From Croceicoccus mobilis (lineage in GTDB: Bacteria; Pseudomonadota; Alphaproteobacteria; Sphingomonadales; Sphingomonadaceae), in NCBI RefSeq assembly GCF_001661965.1, contig NZ_LYWZ01000022.1, positions 1 to 64,000 on the forward strand: 64,000 nucleotides of DNA, written 5' to 3'. Each line of letters opens with the position of its first letter. Positions within the stretch are counted from its first letter, which is position 1. The notes under the pieces were generated by a model that made no database searches, was not told the DNA's origin, and saw only the letters and a list, made by a program, of their open reading frames with translations. The translations under genes were made by a program, and so were the position numbers. Positions 1 to 64,000 of the stretch are shown in pieces.

Positions 1-1586
1 TCCTTGATGTCGCAGGTCTTGCAGTGGACGCAGTTCTGCGCGTTGATCACGAATTTGGGCTCTGCGCCCTCTTCGTCGAGACCGGTATATTCATACACCC
101 CCGCCGGGCAGTAACGCGCCGCAGGCCCGGCATAGACCGGCAGGTTGATCTTCAGCGGAACATCCGGGTCCTTGAGCTGAAGGTGGCAGGGCTGATCTTC
201 CTCATGATTGGTGTTCGACAGGAACACGCTGGAAAGACGGTCGAAGCTGATCACGCCATCGGGCTTGGGATACTGGATCGGCTTGAACAGATCGGCGCGC
301 ATCGTCTGATCGCAGTCGCGGTGGTGCTTCATGGTGATCGGCAGGCCGATCTTCAGCGTGCGCATCCACATGTCCGCGCCCGCGATCACCGTGCCCAGCG
401 CGCCGCCGAACTTGGCGACGGCGGGTTCGGCGTTCTTCACTTTCTTCAGTTCATCCGCGATCCAGCTCGAACGCAATGTCGTCTCGTAATCGACGACCTC
501 GTCGCCCGCGCGCTGGGCGCCGATGGCCTCGGCCACGGCTTCGGCCGCGAGCATGCCCGATTTCATCGCGGTATGGCTGCCCTTGATGCGGGGCACATTG
601 ACGAAGCCCGCGCTGCATCCGATCAGCGCGCCGCCGGGGAAGGTGAGTTTCGGCACCGATTGCCAGCCGCCTTCGTTAATGACGCGCGCGCCATAGGAAA
701 CGCGCTTCCCGCCTTCGAGGATCGAGCGGATTTCAGGATGCTGCTTCCAGCGCTGGAATTCCTCGAACGGGAACAGATACGGGTTGGCGTAATCCAGCGC
801 GACCACGAAGCCCAAGGCCACCTGCCCGTTGGCCTGGTGATAGAGGAAGCCGCCGCCCCACGCATCGTTTTCGCTAAGCGGCCAGCCCTGTGTGTGGAGA
901 ACGCGGCCCGGCACGTGCTTGGCGGGATCGATGTCCCACAATTCCTTCATGCCAAGGCCATAGACCTGCGGTTCGCAATTCGCCTCAAGGTCGAACTTCG
1001 CCTTCAGCTGCTTGGTCAGCGACCCGCGCGCGCCTTCGGCAAACAGCGTGTATTTGCCGTGCAGTTCCATGCCGGGCTGGTAATCGGCCTTGTGGCTGCC
1101 ATCGGCGGCCACGCCCATGTCGCCGGTCGCCACGCCCTTGACCGAACCGTCATCGTTATAAAGCACCTCGGCCGCCGGGAAGCCGGGGAAGATTTCCACG
1201 CCCAACCCCTCGGCCTTTTCCGCGAGCCAGCGGCACAGGCTGCCCAGCGAACCGGTGTAATTGCCATCGTTCGACATGAAGGGCGGCATCGCCAGATGCG
1301 GCATCGCGAACTTGCCCTTGGCCGACAGCGTCCAGTGCCAGTTATCCGTCACCGGGGTCTCGGCCATCGGGCAATCGTCATCGCGCCAGTCGGGCAGCAG
1401 TTCGTCCAGCGCCTTGGGATCGACCACCGCGCCCGACAGGATATGCGCGCCGATCTCCGAACCCTTCTCAAGCACGCAGACCTCAAGATCCGCATTCACC
1501 TGCTTCAACCGGATCGCGGCGCCCAATCCCGCAACGCCGCCACCGACGATGACGACATCATAAGGCATGGATTCGCGTTCGGACAT
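1..1586 (-). CDS. Electron transfer flavoprotein-ubiquinone oxidoreductase (3' end missing)
   Basis: Passes electrons from reduced ETF (acyl-CoA and amino-acid dehydrogenation) to ubiquinone at the inner membrane. The start at 1586 is followed by an N-terminal FAD dinucleotide-binding motif (VVIVGGGVA). At the window edge the frame reads the C-terminal 4Fe-4S segment NCVHCKTCDIK, diagnostic for this family. About 528 codons are present and the last few residues and stop lie off the left edge. The large opposite-strand frame over this region is its antisense shadow. Transcribed away from the uracil-glycosylase-like gene, with about 150 bases between the two starts. Confidence 0.93.
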   Translation of the reverse strand, partial: MSERESMPYDVVIVGGGVAGLGAAIRLKQVNADLEVCVLEKGSEIGAHILSGAVVDPKALDELLPDWRDDDCPMAETPVTDNWHWTLSAKGKFAMPHLAMPPFMSNDGNYTGSLGSLCRWLAEKAEGLGVEIFPGFPAAEVLYNDDGSVKGVATGDMGVAADGSHKADYQPGMELHGKYTLFAEGARGSLTKQLKAKFDLEANCEPQVYGLGMKELWDIDPAKHVPGRVLHTQGWPLSENDAWGGGFLYHQANGQVALGFVVALDYANPYLFPFEEFQRWKQHPEIRSILEGGKRVSYGARVINEGGWQSVPKLTFPGGALIGCSAGFVNVPRIKGSHTAMKSGMLAAEAVAEAIGAQRAGDEVVDYETTLRSSWIADELKKVKNAEPAVAKFGGALGTVIAGADMWMRTLKIGLPITMKHHRDCDQTMRADLFKPIQYPKPDGVISFDRLSSVFLSNTNHEEDQPCHLQLKDPDVPLKINLPVYAGPAARYCPAGVYEYTGLDEEGAEPKFVINAQNCVHCKTCDIK

Positions 1587-1738
1587 TCTTGGCTCCCGGT
1601 TTCATTTGCCCATTGATGGGCTGTTCGATCTTCAATGCAGGGCTTGATTGCTGTTGGCCCTGCGGTCAAGGGTTCACCCATCAAATGCACGGACGCGATG
1701 TTAGGGACCCGGAAAACTTGGACAGTGGGCGAGACGAT

Positions 1739-2482
1739 ATGGACGCTTTGGTCGCCAGCTGGTCCGCTTTCTGGGCCGATGCGGGTGTAGACAGCGACTT
1801 CCTCGACGATCCGCGTGACTGGCTGGCCGAAGCAAAGCCCGCCGACAACCCCCAAAAAGGAGAGCGCCAGCCCGCGCGCGCCGTCGCGCCCCGCGAAACC
1901 GCCAAGCCGAAGATCGGCGGCCCGCGCGAAAGCTGGCCGCAAACGCTGGAGGATTTCCGCAGCTGGTGGATGAGCGCACCCATGCTTGATGAGGCACCAG
2001 CCACCAGCCGTGTCGCACCGGCGGGCAAGGCGGGCGCGCGGCTGATGGTGCTGGTATCCGATCCTGCCGCCGACGATAGGGCTGGCGAAGCCGGCGCGCT
2101 GTTGTCGGGCACGGATGGCCGCATGCTCGATGCGATGCTGGCGGCGATGGGGCTGACGCGTGAGGATTGCTATCTCGCCTCTGCCCTGCCGCGCCACACG
2201 CCTGCGCCCGACTGGCGCCAATTGCACGAAGACGGTCTGGGCGAATTGCTGCGTCACCATGTCGCATTGGCCCGGCCCCGGCTGCTGGCCGTGTTCGGGC
2301 GCGACACCGTGCGCATGATCGCGCCAGAGCGATTCGACGGGTCCGCGATGACCGGTTCGATCTCGCTGGAAGGCGGCGAAATTCCGCTGATCGCGGGTTA
2401 TCCACTGGGCGTGATGGCGACAAGGCCGCAAAGAAAGGCCCTTTGGTGGCAATGCTGGCTCGGCCTCTCGCAGACGGCTTGA
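1739..2482 (+). CDS. Uracil-DNA glycosylase-like protein, Fe-S cysteines absent
   Basis: 247 residues. The C-terminal 150 residues look like the family 4/5 uracil-DNA glycosylase fold: LMVLVSDP, a GxDGRMLDAMLAAMGL helix, YLASALPRH, and a closing segment with GYPLGVMATRPQRK. The cysteines that bind the 4Fe-4S cluster in family 4 enzymes are not there and the canonical GExPG motif near the active site is replaced by SDPAADD. It may be a degenerate or redirected paralogue rather than an active repair enzyme. The start MDALVASW is preferred over the upstream 1589 start because the extra N-terminus is low-quality and Cys-rich. Confidence 0.75.
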   Translation: MDALVASWSAFWADAGVDSDFLDDPRDWLAEAKPADNPQKGERQPARAVAPRETAKPKIGGPRESWPQTLEDFRSWWMSAPMLDEAPATSRVAPAGKAGARLMVLVSDPAADDRAGEAGALLSGTDGRMLDAMLAAMGLTREDCYLASALPRHTPAPDWRQLHEDGLGELLRHHVALARPRLLAVFGRDTVRMIAPERFDGSAMTGSISLEGGEIPLIAGYPLGVMATRPQRKALWWQCWLGLSQTA

Positions 2483-2626
2483 CGAAAAACGCGCGCGGAT
2501 TCACCCTTCGTTCAGCGCGATAGGGCAGGTTTCCGCCTGCCCGATGCATGCCCGCATGCACGCGTGGGCTCCCCGGTCAGGCCGGGGCGCAGGATTCTTG
2601 GCGTAATGAAAGGCAACAGGACCACG

Positions 2627-4420
2627 ATGGCTGTTCGCATCCCCCGGCCCCTTACCGCGATCCCGGCGCTTGTCGCCGCGCTGTCCCTTGCCCAGCCCGC
2701 CGCCGCCGATGGCACCAGCAATGCCGCGATCAGCATCGAACGCGGCGCGCATATCCCGGCGCAGCTGACCGATGCCGACCGCGCCTTTTACCGAGAGGTT
2801 TTCAACCAGCTCGATGCAGAGAACTGGGGGCAGGTGCAGTACCTGCTCTCACAGCGGCCCGACGGCCCGCTGACGCAGCTCGCGCTGGCGGAATATTACC
2901 TTGCCCCCAATTCGCCCCGGATCGAACTTTCCGATCTCAACACATGGCTCGCCAAGGGGCGCGAATTGCCGCAGGCCGGACAGATCGGTCGCCTTGCGCT
3001 AAAGCGCGGGCTGGAACGCGCGCCCGACCTCCCCTCGCAGCAGCGGCTGGTCTATGTGCGCGGCCCTGCCCTGCGCACTCGCCCGCGCGGCGTGGGCGAT
3101 GGCACCATGCCCGACTCCATTGCCGAGGCGATCAATGACCGCATCGTCAACGATGATCCGGGCGGCGCGCGGCAATTGCTCGATGGCGTCGATGCCACGC
3201 TTTCGCCCGCAGCGCGCGCCGAATGGCGCCAGCGCGTGGCGTGGAGCCATTATATCGAGAATGACGACCAGACCGCTTTGGCTCTTGCCCGCCGCGTTGC
3301 CGATAATGGCGCCGGACCGTGGGTGGCCGAAGGGTGGTGGGTCGCAGGGCTGGCCGCATGGCGCCTCGACAATTGCGAACTGGCCGCCGATGGCTTTACC
3401 CGCGCCGCCGGAACCGCGCAGAACATCGAATTGCGCGCCGCGGCTCATTACTGGGCCGCCCGCGCCTTCACCCGCTGCCGCCAGCCGGGCGAGGCTGCGC
3501 CTGCGCTCCGCCGCGCTGCGGGCTATTCCGACACGCTTTACGGCATGCTTGCTGCCGAAAGGCTGGGCATGCGCCTGCCGCAGCTTGCCAGCGCGGCGAA
3601 GTTTTCGCCCGCCGACTGGAATACTCTGCAGGACGATCCCAATGTCCGCACCGCCGTCGCACTGGTCGAAATCGGGCGCGAAGGCCTGGCCGACGAGGTG
3701 CTGCGCCACCAGGCCGAGATCGGCGATGCGCGCGAATATCAGCCGCTCGCCCGGCTGGCGCGCACGCTGGGGCTGGCCGGAACGCAGCTTGCCATGTCGA
3801 CCCGTGTTCCCGCGGGGGCAGATCCTGATCCATCCACCCGCTTTCCCGTCACGCGCTGGGCGCCGGTGGATGGCTGGCGCGTCGATCCCGCGCTGGCCTA
3901 TGCGCATACGCTGCAGGAATCGCGGTTCCAGCCCGGCGCGGTCAGCCCGGCGGGGGCTGTCGGGCTGATGCAGATCACCCCGATCACCGCGCGCCAGCAC
4001 GCAGGTCTCGGCCTTGGCCAGAATACCGCGGCGCTGAAAGACCCGGCCACTAACATGAGCTATGGGCAGAAGAATCTGGAGATGCTGCGCGACAGCCGCG
4101 GTACGCAGGGCCTGCTGCCCAAGATCATGGCCGCCTATAATGCCGGGCTTTCCCCGATCACGCGCTGGAATACGGAAATCAACGACAAGGGCGATCCGCT
4201 GCTCTGGATGGAATCGATTCCCTATTTCGAAACGCGGTCCTATGTCGCGATCGTGACCCGCAATTACTGGATGTACCAGCGCCAGCAGAACCGCGATTCC
4301 GATTCGCGCGAAGCCTATGCCCAGAACCTATGGCCCCGCTTCCCGGGCGTTGCCGGCACCGACGCGGTGGCGCAGCACGGGCACGAAGTTCTGTCCGACA
4401 CGATCCGCAGCGGAGGCTGA
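2627..4420 (+). CDS. slt: Soluble-type lytic murein transglycosylase
   Basis: Cleaves peptidoglycan glycan strands in the periplasm, leaving 1,6-anhydro-MurNAc ends. 597 residues: a signal peptide (MAVRIPRPL then a hydrophobic stretch ending PAAADG), an alpha-helical superhelix of about 380 residues, then the SLT catalytic domain with TLQESRFQP (catalytic Glu about residue 431), VGLMQITP and AAYNAG. AGGA five bases before 2627 supports this start; ATG at 2606 is an alternative that only lengthens the n-region. moaB follows within 5 bases, so the two are probably co-transcribed. Confidence 0.92.
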   Translation: MAVRIPRPLTAIPALVAALSLAQPAAADGTSNAAISIERGAHIPAQLTDADRAFYREVFNQLDAENWGQVQYLLSQRPDGPLTQLALAEYYLAPNSPRIELSDLNTWLAKGRELPQAGQIGRLALKRGLERAPDLPSQQRLVYVRGPALRTRPRGVGDGTMPDSIAEAINDRIVNDDPGGARQLLDGVDATLSPAARAEWRQRVAWSHYIENDDQTALALARRVADNGAGPWVAEGWWVAGLAAWRLDNCELAADGFTRAAGTAQNIELRAAAHYWAARAFTRCRQPGEAAPALRRAAGYSDTLYGMLAAERLGMRLPQLASAAKFSPADWNTLQDDPNVRTAVALVEIGREGLADEVLRHQAEIGDAREYQPLARLARTLGLAGTQLAMSTRVPAGADPDPSTRFPVTRWAPVDGWRVDPALAYAHTLQESRFQPGAVSPAGAVGLMQITPITARQHAGLGLGQNTAALKDPATNMSYGQKNLEMLRDSRGTQGLLPKIMAAYNAGLSPITRWNTEINDKGDPLLWMESIPYFETRSYVAIVTRNYWMYQRQQNRDSDSREAYAQNLWPRFPGVAGTDAVAQHGHEVLSDTIRSGG

Positions 4421-4424
4421 TCCC

Positions 4425-4952
4425 ATGGCAATCGATGAAAGCCGCACCTTCAAACCGGTGCGCATCGCCCTGTTGACCGTGTCCGACACGCGCGGCCCCG
4501 ACGAAGACACCAGCGGCGACATCCTCGCCCAGCGTATCCGCGATGCGGGCCACACGCTGATCGACCGCATGATCCTGAAGGACGATGCCGAGGTGATCGC
4601 AGCCCAGCTGCACACTTGGATCGAGGACGAGAACGTCGATGCGGTCGTCTCCACCGGCGGCACCGGCCTTACCGGCCGCGATGTCACGCCCGAGGCGCTG
4701 GAGCGGGTGAAGACCCGCGACATTCCGGGATTCGGAGAGCTTTTCCGCTATCTCAGCTACAAGACCATCGGCACCAGCACGGTGCAGTCGCGCGCCTGCG
4801 CGGTGGTGGCGCGCGGGACCTATATTTTCGCGCTGCCCGGATCGAATGGCGCGGTAAAGGACGGGTGGGACGGCATTCTTGCCGAACAGCTCGACGCCCG
4901 CAACCGCCCCTGCAATTTCGTGGAACTGATGCCCCGCTTGCGGGAGAAGTGA
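4425..4952 (+). CDS. moaB: Molybdenum cofactor biosynthesis protein MoaB/MogA family
   Basis: 175 residues, the usual size for MoaB. Family members bind or adenylate molybdopterin in the cytoplasm during molybdenum cofactor assembly. Visible motifs are LLTVSDTRGPDEDTSGD near the N-terminus, STGGTGLTGRDVTPEA in the middle (pterin-binding loop) and FALPGSNGAVKDGW near the C-terminus. The start at 4425 has a strong GGAGG (4412-4416) that overlaps the end of the transglycosylase gene, implying translational linkage. No other molybdenum cofactor gene is in this window. Confidence 0.93.
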   Translation: MAIDESRTFKPVRIALLTVSDTRGPDEDTSGDILAQRIRDAGHTLIDRMILKDDAEVIAAQLHTWIEDENVDAVVSTGGTGLTGRDVTPEALERVKTRDIPGFGELFRYLSYKTIGTSTVQSRACAVVARGTYIFALPGSNGAVKDGWDGILAEQLDARNRPCNFVELMPRLREK

Positions 4953-4956
4953 GGCC

Positions 4957-5475
4957 CTAGGCTTCCTTCACGCCCGCGGCCTGCAGAGCCGCGATCAGGG
5001 CACGCGTTCCGCTCTCGCCCAGCACCTCTTTCGGCACGATGTTGTAAAGCATTTCCGAATGGAACAGCATGACGAGGCGCTTCGTCTCGCCCCAGCGCCA
5101 AAGCTCGTCCATCGGCATGGCGGACTGACCGCGTTCGCCCTCAAGGTGGATCACCTCGCCCTCCAGCCAGAACCGCAAAGGCGTTTGCAGCGCCTTGCTC
5201 TGCCGGAAATGCCGCCGCGCCAGCACGGGCACGAAACCGTATTGCAGCAAGGCGAGCAGCAGCGGAATGGCCACGGCAAACATGACCACATCGCGCAGCG
5301 ATTGCCCCAGATGCAGCGTCAGCACGGCCAGCACGAGCCATGCCGCGATCACGATGCCCAGCATCACCGCGCCCGGCCCGCGAAACATGCGCCGCCACAG
5401 CGTGGCCTGCATGGCCTCCACCACATCGCGTTCGCTAACCCGGAAACTCACCGGCTGATCGATTGCCCCGTCCAT
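4957..5475 (-). CDS. YcxB-like membrane protein
   Basis: 172 residues. Two adjacent transmembrane helices (roughly residues 35-75, VMLGIVIAAWLVLAVL and VVMFAVAIPLLLALL) are followed by a cytosolic C-terminal domain with FRQSKAL, FWLEGEVIHLEGERG and FHSEMLYNIVPKEVL, the pattern of YcxB-like C-terminal domains. Function unknown. It ends 5 bases from the moaB stop on the other strand (convergent). Starting at ATG 5475 removes a poorly conserved leader that would begin at 5523. Its start faces the LexA-boxed radical SAM gene, so that box could also affect this gene. Confidence 0.7.
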   Translation of the reverse strand: MDGAIDQPVSFRVSERDVVEAMQATLWRRMFRGPGAVMLGIVIAAWLVLAVLTLHLGQSLRDVVMFAVAIPLLLALLQYGFVPVLARRHFRQSKALQTPLRFWLEGEVIHLEGERGQSAMPMDELWRWGETKRLVMLFHSEMLYNIVPKEVLGESGTRALIAALQAAGVKEA

Positions 5476-5538
5476 TCGATTACCCCATCCATCGCGCCAC
5501 CCTAGCGCCGAAGAATTAAACAAACGAGCATGTTAGAT

Positions 5539-5553
5539 GTTCTTGTTATGTTC
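5539..5553. promoter_or_regulatory. LexA (SOS) box, GTTC-N7-GTTC
   Basis: The sequence reads GTTC TTGTTAT GTTC, an exact match to the alphaproteobacterial LexA direct-repeat operator. It lies 24 bases before the radical SAM start and covers the -35 element (TTGTTA) of the best promoter candidate there. Confidence 0.75.
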
Positions 5554-5570
5554 ACTCTATCGGCTAGAAT
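5543..5570 (+). promoter_or_regulatory. Promoter of the radical SAM gene
   Basis: TTGTTA (5543-5548), 16-base spacer, TAGAAT (5565-5570). Transcription would begin at or within a base or two of the ATG at 5577, so the mRNA is probably leaderless; no Shine-Dalgarno sequence precedes the ATG. The LexA box overlaps the -35. Confidence 0.5.
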
Positions 5571-5576
5571 GCTCCG

Positions 5577-6680
5577 ATGCCGAATCGCCCCACCCCTCAC
5601 CCCGCGCATCCCGATGCCGAGCGCGGCCGTGGTGCGCCCAGCAATGCGGTGCCGCAGCGTTTCGGGCTGGCATCGCGCGTGGCAGATGGCGACTGGCTGG
5701 ACGCCGCCGAAGCCATCGATGGCGCGCCGACGAAGCGCCGGACCACTGTGACGGAGGAGCATCCCCGCTCCATCCTCACCTTCAACAATTCGCCCGACAT
5801 CGGCTTTGACCGTTCCATCAATGCCTATCGCGGGTGTGAGCATGGCTGCATCTATTGCTTCGCCCGGCCCACCCATGCCTATCACGACCTGTCCCCCGGC
5901 CTCGATTTCGAAACGAAGCTGTTTGCCAAGCCGAATGCGGCGGACCTGCTGCGCAAGACCCTGGCCAAGCCCGGATACACCCCGCGCCCGATCGCGATGG
6001 GGACGAACACCGATCCCTATCAGCCGATAGAGGGGCGATACCGGATCACGCGGCAAGTGCTGGAGCTGTGCCTGGAGGTAAGGCACCCCGTCACGATCAC
6101 CACGAAGTCGGACCGGGTTTTGCACGATCTCGACCTCCTGGCAGAGCTGGCTCGGGCCAATCTGGTGGCCGTGGGGATCTCGGTCACCTCGCTGGATGCG
6201 CGGCTGTCGCAAACGCTGGAGCCGCGCGCACCTTCGCCCGAGAAGCGGCTGGCGGCGCTGACCCGGCTGGCCCAGGCGGGCGTGCCGACGCATGGCATGC
6301 TGGCCCCGGTCATTCCGGCGATCACCGACGAATTCATCGAACGCACCGTGGCGCGGCTGGCCGAGGCGAATGTGGACAGCGCAGGCTGGATCCTGATGCG
6401 ACTGCCGCACGAGGTTTCGCCCTTGTTCCGTGAATGGCTGGATGTCCATTTCCCCGACCGCGCGGGCAAGGTCATGGCATTGGTGCAGGAAATGCGCGGT
6501 GGGCGAGACAATGAACATCGCTTTCACGAACGCTTTCGCGGCAAGGGCGCATGGGCAGAGATGATCCGCGCCCGTTTCCGCCTTGCTGTGAAGAGAAGCG
6601 CCATCCCGCAGCGGCGCATGCAGCTTGACTGCTCGTCGTTCCGCGCGCCGTCGCTCGATGGGCAGCTGGCGCTTTTCTAA
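5577..6680 (+). CDS. PA0069/Rv2578c-family radical SAM protein (SplB-like)
   Basis: 367 residues. The 4Fe-4S motif is C87-x3-C91-x2-C94 (CEHGCIYC), preceded by the family signature INAYRGCEHGCIYCFARPTH; later motifs include MGTNTDPYQP, TITTKS and GISVTSLD. The family is related to spore photoproduct lyase, and its substrate is not established. The reading frame has no other plausible start before residue 130, so the ATG at 5577 is used although it lacks a ribosome site. A LexA box sits over its promoter, which points to a role in DNA damage or its by-products. Confidence 0.88.
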   Translation: MPNRPTPHPAHPDAERGRGAPSNAVPQRFGLASRVADGDWLDAAEAIDGAPTKRRTTVTEEHPRSILTFNNSPDIGFDRSINAYRGCEHGCIYCFARPTHAYHDLSPGLDFETKLFAKPNAADLLRKTLAKPGYTPRPIAMGTNTDPYQPIEGRYRITRQVLELCLEVRHPVTITTKSDRVLHDLDLLAELARANLVAVGISVTSLDARLSQTLEPRAPSPEKRLAALTRLAQAGVPTHGMLAPVIPAITDEFIERTVARLAEANVDSAGWILMRLPHEVSPLFREWLDVHFPDRAGKVMALVQEMRGGRDNEHRFHERFRGKGAWAEMIRARFRLAVKRSAIPQRRMQLDCSSFRAPSLDGQLALF

Positions 6681-6784
6681 GGCCGCGCGCAATTACGGAA
6701 TAAGCCATATTCATTTCCGTTAGCCCGGTGGTAACCGCGCCCCGATAGGCTTGTGCCCGGTAACCGAACGAACGGGGATAAGCC

Positions 6785-7762
6785 TTGCACCGTCTTCACG
6801 GCCTCGATGCCCTGCGCGGCATGGCAGCGCTGGTCGTGCTGTTCATGCATGTCTTCGGCTTTGCCGCCGGCCACCTCACGGTCGATTTCTTCTTCATGCT
6901 GTCGGGCTATGTCATGACCCGCACCTATGAAGAGCGACTGGCTGGCGGCGGCCTCTCGCCCCTGCGCTTCCTGGCCGCGCGCTACCGCAGGCTGTGGGCG
7001 CCGATGGCTGGCGGGGTGACGCTGGGCTTCATCGTCTATCTTGCCCGTGGCGGCCCGCTGGTCGATGGCACGATCGCCTATGGGCTTGGCCTGATGATGG
7101 TGCCGGCAGGTGCTACCACGCCATTCCTGCTCAATCTGGCGGCGTGGTCGATCTTCTACGAACTTCTCGCCAACGCAGGCCATGCGGCGGTTTTCGCACG
7201 CATGGGCAATCGCGCGCTCTTCGGTCTGCTCGGGATTTGCGCCTCGATGCTGGTCGCGGCAACGGCACTGGTGGAATTTCCCCGCATCCTCGCGGTGACA
7301 AGCCTGGAGATCCAGCTGCTGGTGATACCCCGCGCCCTCACCTCCTATCTGATCGGCATTCTCGCCTTTCGCCTCTTGCGCGACAGGCCGGTGCTGCCCA
7401 TCCCCCTATGGGCCGGGCTGATCGCGCTGCCAGCCTATGCGGCGCTGGTCGCCTTCGCCCCCTTCCCGCTGTGGCAGCTGCCCTTCATCTTCGCCATCGC
7501 GCCTGTCATGCTGGCATCGGGATTGGCGCCGGCTGGCGCGTCGGCACGGCTTTGGGAGTGGCTCGGCAACCTCTCCTTTCCGCTCTATGCGCTGCATGTC
7601 CCCACAATACAGTTCAGCGCCATGGCCGGACTGAACGCGCAGGCCACGATCTGCCTGTGCCTTCTGGTGGCGATAGGCTGGATGCTCGCCGAACGCCGAC
7701 TGGCCGGACACAGGCCCCGGACCAGCGACGCTCTCACGATCAGATACTCAACCGCACGCTGA
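6785..7762 (+). CDS. Acyltransferase 3 family membrane protein (OafA-like)
   Basis: 325 residues beginning with the family hallmark LHGLDALRGMAALVVLFMHV, followed by VDFFFMLSGYVMTRTY and about ten hydrophobic helices. Such proteins transfer acyl groups onto extracytoplasmic sugars of lipopolysaccharide, exopolysaccharide or glycans; the acceptor cannot be told here. The start is a TTG codon, chosen because the conserved LDALRG block begins a few residues later. Its last 23 bases overlap the 3' end of the TonB receptor gene on the other strand. Confidence 0.88.
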   Translation: MHRLHGLDALRGMAALVVLFMHVFGFAAGHLTVDFFFMLSGYVMTRTYEERLAGGGLSPLRFLAARYRRLWAPMAGGVTLGFIVYLARGGPLVDGTIAYGLGLMMVPAGATTPFLLNLAAWSIFYELLANAGHAAVFARMGNRALFGLLGICASMLVAATALVEFPRILAVTSLEIQLLVIPRALTSYLIGILAFRLLRDRPVLPIPLWAGLIALPAYAALVAFAPFPLWQLPFIFAIAPVMLASGLAPAGASARLWEWLGNLSFPLYALHVPTIQFSAMAGLNAQATICLCLLVAIGWMLAERRLAGHRPRTSDALTIRYSTAR

Positions 7763-9974
7763 GCTTGAAGTTGCGGCCCGTCAGCGGCACGAAATCCTTC
7801 GTCGCGCTGGAATGTCGGCGGCCCGTGACGTCGAGCAGGTTTTCAGCCTGTGCGATGATGGTCACGTTCTCGCTACCGCGCAGCGGCTTCCACGCGAGCG
7901 AGGCATCGACCAGCGTAAAGGCCCCGGTCTCGGTCTCATAGGGCGCGATGCGGGACTGCTTCGCGTTCCAGTCGACGCCGACCTTGCCTTCCAGCCTGTC
8001 GGTCTTGCCGACCAGCTCCGCCCGTGCCGAGAAAGGGGGGATCAACGGCAGAGGGGTACCGTCCTTCAATTCGGCGCGAACATAGCTGGCCGACAAGTCC
8101 GTCGAAACGGCAACCGGCCCCAGCGTGGCGAGGGGCATGTTGGTTTCCGCTTCAAATCCAATGTAGTCGGCATCGTCCTGCATCTGCTGATAGACCGGCA
8201 GGTCGTCTTCCACCTCGCCGGTGCCGACGAGATAGATGTAATCGTCGAACTTGCTGGCATAGGCCGTCAGCGAGAACACGCCCGGCCCCAGCGCGCCGCG
8301 GACATAGGCTTCAAGCCCAAGCGCCTTTTCAAGGCTCAGCGTGGGATCGCCCACCTCGAACTGCTGCGTGGCGACATGGGGGCCGCTGGCGTAAAGCTCT
8401 TCGGCGGCGGGCGCGCGGGCAACGCGGCTGGCGTTCAGGCCAAGGCGCACCCCGCCGGGGGTTTCATGCCACACGCCGATAGCGCCCGAGAACGCATCGA
8501 AATCGCGCGAGGCATAGCCTTCGCCTTCCAGCTCCGACCGTTCGTAGCGACCGGCGGCTTCCACCACGATCGGCCCGAAATCCATCTGCTGCAGGGTGAA
8601 CAGCGCATATTGCCTGGCGGTGTTCGGGGCGACGAACGCCTCCTCGCCGATCGCTTCCAGCTCGCGGCGATAGAATTGCGCACCGATGGTACCGCCGCCA
8701 TTCGCGCCGCCGATCAGCCCGCGGCGCTGGACCAGCTCAAGCCGTCCTTCGAGACCATTGACGTTGAAGGTCGTGCCGGTCTCGCCGCTTTCCAGTTCCA
8801 CATGGGTATAATCGGTAATCCCCCAGCGGGTGTTCACGCTTTCAAACGGGCCGCCGCCGAATTCGAACGAACCGCGCAGATCGCCGCGCCACTGGCGCAT
8901 GTCGATGTCGACGGTTTCCTCGCTGTGCTCTTCCTCGGCCAGCTCTTCCCCTGCGCCTTCCTCTTCATGCGCATGGCCTGTGCCCGGGCGCGTGGGGACG
9001 CCATAGAACGTGTCGTAAAGGCCGACCGAAACGCCCAGCGTCGCCCGCTCGCCGAACCAGGTCAGGCCGGCACCGGCGGTATAGGTCTCCGTTCCGGAAT
9101 TTTTGACCTTACCGCGAAAGTTGGCCGCTTCGGTCAGTTCGGCTGCTTCTTCGGGGGCCTCGGCGGCCTCTTCGGCGGCCTCGCCCAGCAATTCGGCGCG
9201 CAGCGCATTGCTGGCGGCATAGCCGGGGATCGAGATGTCGTCCGAAACGCGGTAATTGCCATCGACATGCACCGCGAATGACTTGCCCAGCGGCACGTCG
9301 AGCGAACCGCCGGTCTCGATCAGGTCGGAGGCGGTGTCGGCGGCCATGACGGTATCGACATGGACCAGCTCGTCGGGGCGCTTCCTCGGAATGCGCTTGT
9401 CGATGACATTGACCGCGCCGCCGATGGCCGACGAGCCATAGAGGAGCACGGCGGGGCCGCGCAGGACCTCGATCCGTTCGGCGGTCAGCGGGTCGATGGT
9501 GACGGCGTGATCGCTGCTAGTGTTCGATGCGTCGATGGAGCCGATGCCATCGGTCAGCACGCGCACGCGCTCTCCCTGAAAACCGCGCAGCACGGGGCGC
9601 GATGCGCCGGGTGCAAAGCCCGTGGCCGATACGCCCGGCAGCTTGACCAGCACGTCGCCGATCTGGCCCGCCATGTTTTCCTGAAGGTCGGTCCCGTCCA
9701 TGACCGATGTCCCGGCCAGCACGTCGAGCGTGCCGACGCCGGCTGCGGTCACGGTGATATCGGGGGCGTGGAAATCATCGCCATAATCGCGCGCGGCAGG
9801 GGCAGGGGACGGGGTTTGACCCGCTTGAGGGGTCTGGCGCTGCTGCGAGGGCGCGGTCTGGTCGGAAGGCTCAGCCGTGCCCTCTTTTGCAAAGGCGGTT
9901 GCGGGGATGAGGGTGGCAGCACCGGCCAGAAGGAGGGACATCCGGGCGGCTCGGAGGGGCGCATGATATAACAT
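7740..9974 (-). CDS. TonB-dependent outer-membrane receptor, ZnuD-like
   Basis: 744 residues with signal peptide (MLYHAPLRAARMSLLLAGAA... ending TAFA), plug domain (GVSATGFAPGASRPVLRGF, ERIEVLRGPAVLLYGSSAIGG) and a beta-barrel ending in RLSI. Two Glu/His-rich extracellular stretches (GTGHAHEEEGAGEELAEEE and EAAEEAAEAPEEAAELTEA) resemble the metal-loading loops of ZnuD zinc receptors, so zinc is the best substrate guess. Imports ligand across the outer membrane using TonB energy. The start could also be ATG 9941, giving a shorter n-region, because a palindrome covers the codon at 9974. Ends overlapping the acyltransferase gene. Confidence 0.85.
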   Translation of the reverse strand: MLYHAPLRAARMSLLLAGAATLIPATAFAKEGTAEPSDQTAPSQQRQTPQAGQTPSPAPAARDYGDDFHAPDITVTAAGVGTLDVLAGTSVMDGTDLQENMAGQIGDVLVKLPGVSATGFAPGASRPVLRGFQGERVRVLTDGIGSIDASNTSSDHAVTIDPLTAERIEVLRGPAVLLYGSSAIGGAVNVIDKRIPRKRPDELVHVDTVMAADTASDLIETGGSLDVPLGKSFAVHVDGNYRVSDDISIPGYAASNALRAELLGEAAEEAAEAPEEAAELTEAANFRGKVKNSGTETYTAGAGLTWFGERATLGVSVGLYDTFYGVPTRPGTGHAHEEEGAGEELAEEEHSEETVDIDMRQWRGDLRGSFEFGGGPFESVNTRWGITDYTHVELESGETGTTFNVNGLEGRLELVQRRGLIGGANGGGTIGAQFYRRELEAIGEEAFVAPNTARQYALFTLQQMDFGPIVVEAAGRYERSELEGEGYASRDFDAFSGAIGVWHETPGGVRLGLNASRVARAPAAEELYASGPHVATQQFEVGDPTLSLEKALGLEAYVRGALGPGVFSLTAYASKFDDYIYLVGTGEVEDDLPVYQQMQDDADYIGFEAETNMPLATLGPVAVSTDLSASYVRAELKDGTPLPLIPPFSARAELVGKTDRLEGKVGVDWNAKQSRIAPYETETGAFTLVDASLAWKPLRGSENVTIIAQAENLLDVTGRRHSSATKDFVPLTGRNFKLSVRLSI

Positions 9975-9978
9975 ATCA
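9964..9978. promoter_or_regulatory. 15-bp palindrome at the TonB receptor start, Zur-like
   Basis: TGATAT-AAC-ATATCA, a perfect 6-bp dyad. On the coding strand it reads GATATGTTATATC, resembling the AT-rich GTTATA-type operators of Zur. It covers the predicted transcription start and the ATG at 9974. Regulator identity is inferred. Confidence 0.45.
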
Positions 9979-9981
9979 CGC

Positions 9982-10010
9982 GATCTAGACGCGGTCGCAG
10001 CATGGATCAA
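9982..10010 (-). promoter_or_regulatory. Promoter of the TonB receptor gene
   Basis: TTGATC (10010-10005), 17-base spacer, TAGATC (9987-9982) on the minus strand. The predicted transcript starts around 9975, inside the Zur-like palindrome, which is a natural place for a repressor operator. Confidence 0.45.
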
Positions 10011-10090
10011 GCCGGAAATTTCGCGGCTGCGGAAAATTTCGATCAAAGCGGCCCCAAGCGCGGGCCGGCCCGCCGCCGCTACGCGCGCGT

Positions 10091-13000
10091 TCAGGCGACC
10101 AGACGCATCTGCGCCACCGCCCTCGCCTTTAGCGCCACGGCCGAAACACCCTCGATCTCGCTGATCCGGTCCGTCATCTCGCCATCCAGCGCGAAATTGC
10201 GGCCCAGCAGCACCCTCGCGTGCTTGCCATTGCCCAAAAGCAGGGTTGCAATGACCTCGCCTGTTGATTTCGCATCGGCAGGCAGCGCCAGCGCGAGTTC
10301 GGACAGGGCCTCCTCCCGCGCGACGGTCAGCGTCAGTTCCATGCGGGCGCTGCCGGTCACTTCCGAAAGCGGCCGCGCCCCGCGCACGGTGATGCGCGGC
10401 GGTTCATCCGGATTGGGCCGGTCAAGCTCGACATTGAGGAGCACGCATTCGCCCGCCGCCGCCCATTTCTGGAACGGCTCGACCAAGGCTTCCTCGAAAC
10501 AGCTCGCCGAGAAATTGCCGGTCTGGTCGGAAAATTCGGCCATGACGAAATCATTGCCGCGCTTGGTCTTGCGCTTGTTCACGCTTTCCACCAGCGCCGC
10601 CATGACGGCATTGGATCGGCTGGCGCCGGGGCGCTGGCCCTTGCGCGCAGGTTCGCCGGGGTTCTCGGCCACGCCGCCCTCAATCAGGCTCGCGTGGCTG
10701 CGCGCGCCATTGGCGCTGGCAACCGCGCGCCATTGCGACACGGGATGCGCGGCAAAGTAGAAGCCAAAATTCTCGCGCTCCTTCTCCATCTGCTCCTTGC
10801 GCGGCCATGGGTCGCAATCTTTCAGGCGCAGGTCGGCCTCGGCGTGATCCTCGCCGCCAAAAAGCCCCGCCTGCCCGCTCGCCTTTTCGCGCACGGCGGC
10901 ATCGGTGACGGCCAGCAGCAGTTCGGCATTGGCCGTAATCTTGGCGCGGTTGGGTTCCAGCGCGTCCAATGCGCCCGCTGCGGCCAGCGCTTCCAGCTGG
11001 CGGCGGTTCATGGATCCGGCGGGAAGCCGCTCGAACATGTCCTTGAGGCTCTCGAACCGCCCCCTCGCCTCACGCTCGGCGACGATGGCGTCCATCGCCT
11101 TTTCACCCACGTTGCGAAGCCCGGCGAGCGCATAGCGGACCTGATGGCCCTCCTGCGTCGGCTCGACCGTATATTCCGCTTCCGAATGGTTGATGCACGG
11201 GCCCGCCAGCGCAATCCCCGCCCGGCGCATGTCATCGACGAAGATCGACAGCTTTTCCGACTGGTGCATGTCGAAGCACATGGCCGCAGCATAGAATTCA
11301 TGCGGATAATGCGCCTTCAGCCATGCGGTCTGATAGGCAAGCAAAGCATAGGCAGCGGCGTGCGACTTGTTGAAGCCGTAGCCTGCGAACTTGTCGATCA
11401 AGTCGAACAATTCGTTGGCCTTCTTCGGCTCGATATCGGACACGGTCTTGCAGCCCTCGACAAAGCGCGAGCGTTGCTTGTCCATCTCGGCCTGCACCTT
11501 CTTGCCCATGGCACGGCGCAAGAGGTCTGCATCGCCCAGCGAATATCCGGCCAGGATCTGCGCGGCCTGCATCACCTGTTCCTGATAGACGAAGATACCG
11601 TAGGTCTCGGCCAGGATGCCTTCCAGTTTCGGGTGCGGATATTCGATCTCGGCAAGGCCGTTCTTGCGCTGGCCGAACAGTGGGATGTTGTCCATCGGGC
11701 CGGGTCGATACAGCGAGACGAGCGCGATGATGTCTTCGAACTTGGTCGGCTTCACGGCGGAAAGCGTGCGGCGCATGCCTTCCGATTCCAGCTGGAACAC
11801 GCCGACGGTGTCGCCGCGTTTGAGCAGTTCGAACACGCCCTTGTCGTCCCACGCCAGCCCGTCGAGATCGACCTCGATGCCCCGGCGTTTAAGCAGGTCG
11901 ACCGCCTTCCTCAGCACCGAGAGGGTTTTCAGGCCGAGGAAGTCGAACTTCACGAGGCCCGAACTTTCGACATGCTTCATGTCGAACTGCGTCACCGGCA
12001 TGTCCGAACGCGGGTCGCGGTAAAGCGGGACCAGCTGCGACAAGGGCCTGTCCCCGATCACCACGCCGGCCGCGTGGGTCGAAGAGTTACGCGGCAGACC
12101 TTCCAGCTGCATGGCTAGATCGACCAGCCGCTTCACATCGGGGTCGCGCTTGTACTCGGTGTGGAAATCCGCCGCGCCGTCCATGGCGCGCTTCAACGTC
12201 CAAGGATCGGTGGGATGGTTCGGGACCATCTTGCACAGCCGGTCGACGTGGCCATAGCTCATCTGCAGGATGCGCCCGCAGTCGCGCAGCACGGCGCGCG
12301 CCTTCAGCTTACCGAAGGTGATGATCTGCGCCACGTGGTCATGACCATATTTGGCCTGCACGTAACGGATCACCTCCCCGCGCCGGGTTTCGCAGAAGTC
12401 GATGTCGAAGTCGGGCATCGAAACGCGTTCGGGATTGAGGAAACGTTCGAACAGCAGCCCCAGCCGCAGCGGGTCGAGATCGGTGATGGTCAGCGCCCAT
12501 GCCACCGCGCTGCCCGCGCCGGACCCGCGGCCCGGCCCCACCGGGATCCCATTATCCTTCGCCCATTTGATAAAGTCGGCAACGATCAGGAAGTAACCGG
12601 GAAAGCCCATCTGAATGATGATGTCGATCTCGAACTCAAGCCGCTTGTCATATTCGGCGCGCTGTTCGTCGGTGAGGTCGTCATAGACCTCCAGCCGCTT
12701 GGCAAGGCCAGCACGCGCCGTTTCGGCCAGCGCCTTTGCCTCCCCCTCGAAATCACCGGCAAGGCTGGGGAGGATCGGCTTGCGGTAAGGCGGCGCATAG
12801 GCGCAGCGCTTTGCGATGACGAGCGAGTTCGACAGGCCTTCGGGAAGGTCGGCGAACAATTGCTGCATCATCTCCGCCGGTTTGACCCATGCGTCCCTGG
12901 GCGCACGGGGTCGGTCTTCGGCGTCGATATGGGTGCTGTTCGCAATGCAGAGCATGGCGTCATGCGCGGCGTGGAAGGTCGCCTCGTCGAACAGGGCGGG

Positions 13001-13630
13001 ATTGGTCGCGATCAAGGGCAGGTCACGGGCATAGGCCAGCTCGATCAGCGCCTCTTCGCTCTCGCGCTCGTTCTCCGCGCCGCTGCGGGCGATCTCAATA
13101 TAGAGATGGCCGGGAAACAGGGCCTCAAGCCGGTCGGCATAGCGCCGTGCCGCATCGCCCTGCCCATGCGCGTAAAGCCGCGCCAACGCGCCATCGCCAG
13201 CGCCGGTCAGGCAGATCAGGCCGTCGGTATGGCCCTCGATATCCGACAGGGTGACATGGGGATCGAGGTGAAGCGGCCGTTCGAGATGCGCCTTGGACAC
13301 GAGATGGCACAGATTGTCGTATCCTGCCTCGTTCTGGGCATAAAGGGCGAGCCAGTCGACCGCAGGATCGCCATTGGTGTTGGCCCCATCCCCTTCCGAG
13401 GAGCCGGGCCGCGCCACGCCCAATAGCGTGCCAATGATCGGCTGCACGCCCGCATCCTTCGCCGCTCCGGCAAAGGCGATGGAGCCGTAAAGCCCGTTAC
13501 GGTCGCAAATGGCAATAGCGGGAAAGCCGCGTTCGCGCGCCAGCTTGGCGAGTTTCTTCGGGTCGATCGCGCCTTCCAGCATGGAGTAGCTGGAAAAGAC
13601 TCGGAGCGGAACGAACGGGGCAAATGGCAT
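10091..13630 (-). CDS. dnaE: DNA polymerase III alpha subunit (replicative polymerase)
   Basis: 1179 residues, the size of DnaE1. The order is PHP domain (about residues 5-280), palm with GPGRGSGAGS (365-374) and the catalytic PDFDIDF (406-412), fingers, helix-hairpin-helix, and an OB-fold near the C-terminus (SASCFEEAL region). The metal-binding HxHS-type start of active PHP domains is replaced by RVFSSYSML, so this PHP is probably not a proofreading nuclease. Synthesises chromosomal DNA in the holoenzyme. The start at 13630 (MPFAPFVPLRVFSSYS) is where homology begins; about 85 upstream codons in frame look non-coding. Confidence 0.97.
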   Translation of the reverse strand: MPFAPFVPLRVFSSYSMLEGAIDPKKLAKLARERGFPAIAICDRNGLYGSIAFAGAAKDAGVQPIIGTLLGVARPGSSEGDGANTNGDPAVDWLALYAQNEAGYDNLCHLVSKAHLERPLHLDPHVTLSDIEGHTDGLICLTGAGDGALARLYAHGQGDAARRYADRLEALFPGHLYIEIARSGAENERESEEALIELAYARDLPLIATNPALFDEATFHAAHDAMLCIANSTHIDAEDRPRAPRDAWVKPAEMMQQLFADLPEGLSNSLVIAKRCAYAPPYRKPILPSLAGDFEGEAKALAETARAGLAKRLEVYDDLTDEQRAEYDKRLEFEIDIIIQMGFPGYFLIVADFIKWAKDNGIPVGPGRGSGAGSAVAWALTITDLDPLRLGLLFERFLNPERVSMPDFDIDFCETRRGEVIRYVQAKYGHDHVAQIITFGKLKARAVLRDCGRILQMSYGHVDRLCKMVPNHPTDPWTLKRAMDGAADFHTEYKRDPDVKRLVDLAMQLEGLPRNSSTHAAGVVIGDRPLSQLVPLYRDPRSDMPVTQFDMKHVESSGLVKFDFLGLKTLSVLRKAVDLLKRRGIEVDLDGLAWDDKGVFELLKRGDTVGVFQLESEGMRRTLSAVKPTKFEDIIALVSLYRPGPMDNIPLFGQRKNGLAEIEYPHPKLEGILAETYGIFVYQEQVMQAAQILAGYSLGDADLLRRAMGKKVQAEMDKQRSRFVEGCKTVSDIEPKKANELFDLIDKFAGYGFNKSHAAAYALLAYQTAWLKAHYPHEFYAAAMCFDMHQSEKLSIFVDDMRRAGIALAGPCINHSEAEYTVEPTQEGHQVRYALAGLRNVGEKAMDAIVAEREARGRFESLKDMFERLPAGSMNRRQLEALAAAGALDALEPNRAKITANAELLLAVTDAAVREKASGQAGLFGGEDHAEADLRLKDCDPWPRKEQMEKERENFGFYFAAHPVSQWRAVASANGARSHASLIEGGVAENPGEPARKGQRPGASRSNAVMAALVESVNKRKTKRGNDFVMAEFSDQTGNFSASCFEEALVEPFQKWAAAGECVLLNVELDRPNPDEPPRITVRGARPLSEVTGSARMELTLTVAREEALSELALALPADAKSTGEVIATLLLGNGKHARVLLGRNFALDGEMTDRISEIEGVSAVALKARAVAQMRLVA

Positions 13631-13745
13631 GGCTGCGATTATGGCAACCCGCCCCGCCCCGGCCAAGGGTCGCCACAGGCCGGTCGGGGAAAAATGCTTG
13701 GAAAACCCGCTGGCCCGTTCCGAAAGCCGGAAGTGGAGCGCAGGA

Positions 13746-14033
13746 TTAGGCCGCGGGAAAATCCTCGCGCCGAGACAGGGCCATGATCTCACCCAGTTCG
13801 AACAGGCGGTCGCCCGACTTCTGGATCGCGAGACCTTCACGTTCATCCTCGGGCAGCGAGGCGACGAAGCCGACCATTTCGGCAAACGTGCCTTCGCGGA
13901 TTACCGAGAAGCCGCGGAACATGTCGCTCTTGTTCCCTTCGGGCCGGCGGTGAAGCGCGGCATGGTCATTCCAGTCGATCCCATTGGGCACGTCGGACTC
14001 TCCATGAAAGGTGGTGGGGCGGGTCATGTTCAT
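13746..14033 (-). CDS. Conserved small protein of unknown function upstream of dnaE
   Basis: 95 residues, start at 14033 with AGAAAG upstream. The N-terminal half is polar and disordered (MTRPTTFHGESDVPNGIDW, HRRPEGNKSDM); the C-terminal half is helical and acidic (GTFAEMVGFVASLPEDERE, GDRLFELGEIMALSRREDF). No signal peptide, membrane segment or familiar motif. Lies between lolD and dnaE on the same strand, 115 bases before the dnaE start. I do not recognise the family. Confidence 0.65.
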   Translation of the reverse strand: MNMTRPTTFHGESDVPNGIDWNDHAALHRRPEGNKSDMFRGFSVIREGTFAEMVGFVASLPEDEREGLAIQKSGDRLFELGEIMALSRREDFPAA

Positions 14034-14144
14034 CGTCTTTCTCAGTCTGTCTTGCAATCTCTAGCGGTCAAATCCGCCGCTGCAAGCATGGAACGCGCCG
14101 CAACCCGTCTGCGTTCCGGCACGGGTCACCCTCGATATCGGGTT

Positions 14145-14825
14145 TCACCCCTGCTCCAGCAAGCCATCATGCAGCCGCACGATCCGGTCCATCTTGGCCG
14201 CGAGCCTTTCATTATGCGTTGCGATCAGCGCGCTGCTGCCCTGCCCGCGCACCAGCCGCAGGAATTCATCGAGCACCCGGTCGCTGGTCGCCTCGTCGAG
14301 ATTGCCGGTGGGTTCGTCCGCCAGCACGAGTTCGGGCTTGTTCGCCAGCGCGCGCGCCACGGCGACGCGCTGCTGTTCACCGCCCGACAGCTGGCTGGGG
14401 CGATGATCCAGCCGCTGGGCTAGGCCCAATGCCGAAAGCAGCTCGTCAGCGCGGGTTTCCGCGTCCTTCCTCGGCACGCCTGCCACCAGCTGCGGCAGAA
14501 CCACGTTTTCGCGCGCGTCGAAATCGGGGAGCAGGTGATGAAACTGATAGACGAAACCCAGATGTTCGCGCCTTAATGCCGTGCGCGCATCGCCATCCGA
14601 TTTCTCGGCAGAGCGGCCGCAGATCGTGATCTCTCCGCCAAAGCCGCCTTCGAGCAGGCCAACCGCCTGAAGCATGGTCGACTTGCCCGAACCCGACGGG
14701 CCAAGCAGCGCCACGATTTCGCCGGGCATGATGGTGAGGTCGACGCCCTTCAGCACGTCGATCGTCACCCCGCCCTGCGTGAAGCTGCGGGTGAGCTTTG
14801 AAAGTTCGACGACTGTTTTGGTCAT
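14145..14825 (-). CDS. lolD: Lipoprotein-releasing ABC transporter ATP-binding protein
   Basis: 226 residues. Walker [11 protein letters not shown]-loop YQFHH, signature [15 protein letters not shown], Walker [13 protein letters not shown] and H-loop THNE are all intact. Energises LolCE to extract lipoproteins from the inner membrane for transfer to LolA. The start at 14825 has an ideal AAGGGGGAG (14841-14833) seven bases upstream. A longer frame beginning at 14867 is open because that ribosome site lies in a tandem duplication that stays in frame. Immediately follows lolC. Confidence 0.95.
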
Positions 14826-14827
14826 GA

Positions 14828-14865
14828 CATCACTCCCCCTTGCATCACTCCCCCTTGCATCACTC
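14828..14865. repeat. 15-bp tandem repeat (2.5 copies) at the lolC/lolD junction
   Basis: CATCACTCCCCCTTG at 14828-14842 and 14843-14857, plus a partial CATCACTC at 14858-14865. On the coding strand each full copy carries the Shine-Dalgarno AAGGGGGAG, so lolD has two tandem ribosome-binding sites, and the partial copy contains the lolC stop codon. Confidence 0.9.
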
Positions 14866-16149
14866 ATAGCGCAGCACCTGCACGGGATCGGTACTCGCCG
14901 CCTTGAAGGCGGGGTAGAGCGTGGCGAGGAAAGACAGCACCAGCGCCATGATGATGATCACCACCACCTCTGACGGGTCGGTGCGGGCAGGCAGTTCGGT
15001 CAGGAAGCGAATGGAAGGGTCCCACAGGTTCTGCCCCGTCACCGCCTGAAAGAAATTGACGACGCTCTGCCGGAAGAACAGCGCGAAGAAGCCGAGGCCC
15101 AGCCCCGCCATCGTGCCCAGCGCGCCGATCAGGAAGCCCGCCGTCACGAAGATCTTGAGGATGCTTTTCCTTGTCGCCCCCATGGTGCGCATGATCGCGA
15201 TGTCCCGCGTTTTCGCGCGCACCAGCATGATCAGGCTGGACAGGATGTTGAACACCGCCACCAGCACGATGATCGAGAGCACGACGAACATGGCGACGCG
15301 CTCCACCGCCAGCGCCTCGAACAAGGAGGCATTGATGGTCTTCCACGTGGAAACGACCGCCCTGCCCTGCAGCTTGCCGCGGATGGGGGCCATGGTCTCG
15401 TCCACCGTGTCGGGATTGGTGGTGGTCACCTCGATCATGCCGATCTGGTCGCCGGTCAAAAGCAAGGTCTGCGCATCGCTCATGGGCATCACGACGAAGG
15501 CATCGTCATATTGATAAATGCCGATCTCGAATATGGCGCCGATCTGGTAACCGATCTGCCGCGGCACGGTGCCGAATGGCGTGGTGCGTCCCGCCGGATT
15601 GATCACGGTCAGCGTATCGCCCACCGTCGCGCCCAGCGATTGCGCCAGCTGCGAGCCGACGGCAACACGCTGGCTGCCGGGCGTGAGCGCGGTGAGATTG
15701 CCCGAGATCACCTTGGGCTTCAGCCGGTCGATGTCCTTTTGCGTATTGCCGCGCACCAGCACGGCCTCGACCCGCCCTTCATAGGTGGCGAGCAGCGGCT
15801 GTTCGATCAGAGGCGATGCGCGGGTGACGCCGGGCGTGTTTTCCACGTCCTCCAGCACGTCCTGCCAGTTGGCTATACGCCCGCCATAGCCCTGCACGAT
15901 GGCGTGGCCGTTCAACCCCACGATCTTGTCCATCAGTTCTGCGCGGAAACCGTTCATCACGCTCATCACGATGACAAGAGCGGCAACGCCCAGCATGACG
16001 GCCACGAGGCTGATGCCCGCGACCATGGCGATGAACGCCTCGCCGCGGCCGGGCAGCATATAGCGCTTGGCGATGGTCCATTCGAAGGGCGAGAGGATCA
16101 AGCGGTCGGGCTCCGGCTTTATGAAGATGTCATGCCCCGAATAGGGCAT
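14860..16149 (-). CDS. lolC: Lipoprotein-releasing ABC transporter permease LolC/LolE family
   Basis: 429 residues with the MacB/FtsX permease architecture: one N-terminal helix (about residues 38-62, [20 protein letters not shown]), a large periplasmic domain, and three C-terminal helices ([47 protein letters not shown]). The cytosolic N-terminal [18 protein letters not shown] is typical of sphingomonad LolC. Works with LolD, encoded directly downstream. The start is uncertain (16149 used); a start closer to ILSPFEW would also fit. Only one permease gene is present, so it likely acts as a homodimer. Confidence 0.93.
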
Positions 16150-16357
16150 GCGGATGAGGCTCGCCTGAACTAGGGGTCGCAAGTGGCGGTGGCAAGAAGC
16201 GATAAATCCACCAGGGGGCAGGCTGTTCCCCGTACCGCAACGAAACCGGCCCAAGACTCACCTTGTAATCGGGATGAAACATCGGCAAAGCGACCCCCGA
16301 CGGCAAACCGGCCCGCTTCTGGCGGGTCAGGCGCCACGGCGACCCCCTCTAGGCGAC

Positions 16358-17884
16358 GTGAGTTTGGCTTTGCAGCACAATGATTTAGGCGACACGGTAC
16401 ACCATCCCTTCCACGACGAGGACGGGGATTCGCTGCGCGAAGAATGCGGCGTCTTTGGCGTCATCGGCGCCCGCGACGCGGCGGCGGTGACGGCATTGGG
16501 CCTCCACGCCCTGCAGCACCGCGGGCAGGAGGCGGCAGGCATCGTCTCCTTCGACGGGCAGGAATTCCACGTGCGGCGCGGCAATGGCCACGTGGCGGAG
16601 AATTTCTCGACCGGCGAGGCGATGGCCGAATTGCCGGGATCCATGGCGGTGGGTCATGTCCGCTATTCGACGACCGGCGGATCGGGCCTTCGCAACGTGC
16701 AGCCGCTTTATGCAGAGCTCGCATCGGGCGGCTTCGCCATCGCGCATAATGGCAATATCTCGAACGCGATGCACCTGCGCAGCGATCTCGTGCAGCGCGG
16801 CGCGATCTTCCAGGGGACGGCGGATACAGAGGTGATCATCCACCTCGTCGCGACCAGCCGCTATCCCACGCTGCTCGACCGTTTCGTCGATGCTCTGAGG
16901 ATGCTGGAAGGCGCCTATTCGCTCATCTGCACCACCAAGGAAGGCATGATCGCATGCCGCGATCCGCTGGGCATCCGCCCGCTGGTCATGGGCCACATCC
17001 CCGAAGCCGACGGGAAAAAGGGCGCGGTCGTCTTCGCCTCCGAAACCGTGGCGCTGGACATTGTCGGCGCGACCTTCGACCGCGAGGTCGAGGCGGGCGA
17101 GCTGATCGAGGTCGACCAGGACGGCAAGGTCACCAGCCACCGCCCCTTCGTCGAGGCATCCTCGCGCCCCTGCATTTTCGAACATGTCTATTTCTCGCGC
17201 CCCGATTCCATCTCGGCCGGGCAATCGGTCTATTCGGTGCGCAAGGCCATCGGCCAGCAGCTCGCCATCGAGAGCCCGGCGGATGTCGATCTCGTCATTC
17301 CGGTGCCCGATTCGGGCGTGCCCGCCGCCATCGGCTATGCGCAGGAATCGGGCGTGCCGTTCGAACTGGGCATCATCCGCTCGCACTATGTGGGCCGCAC
17401 CTTCATCCAGCCCTCGGATGGCGCGCGCTCCAGCTCCGTCAGCCGCAAGCACAACGCGAACCGCGCTTTGGTAGAGGGCAAGCGCATCGTGCTGATCGAC
17501 GATTCCATCGTGCGCGGCACCACCTCGCTGAAAATCGTGCAGATGATGCGCAATGCCGGCGCGACGGAGGTGCACATGCGCATCGCCAGCCCGCCGACGA
17601 TGCACAGCTGCTTCTACGGTGTCGACACGCCGGAGCGGAACAAGCTGCTCGCCGCGCGGATGGACATGGACGCGATGCGTGAGTTCATCCAGGCCGACAG
17701 CCTTGCTTTCGTTTCGATCGACGGCCTCTATCGCGCCGTGGGCGAGAATGAGCGCAAGTCGAAGTGCCCGCAATATTGCGACGCGTGCTTCACCGGCGAC
17801 TATCCGACGCGGCTCACCGATCTGGCCGAACGTACCGATCCCAGCCAGCTGAGCCTTTTGCCCAAGACCGAAAAGGTCGCCTGA
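16358..17884 (+). CDS. purF: Amidophosphoribosyltransferase
   Basis: First committed step of purine synthesis: PRPP plus glutamine to phosphoribosylamine. About 508 residues. The glutaminase domain begins with the nucleophile in REECGVFGV, preceded by a short propeptide; then HRGQEAAGI, HVRYSTTGGS and HNGNI. The phosphoribosyltransferase domain has VLIDDSIVRGTTS (PRPP loop), and KCPQYCDACFTGDYPT lies near the C-terminus. The start codon is uncertain: GTG 16358 is used because no ATG lies between it and the catalytic Cys, while ATG 16274 would add 28 residues. An SDR gene follows 4 bases after the stop. Confidence 0.94.
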   Translation: MSLALQHNDLGDTVHHPFHDEDGDSLREECGVFGVIGARDAAAVTALGLHALQHRGQEAAGIVSFDGQEFHVRRGNGHVAENFSTGEAMAELPGSMAVGHVRYSTTGGSGLRNVQPLYAELASGGFAIAHNGNISNAMHLRSDLVQRGAIFQGTADTEVIIHLVATSRYPTLLDRFVDALRMLEGAYSLICTTKEGMIACRDPLGIRPLVMGHIPEADGKKGAVVFASETVALDIVGATFDREVEAGELIEVDQDGKVTSHRPFVEASSRPCIFEHVYFSRPDSISAGQSVYSVRKAIGQQLAIESPADVDLVIPVPDSGVPAAIGYAQESGVPFELGIIRSHYVGRTFIQPSDGARSSSVSRKHNANRALVEGKRIVLIDDSIVRGTTSLKIVQMMRNAGATEVHMRIASPPTMHSCFYGVDTPERNKLLAARMDMDAMREFIQADSLAFVSIDGLYRAVGENERKSKCPQYCDACFTGDYPTRLTDLAERTDPSQLSLLPKTEKVA

Positions 17885-17888
17885 TCCC

Positions 17889-18611
17889 ATGACCGATACC
17901 GAACATACCGGCCCGCTTGCGGGAAAGCTCGCTCTCGTCACCGGCGCATCGCGCGGAATCGGCAAGGCGACCGCGCTGGCGCTGGCATCGGCAGGCATGC
18001 ACGTCATCATCACCGCGCGCAGCGACAAGCTGCTCGAAGCGGTGGAGGAAGAGATCCACAGCCTTGGCGGCAGCGCCACCATCGCGCCGATCGACCTTGC
18101 CGAACCCGATGCCGTCGCTCGGCTTGCCGCCGCCGTATCGGGCCGGTGGGACAAGCTCGACGCGCTCGTCATCAATGCCGCGCTCCTGCCGCAGCTGTCG
18201 TCGGTCACCGATATCGACGCGCAGGCCTTTTCCAAGGCGATGACCGTCAATGTGCTGGCGACGCAGACGCTGCTCTCGGCCTTTGCGCCGATGCTGAAGA
18301 AGGCGGACGCGGGTAAGGTCATCGGCCTCACAAGCTCGGTGGGCGCGAAACCGCGCGCCTATTGGGGGGCCTATGGCTCGACCAAGGCGGCGTTCGACAA
18401 CCTGCTTTTGAGCTTCAGCCAGGAAACCGCGAACACCACGCGAATCGCCACCGCGATCGTCGATCCGGGCGCCACGCGAACCGACATGCGCGCCCGCGCC
18501 TATCCCGGCGAAGACCCCAAAACGCTGAAGGGCCCGGAGGTCGTGGCGGACAAGATCCTAGAGTTCGTGCGGGATGGAGTACCTAACGGGACGCAAGTTC
18601 GCGTTAATTGA
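17889..18611 (+). CDS. SDR-family NAD(P)-dependent oxidoreductase
   Basis: 240 residues. Classical short-chain dehydrogenase: cofactor motif TGASRGIG (about residues 19-26), NAA motif (VINAAL), catalytic Ser in TSSVG and YxxxK in YGSTK. Substrate unknown. Starts 4 bases after the purF stop, so it is probably translated from the purF mRNA; similar purF-SDR neighbours occur in other sphingomonads as far as I recall, but no functional tie is evident. Confidence 0.88.
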   Translation: MTDTEHTGPLAGKLALVTGASRGIGKATALALASAGMHVIITARSDKLLEAVEEEIHSLGGSATIAPIDLAEPDAVARLAAAVSGRWDKLDALVINAALLPQLSSVTDIDAQAFSKAMTVNVLATQTLLSAFAPMLKKADAGKVIGLTSSVGAKPRAYWGAYGSTKAAFDNLLLSFSQETANTTRIATAIVDPGATRTDMRARAYPGEDPKTLKGPEVVADKILEFVRDGVPNGTQVRVN

Positions 18612-18616
18612 CCGTT

Positions 18617-18632
18617 TTAACGCCCTCTTAAC
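18617..18632. promoter_or_regulatory. CtrA box upstream of the PilZ gene
   Basis: TTAAC-GCCCTC-TTAAC, a full match to the CtrA consensus TTAA-N7-TTAA(C). Lies 102 bases before the PilZ start and just past the SDR stop. Confidence 0.65.
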
Positions 18633-18733
18633 CTCACTTGTCATACTCTTGGCCATCAGGAACGGCCGTGCGTACGCGCAATCTGCCTTGTTTGGCGGAT
18701 GGCAAAGGGTCCTGCTCTTGCAAAGGAGTTGCC

Positions 18734-19117
18734 ATGACCGAGTACAGGACAAAGCCACTTGGAGGGGATCGCTTTCAGGCGACCGACCGCTATTACGCGG
18801 CCTCGCAAGAGGATCGTTCGTCGCCGCGTCTGCGCGTCGCGATCCCCGCGACCCTTCGCCCCACCGGCGGCCACGGATTTTCGACGACAGTCGGCGATCT
18901 CTCGCTTGGCGGTTTTTCAGCCGAATGCGTCAACCGACTTGCGGTGGGTTCGCTGTGCTGGCTGAAGCTCCCGGGCCTTGAGGCGCTGCAGTGCGAGGTT
19001 ATCTGGTGGCAGAACAATCTGGTCGGCTGCGCCTTCCAGAACCTTCTCAGCCCGGTGATCTACGACGATATCGTCTCGCGATATCGCGAAGGCGGGATCA
19101 CGCGCAGCCTGCTCTGA
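18734..19117 (+). CDS. PilZ-domain protein, probable c-di-GMP receptor
   Basis: 127 residues, a single PilZ domain. Both ligand motifs are visible: RSSPR (RxxxR) near residue 28 and DLSLGG (D/NxSxxG) near residue 56. PilZ proteins bind cyclic di-GMP and control motility, cell cycle or envelope functions; the partner is not evident. The start at 18734 has AGGAG (18724-18728) at good spacing; in-frame codons back to 18638 lack a ribosome site. A CtrA box upstream suggests cell-cycle expression. A strong terminator follows. Confidence 0.88.
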   Translation: MTEYRTKPLGGDRFQATDRYYAASQEDRSSPRLRVAIPATLRPTGGHGFSTTVGDLSLGGFSAECVNRLAVGSLCWLKLPGLEALQCEVIWWQNNLVGCAFQNLLSPVIYDDIVSRYREGGITRSLL

Positions 19118-19144
19118 CCGGCAGGAACAACATGATTTCGGATA

Positions 19145-19176
19145 CGCCCCGCAGCCCGCCCGCTGCGGGGCGTTTT
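19145..19176 (+). terminator. Rho-independent terminator after the PilZ gene
   Basis: Perfect 10-bp stem CGCCCCGCAG/CTGCGGGGCG (19145-19154 with 19163-19172), 8-base loop, then TTTT (19173-19176). Ends the PilZ transcript before it meets cfa on the other strand. Confidence 0.9.
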
Positions 19177-19201
19177 CGTCAGGGCCAGCGGTTGAGACAA
19201 A

Positions 19202-20431
19202 TCACGGCTTGATCAGCGTGACCTGATGCACGTCGATCCCGCCCCCGCGGAAGCCGCCTTCGCAATACATCAGGTAATAGCGCCATAGATCGGCGAAGCG
19301 GTCGTCGAAATCGGCGGGCATCTTGCCCTGTGCATAGGCCCGGTCGAACCGCTGCCGCCAATCTGCCAAAGTGCGCGCATAGTCTAGGCCAAAGCGCGTC
19401 TCGTCGCTCCATGTCAGCCCCCTCGCCTCTGCCAAGGCGCGAAATTCGGATGTGCGGATCAGCATGCCGCCGGGGAAGATGTAGGTCTGGATGAAATCGG
19501 CGCTGCGCGAATAGGCGTCGAACAATTCATCGCGGATAGAGATAAACTGGATCGCCGCGCGCCCGCCCTTTTTCAGATTATGGGCGATGCAATCCATGAA
19601 TGTCGGCCAGTATTCCTGCCCCAGCGCCTCCACCATCTCGACACTGACGATCGCGTCATAGCGCCCGTCGACGTCGCGGTAGTCCTGCTTCCTGAAATCG
19701 ACATCGGGCGCCAGCGCGCGCGCATGGGCGAGCTGTTCATCCGACAGGCTGATCGCCTCCACCTCATAGCCGTTCTCGGCGAGCATCGCGGAAAGCGAAC
19801 CCCAGCCGCAGCCGATTTCCAGCACATGATTGCCCGGCGCCCCGTCGATCCGTGCTGCCATGGCATGCATCTTGGCGGCTTGCGCCTTGTCCAGCGTCAT
19901 CGCCTCACGCCAGATCGCGCTGGAATAGGCCATGGTCTCGCCCAGCCAGGGGGCATAGAAATCATTGCCGAGATCGTAATGGGCGGAGATGTTCTGCTGG
20001 GAGCCCGTGCGCGTGTTGCGCCGCGCCCAGTGATAGGCGCGCGCCGCCATGCGCCACGGCCCCTTGGCCCGGCCCAGCTGACCAAGACTGTCGGCATTGG
20101 CCATGAACAGGGCAAAGATCTGCACCGGATCGGGGCTCGACCATTCACCCTTTTCCCATGCGCGATACCAGCCGACCGATCCGCCGGTCGCCAGCCGCAA
20201 AATGCAGCGCCAGTCATGGACATGGATTTCAGCCTCAAAGCCAGATCTCTTGCCACCCAGCACGCGTTTCTGGCCATCGGGCAAGGTCGCGCGGATCGAC
20301 CCGGTGGCAAGCCCCGCATCGAGCTTGCGCAGCATGCGTTCGCGCCCGCCCGCAAACAGCCTTGCCAAGAGGCCGGCCGATTCACGCGAACCGCCCGCCG
20401 CCTCGATCAGATGCAATCCTCGCCGCTCCAT
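19202..20431 (-). CDS. cfa: Cyclopropane-fatty-acyl-phospholipid synthase family methyltransferase
   Basis: 409 residues. The N-terminal lipid-interaction domain (DWRCILRLATGGSVGWYRA) is followed by a SAM methyltransferase domain: NISAHYDLGNDFYAPWLG, motif I VLEIGCGWGSL, then SVEMVEALG, FIQTYIFPGG and a C-terminal WRYYLMYCEGGF. Adds a methylene bridge to unsaturated acyl chains of membrane phospholipid. Photolyase lies 50 bases upstream on the same strand and may share a transcript. Confidence 0.93.
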   Translation of the reverse strand: MERRGLHLIEAAGGSRESAGLLARLFAGGRERMLRKLDAGLATGSIRATLPDGQKRVLGGKRSGFEAEIHVHDWRCILRLATGGSVGWYRAWEKGEWSSPDPVQIFALFMANADSLGQLGRAKGPWRMAARAYHWARRNTRTGSQQNISAHYDLGNDFYAPWLGETMAYSSAIWREAMTLDKAQAAKMHAMAARIDGAPGNHVLEIGCGWGSLSAMLAENGYEVEAISLSDEQLAHARALAPDVDFRKQDYRDVDGRYDAIVSVEMVEALGQEYWPTFMDCIAHNLKKGGRAAIQFISIRDELFDAYSRSADFIQTYIFPGGMLIRTSEFRALAEARGLTWSDETRFGLDYARTLADWRQRFDRAYAQGKMPADFDDRFADLWRYYLMYCEGGFRGGGIDVHQVTLIKP

Positions 20432-20480
20432 TCAGCCAGCAATATGACGCGTTTGACCGCCTTTCAACCGAGACGAAGCG

Positions 20481-21863
20481 TTATCCCTTGGCCTGTTTAT
20501 AGGCAGCAAGCGCCCGTTCGCGCGCTTCCCTGTGACCGATGATTTTCGCGGGGTAATCACCGGGCCGATGATCGTCGTCGGGGTCATGGATCTGCGCATC
20601 CGACAGCTCGGCCAGTTCGGGCACATATTCGCGAATATAGTCGCCCGCATCGAATTTCTCGGACTGCGACAGCGGCGCCATGATGCGCGGGAACATGTTG
20701 CTGTCGACCCCGGTCCCGGCCACCCATTGCCAGTTCACGCCATTATTGCCGTAATCGGCATCGATCAGCGTGTCCCAGAACCATTGTTCGCCGTGGCGCC
20801 AGTCGATCAGCAGGTGCTTGATCAGGAAGCTCGCTGCGATCATCCGGACCCGGTTGTGCATCCAGCCTGTCTGCCACAGCTGGCGCATGCCCGCATCGAC
20901 GATGGGATAGCCGGTGCGCCCTTGCTGCCATGCCTCCAGCTCCTCCTGTATGACATGGCCGCGATTGGGATTGCGCCACAATTTCTCGCCGCCCAAATCC
21001 CGATAGCTTTCGGATGGATAGGCGGGAAACTGGCAAATCACGTTCTGCGTGTAATCGCGCCAGAGCAATTCGCCGCGAAAGCTCTCCACCCCTTCGCCGC
21101 GGTGCTGCGACAGCCGGTCCCACACCTGCGCAGGGCTGATTTCGCCGAAATGCAGATGCGGCGACAGGCGCGATGACCCGTCGATGGAGGGCATGTTGCG
21201 GTCCTCCTCGTAATCCTTCACCCGCTCGGCGAAATCGTCCAGCTGGTCATGCGCCGCCGGTTCGCCTGCGCGCCATTCCTTGGCAAAACCTTCGGCCCAA
21301 TCGGGCTTCGTCGGCAGCAGGTTCCAGTCTGCCAGATCGTCGCTATCGGGCCAGCTATCGGGATTGGTGAGGCTGGGCGCAGGCAGCACTTCGCGGGCGG
21401 GCAGGCACTGGCGCGCCGATTTCGCAAAGGGGGTGTAGATCTTGTACGGATCGCCCGATCCCGTCGTCACCGTGCCGGGCGGCAGCAGGTAATTGCCGTC
21501 GTAAAGATGCAGCTCGACCTCCTTGCCCAGCGCGCCTTGCGCCTTTCGCCACCACGGTTCGTAATGGCGGATGGCATGGACGGCTTCGGCCCCGGTTTCC
21601 CTGACCAGCCTCGCGATTTCCTTCGCCGCTTCGCCCCTGCGCAGGATCAGGCGCGACTGGTGCTTGCCCAGTTCGGTCGCCATCGCATCCAGCGAATGAT
21701 GCAGCCACCAGCGCGACGCGCCGCCCATCTTGCGGTTCCCCGGCCCTTCGTCATCCAGCACATAGACGCAGATCACCGGCCCCGCCCCGGCAGCGGCGGT
21801 CAGGGCGGGCTGGTCGGCAAGGCGCAGGTCGCGGCGCAGCCATACGATCTGGGGGGCGGTCAT
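20481..21863 (-). CDS. phr: Deoxyribodipyrimidine photo-lyase
   Basis: 460 residues. Light-driven repair of cyclobutane pyrimidine dimers using reduced FAD. N-terminal antenna domain (IVWLRRDLRLADQPAL) and C-terminal FAD domain with WRDYTQNV, MRQLWQTGWMHNRVRM, SFLIKHLLIDWR, DADYGNNGVNWQWVAG and MFPRIMAP, all typical of class I enzymes. The start at 21863 carries GGAG six bases upstream; the in-frame extension to 21932 is not needed. Diverges from the PAP2 phosphatase gene 68 bases away. Confidence 0.95.
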   Translation of the reverse strand: MTAPQIVWLRRDLRLADQPALTAAAGAGPVICVYVLDDEGPGNRKMGGASRWWLHHSLDAMATELGKHQSRLILRRGEAAKEIARLVRETGAEAVHAIRHYEPWWRKAQGALGKEVELHLYDGNYLLPPGTVTTGSGDPYKIYTPFAKSARQCLPAREVLPAPSLTNPDSWPDSDDLADWNLLPTKPDWAEGFAKEWRAGEPAAHDQLDDFAERVKDYEEDRNMPSIDGSSRLSPHLHFGEISPAQVWDRLSQHRGEGVESFRGELLWRDYTQNVICQFPAYPSESYRDLGGEKLWRNPNRGHVIQEELEAWQQGRTGYPIVDAGMRQLWQTGWMHNRVRMIAASFLIKHLLIDWRHGEQWFWDTLIDADYGNNGVNWQWVAGTGVDSNMFPRIMAPLSQSEKFDAGDYIREYVPELAELSDAQIHDPDDDHRPGDYPAKIIGHREARERALAAYKQAKG

Positions 21864-21931
21864 TCTGTCTCCGGATATCGGGCGGGTCTTGATAATGGAA
21901 CACAGGCTGGCGGTCGGGGGTTCCAAAGGCA

Positions 21932-22639
21932 ATGACGCCGATTCACCGCACCGCCCGCATCCACAGCCGCAATGCGGTCATTGCCGCTGCCTTGTGCTGG
22001 GCGGGGTTCGCCATCGTCGCATGGCTGGTGCTGACAGGCCGGTCTGCGACAATCGACCGCGCCGGGCTGCTGTTCTGGCGCGCTGGCGCAGCGCTGGAGC
22101 CGCGCGGCGGCGCGTTCCTTCTGGAAATGGTGCGCGACCTGACCGCGCTGGGCGGCGTATTGCTTCGCAATCTGGTCGCATTGGGCGCGGCGGCGGCGCT
22201 GCTCTTCATGGCCTGCCGGCGTGAAGCGATGCTGCTGGCGCTTACAGTGGCCTGCGGCTGGCTGGTCGAATGGGGCATCAAGATCGCTGTTGGCCGCCCC
22301 CGCCCCGAAATCGTGCCGCATCTGACCGAAGCGGGCGGCGCCAGCTTCCCATCCGGGCACAGCTTCAATGCGGCGGTGGTCTATATCGCCATCGCCCTCG
22401 CCTTTGCCGCTCTGTCGCGGCGCGGCGGCGTGCGCGCGGCCATCATCGGCGGCGCACTCATCCTGTCACTCTCCATCGCGTGGAGCAGGGTATGGCTGGG
22501 CGTGCATTGGCCCAGCGATGCGATGGCGGGCTGGCTGGGCGGCGCGGGCTGGGCGTTCGCTGGCCACGCGCTGCTGCGCCGCCCATCCGACATGGCGGCT
22601 GACAGCGAGACCGCGCAAAGGCTCGATCCCGCTAGCTGA
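21932..22639 (+). CDS. PAP2-family membrane phosphatase
   Basis: 235 residues, about six transmembrane helices. The three-part phosphatase signature is complete: KIAVGRPRP, PSGHSFNAA and SRVWLGVHWPSD. Such enzymes dephosphorylate lipid phosphates (phosphatidate, undecaprenyl diphosphate or lipid A) on the outer face of the inner membrane. The start is at 21932 with AAAGG just upstream. Ends 12 bases before the convergent YdjM-like gene. Confidence 0.9.
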   Translation: MTPIHRTARIHSRNAVIAAALCWAGFAIVAWLVLTGRSATIDRAGLLFWRAGAALEPRGGAFLLEMVRDLTALGGVLLRNLVALGAAAALLFMACRREAMLLALTVACGWLVEWGIKIAVGRPRPEIVPHLTEAGGASFPSGHSFNAAVVYIAIALAFAALSRRGGVRAAIIGGALILSLSIAWSRVWLGVHWPSDAMAGWLGGAGWAFAGHALLRRPSDMAADSETAQRLDPAS

Positions 22640-22651
22640 GCGGGCAGGCCC

Positions 22652-23593
22652 CTATTCGAGCAGGCGGCAGGGGATGTCCGGGAGCGCTACCGAAAAGCGG
22701 CCCCTCGTCCGCGCGTCGAAGAAACGCGCGTCATGGATCACCGTGCCGCCACCCGCTCCCTGCAGGGCAAATGGCGTTTGGCTCCAGAACAGGAATGCCG
22801 CGACATCGGGGCGGCCCCGCGATGCGGCCTGCCGATCGGGAAGGCGGCACCGCACGCCAGCGGGGTAACGGTAACCGTAGCCCCATTCTTCACCCGACCA
22901 GTCGGTGCCGATCCATTGACCATCCTGCGTGCGGTTGATGATCGGCCGCTCCCAGAATTTCAGCGCGACCGGCACGGCGATTGCATCGCCGGCATAGGGA
23001 GCCTCAAGATTGGCAGCGGTTTCCGCCGCATGGGTGATCGCGGCGTTCACCCCGATATAGGCCAGTACCGCGCTCAGGCTGATACGGCCGATGCGCCGCC
23101 AGTCTTGCCCGCGCCTTTCCCGGCGCAAAGACAGCCACATGCCCAACCCCATTCCGGCCCAGAGCCAAATGTCGATGATGAACAGCACATCGGCATGGAA
23201 CCAGCGATGCGAAAACGGCTCCAGAAAGCGCACGCCATAGGTGTTGAGCCAGTCCAATGCCGGATGGGTCAGACAGCCGATCAAGGACAGCGCAAGCAGC
23301 CACCCAAATCGCACCGGCAGGCGGTTTTCGGGCCTTGTTCCGCGCCGTGTCTGCCAACGGTCAAACCACCACAGGAACCCCGCCAGCGCCAGCGGCAGCA
23401 GAACCCATGCAATCGGCCCATGCGTCAGCCCGCGCCGCATGGCGAGGCTTTGCGTGCCCCACACCACGCAGCCTGGGTCGATATCGGGAAGGTTCGCGCC
23501 GAATATCAGCGCAGGCATGGCAAGGCCCGTCCGGCGCTTCAGCCCCGCCTGCCCCAACAGGGCACCGACGAGGCTGTGCGTCAGATTATCCAT
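22652..23593 (-). CDS. YdjM-like membrane-bound metal-dependent hydrolase
   Basis: 313 residues. Begins MDNLTHSLVGALLGQ with THGPIAW, LTHPALDWLNTYG and about five hydrophobic segments, the pattern of the LexA-associated YdjM/DUF457 hydrolases (conserved His and Asp on the membrane face). A periplasmic C-terminal domain of about 120 residues follows (WERPIINRTQDGQWIGTDW). Activity not established. Lies 49 bases upstream of the korB stop on the same strand. Confidence 0.8.
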   Translation of the reverse strand: MDNLTHSLVGALLGQAGLKRRTGLAMPALIFGANLPDIDPGCVVWGTQSLAMRRGLTHGPIAWVLLPLALAGFLWWFDRWQTRRGTRPENRLPVRFGWLLALSLIGCLTHPALDWLNTYGVRFLEPFSHRWFHADVLFIIDIWLWAGMGLGMWLSLRRERRGQDWRRIGRISLSAVLAYIGVNAAITHAAETAANLEAPYAGDAIAVPVALKFWERPIINRTQDGQWIGTDWSGEEWGYGYRYPAGVRCRLPDRQAASRGRPDVAAFLFWSQTPFALQGAGGGTVIHDARFFDARTRGRFSVALPDIPCRLLE

Positions 23594-23642
23594 GGCTTCT
23601 TATCTGCCCTACCGCTTTGCTGCTTGAGGGCGACCAGCCAGT

Positions 23643-24692
23643 TCAGACAGGGTCCTGCGCAGTGCCGTCGACAGTCCAGGTCTGGCCCTTGGCCAGCAGG
23701 CCGGCAAGATCGCCGCGCCCCTTGGCGCGGGCGGTTTCCATCTGCTCTGCCACCGCGCCGTCATAGGTCGGGCGCGGATCGTCATAGATGACGCCCAGCA
23801 CCATCGGGAACGGACCGAACTCCAGCTCGACCAGCATGTGAGCAAGGCTGCGGTTGGTCTGGTCGTGGACCATGACGCCCGCTGCTTCCCAGTCGCCATC
23901 CACGATGTCGACGACCTTCAGCGTCATCGTCTCGATGTCGCGGGCGAGACCCTTGGTCGGGACCTTGTCCTTGCCTGCGCCGAATACCAGAGGCTGGCCG
24001 TGGATGGCCCAGACCTGCGTGTCGGCGGCGACCTTCTTCTGCGTAAAGTCGTCGAACACGTCCTTGTTGTAGACGATGCAGTTCTGGAAGATCTCGACAA
24101 ATGCCGCGCCCTGATGGGCGTGCGCGGCGACCAGCACGTCGGACAGGTCCTTTGACACGTCATAGCCGCGCGCGATGAAGCGCGCACCCGAACCCAGCGC
24201 GAAGGCGCAGGGGTTGGCAGGGCGGTCGACCGAGCCGCCGGGGCTGGTCGGGCTGGTGGTGCCGCGGCGGCTGGTGGGGGAATACTGCCCCTTGGTCAGG
24301 CCGTAGATCTCGTTGTTGAACAAGAGAACCTGGCAATTCACGTTGCGGCGCAGCAGGTGCATGGTGTGGTTGCCGCCGATCGACATGCCATCGCCGTCAC
24401 CCGTCACCATCCACACGTCGAGCTCCGGGTTCGCCAGCTTGATGCCGGTGACAAACGCGGGCGCGCGGCCGTGGATCGTGTGGAAGCCATAGCTTTCGAC
24501 ATAATAGGGGAAGCGGCTGGAGCAGCCGATACCGCTGACGAACACGGTTTTCGCCGGGTCCGCGCCGATCTGCGGCAGAGTGCGCTGCACCGCCTTCAGA
24601 ATGGCATAGTCGCCGCAGCCCGGGCACCAGCGCACTTCCTGGTCGGTTTCCCAGTCTTTCAGGGTGGTTTCGATCTTGGTCAGTTCGTTCAT
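23643..24692 (-). CDS. korB: 2-oxoacid:ferredoxin oxidoreductase beta subunit
   Basis: 349 residues. Thiamine-diphosphate-binding subunit: WCPGCGDYAIL near the N-terminus, GIGCSSRFPYY, MVTGDGDGMSIGGNH (metal/ThDP motif) and NNEIYGLTKGQYSPTS. With the alpha/gamma subunit it oxidatively decarboxylates a 2-oxoacid (most likely 2-oxoglutarate) to the acyl-CoA, reducing ferredoxin. The cysteines for one 4Fe-4S cluster (CPGC and a later Cys) are present. Follows korA by 18 bases. Such two-subunit enzymes occur in aerobes and are relatively oxygen-tolerant. Confidence 0.93.
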   Translation of the reverse strand: MNELTKIETTLKDWETDQEVRWCPGCGDYAILKAVQRTLPQIGADPAKTVFVSGIGCSSRFPYYVESYGFHTIHGRAPAFVTGIKLANPELDVWMVTGDGDGMSIGGNHTMHLLRRNVNCQVLLFNNEIYGLTKGQYSPTSRRGTTSPTSPGGSVDRPANPCAFALGSGARFIARGYDVSKDLSDVLVAAHAHQGAAFVEIFQNCIVYNKDVFDDFTQKKVAADTQVWAIHGQPLVFGAGKDKVPTKGLARDIETMTLKVVDIVDGDWEAAGVMVHDQTNRSLAHMLVELEFGPFPMVLGVIYDDPRPTYDGAVAEQMETARAKGRGDLAGLLAKGQTWTVDGTAQDPV

Positions 24693-24710
24693 GATCTCTG
24701 TCCTTTGCCC

Positions 24711-26648
24711 TTACTGTGCTGCGGTTTCGGGGCTGGGAAGCTGGGTGTCGTTCACTTCGACCTCGCCGCCGATCTGGCTGGGGCGCGGCTCGCCCAAAGC
24801 GTCGCAGATGGCGTCCTCGATCTCTGCAATGGCGAAAGGCTGGCCGCTGGTTTTCGTAAGCGGCTGCGCATCGACGAGGAACTGGTCGCGCAGCACGGTC
24901 TTGAACTGGCCGGTGTTCATCTCGGGGACGAGCACCTTGTCGAAGCCCTTGAGCAGGGCGCCAAGGTTTTTCGGCATCGGCCAGACATGGCGGACATGGA
25001 CATGGCTGACATCAAGCCCGCGCTTGCGCGCACGGCGCACCGCCTGATGGATCGGGCCATAGGTCGAACCCCAGCCGACGAGCACGAGCTTGCCGCTTTC
25101 ATTACCGAGGCACACGTCCTGATCGGGGACTTCAACGCCCTCGACCTTGTCCTTGCGCGCATCGGTCATGTGCTGATGGTTCGCAGGGTCGTAAGAGATA
25201 TTGCCCGTTAGCGCGTCCTTCTCGATCCCGCCGATGCGGTGCATCAGGCCGGGGGTGCCGGGCTTGATCCACGGGCGGGCGCCCTTTTCATCGCGCTTAT
25301 AGGCGAGGAGGATGTCATTGCCCTCAACGTCATGCGCGTTCTTCTCTGTCGTGAACTTGACCGGGAACGGTGCATAGGCAGCCGGATCGGGCACCTTCCA
25401 CGGCTCCGCCGCATTGGCGATGTAACCGTCGGTCAGCAGCATCACCGGGGTCATGTACTGTACCGCGATGCGGCAGGCCTCGATCGCGCATTCGAACGCG
25501 TCGGCGGGGCTGCGCGCGGCGACGACCGGCATGGGCGCATCGCCGTTACGGCCGTAGACCGCCTGATACAGATCCGACTGCTCGGTCTTGGTCGGCAGGC
25601 CGGTCGAGGGGCCGCCACGCTGCGAATTGACGATGACGAGCGGCAGCTCGGTCATGATGCCGAGGCCGATGGCTTCGGTCTTCAAGGCAATGCCGGGGCC
25701 CGAAGAGCTGGTTACACCCAGCTGGCCCGCATAGCTGGCGCCAATGGCGGCGCAGACTGCGGCGATCTCGTCCTCGGCCTGGAAGGTCGTGACGTTGAAT
25801 TCACGCAGCCGCGCCAGGTGATGCAGGATCGCCGAAGCGGGCGTGATCGGATAGCCGCCGAAGAACATCGGCAGATCGGCAAGCTGCGCACCGGCGACGA
25901 GGCCCAGCGACACGCTTTCCGCGCCGGTGATGGTGCGATACAGGCCCGGTTCGCTGGCGACGGGATCGACATGGACCTGCTTGATCGGGCCCGAAAGCTC
26001 GGCGGTTTCGCCATAGGCGTGGCCAGCATCGAGCGCCGCGATATTCGCGTCGGCGATCTCGGGCTTGTTCTTGAACTTGGCGCGCAGCCAGTCATGCAGC
26101 GGTTCGCGCGGGCGGTCGAACATCCACAGCGCCAGACCCAGCGTCCACATGTTCTTGCAGCGCAGCGCCTCCTTGTTGCCAAGGCCGAAGGGCTTCACCG
26201 CTTCCAGCGTCTGGGCGCTGATGTCGAAGGCCAGCAGGTCCCATTTGGCAAGGCTTCCGTCTTCCAGCGGATTGCTGTCGTACTTGGCCTTCTCAAGGTT
26301 GCGCTTCGAAAACTCGCCGCTGTCGGCAATGATGAGGCCGCCCGGCTTCAGCGCGGCGACATTCACCTTCAGCGCGGCGGGGTTCATCGCCACCAGCACG
26401 TCGGGCGCATCGCCCGCCGTTTCGATTGCGGTCGATCCGAAATTGATCTGGAAAGCCGAAACGCCGAACAAGGTGCCCTGCGGCGCGCGGATTTCCGCCG
26501 GGAAATCGGGGAAAGTCGCCAGATCGTTTCCGGCGAGCGCGGTCGACAGGGTGAACTGTCCGCCCGTCAGCTGCATGCCGTCGCCCGAATCGCCTGCGAA
26601 GCGGACGGTTACGGCCTCTGCCGCAGTTGGGGTGGTGCTGTTTGCCAT
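24711..26648 (-). CDS. korA: 2-oxoacid:ferredoxin oxidoreductase alpha subunit (gamma-alpha fusion)
   Basis: 645 residues. The N-terminal gamma domain (VRFAGDSGDGMQLTGGQF, residues about 13-200) is fused to the alpha domain with the pyrimidine-binding stretch GGYPITPASAILHHL, EDEIAAVCAAIGASYAG and TSSSGPGIALKTEAIGLG. The C-terminal part has VGWGSTYGPI and MNTGQF. Forms the CoA- and 2-oxoacid-binding half of the enzyme with KorB. The start at 26648 follows the family; the 28 codons before it look non-coding. A TTGACT on the minus strand at 26732-26727 could be its -35. Confidence 0.94.
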   Translation of the reverse strand: MANSTTPTAAEAVTVRFAGDSGDGMQLTGGQFTLSTALAGNDLATFPDFPAEIRAPQGTLFGVSAFQINFGSTAIETAGDAPDVLVAMNPAALKVNVAALKPGGLIIADSGEFSKRNLEKAKYDSNPLEDGSLAKWDLLAFDISAQTLEAVKPFGLGNKEALRCKNMWTLGLALWMFDRPREPLHDWLRAKFKNKPEIADANIAALDAGHAYGETAELSGPIKQVHVDPVASEPGLYRTITGAESVSLGLVAGAQLADLPMFFGGYPITPASAILHHLARLREFNVTTFQAEDEIAAVCAAIGASYAGQLGVTSSSGPGIALKTEAIGLGIMTELPLVIVNSQRGGPSTGLPTKTEQSDLYQAVYGRNGDAPMPVVAARSPADAFECAIEACRIAVQYMTPVMLLTDGYIANAAEPWKVPDPAAYAPFPVKFTTEKNAHDVEGNDILLAYKRDEKGARPWIKPGTPGLMHRIGGIEKDALTGNISYDPANHQHMTDARKDKVEGVEVPDQDVCLGNESGKLVLVGWGSTYGPIHQAVRRARKRGLDVSHVHVRHVWPMPKNLGALLKGFDKVLVPEMNTGQFKTVLRDQFLVDAQPLTKTSGQPFAIAEIEDAICDALGEPRPSQIGGEVEVNDTQLPSPETAAQ

Positions 26649-26916
26649 TCGCGTAAACTCTTGCCTGTGTGGCCATCCGGTCCCATCCGGGACCCACCGT
26701 TGCGCGCGTAGCTGTAGAACGCAACAAGTCAACGGCCTTCCTATGCGCCCGACCTAGGAGCGCCCCCTTGCAGTTGCAATCGAGAAAAACTTTGTGTCCT
26801 GCATAGCTGCGCCTTCGTGGCTAATTGGAGTCAGCCGCTTGCATCCGGGGACCGCGATCCCGAAAACGGGGGCAAGAGGCATTCGCGTGCCGTGCCAATC
26901 AAGGATGATATTCCGC

Positions 26917-27414
26917 ATGAGTTCCCCCAGCCAACCGAATCGCAATCCATCCGACTTCCGCCCCTGCGCCGGGCTGATGATCGTGAATACGGCGGGCCAT
27001 GTCTTTGTCGGCAAGCGGATCGACACCAAGGAAGGCGACTGGTGGCAAATGCCGCAGGGCGGGATCGACAAGGGCGAGGATTTGCACGAGGCCGCATTCC
27101 GCGAGCTTCACGAGGAAACGGGCATCACCCGCGAAAAGGTGGAAATCATCGCCACCACGCAGGAAGAGCTGTTTTACGAATTGCCGCAGGAACTGCACGG
27201 CAAGCTGTGGGGCGGAAAATATATCGGCCAGCGCCAGAGCTGGCTGCTGCTGCGCTTTTCGGGCGAAGACGCGGACATCGACCTTGCCGCGCATGATCCG
27301 GCCGAATTCAACGCTTTCCGCTGGATCGAGCCCGATCAGCTGCCGGAATTGATCATTCCGTTCAAGCGCCCGGTTTACGAACAGGTTCTGGCCGAATTCC
27401 GCCCGCTGATCTGA
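26917..27414 (+). CDS. rppH: RNA pyrophosphohydrolase
   Basis: 165 residues, Nudix family. Removes pyrophosphate from 5' triphosphate mRNA ends, opening them to RNase E decay. The Nudix box is complete: GGIDKGEDLHEAAFRELHEE then TGI. Also RPCAGLMIVN and GDWWQMPQGG, typical of RppH. The start at 26917 has AAGG at good distance; ATG 26905 is possible but abuts it. A 16-bp tandem repeat begins just before its stop codon and occupies the downstream gap. Confidence 0.94.
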   Translation: MSSPSQPNRNPSDFRPCAGLMIVNTAGHVFVGKRIDTKEGDWWQMPQGGIDKGEDLHEAAFRELHEETGITREKVEIIATTQEELFYELPQELHGKLWGGKYIGQRQSWLLLRFSGEDADIDLAAHDPAEFNAFRWIEPDQLPELIIPFKRPVYEQVLAEFRPLI

Positions 27415-27471
27415 TTGGCGACGGATCTGATTGCCGACTGATCTGATTGGCGACGGATCTGATCGACCACT
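27408..27471. repeat. 16-bp tandem repeat, four copies, over the rppH stop
   Basis: Unit GATCTGATTGGCGACG at 27408-27423 and 27440-27455 (identical), GATCTGATTGCCGACT at 27424-27439 and a diverged GATCTGATCGACCACT at 27456-27471. Copy 1 contains the rppH stop TGA (27412-27414). It fills the convergent gap to the TPR gene. Confidence 0.92.
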
Positions 27472-27478
27472 GGCGCGA

Positions 27479-27997
27479 TCAGTTCTGTTCGGTGGCTGGC
27501 TTGCCCATCTGGTCGTGATTGCCGGCATCGGCCGATTTCACCTGCGGCAACGGACCGCGTGCGATCACGGCGGCCAGCTCGCCCGCTTCGGCGCAATTCG
27601 AACCGCACAGGCTTTGCAGGCGGGCAAGGTTCTGCTTGGCCTTGGCCGTCGCGCCCTTTTCGGCCATCGCAGCGCCTTCGCCAGAAATCGCGACCAGATT
27701 GCCGGGATCACGCTTCTGCGCTTCGCGATAATAATGGATCGCCTTGCCCTGCATGCCGCGGGCCCGCGCCGCGTCGGCCAGTTCGAGATAGCTGCCGGCA
27801 TAGCCGGGATCGAGCGCCAGCGCGGCTTCGAACCTGTCGGTCGCGCCTTCGACATCGCCTGCCGCCAGAGCGGCGCGTCCCGTGGCAAGAAGCTCGGTCA
27901 CGCGCGCATCGTCGGTCTGCGGAGCCTGCCCATAGCTGGTGCTGGCGGTAACCGCGACAGCAAGCGAAAGGGCAAGGGCAAGCGGCGAATAGCGCAT
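27479..27997 (-). CDS. Secreted TPR-repeat protein
   Basis: 172 residues. Signal peptide MRYSPLALALSLAVAVTASTSYG, then TPR helices (ATDRFEAALALDPGYAGSYLE, GKAIHYYREAQKRDPGNLV, AKAKQNLARLQSLCGSNC). Probably a periplasmic scaffold; partner unknown. The second ATG of ATGTTGATG is chosen because GGAG lies six bases before it. Two cysteines near residue 140 could form a disulfide. Convergent with rppH across the tandem repeat. Confidence 0.82.
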   Translation of the reverse strand: MRYSPLALALSLAVAVTASTSYGQAPQTDDARVTELLATGRAALAAGDVEGATDRFEAALALDPGYAGSYLELADAARARGMQGKAIHYYREAQKRDPGNLVAISGEGAAMAEKGATAKAKQNLARLQSLCGSNCAEAGELAAVIARGPLPQVKSADAGNHDQMGKPATEQN

Positions 27998-28117
27998 CAA
28001 CATCTCCGTCGGCGAAGGTCCGGCACCGCCCGCATGACGACGAGCGGGGCCTTCGCGGTTGTTCAGGCCATCAAACAGGCTGGATCGTGCAGGTGCGTCA
28101 GCCATGATGGACCAAGG

Positions 28118-29299
28118 CTACCAGACCTTCACCGCGCGTGCGAAGAAAAATCCGTCCGTTTCATCATGGAACGGCGTAAGCCGGGTCCCGGTTCCCCTTG
28201 ACCGGCCAGCGGGCGCGGTAAACGGGCTGGCAACCATATCGGGCGTTTCCCCAAGGAATTGGCCGAAATTCGCCGCCCCTTCCTCGTCGAGCAGAGAGCA
28301 TACGACATAGATCAACCGCCCGCCGGGCCGCAGCAGGCCCGCGCCCAGAAACGCGAGACGGCGCTGCAATTCGGCCAATCGGGCGATTTCTTGCGGCGTG
28401 ATTCGCCAGCGCGACTCGGGATTGCGGCGCCATGTGCCGGTGCCGCTGCACGGCGCGTCGATCAGAACCGCGTCCGCCTTTCCTTTCCAGGGCGCAAATG
28501 CAGCATCTTCCTCCCCCGGGTTGAGCAGGAGCTGGGTCACATTGGTCACCCCTGCCCGCTCGGCCCGGGGGGCAAGGTTCGACAGGCGCTGGCGGTTGGT
28601 GTCCGACGCGATCAGCGTGCCGGCGTTCTCCATCGCGGCGGCCAGCGACAGCGTCTTGCCCCCCGCGCCCGCGCACAGGTCGACCACCAGCTCACCGGGC
28701 CGCGCCTCGGTCGCCATGCAGGCGATCTGGCTGCCCGCGTCCTGCACCTCGATCAGCCCTTCGCGAAAGGCATTCCAGCTTTCGACCGGGGTCCCGGCAG
28801 GCAAGCGCAGGCCGTGGGGCGTTTGCAAAGGCACGCCGGCTTCGGGCAGGTCGATGGTGTCGCGCGATGCTTTCAGCGTGTTGACGCGTATGTCGAGCGG
28901 GGCGCGGCCGAGCAGCGCCTCGGCCTCTTCCCCGGCGATATCCGATTCCGCCAGTTTCGCCGCCAGCCATTCGGGCGCGATGCCGCCCTCGGCCACCGGC
29001 TCTCCCGCCGTGATGGCAGCGGGACCATAGCCAGAACCATCGAACAAGGGCGCGATTTCGGGATCGCCCTCGGCCAGCCGCAACATTGCGGCACGCCCGG
29101 TTTCGGGCACCGGCCCGCAGGCGCGGATTGCGCCATAGACCAGTTCGCGAATGGCGCGGCGGTCCTTCGATCCGGCATAGCGGCGCGCGCGCAGCCCATC
29201 GGCGACGATGCGATCGGCGGGGGCCCCGCCCTTTTTCGCCGCCTCGATCACGCCGTCCAGCAATTCGATCGCGGCCTGAATGCGGGCTGCGGGGGTCAC
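28118..29299 (-). CDS. rsmB: RsmB/NOP-family RNA (cytosine-5) methyltransferase
   Basis: 393 residues. N-terminal NusB-like RNA-binding domain (ARIQAAIELLDGVIEA, DRRAIRELVYGAIRACG), then a SAM-dependent methyltransferase: VVDLCAGAGGKTLSLA (motif I), DAPCSGTGTWRRNPE (Pro-Cys motif IV) and VVCSLLDEEG (catalytic Cys motif VI). Likely methylates 16S rRNA. The start is GTG 29299, directly after the stop of the upstream small gene; an earlier in-frame ATG (29371) would overlap that gene by 68 bases. Confidence 0.88.
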   Translation of the reverse strand: MTPAARIQAAIELLDGVIEAAKKGGAPADRIVADGLRARRYAGSKDRRAIRELVYGAIRACGPVPETGRAAMLRLAEGDPEIAPLFDGSGYGPAAITAGEPVAEGGIAPEWLAAKLAESDIAGEEAEALLGRAPLDIRVNTLKASRDTIDLPEAGVPLQTPHGLRLPAGTPVESWNAFREGLIEVQDAGSQIACMATEARPGELVVDLCAGAGGKTLSLAAAMENAGTLIASDTNRQRLSNLAPRAERAGVTNVTQLLLNPGEEDAAFAPWKGKADAVLIDAPCSGTGTWRRNPESRWRITPQEIARLAELQRRLAFLGAGLLRPGGRLIYVVCSLLDEEGAANFGQFLGETPDMVASPFTAPAGRSRGTGTRLTPFHDETDGFFFARAVKVW

Positions 29300-29303
29300 T
29301 GTA

Positions 29304-29600
29304 TCACTTGCTCTTGTTCTGGCCCGACAGGCGGCGGCGATTGGCCGAAACCTTGCGGCCGTAATGGACAAGGCTGTTCTTCACCGCCTTGTCGCCATAG
29401 CCCAGCTGGCCGGTCATCAGCTTCATGCCCAGCTCGGCATTGGCCTCCAGCTTTTCCATGACCATGCGGCTCGCCTCGCGCTGGCCATTCGCATCGCCGG
29501 TGGCGATGAGCATGGTGCGCGACCAGATAACGAACCAGCTTTCGGCCCAAAGCCACCATGCGCTGCTCGCCAGCGCGAACGGATCGGACCCTTTTGGCAT
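29304..29600 (-). CDS. Small phasin-like protein of unknown function between guaB and rsmB
   Basis: 98 residues, alpha-helical. SSAWWLWAESWFVIWSRTMLI is followed by ASRMVMEKLEANAELGMKLM and a very basic tail (NRRRLSGQNKSK). Helix pattern and size recall phasin-like proteins but I do not recognise the family. The start ATG abuts the guaB stop (TAGATG) and the stop lies 4 bases before the rsmB start, so the three are tightly coupled. Confidence 0.75.
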   Translation of the reverse strand: MPKGSDPFALASSAWWLWAESWFVIWSRTMLIATGDANGQREASRMVMEKLEANAELGMKLMTGQLGYGDKAVKNSLVHYGRKVSANRRRLSGQNKSK

Positions 29601-31154
<1,554 letters not shown>

Positions 31155-31187
31155 CTAGAGGGGTTTCCGCCGATTTTTTGCCTTTTT

Positions 31188-31206
31188 GCGCCGGTTTGTC
31201 CGGCGC
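31188..31206. other. Stem-loop after the bdhA stop
   Basis: GCGCCGG-TTTGT-CCGGCGC, a perfect 7-bp stem six bases past the bdhA stop. On the bdhA strand it is followed by A-rich rather than T-rich sequence, so it is not a standard intrinsic terminator but may protect or pause the transcript. Confidence 0.5.
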
Positions 31207-31211
31207 AGCGC

Positions 31212-31997
31212 CTATTGGGCGGTCCAACCGCCGTCGGCGCTGATGTTGGAGCCGGTGATGTTCTGGGCGACATCGCGGCACAGGAACAGGGCCAGTGCGC
31301 CAAGATCTTCGGGCTGGGTGAACTTCTTGGTCGGCTCGCGCTCCAGCATGACCTCGTTGATCACGTCCTCGCGGCTCATGTTCCGGGCCTTCATCGTGTC
31401 GGGGATCTGGTTTTCGACCATCGGGGTCCAGACATAGCCGGGGCTGATGCAATTGCAGGTGATGTTGTCGGTCGCGGTTTCCAGCGCGATCGTCTTGGCA
31501 AGGCCGGCAAGCCCGTGCTTGGCCGAGACATAGGCCGACTTGAACGGCGAAGCGGTCAGCGAATGCGCGCTCGCCGTAAAAATGATGCGGCCCCAGCCCG
31601 CTTCCTTCATCTTCGGAATGGCAAGGCGCGAACAGTGGAAAGCGCTCGACAGGTTCAGGGCGATGATCTTGTCCCATTTCTCGACCGGGAATTCGCCGAC
31701 GGGAGCGACATATTGCATGCCCGCATTGGCGATGAGGATATCGACCGTGCCGAACTTGTCGAAAGCGGCCTCCATCGTCTTTTCGCAGCCCTCGGTCGTC
31801 GAAAGGTCCTCACCGACATAGATCGCCTCGGCCCCGCTCGTCTTTTCGAGCTCCTTGCGTTCCTTCTCGATCTCGTCCGCGTCACCGAAACCGGTGATGA
31901 CGATATTCGCACCCTCTTCCGCCAGCGCCTTGGCATAGGCGAGGCCGATGCCCGAGGTGGACCCGGTGATGAGTGCGGTCTTGCCGGTCAGGAACAT
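31212..31997 (-). CDS. bdhA: 3-hydroxybutyrate dehydrogenase
   Basis: 261 residues. Interconverts 3-hydroxybutyrate and acetoacetate with NAD, linking polyhydroxybutyrate or ketone-body use to central metabolism. SDR motifs TGSTSGIG, NAGMQYVAPV, catalytic S in TASAHSL and YVSAKHGLAG; ISPGYVWTPMVENQIPD is characteristic of bacterial BdhA. Upstream sequence holds two inverted repeats that look like operators. A compact stem-loop follows the stop. Confidence 0.92.
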   Translation of the reverse strand: MFLTGKTALITGSTSGIGLAYAKALAEEGANIVITGFGDADEIEKERKELEKTSGAEAIYVGEDLSTTEGCEKTMEAAFDKFGTVDILIANAGMQYVAPVGEFPVEKWDKIIALNLSSAFHCSRLAIPKMKEAGWGRIIFTASAHSLTASPFKSAYVSAKHGLAGLAKTIALETATDNITCNCISPGYVWTPMVENQIPDTMKARNMSREDVINEVMLEREPTKKFTQPEDLGALALFLCRDVAQNITGSNISADGGWTAQ

Positions 31998-32004
31998 TTA
32001 TGTC

Positions 32005-32041
32005 TCCAATTAGGTTGGATCTGTGCCAAGTCGAATCTTGG
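32005..32041. promoter_or_regulatory. Two inverted repeats upstream of bdhA
   Basis: TCCAA-TTAGG-TTGGA (32005-32019) and CCAAG-TCGAAT-CTTGG (32026-32041), both perfect 5-bp dyads, in the 69-base gap between bdhA and the metallopeptidase gene. A TATAAT on the bdhA strand (32052-32047) lies just upstream, so a regulator here would sit downstream of that -10. Confidence 0.45.
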
Positions 32042-32066
32042 CTCATATTATATGTAGGGGACAACG

Positions 32067-32924
32067 ATGCGGCTCAACGATATTTCCCGCAACATCCGTG
32101 TGCGTGATCAGCGTGGATCGGGCGGCGGCGGCGGAATGCCGGGCGGAAAGCTGGGTTGCGGCGGCATCGTGGTGGTGCTGATCGGCGTCCTCGTTTTCGG
32201 CATCGATCCGGGCACCATGCTGGGCACGGTGGGCGGTATGTCGGGCGGCACGACAAGCGCGCCGCAATCGGGCGGCACCACGGTGGAGGAAAGCTGCTCG
32301 GTCAACGAATATAGCCAGGAAAGCTGCGCGGCGCTGTCTTCGCTGGATGCGACATGGCAGCCGCTGTTCCAGGAAGCCAATATCCCCTTCCAGCAGCCGA
32401 CGCTCAACTTTTACGACCGTACGGGCCGTTCGGGCTGCGGCACGGCGCAAAGCGCGATGGGCCCGTTCTACTGCCCGGCCGATCAAGGCATCTATATCGA
32501 CACCAGCTTTTACGACCAGCTTTCGCGCCAATTGGGCGCAGGCGGCGATTTCGCGCGCTATTACGTGATGGCCCATGAATACGGGCACCACATCCAGAAG
32601 CTGACGGGCACCAACGACATGGTCCGGCAGGCGCAGCAGCGTAATCCCGGCGCAGCCAATCGCATACAGGTTGCCATGGAGCTTCAGGCCGACTGCTATG
32701 CCGGCGTATGGGCAAGCAAGAACAAAAGCGCGATGGAGCCGGGAGACTTCGAGGAAGGCATGCAGGCGGCAAGCTCCATCGGCGACGATGCGCTGACGCA
32801 GGGCCGGGTTTCGGAAGACAATTTCACCCACGGCACCAGCGCCCAGCGCATGGAATGGCTCAGGAAGGGCCTGACCACCGGCGACGAAGACCAGTGCAAC
32901 ACCTTCGAGACGCTGCTGGGATGA
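32067..32924 (+). CDS. YpfJ-family neutral zinc metallopeptidase
   Basis: 285 residues. A Gly-rich cytosolic N-terminus (RGSGGGGGMPGGKLG) leads to one membrane helix (about residues 32-47), then an extracytoplasmic zincin domain with HEYGHH (170-175), ELQADCYAGVWA supplying the third ligand, and paired cysteines (C77/C87, C124/C136). Begins MRLNDISRNIRVRDQRG as family members do. Substrate unknown. Its stop overlaps the next start by ATGA. Confidence 0.9.
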   Translation: MRLNDISRNIRVRDQRGSGGGGGMPGGKLGCGGIVVVLIGVLVFGIDPGTMLGTVGGMSGGTTSAPQSGGTTVEESCSVNEYSQESCAALSSLDATWQPLFQEANIPFQQPTLNFYDRTGRSGCGTAQSAMGPFYCPADQGIYIDTSFYDQLSRQLGAGGDFARYYVMAHEYGHHIQKLTGTNDMVRQAQQRNPGAANRIQVAMELQADCYAGVWASKNKSAMEPGDFEEGMQAASSIGDDALTQGRVSEDNFTHGTSAQRMEWLRKGLTTGDEDQCNTFETLLG

Positions 32925-33592
32925 CGCTGCGCCACACCTTGGGCGCAGTCGCTTTGGCGGCGTTCGCCCTTGCGGCACCAGCCCATGCGCAGGAGGTCGA
33001 CGGCAATGTCAGGGCAGAGGATATTCCCCTGCAGCCGCTGCGCGATCTCAACATCGATCAAAAGGATATTCCGCCGCTGCTGGTCGATATCGCGAACCAT
33101 CCCTATTCTTCGGGCGGGCTTGTCACCTGCGGCGACATCGAACAGGCCATCGCCGATATCGACGCGCTGGTCGGCCCGGATGTCGATACGCTCAATGAAA
33201 GCACCGACCTGCAAAAGGGCGCGAATTCGGTGGGGCGAATCGCCGGGAATTTCGTCGGCGGGCTGATCCCCTTTCGCGGCATCGTGCGCGAAATTTCAGG
33301 TGCCAATGCACACCGGCGAGAGCTTCGCGCCATGGTTGCAGCGGCGCTGATACGGCGTGGTTTCCTGAAAGGTCTCGGCCTGCAGCGCGAATGCCCATGG
33401 CCCGCCCGTCCAGCCGAAGTGATGATCGATTTCGACGACGAAGACGCGGCAAGAGCCGCCCCGCCCCCGGAGAAAACCGCGGGGACGGAAGTCGAAGCCC
33501 CCGCCCCCGATCCTGTGCCAGCTCCAGCTTCGGCCCCGCCTCCGGAAGAAAAGCGTTTCGTATCGCAGCCTGTGGTGCAGGGAGAGGACTAA
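32921..33592 (+). CDS. Secreted hypothetical protein coupled to the metallopeptidase
   Basis: 223 residues. Signal peptide MTLRHTLGAVALAAFALAAPAHA. The middle region has YSSGGLVTCGDIEQAIADIDAL and NSVGRIAGNFVGGLIPFRGIVREISGA, with two cysteines (TCGD and QRECPW) that could pair. The C-terminal 55 residues are Pro/Ala/Glu-rich and disordered. I do not recognise a domain. The ATGA overlap with the metallopeptidase gene implies co-translation and possibly a shared envelope role. Confidence 0.8.
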   Translation: MTLRHTLGAVALAAFALAAPAHAQEVDGNVRAEDIPLQPLRDLNIDQKDIPPLLVDIANHPYSSGGLVTCGDIEQAIADIDALVGPDVDTLNESTDLQKGANSVGRIAGNFVGGLIPFRGIVREISGANAHRRELRAMVAAALIRRGFLKGLGLQRECPWPARPAEVMIDFDDEDAARAAPPPEKTAGTEVEAPAPDPVPAPASAPPPEEKRFVSQPVVQGED

Positions 33593-33612
33593 GGCCCCCT
33601 CCCTGCCCTCGG

Positions 33613-35007
33613 TCAGTCAATCACCGGACGGCCCATCGCCGACCAGTCGACCTTGCGCGTGCCATACATCACGCCCGCCAGCGCCGCGAAGAGCAGCAGC
33701 GAGCCGATGATCAGCGACCATGCCTCTAGGCTGAGCAGGACGTAGAGCGCGGCATAGAGCGCAGCCAGCAGCGCGCCGACGATGCGCGCCCGCTTCCAGC
33801 TTCGCAGCACCGCCGCGCCATAGGCGGTGATCAGCCCCACGATCGCCGCGCTGGCGACGAGATAGGCGATGGCAAAGCCCGTCACTTCCGAAAAGGCGAG
33901 CAGCAGCACGAAGAACAGCACCAGACCCGCGCCGGTCAGCAGATATTCGGCCGCCGCAACCGGCACGCCCGCCACGATGTCGAACATCAGGAATGTAAGG
34001 AAGGTGAAACCGATGATGAGGAAGCCATATTTCACCGAACGATCGATGCGCGAATACAGGTCTACCGGTTCGATCAGCCCGATGCTCGCCGCCATGGCCT
34101 GCGATCCGTCGGGGCTGGAGGCAATGCCATATTCCCGCGTGCCATCGATATTGGGCGGCGACAGGTCCTCATGGCTTGCCAGCGACTGGCCAAGCGCGAG
34201 ATCCGGAATGGCGTAGCTGGCGCTGAAGCCATCGTCGGAAATTGCGGGGTCGCCGGGCAGGAAGCTTCCCGAAAAGCTGGGGTGCGGCCAGGGCGAGGTG
34301 ACCGACCATTCGGTATTGCCGCCGCGCGGGACAAGGCTCAGCGTTTCGCTGCCGCGCAGTTCATAGCCCCAGGCGACATCCAGCATGCCGGTGCCGTCCC
34401 ATTCGGGAAAGCCGTGGAAGCCCGCACCACGGGTCGCTTCCGGCCCGCCTCCGGGCATGGTGGCCAGCGGCTGGCCGCCCACGGTGACATTGCCCCCGCT
34501 TTGCAGCCCGCGCGGATCGGAAACGCCAAAGCGCAATTCCATCCGGTCAAGCTTAAGGTCATCGGGCGCGATCCCGATACGGGCGAGATTGTCGGGCATG
34601 GCGAAACGGGCCGATCCCTTGATCGTCGCATCATACAGGACCGAGGCATAGATCGACTTCGTCTTCACTTCGGGGTCGATGGTGGAGGTGACCTTCTGGT
34701 CCACGGGCGAGACGAAGAACTGGCGCGTCACCCGGTCGGTGCGCGTGACCTGCTTGCCGTTCTCGGTCGTGGTGGTGGTGACGTCCTGCTCATAAGGGAC
34801 GACCAGCACCGGGCCGGTCACCAATTGCGGCCCGCCCCAGCCGCGCGTGATCGTGGCGCGCGCGGTTTGCGACTGGTCCTGCCGGTCCCAGACAAGGCCA
34901 TAGACCATGAGCAAAGGCACGACGAGCGAGCCTGCGACAAGCAATACGAAGAGCAATTTCATGCCCGGCGAACGCGCCGGGCGGTGTGGTAGTTCGGAAT
35001 CGGACAC
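33613..35007 (-). CDS. creD: Cell envelope integrity protein CreD
   Basis: 464 residues. One N-terminal helix (MKLLFVLLVAGSLVVPLLMVYGL), a periplasmic domain of about 290 residues (GPVLVVPYEQ, GVSDPRGLQSGG, GSETLSLVPRGGNTEW), then five or six C-terminal helices beginning YGFLIIGFTFLTFLMFDIV; this is the CreD layout. CreD is induced by the CreBC or Blr systems and by beta-lactams in several gamma-proteobacteria. Here it sits 72 bases downstream of a BlaI/M56 pair on the same strand rather than next to creBC. Confidence 0.93.
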   Translation of the reverse strand: MSDSELPHRPARSPGMKLLFVLLVAGSLVVPLLMVYGLVWDRQDQSQTARATITRGWGGPQLVTGPVLVVPYEQDVTTTTTENGKQVTRTDRVTRQFFVSPVDQKVTSTIDPEVKTKSIYASVLYDATIKGSARFAMPDNLARIGIAPDDLKLDRMELRFGVSDPRGLQSGGNVTVGGQPLATMPGGGPEATRGAGFHGFPEWDGTGMLDVAWGYELRGSETLSLVPRGGNTEWSVTSPWPHPSFSGSFLPGDPAISDDGFSASYAIPDLALGQSLASHEDLSPPNIDGTREYGIASSPDGSQAMAASIGLIEPVDLYSRIDRSVKYGFLIIGFTFLTFLMFDIVAGVPVAAAEYLLTGAGLVLFFVLLLAFSEVTGFAIAYLVASAAIVGLITAYGAAVLRSWKRARIVGALLAALYAALYVLLSLEAWSLIIGSLLLFAALAGVMYGTRKVDWSAMGRPVID

Positions 35008-35079
35008 GGTTCATCTCCCCTGATGGAGCGACGAACCGTGCTATTTTGGCGATGAATTGAATGTGAACTGTGGTCGCGC

Positions 35080-36756
35080 TCAATTGGGCTCGGCCATCTC
35101 GGCTTTCAGCTCGGCGATTTCGCTGTCCAGTTCCGCCAACACTTCGGCACGCTCTTCGGCTGAAAGCGATGTGCTGGTCGCGAGCGAGGCGCGGGCCGCC
35201 ATGATGCCCTTGATCGCGGCCTTCATCGCGTCGCGGTGGATCGCGCCCTCATCGACGATGTTCTCGCTTACCAGTTCGCGATTACCGTCGATGGTCTTGA
35301 ACACGCGGATCGTGCGGACCTTGCCATCGGCGGAGATCTTTTCCTCGACCTCGGGCGCATTGGCCGCGACGCGCATCGTTTGAGCATGGGCATAGGCGTG
35401 GACCTTGGCGGCTTCGGCACCCGCCTTGGCGGCCTCGACCCCGGCGCGGGTCGCCTCGGCAGTGGCGCGCTCGATCTCGGCCTCGAAACGCATGCGCTCG
35501 GCCTCGGTCATCTCGCCCTTGTGGATGACGCGCACCTCCTTGCGGATCTTGCCATCTTCGCTGCCGCCATCCTCTTCGCTGATCCAGACGAAATGCTTGC
35601 CGTCGGCAACTTCCGGAGCCTCCGGTGCGGCAGGTGCCTCGGGCGGAAGCGGGGCTTCGGGCGCAGCCGGGGCGGCGGGTGCGGAAGGCGGGACGGGAAC
35701 GCTGCTGACGGTGCTCTGCTCGGCCTCGGCATAGGAGACCGATGCGGTCAGCGGGATCGCGACCAGCGCGGCGGCGGAAACGAGGCCAATGCCTAGACGA
35801 CGGCGCAGGCGGCTGGGGGACATGGCAAGACTCCTGAGACGGTGAACAATGGCCTTTTCACCCAGGCGCGGCGCGATTTCGCGGAAACCGGCCATGGGTG
35901 CGGCAATGGCAAGGGGTGACGAAAGGGCGGGCGACTGGCTCTTGGCTTTCGCCGCAGCGGCGATGACCTGACCATAGCGGGCGCGGGCCTGCACATCGCG
36001 GCCGCCATCGGCATGGGTATCGATAACGCGCGCATCGCAGGCCGCTTCCTGATCGCGGCGCATGGCGCGCCATCCGGCCCAGGCCAGCGGATTGAACCAG
36101 TGCAGCGCAATCAGCGGCTGCGCTGCGATATTGGCAAGGAGATCGTAGCCCCGGTGATGCGCAATTTCATGCGCGATGGCCAGATCGCGACCTTCGCGGT
36201 CAGCATTGGCCATGTATCCGATCGGCATGGCGATGACCTTGTCCAGCACGCCGAAGGCTACGGGCGCCTCGACAGCGGCGGTCTCGACCATGCGGATATC
36301 TTCGAACTGCCCCACCCGGCGCGCGCCGACCAGCAACATGCGGCGCATCGCGTGATAGGACCGCCAGCGCCAGACAAGGAAGGCGATGGCAACGCCGAGC
36401 CAGATGGCGATGAGGCCGGATGTCAGGATTTCGGGCGCGATCAAGGCGGGCGCAGGATCGCCCATGGCAGCAGGGACAGCGACCGGAGCCACGGTATCGA
36501 CCGGCAGCGCCGTGGCGACCGGTTCGGCAGATGCGGCTGCCCGCGCCATGCCCGGATCGATATAGGGCCCGATCCACGCGGGCAGCACCAGCGGCGGCAT
36601 CATCAGCCGGGCCAATGGCAGCAGCCACAGCGCATAGGCGGCGCGCGGGCCGAAGAAACGGGCGACAGGCCGCCGCAGCAGCAGGGCGGCGGCGATCAGC
36701 AAGCTGGTGCCGATCATCGTATCCATCGCGAAGTCGAGCAAGGCAGTCCCCGTCAT
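35080..36756 (-). CDS. M56-family (BlaR1-type) membrane peptidase
   Basis: 558 residues. N-terminal helices, then the cytosolic zinc protease site HEIAHH (196-201) with the third-ligand region RRDQEAACDARV (about 234-244). A further helix (GLVSAAALVAIPLTASV, 323-340) leads to an extracytoplasmic C-terminus. In true BlaR1 that part is a penicillin-binding sensor; here it is a Pro/Ala/Glu-rich linker and a long Ala/Glu helix (about 380-550) with no penicillin-binding motif. Expected to cleave or inactivate the BlaI-type repressor on signal. The start overlaps the repressor stop by ATGA. Confidence 0.88.
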   Translation of the reverse strand: MTGTALLDFAMDTMIGTSLLIAAALLLRRPVARFFGPRAAYALWLLPLARLMMPPLVLPAWIGPYIDPGMARAAASAEPVATALPVDTVAPVAVPAAMGDPAPALIAPEILTSGLIAIWLGVAIAFLVWRWRSYHAMRRMLLVGARRVGQFEDIRMVETAAVEAPVAFGVLDKVIAMPIGYMANADREGRDLAIAHEIAHHRGYDLLANIAAQPLIALHWFNPLAWAGWRAMRRDQEAACDARVIDTHADGGRDVQARARYGQVIAAAAKAKSQSPALSSPLAIAAPMAGFREIAPRLGEKAIVHRLRSLAMSPSRLRRRLGIGLVSAAALVAIPLTASVSYAEAEQSTVSSVPVPPSAPAAPAAPEAPLPPEAPAAPEAPEVADGKHFVWISEEDGGSEDGKIRKEVRVIHKGEMTEAERMRFEAEIERATAEATRAGVEAAKAGAEAAKVHAYAHAQTMRVAANAPEVEEKISADGKVRTIRVFKTIDGNRELVSENIVDEGAIHRDAMKAAIKGIMAARASLATSTSLSAEERAEVLAELDSEIAELKAEMAEPN

Positions 36757-37145
36757 TTGCGCAGCTCCTTCAAGAGTGTTTCGATCTCGCTGAGGTCGCT
36801 TTCGGTCAGCGCCTCGGCCTCGGCCAGATGGGCGAACAGGCTGGCGGCGCGGCCGCCGAACAGGCGGTCGACCAGCCGGCGCGATTCGTGGCCCAGAAAA
36901 TCCTCACGCGCGATCAGCGGCGAATAGAGAAAGCGGCGGCCGTCAGGCTGGGTGGCAATGGCGTTTTTCCCCACTAGCCGCGACAGCAGCGTCTTGACCG
37001 TGGCAAGGCTCCACCCCCTGCTCTCACCCACGCGCTGCGCCACGCTGGCGGCGGTAAGCGGCTCGCCTGCGTCCCACAGCGCTTCCAATACGGCCTGCTC
37101 GGCTTCGGAAATGCGTTCATTGGGATGGGCGGCGTTGTCTGTCAT
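36753..37145 (-). CDS. BlaI/MecI/CopY-family transcriptional repressor
   Basis: 130 residues. Winged helix typical of the family: ISEAEQAVLEALWDAGEPL, VAQRVGESRGWSLATVKTLLSRLVGK and GRRFLYSPLIAREDF, then a C-terminal dimerisation helix (DLSEIETLLKELRK). The start at 37145 has AAGGGAA upstream. Two operator-like repeats precede it, so it probably represses its own operon, with the downstream M56 peptidase as its antirepressor. Confidence 0.92.
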   Translation of the reverse strand: MTDNAAHPNERISEAEQAVLEALWDAGEPLTAASVAQRVGESRGWSLATVKTLLSRLVGKNAIATQPDGRRFLYSPLIAREDFLGHESRRLVDRLFGGRAASLFAHLAEAEALTESDLSEIETLLKELRK

Positions 37146-37182
37146 GGTGATTCCCTTGGCGGGGGCCTTGCCCCCTTCACTA

Positions 37183-37223
37183 CGATTACAGGTGTAAACG
37201 GATTCGATTACGCTTGTAAACGG
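37183..37223. promoter_or_regulatory. Tandem BlaI-type operators
   Basis: CGATTACAGGTGTAAACGG (37183-37201) and CGATTACGCTTGTAAACGG (37205-37223) match at 16 of 19 positions and are 22 bp apart, two helical turns. Copy 1 holds the exact TACA-N2-TGTA core of BlaI/MecI operators; copy 2 is TACG-N2-TGTA. They lie between the repressor gene and the divergent cyclophilin gene. Confidence 0.75.
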
Positions 37224-37333
37224 TGGAGGCCGGGCAACCATGTCGCCGGTCGAAAGGCATATGTCGTTCGTCGGCGGATGGACCTTGACCTGACCACTTG
37301 TGCTGGCCGGGCCTGCTGGCGATAAAGGCCGCC

Positions 37334-38062
37334 ATGATCAAAGCGCTCGCTCTCCTGCCCGCCCTGTTCCTCGCCTCGATCCCGGTGCCCGCCGCCGCGC
37401 AGGATACCCCGCCCGCCGCTCCGCAGGCGCAAGAAATGACGACGCCTGCGACCGCCGCGGCGCAGGCCGAGCCGATCGCACCCACAGCCGCGAACCCGGC
37501 GGCGGAACCGGCGACCGAACTGGTCGCGATCACCACCACCATGGGCACGATCACCCTCGCTCTGGAGGTCGAGCGCGCGCCGGTCACGGCGGCGAATTTT
37601 CTGCGCTATGCCGACGAAAAGCGGTTCGACGACACGGTGTTCTATCGCGCCATGCATCTGAAATGGGGGGAGCAGCCCAACGGATTGATCCAGGGCGGCG
37701 CGCAGAACGATCCGGCCCGCCTCCTTCCCCCGATCCCGCACGAACCCACGAACGAGACGGGCGTGAAACACACGAAGGGCGCGATCTCGATGGCGATGCT
37801 GGAGCCGGGAAGTGCGACCGGGGACTGGTCGATCCTGTTGGGCGACATGTACGGCCTCGACGCCGATCCCGACAATGAAGACCCGGCGCGGCGCGCAGGC
37901 TATGCCGCATTCGGCCATGTCGTTTCGGGCATGGAGGTGGTGGAGGCGATCTGGAACGCGCCCATCGACCCTGAAAAGGGCGAAGGCTGGATGAAGGGGC
38001 AGATGCTGGCCGAGCCGGTGAAGATCCTCTCGGTCCGCCGGGTAGAGACGGCAGCGGAGTAA
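37334..38062 (+). CDS. Secreted cyclophilin-type peptidyl-prolyl isomerase
   Basis: 242 residues. Signal peptide (MIKALALLPALFLASIPVPAAAQ), a Pro/Ala-rich linker of about 45 residues, then a cyclophilin domain: TTMGTITLALEVERAPVTAANFLRY, FDDTVFYRAMHL, GLIQGGAQ, GAISMAM and FGHVVSGMEVVEAIW. Probably catalyses proline isomerisation in periplasmic proteins. GLIQGGAQ replaces the usual MIQGGDF, so activity may differ. Divergent from the BlaI-type gene, with the tandem operators in the shared gap. Confidence 0.88.
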   Translation: MIKALALLPALFLASIPVPAAAQDTPPAAPQAQEMTTPATAAAQAEPIAPTAANPAAEPATELVAITTTMGTITLALEVERAPVTAANFLRYADEKRFDDTVFYRAMHLKWGEQPNGLIQGGAQNDPARLLPPIPHEPTNETGVKHTKGAISMAMLEPGSATGDWSILLGDMYGLDADPDNEDPARRAGYAAFGHVVSGMEVVEAIWNAPIDPEKGEGWMKGQMLAEPVKILSVRRVETAAE

Positions 38063-38077
38063 GCGCCCCTTACATTT

Positions 38078-38122
38078 GTGAGTTTCGGGGCCAGATGGGG
38101 CACTCCCCCATTCCCCACTCAC
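38078..38122 (+). other. Nested hairpin just before the NAD(P)-binding gene
   Basis: GTGAGT (38078-38083) pairs with ACTCAC (38117-38122), GGGG (38087-38090) with CCCC (38113-38116), and ATGGGG (38095-38100) with CCCCAT (38106-38111), giving one long interrupted stem. It ends one base before the GGAA that could serve as ribosome site for ATG 38133. No T-run follows, so a terminator is unlikely. Confidence 0.55.
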
Positions 38123-38132
38123 GGAATTACCC

Positions 38133-38786
38133 ATGCAGATCTTCATCATCGGGGCCGCCGGCAAGGTCGGCTCGCGCCTCGTGCCGCTACTCTCCCGCGC
38201 CGGGCATAAGGCCATGGCGATGCACCGTAAGCCCGAACAGGCAGCGCAATTGGAAGCCGATGGCGCGTCGTCGGTCGAGGCCGACCTTGTCGAGATGAGC
38301 GCTGCCGAACTGGCCGGCGCGATGCAGGGCAGCGATGCGGTAGTATTTTCCGCAGGCGCAGGCGGGGCAGGCTATGACCTTACCAATGCAGTCGACGGTG
38401 ATGGCCTTGAAAAAGCGGTCGAAGCCGCACGGCAGGCAGGCATCAGCCGCTTCATCCATGTCTCCGCCTTTCCCGAAGCGGGCCGCGATTCCGAACCGAA
38501 AGCCGGTTTCGAAAACTACATGCGCGTGAAAAAGCGCACCGATGCGCATCTGGCCGCAAGCGATCTCGACTGGGTGGTCCTGCGACCGGGCACGCTGCGC
38601 GACGATGCGGGCACGGGCCGGGTCAAGGCCGGGCTGGCGCTGGAATATGGCACCGTACCGCGTGACGATGTCGCCGCCGCGCTGGCCGCGATCGTTGACG
38701 CGCCGCAGGTGTCGCGCACCATTATCGAGCTGACCGAGGGCGACGTGCCGGTGGATGAGGCCATCGCTGCCATGGCAAAGCCCTGA
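38133..38786 (+). CDS. NAD(P)-binding atypical SDR (YwnB-like)
   Basis: 217 residues. Rossmann start MQIFIIGAAGKVGSRLVPLL, then VVFSAGAGG, a HVSAF strand and DLDWVVLRPGTL with DDVAAALAAIVD near the end. This is the NAD(P)H-binding family of flavin-reductase-like atypical SDRs; substrate unknown, often stress-related. A nested hairpin directly precedes the ribosome site. Confidence 0.85.
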   Translation: MQIFIIGAAGKVGSRLVPLLSRAGHKAMAMHRKPEQAAQLEADGASSVEADLVEMSAAELAGAMQGSDAVVFSAGAGGAGYDLTNAVDGDGLEKAVEAARQAGISRFIHVSAFPEAGRDSEPKAGFENYMRVKKRTDAHLAASDLDWVVLRPGTLRDDAGTGRVKAGLALEYGTVPRDDVAAALAAIVDAPQVSRTIIELTEGDVPVDEAIAAMAKP

Positions 38787-38793
38787 TCGGCGC

Positions 38794-38823
38794 TTGTACA
38801 CGTCCCGCTCCTGCCGCTAGATC
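38794..38823 (+). promoter_or_regulatory. Candidate promoter of the CPBP protease gene
   Basis: TTGTAC (38794-38799), 18-base spacer, TAGATC (38818-38823). The same -10 hexamer occurs in the TonB receptor promoter. The ATG at 38849 lies 25 bases on. Confidence 0.4.
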
Positions 38824-38848
38824 GCGCCCTGTGAAATACGGGGAAACG

Positions 38849-39571
38849 ATGCGCGTGAAACATTGGCAATTGATCCTGCTGCTGGGGCTGGTCGGCGTGG
38901 CATCGCTGATGCTGCTGCCGATGGAACTGCTGGTCGATACCGAGCTTTCGCCGATCGCATTGCGCGCGCTGGCGCTGATCCAGCCTGCGATTCTGACCTG
39001 CCTTGCCGTGTTGGTGGGCAGCCTGACCGCGCCTAAAATCGGGCTGCAGGCCCCCGCCATTCGCGCGGTCGTCGACGGCGAAAGCCCGCTGCCCGCGCTA
39101 AAGCGGCAGTGGCTGCCCGCTCTGGTCGTCGGCGTGATCGGGGCGGCAGTGCTGGTGCTCTATCAGCTCGGCCCCGGCTCTTCGCTGACGGGCTCGACCG
39201 GCTTCGACACGCCGCTCCTCACCCGCGTCCTGTATGGCGGAATTACCGAGGAGATCATGACCCGCTGGGGCCTCGTCTCGCTGTTCGCATGGCTGGGCTG
39301 GCTGATGTGGCGAAAGCCTGCCAGCCTGCCGCCCGGTATCGCCGCCATGGCGGTGGGACTTGCCGCTGCGCTGTTCGCAGCCGGGCACCTGCCCACGCTT
39401 TACGCTCTGGAAAGCGGGGCCGATGGCGCGCTGGTGATGGCAGTGCTGCTGGGCAATGCCATTCCCGGCATATTGTTCGGCATGCTATTCGTGCGCCGCG
39501 GGCTGGAAGCCGCGATGATGGCGCACATGGCGACCCATCTTCTCGCCGCTGTCGTGCTGGCTGTGGTCTGA
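38849..39571 (+). CDS. CPBP-family intramembrane metalloprotease (CaaX protease-like)
   Basis: 240 residues, six to eight membrane helices. The active-site motifs are EEIMTRWG (EExxxR), FAAGH (FxxxH) and HMATHLLA near the C-terminus. Cleaves peptides or proteins within the membrane; bacterial substrates mostly unknown. The start at 38849 has GGGGAAA five bases upstream; the earlier GTG 38831 lacks one. Confidence 0.87.
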   Translation: MRVKHWQLILLLGLVGVASLMLLPMELLVDTELSPIALRALALIQPAILTCLAVLVGSLTAPKIGLQAPAIRAVVDGESPLPALKRQWLPALVVGVIGAAVLVLYQLGPGSSLTGSTGFDTPLLTRVLYGGITEEIMTRWGLVSLFAWLGWLMWRKPASLPPGIAAMAVGLAAALFAAGHLPTLYALESGADGALVMAVLLGNAIPGILFGMLFVRRGLEAAMMAHMATHLLAAVVLAVV

Positions 39572-39607
39572 CGATCAGCCCCTACCCATCGGCACGATGG
39601 CAGGCGA

Positions 39608-39817
39608 TCACTTCATCGCGAATTCGCCGGTCTTTGCCTTGAACTTCTCTTTCGCGAACGCCTTGGCCGCGCCCATGGTCGTGAAACTCTCATCCTGGAG
39701 ATGCGAGGTCACCACCGGGTAGTCCTGCGAATTATAATGCACATCGCGGACCGTAAGGCGGTAGGCGCCGGTTTCATCCTTGGCGATGAGGAAGGGGCGG
39801 ATGACATCGCTGCTCAT
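39608..39817 (-). CDS. Small conserved hypothetical protein (69 residues)
   Basis: 69 residues, compact and charged: SDVIRPFLIAKDETGAYRL, VRDVHYNSQDYPVVTSHL, then a basic C-terminus (FAKEKFKAKTGEF). No signal or membrane segment. I do not recognise the family, but the composition is protein-like and there is no competing frame. A possible small gene just upstream overlaps its ATG by four bases. Confidence 0.6.
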   Translation of the reverse strand: MSSDVIRPFLIAKDETGAYRLTVRDVHYNSQDYPVVTSHLQDESFTTMGAAKAFAKEKFKAKTGEFAMK

Positions 39818-39999
39818 GCGCGCCTCGCTTCCTGAGCCATGACGACACGGTCCCTGAGAACGCGCCTGCTGGCACTGGCCGTCCAGCTGATCGCAGCCGC
39901 CGCGCCAAGGCGGTGATCGAGCGGGACCCCAAGTCTATCCATCGCCGCGGGGCTGGCAGCCCTGTCATGATGATCGAAAAAATGGCTGGGCAGGGACAT
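39814..39999 (-). CDS. Possible small protein upstream of the 69-residue gene
   Basis: 61 residues, MSLPSHFFDHHDR then LGVPLDHRLGAAAAI and RRVLRDRVVMAQEARRA. Third-position GC is about 70 percent, lower than in neighbouring genes. Supported mainly by the ATGA overlap with the next start. It may not be translated. Confidence 0.3.
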   Translation of the reverse strand: MSLPSHFFDHHDRAASPAAMDRLGVPLDHRLGAAAAISWTASASRRVLRDRVVMAQEARRA

Positions 40000-40064
40000 G
40001 ATGTCCTCCTCGTCGTAAGCGGGAGCACATCGGGTCTCTCAGTCGCAGAAGCCTACAGGGGGAT

Positions 40065-40098
40065 CTTTGCTGCGATGCACAATCCCCTAGCAGCAAAG
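40065..40098. other. 9-bp inverted repeat between sdhA and the small genes
   Basis: CTTTGCTGC (40065-40073) and GCAGCAAAG (40090-40098), 16-base loop. Perfect stem without a T-run. Could be an operator or an mRNA structure upstream of the small minus-strand genes. Confidence 0.45.
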
Positions 40099-40133
40099 CG
40101 CCGCGCTGTATGCAGCTAATCTCGAAGACAAGG

Positions 40134-40170
40134 AAAAGGGCCGGCAGGCTTGCGCCCCCGGCCCTCTTTT
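40134..40170 (-). terminator. Terminator after sdhA
   Basis: Stem AGGGCCGG/CCGGCCCT (40137-40144 with 40158-40165), 13-base loop, with TTTT on the minus strand (40137-40134) and TCTTTT on the plus strand (40165-40170), so it can work both ways. It closes the sdhC-sdhD-sdhA transcript 20 bases past the sdhA stop. Confidence 0.75.
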
Positions 40171-40189
40171 CGGCAGCGAACAAAGCGGC

Positions 40190-42007
40190 TTAGTAAACGC
40201 GCTTCTTCGGCTTGATGTAGTCGACATCGTCGGTGAGCGTGAATTCATGCACCGGGCGGTAGTCGAGCTTCACGCCGCCGCCCTTGCCGCCCCAGCCGTC
40301 GAACCAGCTGGCGGTGTGCTTCATCCATTCGGCATCGTTGCGCTCGGGGTAATCCTCGTGCGCGTGGGCGCCGCGGCTTTCCTTGCGGTTGAAGGCCGAG
40401 TGCATGGTGACCGAAGCCTGCGAAATCAGGTTGTCGAGTTCCATCGTCTCGATCAGGTCCGAGTTCCAGATCAGCGAGGTGTCCGCAACCGAGATGTCTT
40501 CCATCTTCTTGTAGGTCGCAGCCAGCTTTTCCTTGCCCTCGGCCATGGATTCGTCGGTGCGGAACACGGCGGCATGGGCCGACATGCAGCGCTGCATCTC
40601 GTCACGGATGACCGCGGTCGGCGAACCGCCCTTGGCGTAGCGGAAGTGGTCGAGGCGCGACAATGCGAAGTCCGCGCTGTCCTTGGGCAGGTTGTCGTGC
40701 GCCGTGCCCGGCTTGATGTTGTCCTTGAGGTGGTGGCCGGTTGCGCGGCCGAACACGACAAGGTCGATCAGCGAGTTGGAGCCGAGGCGGTTCGCGCCAT
40801 GGACCGACACGCAGGCCGCTTCACCCACGGCATACAGGCCCGGGACCACGGTTTCGGGATCGCCATCGGCGCCGATGGTCACGACCTGGCCGTGATAGTT
40901 ACAGGGGATGCCGCCCATGTTGTAGTGGACGGTCGGCACCACCGGCAAAGGCTGCTTCGTCAGGTCGACGCCCGCGAAGATCTTGCCGCTTTCGGTAATG
41001 CCGGGAAGACGCTCTGCCAGCACATTGGGATCGATGTGATCGAGGTGCAGGAAGATGTGGTCCTTGTGCGGACCCACGCCGCGGCCTTCGCGGATTTCCA
41101 GCGCCATCGAACGCGAAACGACGTCGCGCGATGCCAGGTCCTTCGCCGAGGGGGCATAGCGTTCCATGAACCGCTCGCCCTCGGAGTTGGTGAGATAGCC
41201 GCCCTCGCCGCGCGCGCCTTCGGTAATAAGCACGCCCGCGCCATAAATGCCGGTCGGGTGGAACTGCACGAATTCCATGTCCTGCAGGGGCAGGCCAGCG
41301 CGCAGTACCATGCCGCCGCCGTCGCCGGTGCAGGTATGGGCCGAAGTGGCGGTGAAATACGAACGGCCATAGCCGCCGGTGGCGAGGACGACGGCATGCG
41401 CGCGGAAGCGATGGATCGAGCCATCGTCCATGCACATGGCGATCACGCCCTTGCACTCACCATTCACCATGATCAGGTCGATGGCGAAATATTCGATGTA
41501 GAAGTCCGCGTCATATTTCAGCGACTGCTGATACAGCGCGTGGAGCATGGCGTGGCCGGTACGGTCGGCCGCGGCGCAGGTGCGCTGCACCGGCGGGCCT
41601 TCGCCCATGTTCTGCATGTGGCCGCCGAAGGGGCGCTGGTAGATCGTGCCCTCGGGGTTGCGCGAGAACGGAACGCCCGCGTGCTCCAGCTCGATCACGG
41701 CCTGCGGCGCTTCGCGGACCATGTATTCGATCGCGTCCTGGTCGCCCAGCCAGTCCGACCCCTTGACGGTGTCGTACATGTGCCAGGTCCAGTGGTCGGG
41801 CGTGTTGTTGCCCAGCGAAGCCGCGATGCCGCCCTGCGCCGCCACGGTGTGGCTGCGGGTGGGGAACACCTTGGTGATGCACGCGGTCTTGAGGCCAGCT
41901 TCGGCGCTGCCCATGGTGGCGCGCAGGCCCGAACCGCCTGCACCGACGACGACGGTGTCGTAGGTGTGGTCGATGATCTTGTAGGCGGGTGCAGTTGTTT
42001 CAGCCAT
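40190..42007 (-). CDS. sdhA: Succinate dehydrogenase flavoprotein subunit
   Basis: 605 residues. Oxidises succinate to fumarate on the inner face of the membrane using covalent FAD. Visible are [12 protein letters not shown], the flavinylation and FAD region [42 protein letters not shown] and [19 protein letters not shown]. Sits directly after sdhD and is followed by a terminator; the iron-sulfur subunit gene sdhB is not downstream and not elsewhere in this window. Confidence 0.97.
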
Positions 42008-42008
42008 C

Positions 42009-42389
42009 TTACGCGCCTCCCAGCGCGATGCGGATCACGCTGATGACGCCAAAGACGCCCAGCGAGAGGAATACGAGATTGAGAAGCAGGATCGCGGCAA
42101 AGCGATTGGCGCCGCCGAGGTAATCCTCGATCATCACCTGCATGCCCAGGCGTGCGTGCCAGAAGGTCGAGATGATCAGCAGCACCATCGCGGTGGCCGA
42201 GAACGGGCTGGAGAGCCAGCCGTACACGGTCGCGAAGCTGTAATCGGGCAGCATGGCGAGGCTGAAGACCAGCCACAGCACGAGGATGAGATTGCCGATC
42301 GCGGTGAAGCGCTGCAGCAGCCAGTGATGCGCGCCCTCATGCGCCGAGCCTAGCCCGCGCACACGGCCGATGCGAGTTCCGTTACCCAT
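42009..42389 (-). CDS. sdhD: Succinate dehydrogenase membrane anchor subunit
   Basis: 126 residues, three membrane helices (about residues 27-50, 58-80, 96-122). [17 protein letters not shown] near the N-terminus, and the haem-ligand region [16 protein letters not shown]. Forms the quinone and haem b site with SdhC. Its stop lies one base from the sdhA start. Confidence 0.93.
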
Positions 42390-42401
42390 GAACCGCCTCC
42401 G

Positions 42402-42800
42402 TCAGACGAGAATGATCACCGCCCAGAACAGGGCGGTAAGAAGGATGCCGAGCAGGATGGTGATCACCGACCAGCGATTATTGCGTTCCACCTCGTAGCC
42501 TGCGCCAACGTCGAGGACGAGGTGGCGAATGCCGCTCATCAGGTGGTTGAAGAACGACCAGCTGATGCCGATCAGGACGATGATGCCGATCGGGCTGCCC
42601 ATGACGGACTGAAACGTCTCATAGGAAGCCGCGCCGCCGGCGATCGCGCCGACGAACCAGAGCAAAACGGCAAGGCCCGCAACCGCCAGCGCATTGCCGG
42701 ACACGCGGTGCAGGATGGAGACGGCCATCGCCGGACCCCATTTCCAGATCGAGAGATGCGGAGAGAGAGGCCGTTTCGCGGCTCCCGTTGGATGACCCAT
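42402..42800 (-). CDS. sdhC: Succinate dehydrogenase cytochrome b556 subunit
   Basis: 132 residues, three helices. RPLSPHLSIWKWGPAMAVSILHR and the SGNALAV stretch form the quinone site; FNHLMSGIRHLVLD carries the haem-ligand His. The start at 42800 is preceded by GGGGATT; the 36 in-frame codons upstream are not family-like. First gene of the sdhC-sdhD-sdhA operon. Confidence 0.94.
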   Translation of the reverse strand: MGHPTGAAKRPLSPHLSIWKWGPAMAVSILHRVSGNALAVAGLAVLLWFVGAIAGGAASYETFQSVMGSPIGIIVLIGISWSFFNHLMSGIRHLVLDVGAGYEVERNNRWSVITILLGILLTALFWAVIILV

Positions 42801-43103
42801 GGTAATCAATCCCCTGCGGCTGCGGCGCGCGCTGGATATGCATACAGGGCATGCAAGGGCGCCGCCTTTCAATAGGTGCTGCGGGCGCGAATGACAGGAC
42901 GCGGGCACAGAGGCAAGGGTTTATCGCAGTTCCTGAACCATTGGGCAGTCGTTTCGCCGCAGTTGCGACCGGCGAATCGCGCCTTTGCGGCAAGGGCTGC
43001 TGCCAAGGGTGCCCTCGGCGGGCCGCACATCCGGGATCTGTCCGACGCATGGGCGCGCTGCCATGACTTGATGCGGCGGCCCGCCATCATTACCGCAGCC
43101 GCC
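42801..43103. other. Divergent intergenic region, sdhC / SDR
   Basis: 303 bases. Contains ATGCA direct repeats at 42838-42842 and 42851-42855 that also read as a TGCAT-N7-ATGCA dyad, near where the sdh promoter should be. I see no clear -35/-10, terminator or small gene. The open frame continuing leftward from the SDR gene looks non-coding. Confidence 0.4.
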
Positions 43104-43868
43104 ATGAAGCCTGAAACCTCTCCTGCTGCGGGCCAGCCCATGCCGACCGCGCTTGTCACCGGATCGAGTCGCGGCATCGGCGCGGCCATCGCCAGCGCGT
43201 TGGAAGCGCGCGGCCTTGCCGTGATCCGCCACGGAACCCGCGCCGCCGGCCCCATGACGCTGGCCGCCGACCTGTCCGACGCAGCCGCGACCGCGCGGCT
43301 TTGGGACGATGCCTGCGCATTGGCCGCCGATACCGCATCGGGGCGCATCGACGTATTGGTCAATAATGCCGGCGTTTTCGAAGCCAGCCCCATCAGCGGC
43401 ACCGACGCATACTGGCTGGCCGAATGGGAACGCTGCCTGCGCGTCAACCTGACCAGCGCGGCGCAGCTTTCGCGCCTTGCGGTCAAGGGGTGGCTGGAAG
43501 GCGGCTTGCCGGGACGGCTGGTCAATATCGCCAGCCGCTCCGCCTATCGCGGCGATTCGCCCGATCACTGGCACTATGCCGCGGCCAAGGCGGGCGAAGT
43601 CGCCATGACCAAGACCATCGCGCGCGCCTATGCGAAGAAGGGCATATTGGCCTTTGCGATCTGCCCGGGCTTTACCGATTCCAGCGGCGGCAATGCCGAG
43701 GATTATCTCGCCAGCCGGGGCGGGCCGGCGCTTCTCAACGACATCCCGCTGGGCCGCGTGGCCTTGCCCACGGAAATCGCCGCCATGGCCGCGTTCTGCG
43801 CCAGCGACGCCCCGCCCAGCATGACCGGCGCAGTGCTCGACGCCAATGGAGCCAGCTATGTTCGTTAA
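43104..43868 (+). CDS. SDR-family oxidoreductase
   Basis: 254 residues. Cofactor motif TGSSRGIG, NNAG (LVNNAGVFEASP), catalytic Ser in NIASRSAYRG and YAAAK (YxxxK). The C-terminal LDANGASYVR is typical. Substrate unknown. The start MKPETSPAAGQ is chosen by family length. Overlaps the next gene by 11 bases. Confidence 0.88.
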   Translation: MKPETSPAAGQPMPTALVTGSSRGIGAAIASALEARGLAVIRHGTRAAGPMTLAADLSDAAATARLWDDACALAADTASGRIDVLVNNAGVFEASPISGTDAYWLAEWERCLRVNLTSAAQLSRLAVKGWLEGGLPGRLVNIASRSAYRGDSPDHWHYAAAKAGEVAMTKTIARAYAKKGILAFAICPGFTDSSGGNAEDYLASRGGPALLNDIPLGRVALPTEIAAMAAFCASDAPPSMTGAVLDANGASYVR

Positions 43869-44742
43869 GGCGCTTGCCCTGATCGCTGCATTGGCCGCGG
43901 CCACCCCCGCGAAGGCGCAGGACGATGTGCATGAGCATGCGCCAACCGGCGTGCTGGGCGATTGCGACGGTCGCGGCTGGGACGATCCCGCCCCGCCGGT
44001 GCATGTCTATGCCAATGTCTATGATATCGGCACCTGCGGCATCACGGCGCTGCTGATTGCATCGCCGGAGGGGCATGTCGTGATCGACGCCGCCGACACG
44101 CCGGGCGCGCAGATCATCGCAGGCAATATCGCCGCGCTGGGTTTCGATCCGAAGGATGTGAAGCTTCTCCTCCTCTCCCATGAACATTTCGATCATTCGG
44201 GCGGTCTGGCCGAACTGGCGCAGATCACGGGCGCGCCGGTCGCAGCCCTGCCCCATACCGCGGAGCTGCTGAAAAGCGGCAAGGCCGACCCCGCCGACCC
44301 GCAGGCGAGCGAGTTGCGCGGCATGGCGCCGGTGGCGGTAACGCGCATCGTGCATGATGGAGAAGTGATGCAGGTCGGCCCTATCGCCGTCACCATTCAC
44401 GCCACCCCTGCCCATGCGCCCGGCTCCGCCAGCTACACATGGGAAAGCTGCGCTAGCGGGACGTGCCAGCGCATGGCCTATGTCGATTCGCTCACGACAT
44501 TCGGGCTTGGCGGCTATCGCTTCACCGACCACCCGCAAGTCGTGGCCGCCGCACGCGCCGCCTTTGCCAAAGTGGCCGCGCTTCCCTGCGACATCGTGAT
44601 GAGCCCGCATCCGCAGGCGACATCGATGTATCAGCGGATCGAGGGCGACAAGCCGCTGGTCGATGCTGATGGCTGCAAGGCCTATGCGCAGCGCGCCGAA
44701 GCCGGGCTGGACCGGCTGCTTGCCAAGGAAGCTTCGCAATGA
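43858..44742 (+). CDS. Subclass B3 metallo-beta-lactamase-like secreted hydrolase
   Basis: 294 residues with signal peptide MFVKALALIAALAAATPAKA. All six B3 zinc ligands are in place: H108-x-H110-x-D112-H113 (HEHFDH), H186 (TPAHAPGS) and H251 (MSPHPQ). CGITALLIASPEGHVVIDAAD, MAYVDSLTTFG and ALPCDIVMSPHP also match B3 enzymes. The family hydrolyses beta-lactams in the periplasm, though some members act on other substrates. TGGAG six bases before 43858 supports the start. Coupled to the SDR gene before it and by ATGA to prmA after it. Confidence 0.88.
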   Translation: MFVKALALIAALAAATPAKAQDDVHEHAPTGVLGDCDGRGWDDPAPPVHVYANVYDIGTCGITALLIASPEGHVVIDAADTPGAQIIAGNIAALGFDPKDVKLLLLSHEHFDHSGGLAELAQITGAPVAALPHTAELLKSGKADPADPQASELRGMAPVAVTRIVHDGEVMQVGPIAVTIHATPAHAPGSASYTWESCASGTCQRMAYVDSLTTFGLGGYRFTDHPQVVAAARAAFAKVAALPCDIVMSPHPQATSMYQRIEGDKPLVDADGCKAYAQRAEAGLDRLLAKEASQ

Positions 44743-45644
44743 GCTGGAAGATCACCGCTTTTGCCCCACGCGACGTGGTTCAGGCCGCCCTCCTTGCGCA
44801 TGAAGAGGTGTGGGACTGGGACCCCGAGATCGTGCTCGCCGGGAGCGAGATCGAGGAGCAGCGGCCGCTCGACTGGCAGCTGGAGGCATGGCTGCCGAGG
44901 AAGCCCACCAAGAAGGACAAGGCCGCAGTTGCCGCGCTGTTCGCCGATGGCGCGCCCGAATTGACCGCCGAAAAACTGCCCGAAACCGACTGGCTGGTGA
45001 TGAGCCAGACGCAGGTTCAACCGATCCGCGCCGGGCGCTTCCACGTTCATACCGGCGACCACCCCGCCATCGACGAACCCGGCGTGCGCGATTTCCTGAT
45101 CCCCGCCAGCCAGGCCTTTGGCACCGGCCAGCATGCGACGACAGCGGGCTGCCTTGCCATGCTGACGCATATGAAAGGCGAAGGCGTCACCGCCCGCAAC
45201 ATCGCCGATATCGGCACGGGAACCGGCCTGCTGGCCTTTGCCGCGCTCGACCTGTGGCCGCGCGCCTTGGCGCTGGCATCCGATATCGACGCGGTGTGCA
45301 CGCAGGTGGTGGAGGACAATGCCGCCGCCAACGGTTTCACCATGGGCGGCGGCGCGGGTGAGCTGGTGATGACCATCGCGGCGGGCTGCGACAATGCGCT
45401 GATACAGGGGCGTGCGCCCTATGACCTTGTCATCGCCAACATCCTTGCGGGGCCGCTGATCGAGCTGGCCCCCGATTTTGCAAAGATCTGCGCGCCGGGC
45501 GGCAATCTCTTGCTGGCAGGGCTGCTGACCACGCAGGAGGAGGCGGTTCGCCGCGCCTGTTTCCGCGCCGGGTTCCGGTTGGCAAAGCGCGTGGTCAATG
45601 GCGACTGGTCGATCCTGTGGCTGCGCCGACGCGCCGCGCGCTGA
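44739..45644 (+). CDS. prmA: Ribosomal protein L11 methyltransferase
   Basis: 301 residues. Trimethylates ribosomal protein L11 using SAM. N-terminal substrate domain (MSWKITAFAPRDVVQAALLA), then a methyltransferase domain with IPASQAFGTGQHATTAGCL, motif I IADIGTGTGLLAFAA, VVEDNAAANG and VIANILAGPL. The ATGA overlap with the beta-lactamase-like gene and a 28-base overlap with the TIGR02117 gene suggest one transcript. Confidence 0.93.
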   Translation: MSWKITAFAPRDVVQAALLAHEEVWDWDPEIVLAGSEIEEQRPLDWQLEAWLPRKPTKKDKAAVAALFADGAPELTAEKLPETDWLVMSQTQVQPIRAGRFHVHTGDHPAIDEPGVRDFLIPASQAFGTGQHATTAGCLAMLTHMKGEGVTARNIADIGTGTGLLAFAALDLWPRALALASDIDAVCTQVVEDNAAANGFTMGGGAGELVMTIAAGCDNALIQGRAPYDLVIANILAGPLIELAPDFAKICAPGGNLLLAGLLTTQEEAVRRACFRAGFRLAKRVVNGDWSILWLRRRAAR

Positions 45645-46342
45645 TCCGCGCCCTGAAGCGCACGGGGCGGATCGCCCGCGCCGTCATCGGCTGGGCGGCG
45701 CTATTGCTGGGCGCCTATTTCTTCGCGGGATGGGTGGGATCGTCCATCCCGTCGAACCGCGATTTCCGGCAGGCCGCTGACGGCGTCGAAATCATGATCG
45801 GCACCAATGGCGTTCACACCATGGTCGTGGTGCCGATCCAGTCGCCCGACATGGACTGGAGCCGCATCTTCCCCGCCAGCGAGCTTGCCGATCCGTCGCG
45901 CCCCTATACCCATCTCGGCATCAGCTGGGGGCAGAAGGAAGTCTTCATCGACACGCCGACATGGGCTGACCTGTCGCCCTGGCTGGTGCTGCGGGTCGTG
46001 GCGCTGGGCGGCGATGGGCTGATGCATGTGGAGCATTGGGTGAACCCGCAGCCGGGTGCCAATTACCGGCCCTTGCGGATCTCTCACGATCAGTACCGGG
46101 CGCTGGTCCGCGCATTGCTGCGCGACCTGCCGCCCCGATCGCCAGAGCGGCAGCGCTATCCCGGCTATGGCACGAACGATGTCTTCTACGACGCGCGCGG
46201 CACCTATACCGCGTATCTCACCTGCAACGAATGGACCGGCGCAACATTGCGGCAGGCGGGCCTGCCCACCGGCGCATGGACGCCATTCGAAAGCTCGGTC
46301 ATGAAATGGGTGCCGCAGCCAGAGGGCGGCGGCACCCGATAG
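45617..46342 (+). CDS. TIGR02117-family (DUF2459) membrane-anchored protein
   Basis: 241 residues. One N-terminal helix (VIGWAALLLGAYFFAGWVG), then an extracytoplasmic domain with NGVHTMVVVPI, YTHLGISWGQKEVFIDTPTW and YLTCNEWTGATLRQAGLP, the signature of this uncharacterised family. The start GTG at 45617 lies inside the end of prmA. Function unknown. Confidence 0.85.
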   Translation: MAAPTRRALIRALKRTGRIARAVIGWAALLLGAYFFAGWVGSSIPSNRDFRQAADGVEIMIGTNGVHTMVVVPIQSPDMDWSRIFPASELADPSRPYTHLGISWGQKEVFIDTPTWADLSPWLVLRVVALGGDGLMHVEHWVNPQPGANYRPLRISHDQYRALVRALLRDLPPRSPERQRYPGYGTNDVFYDARGTYTAYLTCNEWTGATLRQAGLPTGAWTPFESSVMKWVPQPEGGGTR

Positions 46343-46343
46343 A

Positions 46344-47495
46344 TCAGAAGGTGCGGGTCAGCGCGACCGACAGGCGCCAGTCCTGCGGCAACTGGATACC
46401 ATTGAGGTCCTGATAGAGGGGCACGTTGAACTCCACGCCGATCTGCGGCGAAGGGCTGCCGCCAAAGGGCAGCAGCGCGTTGAAGCCAAGCCCCAGCCGC
46501 ACCGTGTCACCGCCGTAATTATCAGGATTGTCGGCGGGCGAAGCGACGCTGAAATCGCTTTCATATTGCCCCTCGATCGCGCCCTTGTGTTCCCACCCCA
46601 GACGGGCGACCGCGCCCACGCGCGGGCTTAATGCATAGCTGGCCCAGCCCGACAGTTTCGCCAGGTCGCCCAGCTGATAGCCGCGCGCGTTCCGGTCCTC
46701 GGCCCGCCATTTATAGCTGCCCTGCGCACCATAGCCGAACGCGCCATCGTGGAAGGAGACGGTGAGCGCAGGCTCGATATCCCATGTCCCGCTGCCGGGC
46801 TGCATCGAATAATGGACGTAATTGCCGCTGTGCCCGCGTTTCGAAACGGATCCGGTCGGCACCCACACGCCAAATGTCGCATGCGCATCCAAACCGGGCC
46901 TGCGCACAAGGCGATAGGAGGCCGAGACCAGCGTATCGGCAAAGCCCTCGGTCGCATGGCTCATCGTCTCGCCATAGCCGAGCATGGAGTGGCCGGTGGA
47001 CATGTCCTCCATCGCCATCGAGTTCATGTCCATCTCGTCCATGCCCGACATCGGGTCGATGCCCTCCATGGTCATGGCGTGGCGCATCCACATCGGCATC
47101 ACCATCAGCGTGATATCCTGCGTCGGCGCATACATCAGGTCGAGCATCACCATGTCCATCGTCATGGACCGCGCCTTCACCGCATAGCCCGCGTCGTAAA
47201 TCGCCTCGTCGCTAATCTTGCCGGTGCCCGACTGGTTCGCGCCGTCGAAACGGTCGCGCTGCCAGCGCAGGCCAATCATGAATTCGCCGCCTTCGTGCAT
47301 GTGGTCGTTCATCAGACCCGCCGTCGGGTGCATCAGCGTCGGTTCGACGACGATGGGTTCACCAGCGGCGATGGCCGCCATGGCGGCGCTATCGGCTGCA
47401 TCGTTGGGGGCCTTGATAGTGTCATCAGCCATGGCGGGCATCGCGGCCGCCATGGCGCAAAGCGCGGCGGTGCCGCGCAGGATCATGCGTTTCAT
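46344..47495 (-). CDS. Met-rich outer-membrane beta-barrel, probably copper-related
   Basis: 383 residues with signal peptide (MKRMILRGTAALCAMAAAMPAMA). After MHEGGEFMIGLRW comes an exceptionally Met-rich stretch (about residues 110-170, including MVMPMWMRHAMTMEG, GMDEMDMNSMAMEDMS) and then alternating beta-strand sequence ending in TRTF. Such Met clusters bind Cu(I); homologous barrels accompany copper-efflux genes. Exact role (export or binding) unknown. Co-directional with a DUF2946 protein 57 bases upstream. Confidence 0.8.
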   Translation of the reverse strand: MKRMILRGTAALCAMAAAMPAMADDTIKAPNDAADSAAMAAIAAGEPIVVEPTLMHPTAGLMNDHMHEGGEFMIGLRWQRDRFDGANQSGTGKISDEAIYDAGYAVKARSMTMDMVMLDLMYAPTQDITLMVMPMWMRHAMTMEGIDPMSGMDEMDMNSMAMEDMSTGHSMLGYGETMSHATEGFADTLVSASYRLVRRPGLDAHATFGVWVPTGSVSKRGHSGNYVHYSMQPGSGTWDIEPALTVSFHDGAFGYGAQGSYKWRAEDRNARGYQLGDLAKLSGWASYALSPRVGAVARLGWEHKGAIEGQYESDFSVASPADNPDNYGGDTVRLGLGFNALLPFGGSPSPQIGVEFNVPLYQDLNGIQLPQDWRLSVALTRTF

Positions 47496-47552
47496 TATGA
47501 ATATAGTCCTGTCTTTTCGCGTGTCTGTTGCCGGCCATGGGCCAGCAGCGGA

Positions 47553-47972
47553 TCAGGCGATGACAGGGGGTGCGCGGCCCGGCGGCCGTTCGCGCGACAG
47601 GCGGGCAAGGATGATTGCCGCGCGCACGGGAATGGCGCGCTGCGCTTCGGGCAAAGGGGGCTGCGGCAGATCGGCGAAGGGAGGCTGCGGCGTATCGACC
47701 GCCAGCGCGGTAAAGGCGCAGGGCGGCGCGTCATGCGGATCGCCGCTGGCCGCCTCGGCCATCTCACCGCCATGCATGGCATGCGCGCTTTGGGGCGCGG
47801 TCACATCACCGAACAGGCGCGCCATGGGCGCATCGGTCGGGCACGGCATCAGCACCGACCCGCCGCCAAGCTCGGCAGGCATCCACCCGGCAGGCACCAG
47901 CGCACGCACCGCAAAGGCAAGCGCCAGCGCGATCCACACGGCATGAAGCCTGCTGTGGCGGAAACCCTCCAT
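47553..47972 (-). CDS. DUF2946-like small membrane or secreted protein
   Basis: 139 residues. N-terminal helix WIALALAFAVRALVPAGWMP, then a Cys/His/Met region (MPCPTDAP, HAMHGGEM, DAPPCAFTAL) and an Arg-rich C-terminus. The LVPAGWMP plus CPxxxP pattern matches the DUF2946 family usually found next to copper proteins. Probably one operon with the Met-rich barrel. Start at 47972. Confidence 0.75.
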   Translation of the reverse strand: MEGFRHSRLHAVWIALALAFAVRALVPAGWMPAELGGGSVLMPCPTDAPMARLFGDVTAPQSAHAMHGGEMAEAASGDPHDAPPCAFTALAVDTPQPPFADLPQPPLPEAQRAIPVRAAIILARLSRERPPGRAPPVIA

Positions 47973-48008
47973 GGCCTGTGCTCTATCCCTGCCGCGGCGA
48001 CGGCTCAA

Positions 48009-48044
48009 GCGGGCAGTTTGTCTCAGGCGGGCAATTTGTCTCAG
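48009..48044. repeat. 18-bp tandem repeat, two copies, downstream of ligA
   Basis: GCGGGCAGTTTGTCTCAG (48009-48026) and GCGGGCAATTTGTCTCAG (48027-48044), one mismatch, 8 bases past the ligA stop and 37 bases before the DUF2946 gene. Confidence 0.9.
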
Positions 48045-48051
48045 GCGGCGC

Positions 48052-50247
<2,196 letters not shown>

Positions 50248-50274
50248 TCAGATGTAAACGGGGGGACTGTTAGC

Positions 50275-50775
50275 ATGATCGACCGGATACTGAAGGCGCT
50301 GATGAGCTTTATCATCGGCGCCATGGCGCTGCTTTATCTTGCCCATAATATCGCCAATGTCGGCGCGGCCTTCGACTTCTTCACCTATACCACCAGCCAT
50401 GCGGATCAGGCCGCCTATCCGGTCACGCTGCTGCCAGTGGCGCCCGCTTGGGCGATCGTGATCGCCATGGCCCTCGTCTTCGCGCTGGAGGGTGCGGCCG
50501 CTGCCGCGTGCATCTATGGTGGCTTCGTCCTGTTTTTCCTGCGCGCGGCCGATGACGAGGCATTCGAGGCAGGCAAGAAATGGGCGAAGATCGGATTGGG
50601 CTGCGCCATTGCCAACTGGTGGGGCCTGTTTCAGGTGATCGCGATCGCCGGGTACCAGCTATGGCAGATGCCGCTGGGCACGGGACCCGATCACGGGTCG
50701 TGGCAATATGGCGCGATGGCAGCGATTTCGCTGATCTATCTCAGCCTGCCGGTGGCAAGACCCGCCGCCGACTGA
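50275..50775 (+). CDS. DUF2165-family membrane protein
   Basis: 166 residues, four helices: LMSFIIGAMALLYLAHNIANV, IVIAMALVFALEGAAAAA, GLGCAIANWWGLFQVIAIAG and GAMAAISLIYLSLPVARPA. RILKALMSFIIG and NWWG fit DUF2165 predicted small integral membrane proteins. Function unknown. GGGGGGA eight bases before the ATG supports the start. Confidence 0.85.
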   Translation: MIDRILKALMSFIIGAMALLYLAHNIANVGAAFDFFTYTTSHADQAAYPVTLLPVAPAWAIVIAMALVFALEGAAAAACIYGGFVLFFLRAADDEAFEAGKKWAKIGLGCAIANWWGLFQVIAIAGYQLWQMPLGTGPDHGSWQYGAMAAISLIYLSLPVARPAAD

Positions 50776-50797
50776 ACGCGCCCGATGATCGGGCAGG

Positions 50798-51513
50798 CTA
50801 CATCGCCTCCTTCACGCCCTTGCGGATCAGCCACCAGTTGACCGGAAAGGCGGTGGCGAACCCTGCCAGCATGGCGACCTGCATGGCCCACCAGAATTCG
50901 GGCGTGTCGACCGGGGCAACGGCGCCAAACGCGGCGCGGAACCAGCCGAACTGGATGATCGCCATCATCCCGTACATGCCCACCTGCCACGAGCTGATGG
51001 AGAATGTGTCGGCCTTGATCGCTTCGCGGATCCCCTCGCCAAAGGAAAGGTCGCGCATGGGCGCGATGGCGAAATACTGGAACACGATGCCGATCCCAAA
51101 GGCGAGGATGAAATCCAGCACCCAGACGGCAAATATCTCCTCGGCAAAGATGCTGCGATAGCCCAGCCACACCGCGATGGCCGGAAAGGCAAAGGCCGCC
51201 CATTCGGCAATAATGTCGCCCAGGGTGCAGCCTGCGCCGCAATGGCTCGCGCCCTTGGCGACCTTGCCCAGACCGGCTGCCGGCCGGCATTGCCCCCGAC
51301 CCCGGATCCATCGGCCCGACCGTGGCGCCAATACAGCCATAGCCACAGCACCGACCCGAACAGACCCGTAAGCGGCCAGACCCAGTTCATCACCGCCATC
51401 TTTTGCGGATGACGGCGAATGTCGAACATGATGATGGCGCTGGAAACAAAGGCGAGGGAAAGCGAGACCATGGCCAGAGCATGCAGCCAGCCGGGAAAAT
51501 CGGGATGGTTCAT
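50798..51513 (-). pseudogene. DUF4396-family membrane protein, frameshifted
   Basis: The N-terminal part (51513 to about 51290) reads MNHPDFPGWLHALAMVSLSL and MNWVWPLTGLFGSVLWLWLYW in one frame. The C-terminal part (about 51280 to 50798) reads KGASHCGAGCTLGDIIAEW, FILAFGIGIVFQYFAIAPM and PVNWWLIRKG in another. Together they make a whole DUF4396 protein. One missing base (or two extra) between about 51265 and 51305 explains the break; runs of C at 51293-51297 and 51300-51303 make a sequencing or slippage error plausible. In related proteins the joint region is variable linker. Confidence 0.8.
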
Positions 51514-51558
51514 GCAGAGGGAATGAGGCTCAGACGACCCGGTTCCATAATGGACCAC

Positions 51559-52001
51559 CTCTTACATATTTTTGCGAATAACTACGTATTAATTAGCCAT
51601 TCGACAGCGACTTATGCATAGTGCCATCAGCAGTAGCCAACCCCTACTGCGCCGGGCGCGGCCCCCGCACCACAAGCCGCGCCCGGCAACAATTCCGTTA
51701 ATAGCTTGTCGATGCGTGACTTTCTGCGTCAGAACGGTTTCTGGCATGGGGCAAAAGCCTGTGCGTGTCGACCGGATTCGCAGGCAGAATCCGATTCGCC
51801 GCGACCAGACGCAAACGGCGATAAATACATATTTTGTATAATTTCAGGCCGTGAATTTCCGCTCGCAGATCATGCATATTGCGGCGATTTGCATGATTTT
51901 AGCGATAGCCGCCGGACAAGCTGACGACACGAACCGTCGTGCCGAAGGGTGAGCCGGAGAGGGCCAAGCCATGCACCTATCTCACGCTCTTTCGCGGGGG
52001 C
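51559..52001. other. AT-richer intergenic region with three inverted repeats
   Basis: About 440 bases without a convincing gene. It holds a perfect 12-bp dyad (GCCGGGCGCGGC 51651-51662 with 51676-51687), CGGATTC-N7-GAATCCG (51773-51793) and ATCATGCA (51869-51876) with TGCATGAT (51890-51897). Base composition is clearly more AT-rich than its surroundings in several stretches. No T-run follows the first stem. May hold a structured RNA. Confidence 0.5.
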
Positions 52002-53129
52002 CTAGGCGCCCTCACCGTCGGCAGGCACTGATTGGGGCCGGGTTTGGGTTTGGGCGTCGCGCTGTTCGCGCAGGATCGTCCAGCTTGACAGGAACAGCCC
52101 CGCAACCACCGGCCCCACCACGATCCCCGTCATGCCAAGGATCGCGATGCCGCCCAGCGTGGTGATCAGGATGATCCAGTCGGGCATGCCGGTGTCCCGG
52201 CCCACCAGGATCGGGCGCAACACATTGTCGGCCATCCCGATGACGAAGACACCCGAAACGACAACCACCACGCCCTGCCAGATCTGCCCCGTCGACAGCA
52301 GCCAGATCGCCACGGGAATCCACGCCAGCGCGGTGCCCACCGCCGGAAGCAGCGACAGGATCGCCATCAACAGGCCGAACAGCAGCGCAGCGGGCACGCC
52401 CGCGATCCAGAAGGTGATCGCGCCCAGCGCGCCCTGCACCAGCCCGACGACCAGCGATCCCTTAATGGTGGCACGCACGACCGCGACGAAGCTGTCAGCC
52501 AGCCGCACGGAGACCGCAGGCGGAAAGGGCAGCGCATCGCGCAATTGCGGGCCCAGCATCTCCCCATCGCGCAGCAGGAAAAAAGTGACGTACAGGCCTA
52601 CGCCGAACGACAGGACAAAGCCCGCGACCCCGCCGCCGATCGCCAGCGCCTGCCGCGCTATCAGCCCGACGCTGGCTTCGATCAGCAATTCGATCCGTTC
52701 CTGGATCGCCTCGAAATCATTATAGCCCGCATTGTCGACCCAGCCCTGCACCCGCGCGGGCAATGCGTCATAGGCCCACTGGAAATAATCGACCGCGTTA
52801 AGCTGCTGCTCCTGCAGCAGGATGTAAAGTTCGGTCGCCTGCCGCACGATCATGATGCCAATGATCAGCAGCGGGATGACGACCGCGAATGTGATGATCA
52901 ACAGGGTCAAAAATGCGGCGCGATTGCGCTTTCCGGGCATGTTCGAATGGATGCGCCGGAACAGCGGCTGGAACATGATCGCAGCCAGCATCGCCCAGAA
53001 CAATGGTGACAGGAATGGCCATGCGATCACGGCCAGCAGCACGGTGATGGCCGCAAGGAACAGCAGGAAGCCGCCGCGCTCCACCCGGTCGGTGCGCAAT
53101 TCGCGCTCCTCTTCGGTCAGTTCCTTCAT
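52002..53129 (-). CDS. AI-2E/PerM-family transporter
   Basis: 375 residues, about eight helices. The order is two helices, a helical cytosolic or periplasmic stretch (ELYILLQEQQLNAVDYFQWAY), then GVGLYVTFFLLRDGEM, LVQGALGAITFWIAGVP, GLLMAILSLLPAVGTALAWIP and GIAILGMTGIVVGPVVAGLFL, which is the AI-2E transporter layout. Physiological substrate unknown. Its start lies 11 bases downstream of the recN stop on the same strand. Confidence 0.9.
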   Translation of the reverse strand: MKELTEEERELRTDRVERGGFLLFLAAITVLLAVIAWPFLSPLFWAMLAAIMFQPLFRRIHSNMPGKRNRAAFLTLLIITFAVVIPLLIIGIMIVRQATELYILLQEQQLNAVDYFQWAYDALPARVQGWVDNAGYNDFEAIQERIELLIEASVGLIARQALAIGGGVAGFVLSFGVGLYVTFFLLRDGEMLGPQLRDALPFPPAVSVRLADSFVAVVRATIKGSLVVGLVQGALGAITFWIAGVPAALLFGLLMAILSLLPAVGTALAWIPVAIWLLSTGQIWQGVVVVVSGVFVIGMADNVLRPILVGRDTGMPDWIILITTLGGIAILGMTGIVVGPVVAGLFLSSWTILREQRDAQTQTRPQSVPADGEGA

Positions 53130-53140
53130 CGCCTGCCCCC

Positions 53141-54829
53141 TCAGACCTTTTCGAGCAGGCGTTCGGCCTGCGCGCGCGCTTCGGGCGTGATTTCCGCGCC
53201 TGAAAGCATGCGGGCGATTTCCTCGACCCGCTCGCCCTTGTCCAGCTGGCGGACGGAGGTGCGAGTGACGATGCCCTGGCTCGATTTCGCGATCATGTAA
53301 TGGCTGCCGCCACGTGCGGCGACCTGCGGGCTGTGGGTGACGGCAAGAAGTTGTCCCGCCGCGCCGGATCCATTGGCCGTGCCGCTCGCCAGCCGCGAAA
53401 GCCTGTCGCCGATGGCATCGGCCACCGCGCCGCCCACCCCGCGGTCGATCTCGTCAAAGATGATGACGGCCGCACCGCCCTCCTCTGCCAGCGCGACTTT
53501 CAGCGCGAGGATGAAGCGGGAGAGTTCCCCGCCCGATGCGATCTTGTTCAGCGGCGCAAAAGGCGCGCCCGGATTGGTCGCGATCATGAATTCGACCGCG
53601 TCGATGCCATGCGCGCCCCAGCGATCTTCGGGCAGGCGCTGGATCGCGGTGCGGAATTTCGCGGCATCGAGCTTCAGCGGCGCCAGCTCTGCCGCGACCG
53701 CCTTGTCCAGCCGCCGCGCCGCTTCCACCCGCGCGGTCGACAGCGTTTCGGCGATCGCGTGGTAATGCGCGCCCGCGTCGAACGCCTTGCGCTTCAATTC
53801 GGCCACGCGCTCGGTGCCATGCTCGATATCGGTGAGCGCGGCCTTCATCTCTTCGAGCTTCGCCGGCAGGGCATCGACCGTGGTGTCGTGTTTCCGCGCG
53901 GCGGCGCGCAGATCGAACAGGCGTTCTTCGGTATCGTCCAGAACCTGCGGGTCGAAGCTCAGCGCCTCGCTTGCGCGGTTCAGCGCCTCTTCCGCCTCAC
54001 CCCCTTCGATCAGCGCGCGGTCCAGCGCCTCCAGCGCCTCACCCAGCGCGGGATGATCCTCGGCAATCCGGTCCAGCTTGCGCGCGGCGCTACGCAATTG
54101 CGCCAGCGGGCCGTCAGAGCCGGTAAAGACATGGCCGAGGTCTTTCAGATCATCGGCCAGCCGCTCGCCCTTTTGCATGTCGGCGCGAGCCAGAGCCAGT
54201 TGCTCCTCCTCGCCCGGCATGGGCCCCAGCTTTTCCAGCTCCTCGACATGCGCTGCCAGCAGTTCCTGCTCGGCTTCCGCATTGGCGATGGCGGCGATGG
54301 CGGCTTCCAGCGCGTCCTCGGCCTTGCGCCAAGCGTTCCATGCCGAAGCCACCTCGCCCTCGTCCATCCCGGCATAGCGGGTGAGAAGCAGGCGATGCCC
54401 GCGCGGGTTCACAAGACCGCGATCGTCATGCTGACCGTGCAATTCGACCAGCGCCGGGGCCAAGGCGCGCAGCACGGCAACGCCAACAGGCTGGCCGTTG
54501 ATGAATGCTTTCGACCCGCCATCTGCCTTTACCTGACGGCGCAATACCAGCGGCTCGCCCGGTTCCATCTCGACGCCGGCATCGTCCAGCACCTCGGTGA
54601 TCAAGGCGGGCATGGGGGTGAATTCGAAAGTCGCGGTCACGCTCGCCTGCGCTTCGCCGGCGCGCACCAGCGATGTTTCGGCGCGGTTCCCCAGCACGAG
54701 ACCCAGCGCATCGAGCAGGATCGACTTGCCCGCCCCCGTCTCGCCCGTAAGCACGCCGAGTCCTGCCGGGAAGGCAAGGTCAAGCGCTTCAATCAGCACG
54801 ATATTGCGGATCTGCAAGCTGGTCAGCAT
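53141..54829 (-). CDS. recN: DNA repair protein RecN
   Basis: 562 residues. SMC-like ATPase in double-strand break repair: Walker A GETGAGKS (29-36), long coiled-coil in the middle, signature LNKIASGGELSRFILALK, Walker B VIIFDEIDRGVGGAVA and VTHSPQVAARGGSHYMI. The start is at 54829. No LexA GTTC-N7-GTTC box was found in the upstream gap. Follows bamD in orientation, but five other genes intervene. Confidence 0.94.
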   Translation of the reverse strand: MLTSLQIRNIVLIEALDLAFPAGLGVLTGETGAGKSILLDALGLVLGNRAETSLVRAGEAQASVTATFEFTPMPALITEVLDDAGVEMEPGEPLVLRRQVKADGGSKAFINGQPVGVAVLRALAPALVELHGQHDDRGLVNPRGHRLLLTRYAGMDEGEVASAWNAWRKAEDALEAAIAAIANAEAEQELLAAHVEELEKLGPMPGEEEQLALARADMQKGERLADDLKDLGHVFTGSDGPLAQLRSAARKLDRIAEDHPALGEALEALDRALIEGGEAEEALNRASEALSFDPQVLDDTEERLFDLRAAARKHDTTVDALPAKLEEMKAALTDIEHGTERVAELKRKAFDAGAHYHAIAETLSTARVEAARRLDKAVAAELAPLKLDAAKFRTAIQRLPEDRWGAHGIDAVEFMIATNPGAPFAPLNKIASGGELSRFILALKVALAEEGGAAVIIFDEIDRGVGGAVADAIGDRLSRLASGTANGSGAAGQLLAVTHSPQVAARGGSHYMIAKSSQGIVTRTSVRQLDKGERVEEIARMLSGAEITPEARAQAERLLEKV

Positions 54830-54928
54830 TTCAAGGCCCAGTATTGCCTGTCATCTCAGGCGATAGCCACCGGTGCGTGCGGCAACGCACAAGTCGCCCC
54901 CAGCTTTTCCACAGCTTTGCCCAGCGCG

Positions 54929-54946
54929 CCGTCACACCCCCGTCAC
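54929..54946 (+). promoter_or_regulatory. Pho-box-like direct repeat upstream of plcP
   Basis: CCGTCAC-ACCC-CCGTCAC, two identical 7-bp repeats with a 4-base spacer, the exact spacing of PhoB boxes. Each half matches CTGTCAC at 6 of 7 positions. Lies 100 bases before the ATG. I see no clear -10 in the expected place. Confidence 0.55.
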
Positions 54947-55046
54947 ATCGCCACCAAACCGCAACACCGGCCTGACATGGCGGCATCAGCACGAAGTTCA
55001 TGTCACTCGCCAAGGGTTTGGCGCAGATCCAAAGGGGGTCCGGACG

Positions 55047-55973
55047 ATGAAACACAATGCCTTTGCACGGAAGCTGATCGAGAACGGCCTGACCACCGCC
55101 ATGCCCATGCCGGGATCGCTGCCCGACTGGCTGAGCCATCCCGAACCGCGCGGCTTTCGCCCCAAACGCAAATATCGCACCGTCTATATCTCCGACGTGC
55201 ATCTGGGAACGAAGGGCTGCAATGCGGGCCTGCTCATCGACTTCCTGTCGGGGATCGAGTGCGAGACGCTCTATCTCGTTGGCGACATCGTCGATGGCTG
55301 GCGGCTGAAAAAGGGCTGGTATTGGCCCGACGAACATAATGAAGTCGTGCGCCGCATATTGAAGATGGCGCACCGGGGCACCCGCGTGATCCTTGTCGCG
55401 GGCAATCATGACGAGATGCTGCGCGCCTATGCCGGCATGCACTTCGGCGGCGTGGAGATCGCGGACGAGGCCATTCATGTCACCGCCGATGGCCGCCGCC
55501 TGCTGGTCACTCACGGCGATGCCTTCGACGGCGTCGTGCTTTATGCCCGCTGGCTCGCGTTTCTGGGTGATAAGGCTTACGAGCTTTTGCTGAAAGCCAA
55601 TGTCGGTTTCAACGCCGCCCGGCGGATGCTGAAGCTCCCGTACTGGTCGCTGTCCGCTTACCTGAAACACCGGGTGAAAAACGTCGTCCAGTTCGTCTGC
55701 GACTATGAAGAGGCCGTCGCCCATGCCGCGCGCGAGATTGGCGTGGATGGCGTGGTCTGCGGCCATATCCACTGCGCCGAAATCCGCCAGATCGGCGACA
55801 TCACCTATTACAATGACGGCGACTGGGTCGAAAGCTGCACCGCTCTGGTCGAGGAAGCCGACGGCGAAATGCGCATCATCGACCACGCAGCCGACATGCG
55901 CGAACGCGAAGCCCGCGCGAAGCTGACGCCTGCGCCAGCGCTCAAGCCGGAGCGCGAGAAAGAGCCCGCCTGA
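55047..55973 (+). CDS. plcP: Calcineurin-like phosphoesterase, PlcP (phospholipase C) type
   Basis: 308 residues. Metallophosphoesterase motifs: DVHLG (D50, H52), GDIVDGW (D80), GNHDE (119-123), HGD (156-158) and GHIH (239-242). Databases usually call this family UDP-2,3-diacylglucosamine diphosphatase, but the YRTVYISDVHLGTKG start and the glycosyltransferase neighbour fit PlcP, which removes phospho-headgroups from phospholipids under phosphate starvation and feeds diacylglycerol to a glycosyltransferase. LpxH-like action on lipid A precursor is the alternative. Stop and next start overlap (TGATG). Confidence 0.82.
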   Translation: MKHNAFARKLIENGLTTAMPMPGSLPDWLSHPEPRGFRPKRKYRTVYISDVHLGTKGCNAGLLIDFLSGIECETLYLVGDIVDGWRLKKGWYWPDEHNEVVRRILKMAHRGTRVILVAGNHDEMLRAYAGMHFGGVEIADEAIHVTADGRRLLVTHGDAFDGVVLYARWLAFLGDKAYELLLKANVGFNAARRMLKLPYWSLSAYLKHRVKNVVQFVCDYEEAVAHAAREIGVDGVVCGHIHCAEIRQIGDITYYNDGDWVESCTALVEEADGEMRIIDHAADMREREARAKLTPAPALKPEREKEPA

Positions 55974-57043
55974 TGCGTATCCTGATCGCCAGCGACGCAT
56001 GGGTGCCGCAGGTCAATGGCGTGGTCCGCACGCTGCAGGAAACGGTCACGCGCCTGCGCGGGCGCGGACATGTGGTTGAGATGCTGACGCCCGACCAGTT
56101 CCTCAGCATGCCGATGCCGTTCTATTCGGAAATCCGTCTGGCGCTGAAACCGGGCGCGGTGGCGGCACGCCGCATCGCCGCCTTCGCGCCCGATATCGTC
56201 CATATCGCGACCGAAGGGCCGATCGGCTGGGCGGCGCGGCGCTGGTGCCTGAAAAACGCCATGCCGTTCACCACCGCGTTCCACACGCGTTTCCCCGATT
56301 ACGCCGCCGTGCGCACAGGGCTGTCGGCGGAGCGTTTCTGGCCGGTCATGCGGCGTTTCCACGCGCCGTCGCGCACCGTGCTGGCCGCCACGCCATCGCT
56401 GCGCGAGGAACTGGCGGGGCGCGGCATCGGTCCGCTGGCGCCATGGTCGCGCGGGATCGATGCCGAGCTGTTCAATGCGCAGGTTACGCCCGATGCCGAA
56501 TTGGCCGCCCTGCCCGGCCCCGTCTTGATCTATGTCGGACGTGTCGCCCCAGAAAAGGGGCTCAACGATTTCCTGGGCTGTGGCCATCCCGGCACCCGCG
56601 TGGTCGTGGGCGATGGCCCGGCATTGCCCACGTTGAAGCAGCGCTATCAGCGGGCCGTATTCACCGGAAAGCTAACCGGTTCAGCCCTTGCCAGTGCCTA
56701 TCGGGCAGCGGATTGCTTCGTGTTTCCCAGCCGGTCGGACACTTTCGGCCTTGTCATGGTGGAGGCATTGGCCTGCGGCGTTCCGGTCGCGGGCTATCCG
56801 GTGCAGGGCCCGATCGACATCGTCGGCCCCGACGGACGCGGCGGATCGGGCGAGCTTGCCCGCCCCATCGGCGCGGTCGACGACGATCTCGACGCCGCCA
56901 TCGCCCGCGCATTGCTGGCGGACCGCACCGACTGCGCCGAATATGGCGCAAGTTATAGCTGGGACGCGGCGACCGATCAGTTCATCGCCGCCTTGGGCTA
57001 TGTGGTGGGGGCAGAACACGTAGACGGCGCGCAGGCGGCGTGA
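55973..57043 (+). CDS. GT4-family glycosyltransferase (Agt-like diacylglycerol glycosyltransferase)
   Basis: 356 residues. GT-B fold: MRILIASDAWVPQVNGVVRTLQ, then IHIATEGPIGWAARRWC (written here VHIATEGP), FHTRFPDYAAVR, WSRGIDAELF, YVGRVAPEKGLNDFL and FPSRSDTFGLVMVEALACG (donor EX7E region). The start overlaps the plcP stop by one base, so the two are co-translated. Next to plcP this family makes glycosyl-diacylglycerol in phosphate starvation (Agt); sugar donor not known here. Otherwise it could be a general mannosyltransferase. Confidence 0.85.
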   Translation: MRILIASDAWVPQVNGVVRTLQETVTRLRGRGHVVEMLTPDQFLSMPMPFYSEIRLALKPGAVAARRIAAFAPDIVHIATEGPIGWAARRWCLKNAMPFTTAFHTRFPDYAAVRTGLSAERFWPVMRRFHAPSRTVLAATPSLREELAGRGIGPLAPWSRGIDAELFNAQVTPDAELAALPGPVLIYVGRVAPEKGLNDFLGCGHPGTRVVVGDGPALPTLKQRYQRAVFTGKLTGSALASAYRAADCFVFPSRSDTFGLVMVEALACGVPVAGYPVQGPIDIVGPDGRGGSGELARPIGAVDDDLDAAIARALLADRTDCAEYGASYSWDAATDQFIAALGYVVGAEHVDGAQAA

Positions 57044-57090
57044 GCCCGCCACCGATTGCAGTTTTGCAGGCGCGGCCATAAGCCTGCCCC

Positions 57091-57639
57091 ATGCCCGCCT
57101 CTATGCCAGCGTCCCTGCCGATCCAAACCGAGCGCCTCATCCTGCGCCGACCGGAAATGGCTGATGCACCCGCCCTGCACCATATCGCCAGTGACGAGCG
57201 GGTCGCCAGCACGACGGCATCGATCCCGCATCCCTATCCGGACGATGGCGCGCAGGAATTCATCGCCGCGATCCGCGACAATACCGATCGCGACCAGCTC
57301 AACCTCGTCATTCAGATAAAAGGCAGCGATGTAATCGGGATGGCCGGTTTCCGCCCGCATGAGGGGCATGTCGAGCTGGCCTATATGATCGGCCATGCGC
57401 ATTGGGGGCACGGCTATGCGACAGAGGCAGCACACGCCATCGTTCGACATGTCTTTGCCAATAGCTTGCATGACGTGATTCTGGCCCGTGCCATGACGCG
57501 CAACCCTGCGTCCGAAGCCGTCATCCGCAAGCTTGGGTTTCGTCAGACCGGGGTAGCCGATGTCGATGTACCCATGCGCGGAGGCGTATTTACATCATCG
57601 TTCTGGCGGCTGGAACGCGCGGATCGACATGACGGCTGA
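57091..57639 (+). CDS. GNAT-family N-acetyltransferase (RimJ/RimL type)
   Basis: 182 residues. TERLILRRPEMADAPALHHI at the start, GMAGFRPHEGHVELAYMIG and HWGHGYATEAAHAIVRHVF (acetyl-CoA pyrophosphate loop), then RNPASEAVIRKLGFRQTG: the layout of GNAT enzymes acting on ribosomal proteins or small amines. Substrate unknown. Lies 47 bases after the glycosyltransferase gene. Confidence 0.9.
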   Translation: MPASMPASLPIQTERLILRRPEMADAPALHHIASDERVASTTASIPHPYPDDGAQEFIAAIRDNTDRDQLNLVIQIKGSDVIGMAGFRPHEGHVELAYMIGHAHWGHGYATEAAHAIVRHVFANSLHDVILARAMTRNPASEAVIRKLGFRQTGVADVDVPMRGGVFTSSFWRLERADRHDG

Positions 57640-57685
57640 AGCGGCACTATCTTAATCGCCCCCGTCACGCCGGCCAGGCTGGGAA

Positions 57686-57719
57686 TCGGGAACGGCATTC
57701 CCGAACCCCTTCCCGGGAA
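57686..57719. other. Stem-loop and palindrome in the GNAT / glutaredoxin-MauE gap
   Basis: TCGGGAA-CGGCA-TTCCCGA (57686-57704) is a perfect 7-bp hairpin, followed by the palindrome TTCCCGGGAA (57710-57719). No T-run follows. May end the GNAT transcript or act as an operator for the next gene. Confidence 0.5.
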
Positions 57720-57788
57720 CAAACAGCCCCCATTTCCGCGTTGCATCCATATACAGCCCTGCAATCGCGAACCCGAAAGCCCAAACTC

Positions 57789-58574
57789 ATGCATGCTCCC
57801 ACCTCCTCCGCCACCCGCGTATCGCCGCCGGATGCGAAGAAGGCCGTGCTCTACCGCATGGTCATGGAAAAGCATGTCTGCCCCTTTGGCCTAAAATCGA
57901 AGCACATCCTTGAGAGCAATGGCTATGAGGTCGAGGACCACTGGCTGACCACGCGTGAGGAAACCGACGCGTTCAAGGAAAAACACGATGTGAAGACCAC
58001 GCCGCAGACCTTTATCGGCGGCGACCGGGTGGGCGGATATACCGAGCTCAGGAAGTTCTTTGGCAAGCATGTCGCCGAAAAGGGGGAGACGAGCTACACG
58101 CCCGTCCTCATGATCTTCGGCATGGGTCTGGCGATGGCGCTGGCGGCCGCTTTCGTCGCATTCGGGACGGTGATTACCTTTCGCGTGGTCGAATGGTTCG
58201 TCGCCTTCACCATGTGCCTGCTGGCGCTGCAGAAACTGCAGGATGTCGAGAGTTTCTCGACCATGTTCCTGAATTACGACCTGCTCGCCCGCAAATGGGT
58301 GCCCTATGGCAAGATCTATCCCTTCGCCGAAGGAGCAGCGGGCGTGCTGATGATTGCAGGCGTGCTGACTTGGATTGCCGCGCCGGTCGCTTTGTTCATC
58401 GGCACCATTGGCGCGGTCAGCGTGTTCAAGGCAGTCTATATCGACAAGCGCGAACTGAAATGCGCCTGTGTCGGTGGCGGATCCAACGTGCCTTTGGGCT
58501 TTGTTTCGCTCACCGAGAATCTGGCGATGATGGCAATGGGGCTATGGATGGGTGGCCGCGCGCTGCTGGGTTAG
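57789..58574 (+). CDS. Glutaredoxin-MauE/DoxX fusion membrane protein
   Basis: 261 residues. The N-terminal glutaredoxin-like domain has MEKHVCPFGLKSKHILESNG (Cys31, CPFG, so monothiol) and TTPQTFIGGDRVGGYTEL. Residues about 95-250 form four helices of the MauE/DoxX type, with CACVGG near the end (CxC, a pair common in MauE) and VPLGFVSLTEN. Likely transfers thiol redox state across the membrane. A soluble glutaredoxin fused to a MauE domain is unusual but seen elsewhere in proteobacteria. Confidence 0.85.
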   Translation: MHAPTSSATRVSPPDAKKAVLYRMVMEKHVCPFGLKSKHILESNGYEVEDHWLTTREETDAFKEKHDVKTTPQTFIGGDRVGGYTELRKFFGKHVAEKGETSYTPVLMIFGMGLAMALAAAFVAFGTVITFRVVEWFVAFTMCLLALQKLQDVESFSTMFLNYDLLARKWVPYGKIYPFAEGAAGVLMIAGVLTWIAAPVALFIGTIGAVSVFKAVYIDKRELKCACVGGGSNVPLGFVSLTENLAMMAMGLWMGGRALLG

Positions 58575-58583
58575 GCCAGCGGT

Positions 58584-59252
58584 TTAGCAGATCGATCGCG
58601 GCAGACGGGAATACAGCCGCCATTCGCCATCGGTGCGCCGGTATACGCTTGTCATCTGCCCGCAAGAATGGGAATCGACAAAGGCGAGATCGCCGACGAT
58701 TTCCGGAATGCTGAAACCGATCGCCACATCGCATTCAGAAAGCGTCATTTCATCTGGATCGAGCAGTTGCGCGAAATCCGGTGCCAGAGCCTCCGGAATA
58801 ATCGACCGCCGCGGCGGATCTGCCCGATTGCGTTCAAGAACCTGATCGCTGGCTGCTTGGAGAATTCGTTGATCCTCTGGAGACAGGGTCGCCTGCTTGC
58901 CAGATGCCGAAGTGTCCACGGCAGGCCAAAGCCCGCCCCGATTGGCGAAATCCGAAAGATCCTCGTGGGATCGCACCGCCTTCTCGCTCGTCACGATGCG
59001 ATTGATGCAGACCGGCGCGTTCGAAGGTTTGGCCGGGCTCTCGGTTGCTGCCATTGCGGCTGCAATTACATCTGCCTCGGAAGCGGAAAGCGCGATATCA
59101 ACCGGAGCTTGAGCGGCCTTGCGCTGCGCGACGCCGCTGCCCGCTGAAACCGATTCGGATACTGCGGACTGACGTTCGGATCGGCCGGATTGGGGATTGC
59201 CGCATCCAACCAGCGACAAAGCCGCCAGCACGGTCAATCCCGCCCGCATCAT
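58584..59252 (-). CDS. Hypothetical lipoprotein downstream of bamD
   Basis: 222 residues. Lipobox LVGC puts Cys17 as the lipidated residue. The body is mostly low-complexity and disordered at first (SGRSERQSAVSESVS), then SNAPVCINRIVTSEKA, ALAPDFAQLLDPDEMTLSEC and VDSHSCGQMTSVYRRTDGEWRL, with conserved-looking cysteines. I do not recognise a family. Its ATG overlaps the bamD stop by four bases. Confidence 0.8.
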   Translation of the reverse strand: MMRAGLTVLAALSLVGCGNPQSGRSERQSAVSESVSAGSGVAQRKAAQAPVDIALSASEADVIAAAMAATESPAKPSNAPVCINRIVTSEKAVRSHEDLSDFANRGGLWPAVDTSASGKQATLSPEDQRILQAASDQVLERNRADPPRRSIIPEALAPDFAQLLDPDEMTLSECDVAIGFSIPEIVGDLAFVDSHSCGQMTSVYRRTDGEWRLYSRLPRSIC

Positions 59253-60064
59253 CCCATGAAGCCGGGCGCCTTCTTTTCCATCAGCTCATAGGCGCGGTCA
59301 TACCATTCGTTGCCCGGATAGTTCGCACCCAGCACGGCGGCGGATTTCTGCGCCTCTTCAGGCAGGCCCAGCGCCAGATAGCTTTCGGTCAGGCGATACA
59401 GCGCCTCGGGCGCGTGGCTGGTTGTCTGGTAATCGTCCACCACTTCGCGGAAACGCAGGGTGGAAGCGAGCCACTTGCCGCTCGACTGGTAGAAACGGCC
59501 CACGGTCATTTCCTTGCCCGCGAGATGGTCGTTCACAAGGTCGAGCTTCAGCTGCGCATCGGCGGCATATTCGCTGCCGGGATAGCGGCGGATCACCTCG
59601 GTCAGCGCGGTCTTCGCCTGCAGCGTGGTGGCCTGGTCGCGGGTAACGTCGCTGATCTGCTCGTAATAGGAAAGCGCGATCAGATAGCTGGCATAGGGCG
59701 CGTCCTTATTACCCGGATGGATCGACAGGAAACGCTGCGCCGACTGGATCGCCTGCGTGTAGTTACGCGCGACATAATAGGAAAACGCGCTCATCAGCTG
59801 CGCGCGGCGGGCCCATTCGGAATAGGGGTGCTGGCGCTCCACCTCGTCGAAGAGGGCGGCGGCCTGCTTCACCTGCCCGCGGTCGAGCCGGTCTTTCGCC
59901 GCGAAATAGAGCGTTTCCACATCGCGCGCGACATAGGCGGTGTCGGGTCCGTCACTCTTGCCGCCGGCGCAGCCCGCGACGAGCGCGGCCGAAAGGACAA
60001 TGAAAGCGGTGCGCGGCAAAAGGCGCATGGACGACGCGGAAAAGCGGCTGGTCTGGGCAGTCAT
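59249..60064 (-). CDS. bamD: Outer membrane assembly lipoprotein BamD
   Basis: 271 residues. Lipobox VAGC (Cys32) then TPR-like helices: TLYFAAKDRLDRGQVKQAAALF, QHPYSEWARRAQLMSAFSYY, AQRFLSIHPGNKDAPYASYL and IRRYPGSEYAADAQLKLDL. Part of the Bam complex that folds outer-membrane proteins. ATG 60064 is used; ATG 60028 would leave a shorter leader but lacks a ribosome site. Its usual alphaproteobacterial partners recN and ligA lie further along on the same strand. Confidence 0.94.
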   Translation of the reverse strand: MTAQTSRFSASSMRLLPRTAFIVLSAALVAGCAGGKSDGPDTAYVARDVETLYFAAKDRLDRGQVKQAAALFDEVERQHPYSEWARRAQLMSAFSYYVARNYTQAIQSAQRFLSIHPGNKDAPYASYLIALSYYEQISDVTRDQATTLQAKTALTEVIRRYPGSEYAADAQLKLDLVNDHLAGKEMTVGRFYQSSGKWLASTLRFREVVDDYQTTSHAPEALYRLTESYLALGLPEEAQKSAAVLGANYPGNEWYDRAYELMEKKAPGFMG

Positions 60065-60227
60065 GGGCTGAGCCTATAGCGGGGGGCGATGTGAACGCCA
60101 AGTGAAGTTGGCACGTCAGGCACAGGCATATGCACCATGCAGCGATGATCGGCATCGACGAATGGTCCGGTCACTAGCCCCTTTCAGGCGGTTCCCACCC
60201 GCGCGATACCGTGCAAGGATACATCCC

Positions 60228-61079
60228 ATGTCCACCCGAAGGCCCCTGTTTTCCGGCATGCGCCCTGGCAGCCCGCAGTTCGAGCGGGTCTATGCCATTG
60301 GCGATGTGCACGGGCGGCTGGACCTGTTCCGCAAGCTTATATCCGACATCGCGATCGACAACCGCCTGCGCGATCCCGCGGTTACCGGCATCGTGCTGCT
60401 GGGCGATCTCATCGACCGGGGTCCGCATTCGGCGCAGATGCTGCGATCCTGCATGAAGCTGTGCGCATCGTCCGACCGCTTCATCGTGCTGAAGGGCAAT
60501 CACGAGGCGATGATGGCCGATGCGCTGCGCCGCGACCTGCGCGTGCTGGGCCCGTGGCTGCGCTATGGCGGGCGCGAGACATTGCACAGCTTTGGCATGA
60601 GCGATGACGAGATCGACGAGCCCGAACCCTTTGACGTCGCGGCCATCGCGCGGGAAAAGGTGGGGAGCGAAATCCTCGACTGGCTGGATGGATTGCCGGT
60701 GTCGCTGCGCTGCATGAATTATTTCTTCGTCCACGCAGGCATTCGCCCCGGAATACCGATCGACCGGCAGGAAGAAGATGACCTGTTGTGGATTCGCGAA
60801 CCGTTTCTGGGCTGCGATGACGGGTTCGGCGATCTGATCGTCGTCCATGGCCATACCGTCAGCGAAGGGCGCCCGCATATCGGCGAACATCGCATCGGCA
60901 TCGACACGGGCGCCTATTACACCGGCCAGCTCAGCGCCGTGGGGCTGGAGCGGTCGGAGGGCTGGATTTTTTCAGCCGTTGATGCCAGTCTGCAGGGCAC
61001 GGCGGATATCGAATATGACGCCGTTTCCGATCTTATGGAGGCCGAGCAGGAGGGCATGGGGGTGCCCGGCAGGCCGTAA
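60228..61079 (+). CDS. Serine/threonine-type metallophosphatase family protein
   Basis: 283 residues. PPP-type motifs: VYAIGDVHGRLDL, LLGDLIDRGPHS and VLKGNHEAMM, then FVHAGIRPG and VVHGHTVSEG. Probably a cytosolic protein or dinucleotide phosphatase similar to PrpA/ApaH-type enzymes. The start has AAGGA eight bases upstream. Followed 25 bases later by a small membrane gene. Confidence 0.9.
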   Translation: MSTRRPLFSGMRPGSPQFERVYAIGDVHGRLDLFRKLISDIAIDNRLRDPAVTGIVLLGDLIDRGPHSAQMLRSCMKLCASSDRFIVLKGNHEAMMADALRRDLRVLGPWLRYGGRETLHSFGMSDDEIDEPEPFDVAAIAREKVGSEILDWLDGLPVSLRCMNYFFVHAGIRPGIPIDRQEEDDLLWIREPFLGCDDGFGDLIVVHGHTVSEGRPHIGEHRIGIDTGAYYTGQLSAVGLERSEGWIFSAVDASLQGTADIEYDAVSDLMEAEQEGMGVPGRP

Positions 61080-61104
61080 GCGTATCGACAAGGGGGATCG
61101 ACAC

Positions 61105-61410
61105 ATGGACATGAGCCCGCTGAAACTGCGCCGCTGCGATGCGTTCGGCGAAGAGGTTCTGGACGCCGATCTCGCCTCGATCCTTGGCGACCGGACCGGG
61201 CGCCCGTCGCCCGCGCAATTGCTGCATGACTGGTGGCATCGGCCCGAGGTCGAGCGCATCTGGCAGGCCCCGCCCAGCTGGCGGGACAATCTGGTCTGGT
61301 ATGCGCTGGCCATCGCCTTGCTGCAGGTCACGCTGTTCGCATCGCTTGCCTTCAGCGAGGAAAGCCTGCTCGACGATCTGGCGATGCTGGCCAGTGTCTT
61401 CGGCGCCTAG
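61105..61410 (+). CDS. Small single-helix membrane protein
   Basis: 101 residues. A polar N-terminus (LKLRRCDAFGEEVLDADL) and PAQLLHDWWHRPEVERIW precede one helix (DNLVWYALAIALLQVTLFASLAF, about residues 62-84). AGGGGGA upstream gives a good start. I do not recognise the family. Probably co-transcribed with the phosphatase. Confidence 0.65.
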   Translation: MDMSPLKLRRCDAFGEEVLDADLASILGDRTGRPSPAQLLHDWWHRPEVERIWQAPPSWRDNLVWYALAIALLQVTLFASLAFSEESLLDDLAMLASVFGA

Positions 61411-61564
61411 CGCCCGAAACCGAAACCGGCGGCGCGGCGCGTCCGGAGCCCCCGCTCACCCACGCGCCGCACCGCCGACGGCTTCTGACCGACATGGCAG
61501 CGGGACCCTTGCGACATCCTCCGCCCGGCAGACCCTCATCCGCCGTACCGCATGACCGCTGCCG

Positions 61565-61753
61565 TCAGCTCCGCTTGCAGGTGTCGATCCCGATCAGCCT
61601 GTAGGCGGGACAGAAGCCCACGACACCGGTGACGAGCGGGACGAGACCAAGCCAACCCCAGGCAGTCTTCGGACCCACGAACACCAGCGCGATCAGGATA
61701 AGCCCCACGACGATGCGCAGCGCCCGGTCCCCTTTTCCTTCATTGCAGGGCAT
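61565..61753 (-). CDS. DUF2892 (YgaP-type) small membrane protein
   Basis: 62 residues. MPCNEGKGDRALRIVVGL, two helices (LILIALVFVGPKTAW and LGLVPLVTGVVGFCPAYRLIGI), ending DTCKRS. The CPAYRLIGIDTC motif defines the family. The start at 61753 has GGAGAG seven bases upstream. An FNR/FixK-type box with a -10 at the right distance precedes it, implying expression at low oxygen. Confidence 0.88.
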   Translation of the reverse strand: MPCNEGKGDRALRIVVGLILIALVFVGPKTAWGWLGLVPLVTGVVGFCPAYRLIGIDTCKRS

Positions 61754-61786
61754 CTGAAAGCTCTCCATCAGAAGCGACCGGTTGAT

Positions 61787-61828
61787 AATCTAGGGCAGTT
61801 GCCATGGCGGGTAATTGATGTGGGTCAA
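61787..61828 (-). promoter_or_regulatory. FNR/FixK-type promoter of the DUF2892 gene
   Basis: TTGATGTGGGTCAA (61815-61828) matches TTGAT-N4-ATCAA at 9 of 10 positions. A TAGATT -10 (61792-61787, minus strand) places the start near 61780, about 41.5 bases from the box centre, the class II FNR geometry. The box overlaps the flavin dehydrogenase stop codon. Confidence 0.65.
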
Positions 61829-63504
61829 ACGCCTGTCATTTCCATCTGGCCCGTTGAGGCCGGACGATTGTTCTGCCGACTTGCCGCCGTCAGCCCGGCA
61901 AGATAGCCAAAGGTCGCGGCCGCCGCGATCGTTGCGCCCGCGCCGGGATAGGTGTGGCCAAAGGGCGATCCGCTCCCGTTGCCGGCGGCGTAAAGCCCCT
62001 CGATCGGCTGGTCCTGTGCGTCCAGCACGCGCGCGTTACGATCGGTCTTGATCCCGCCATTAGTGCCAAGATCGCCCGGCCTGATCACCGCGGCCCAGAA
62101 CGGCGCATGGACAATCTCACCCAGGCTGGGGTTCGGGCCATGCGCCGGATCGGCCCAATAGCGGTCGTAATCGGTGTCGCCGCGCCCGAAATCAGCATCC
62201 TTGCCGCTGCGCGCGAAGCTGTTGAAACGGCTTACCGTCGCTTCGAGCACCGCGGGATCGAGCCCGCATTCACGCGCGAGATCGGCAATTGTCGCCGCCT
62301 GTTTCAGGAAGCCATTGGCCATCATCTCGCGGCGGATCGCCTTGTCCGAAAGCTCGGCGAAAATATAGCGTTTGAGGAATCTGCCATCCATGATCAGCCA
62401 GTGGCGCTCATCGCTGGCGCCATGCTCGTGCATGGTCTTGCCCGTGGTCATGTAGGAGCGGGCCTCGTTCATATAACGCTGCCCCTTTGCATCGACGATG
62501 ATGCTGCCCGGAAGCGCGCGCAGGCCAAGGGCAAGACCGTTCTGCTGCTCGCTCACCTGGATCGAGGGCATCCACCAGCAATCGTCGGTCAGCTCGCTGG
62601 CCGCCCCTGCCGCGGTTGCGAGCTGATAGGCATCGCCTTCGTCTTCCGCGATCGCATTGGTCCATGTCCGCTCGCGCCCCTGCAATTGCTTGCGCAGCCC
62701 GGCATTGCGCGCGAACCCGCCAGCGGCAAGGAGGACGCCGGCTGGCGCATGAAGCTCTTCACGCCCGCCATCGCTCTCGATCACGGCGCCGGTCACTTTG
62801 CCATGTTCAAGGGTCAGGTCGACCAGCCGTGTCGAGAGCCGCACCGGGATCTGCCGCGCATCGACGATGCGCATCAATGCCGCAGCCAGCGCGCGCCCAT
62901 TGCCCAGAGGTCGCTTCCCCATCCAGCGGCGCAGGCGATAACCCGCCGCCGTCCCCGCCGCCTCCAGCAGCAGGCGCGGCGTGGTATATGCGCGGGTCAG
63001 CGAACCGAATTGCCCGCTGTGGATCGCCGGTATGTCGAGATCGGCCAGCCGCATCGTTTCAAAGCGTTCGCCCAAGGCTCGTCCGTCGAACGGCGCGGAT
63101 TCGATGGTCCGCCCCGCCCCGCTGCCCGGCACGCCGGGGTAGTAATCGGGATGATCGGTGATCCGGAACCAGCGAAACCCCTCATCCGCCAGCATCCGCG
63201 CCATCTGCACGGAATGTTCGAGAAATGCCTCTGCCTTGGCGATCTCGCGCTTATCCGCATCTGGCCCGATCAGCGTGCGGACATATTCCGCCGCCGCTTC
63301 GGGCGTATCCCCCGCGCCCTGCTGCTGCATCAGGTCGTTGCACGGAACCCAAAGCACCCCGCCCGATGTCGCGGTGGTGCCGCCCCAGCAATCGGCCTTT
63401 TCGATGATCAGCGGGCGCAGCCCGTTGAGGCTGGCCGTGATGGCCCCCAGCATGCCGGCCGCGCCCGAGCCGACGACCAAAAAATCGAAATCACTCTCCG
63501 CCAC
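61825..63504 (-). CDS. FAD-dependent dehydrogenase, 3-ketosteroid-delta-1-dehydrogenase/fumarate-reductase type
   Basis: 559 residues. FAD motif VVGSGAAGMLGAI (residues about 10-22), EKADCWGGTTATSGG, GVLLAAGGFARN and a C-terminal GSPFGHTYPGAGATIA. Members desaturate steroid or other ring ketones, or reduce enone-like acids. No steroid catabolism genes lie nearby, so the substrate is open. The downstream DUF2892 promoter overlaps its last codons. Confidence 0.87.
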   Translation of the reverse strand: MAESDFDFLVVGSGAAGMLGAITASLNGLRPLIIEKADCWGGTTATSGGVLWVPCNDLMQQQGAGDTPEAAAEYVRTLIGPDADKREIAKAEAFLEHSVQMARMLADEGFRWFRITDHPDYYPGVPGSGAGRTIESAPFDGRALGERFETMRLADLDIPAIHSGQFGSLTRAYTTPRLLLEAAGTAAGYRLRRWMGKRPLGNGRALAAALMRIVDARQIPVRLSTRLVDLTLEHGKVTGAVIESDGGREELHAPAGVLLAAGGFARNAGLRKQLQGRERTWTNAIAEDEGDAYQLATAAGAASELTDDCWWMPSIQVSEQQNGLALGLRALPGSIIVDAKGQRYMNEARSYMTTGKTMHEHGASDERHWLIMDGRFLKRYIFAELSDKAIRREMMANGFLKQAATIADLARECGLDPAVLEATVSRFNSFARSGKDADFGRGDTDYDRYWADPAHGPNPSLGEIVHAPFWAAVIRPGDLGTNGGIKTDRNARVLDAQDQPIEGLYAAGNGSGSPFGHTYPGAGATIAAAATFGYLAGLTAASRQNNRPASTGQMEMTGV

Positions 63505-63572
63505 GTTCCCACCCCGCCTTTATCGCAACCCTCTCCGGGCAGAGGCTAGGACCCGATTCGCATGGCATCGAC

Positions 63573-63588
63573 CCTCACTTGTGTGAGG
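63573..63588. other. Small perfect hairpin upstream of the YdcH gene
   Basis: CCTCAC-TTGT-GTGAGG, 6-bp stem with 4-base loop, about 47 bases upstream of the FNR-type box. No T-run. Possibly an additional operator. Confidence 0.4.
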
Positions 63589-63634
63589 CTGACGCGCGAT
63601 GGTTGCGGGCAGGGTGACGTCATCTCGGCTCGGT

Positions 63635-63675
63635 TTGCGCCAGATCAAGGTGCGCGCGGCGCGCGGCGCTATCCT
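63635..63675 (+). promoter_or_regulatory. FNR/FixK-type promoter of the YdcH gene
   Basis: TTGCGCCAGATCAA (63635-63648) fits TTG(A/C)-N6-TCAA. TATCCT (63670-63675) is the -10 and gives a start near 63683, 41.5 bases from the box centre. GGGAGG (63694-63699) then leads to ATG 63708. Confidence 0.6.
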
Positions 63676-63707
63676 GATCGCATCAACCTGAACGGGAGGC
63701 GCCATCC

Positions 63708-63962
63708 ATGTCGCAGCATACACCCAATGAACTGACGAAAATCTTCGCCCGCGACCGCGAACTGGTCACGCGGCTAAAGCAGGAAGACGCCCATTTCGCG
63801 CGGCTGGCCGAGGAATATCACGAGGTGAACCGCGAAGTGCACCGGATCGAGGCCGAGACCGAAGCCGCCAGCGACGAGCGGACCGAGGCGGCGAAGAAGA
63901 AGCGGCTGGCGCTGCTTGACGAAATCACGGCGCTGGTGACGCGGGCGCGGGCTGCGGTTTGA
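63708..63962 (+). CDS. YdcH/DUF465-family small coiled-coil protein
   Basis: 84 residues, two antiparallel helices: IFARDRELVTRLKQEDAHFA, LAEEYHEVNREVHRIEAE and KKKRLALLDEITALVTRA. The DAHFARLAEEYHEVN segment marks DUF465. Cytosolic; function unknown. GGGAGG eight bases before the ATG. The FNR/FixK-type box upstream suggests oxygen-responsive expression. The last 38 bases of the window after it hold nothing I can assign. Confidence 0.88.
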   Translation: MSQHTPNELTKIFARDRELVTRLKQEDAHFARLAEEYHEVNREVHRIEAETEAASDERTEAAKKKRLALLDEITALVTRARAAV

Positions 63963-64000
63963 TCGTCGGCGGCGGCTTGATGTTGGGCGCTGGGGCTTCG

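Follow-up and report, generated by a model that had tools for sequence, protein, structure and literature searches.

A putative PhoB-controlled plcP–agt operon for membrane-lipid remodelling in Croceicoccus mobilis

The window analysed here, a 64,000-nucleotide stretch of the Croceicoccus mobilis genome (contig NZ_LYWZ01000022.1), carries a phosphoesterase gene that is followed directly by a glycosyltransferase gene and preceded by a short direct repeat. Does this pair serve lipid A synthesis, as the usual database label of the first gene implies, or the replacement of phospholipids by glycolipids when phosphate is scarce? The evidence argues for the latter: with a probability of about 0.9, we consider the pair to be plcP–agt, a membrane-lipid-remodelling operon controlled by PhoB, with the repeat as its probable PhoB box. 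The system itself is not new, as it has already been published for the close relative Erythrobacter sp. NAP1, and the window adds one more case, with good support, of an established way of saving phosphate, in which phosphate is swapped for sugar in membrane lipids.

The first gene, plcP (positions 55,047–55,973, plus strand), encodes a PlcP-type calcineurin-like phosphoesterase of 308 aa, classified by Pfam and predicted to release diacylglycerol from phospholipid. The second, agt (55,973–57,043, plus strand), encodes a GT4 glycosyltransferase of 356 aa, likewise classified by Pfam, which is a predicted diacylglycerol glycosyltransferase with UDP-glucose and UDP-glucuronate as its probable donors. 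The overlap between the phosphoesterase stop and the glycosyltransferase start, pointed out in the initial annotation, consists of the string TGATG, in which the plcP stop codon TGA (55,971–55,973) and the agt ATG at 55,973 have one base in common. A longer plcP reading frame with a GTG start at 54,873 was set aside, since it would enclose the repeat and the alignment with L113, a close relative, begins at the ATG. Upstream of plcP, and pointing away from it, lies a minus-strand gene (53,141–54,829) which, from its sequence, we take to be recN. Downstream of agt, 47 bp further on and in the same orientation, begins an ORF (57,091–57,639) that looks by eye like an acetyltransferase gene.

The arrangement was followed through a draw of 119 family genomes, 86 of which contain plcP; 85 loci were examined, the window included and the fragmented copies of genome G007 omitted. 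A glycosyltransferase gene lies downstream of plcP on the same strand at 84 of these 85 loci, its start being no more than 200 bp from the plcP stop in 83 of them and the remaining one being L085, whose plcP reading frame stops early; at L019, the available stretch downstream of plcP holds no glycosyltransferase gene. As recN is found upstream of plcP at only 2 of the 85 loci, the pair stays together while its surroundings change. The early stop at L085, like the plcP of G007, which lies in pieces at two places, may reflect decay or an assembly error, and stops flagged at L012 and L108 coincide with the match ends and are apparently the natural stops of these genes.

The PlcP protein matches the Pfam families Metallophos_2 and Metallophos, both calcineurin-like. 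Nine of its residues (D50, H52, D80, D83, N120, H121, H156, H240 and H242) are invariant across 84 aligned rows, comprising the window and 83 relatives, and we take them, by analogy with the superfamily, to be the metal-site residues. A search of a 3.7-Mb S. meliloti record found a single place, 50.2% identical over 85% of the query, which is presumably the experimentally studied PlcP of that species. As a PlcP enzyme, it would hydrolyse phospholipid to diacylglycerol in a Mn-dependent manner.

Agt matches GT4 domains in Pfam and contains the motifs GRVAPEKG and FPSRSDTFG. Against the motifs GRVAXEKN and FPSXTDTFG of GTcp, the SAR11 enzyme of Candidatus Pelagibacter HTCC7211, the first motif of Agt ends in Gly where GTcp has Asn, and the second has Ser in place of Thr. 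Fourteen GTcp residues whose mutants are inactive, or which are called crucial in PMC8231724, were compared by the residue numbers and motifs given there; in these terms 13 of the 14 are identical in Agt, the exception being Thr162, which is Ser. Eleven of them bear identical numbers in the two proteins (G16, G82, G85, H104, R190, K195, D256, T257, F258, G259 and E264), while R163 and W320 of GTcp correspond by motif to R160 and W330 of Agt, and Thr162 to Ser159. The features that mark the Agt/GTcp clade, namely the His104–Asp256 dyad, the motifs and the residues for donor and diacylglycerol, are present in Agt. Among 84 aligned glycosyltransferase rows (the window and 83 relatives), ten of the 14 compared positions do not vary at all; at E264 and W330 the only departures are gapped rows (one and two, respectively), position 85 is G in 75 rows and C in nine, and position 159 is variable. 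Agt is a predicted UDP-sugar-dependent enzyme, for which we infer diacylglycerol as the acceptor.

Erythrobacter sp. NAP1, which shares the order Sphingomonadales with the host, has one of the nearest known counterparts; Citromicrobium is a further relative of the host. In NAP1, a plcP–agt type 2 cluster has the same gene order as here, with agt downstream of plcP, and phosphate starvation leads to MGDG and GADG, according to PMC4796936. Putative Pho boxes have been reported for plcP clusters by Sebastian et al. (PMC4796936), possibly including NAP1's own. A Citromicrobium glycosyltransferase is included in the GTcp clade as presented in PMC8231724. Judged by the same paper, the HTCC7211 plcP–GTcp system shares with the present pair the glycosyltransferase motifs, the His104–Asp256 dyad, the donor-site residues, most diacylglycerol-site residues and an operon-like arrangement, but it belongs to another lineage, has Thr162 where the window has Ser, and its GTcp was tested as a purified protein whereas Agt is known from sequence. 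In P. aeruginosa, PA3219–PA3218 (plcP–agt1) similarly form a unit of two genes behind a conserved Pho box, in which PlcP is followed by a diacylglycerol glucosyltransferase; P. aeruginosa differs in having a second glycosyltransferase, Agt2, for glucuronic acid, its Agt1 taking UDP-glucose alone (PMC8528852). None of the literature matches listed deals with plcP in Croceicoccus or Novosphingobium.

The repeat (54,929–54,946, plus strand) proved to be exactly as the initial annotation had it, with CCGTCAC at 54,929–54,935 and again at 54,940–54,946 and the 4-bp spacer ACCC in between. It has the build of a Pho-regulon site, that is, two 7-bp half-sites with a 4-bp spacer, upstream of the gene and in the gene's direction, and it is treated here as a putative Pho box (predicted PhoB site) on account of this geometry, its counterparts in relatives and a box before pstS. 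Measured against the published PhoB-box consensus, CTGTCATNNNNCTGTCAT (as given in PMC8528852), 10 of 14 positions are equal, and all four differences are T to C. From the end of the box to the plcP ATG the distance is 100 bp, compared with 44 bp at pstS, which would imply a long leader for plcP; inspection by eye revealed no clear −10 element.

The degenerate pattern CYGTCAYN4CYGTCAY, which was devised after the box had been seen and is circular to that extent, matches the box as its only site without mismatch in the 4.2-Mb genome. In 5000 dinucleotide shuffles of the 217-bp recN–plcP intergenic stretch, no shuffle matched at 0 mismatches and six did at 1 mismatch. Matches to the literal repeat with up to three mismatches numbered seven in the window, the box included, versus 8.31 expected, so that loose matches are uninformative and the exact site alone stands out. 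Allowing one mismatch to the degenerate pattern gave 20 sites in the genome, and the reversed pattern gave four. Only the pstS site among the 20 is clear of all ORFs shown, a distinction to be read with the caveat that spurious ORFs cover nearly everything in this genome, the plcP site too; the 18 sites other than those of plcP and pstS were compared only with ORF maps, and we neither assign them a function nor dispute one.

Relatives were scored with the strict published consensus, the window being excluded, which makes the test non-circular. Sites with up to three mismatches on the forward strand were found at 22 of 84 family loci, versus 0.8 in shuffles and 0 of 84 in the coding control, and sites with up to four at 47 of 84, versus 6.4 and 1 of 84. 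Reverse-strand sites within three mismatches, present at five of 84 loci, also exceed the shuffle level. These counts come from loci related by descent and are not independent trials, and the scanned upstream stretches reach down to the first plcP codon that aligned, with some coding sequence perhaps included. The check in related genomes for which the initial annotation had asked came out in its favour, with sites like the repeat enriched upstream of the pair. With the degenerate pattern, scanned on both strands at up to two mismatches, 42 of 85 family loci had a site, versus 2.0 in shuffles and 0 of 85 in the coding control; at 37 of these 42 the site is directed towards plcP, and 14 of the 85 loci had none within three mismatches. 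In the named set, degenerate-pattern sites at up to two mismatches were found in 48 of 80 loci (coding control 0 of 80) and strict-consensus sites at up to three in 15 of 72 on the forward and 11 of 72 on the reverse strand (shuffles 0.5); the nearest named relatives are Croceicoccus, at 83% at best. Of 33 aligned recN–plcP intergenic stretches, that of the window and those of nine relatives (L113–L115, L120, L124, L154, L155, L182 and L184) have the repeat at one shared position with 0–3 mismatches. In the remaining 23, which for the most part carry the name Novosphingobium or come from unnamed Sphingomonadales, the block has diverged, and its clearest match frequently lies on the other strand. 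Many Novosphingobium loci likewise have their best box match on the reverse strand, and the region upstream of S. meliloti plcP has a box match at three mismatches only. Two loci carry a perfect CTGTCATN4CTGTCAT upstream of plcP on the opposite strand (L138:2916–2933 and L169:2835–2852, minus); the divergent gene at L138 is recN.

The genome of the host contains the regulator that the box would call for. A profile search found one PhoB above the curated cut-off, and the ORFs around it read as phoR, a porin-like gene, pstS, pstC, pstA, pstB, phoU and phoB, names which, apart from PhoB and PstS, were read off the translated sequences, PstS matching TIGR02136 below the cut-off (156 vs 206.6 bits). 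A box of similar form, TTGTCACGCGGCTGTCAT, ends 44 bp before pstS.

Under the proposed mechanism, phosphate limitation would lead phosphorylated PhoB to bind 54,929–54,946, giving one transcript over plcP and agt. PlcP, as a metallophosphoesterase, would then cut the phosphorylated head group off phospholipids to yield diacylglycerol, the phosphate released in this step being reusable, and Agt would add glucose and/or glucuronic acid from a UDP-sugar to produce phosphorus-free glycolipids. Co-transcription, PhoB binding, induction, substrates and products are proposed here by analogy with characterised relatives. In NAP1 the betaine lipid DGTS builds up as well (PMC4796936), in contrast to which the present genome has no BtaA-type (PF11899) match; one of the 21 genomes searched has such a match. 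DGTS was rejected on this ground as the fate of the diacylglycerol, which makes glycolipid the likelier one.

The main competitor in the databases takes the first gene for an LpxH-like enzyme that hydrolyses UDP-2,3-diacylglucosamine on the way to lipid A and has the downstream glycosyltransferase act on LPS, which we regard as highly improbable. PlcP and LpxH do share a phosphoesterase superfamily and a database label: among the NCBIfam models, those for LpxH score PlcP highest, the six solved structures matched are all LpxH-type, and the label 'UDP-2,3-diacylglucosamine diphosphatase', which had been foreseen from the DNA, is attached to 20 of the 25 plasmid homologues among the matches listed (33 records matched; one Sphingomonas), the other five having no listed feature. 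However, the LpxH equivalog models score PlcP at 43.7 and 44.9 bits, far short of their respective cut-offs of 190.35 and 134 bits, and the sub-cut-off LpxH matches seen in 26 of 60 genomes, which might be counted in favour of lipid A, include as the host's own match the very plcP described here; no LpxH scored above cut-off in the 60 genomes, the host included. The rest of the pathway, as far as represented by LpxC, LpxB and LpxI, gave the same picture. LpxC was found in none of the 119 family genomes (controls positive in 4 of 14), LpxI in none of 60 genomes of the order (1 of 14) and LpxB in none of 21 genomes (6 of 14), the host being included each time, and no plcP was detected in 33 of the 119. 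That LpxC did not turn up agrees with what is reported for this group: according to a review, members of the Sphingomonadaceae and Erythrobacteraceae carry glycosphingolipids and are without LPS (PMC7956469). A lipid A function was therefore rejected, on the LpxH scores and on LpxC, LpxB and LpxI not being found. The initial annotation had looked to lpxI to free the gene from lipid A duty; lpxI did not turn up, and the freedom holds because LpxC and LpxB were not found. Its lipid-remodelling interpretation of the pair gains from this outcome as well as from the enrichment of box-like sites in relatives. The usual label would mislead here, and if the family's chromosomal annotation carries it too, lipid A pathway reconstructions that count plcP need correction; a literature search gave no published notice of the mislabelling among the matches listed.

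The remaining doubts concern the acceptor and the regulator. PhoB-controlled GT4 enzymes can act on ceramide, as exemplified by Sgt1 and Sgt2 of Caulobacter, whose closest relatives outside the Caulobacteraceae are in the Sphingomonadaceae (PMC6445935), and glycosphingolipids take the place of LPS in the present family (PMC7956469). That Agt uses ceramide as its acceptor, instead of diacylglycerol or in addition to it, is nevertheless quite improbable given the near-constant position of its gene directly 3' of plcP, the eleven GTcp residues at identical numbers, including Asp256 where MshA has Glu (PMC8231724), and five other, weaker GT4-type matches in the genome, which could do the ceramide job. 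It is also unlikely, if less so, that the pair works as described while the repeat is non-functional or is bound by another OmpR-type regulator. Either could be suspected from the GC-shifted half-sites with their four departures from the consensus, from the diverged block in 23 of the 33 aligned stretches, and from a PhoB-like response regulator gene divergent from plcP at 15 of 80 named loci; against them stand the pstS box of the same form in the host and the family-wide enrichment of the strict PhoB consensus upstream of plcP. Control by PhoB with diacylglycerol as the acceptor remains the preferred reading.

The divergent regulator gene (e.g. L163:2010–2684, minus) was seen at none of the 85 family-draw loci, which hold less upstream DNA. 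Its product has a Trans_reg_C domain and a receiver that, by eye, is without the usual acidic N-terminal pair, and at 12 of the 15 loci the best Pho-box-like match is on the regulator's strand. As a rather improbable speculation, the glycosyltransferase may act on ceramide as well, so that phosphate starvation would adjust the glycosphingolipid that substitutes for LPS, and the divergent regulator may be a second, dedicated layer of control in part of Novosphingobium. A relative of this regulator, 55.5% identical, is encoded in the host genome near 49.9–50.5 kb of contig C24 (L052), beside a secA-like gene.
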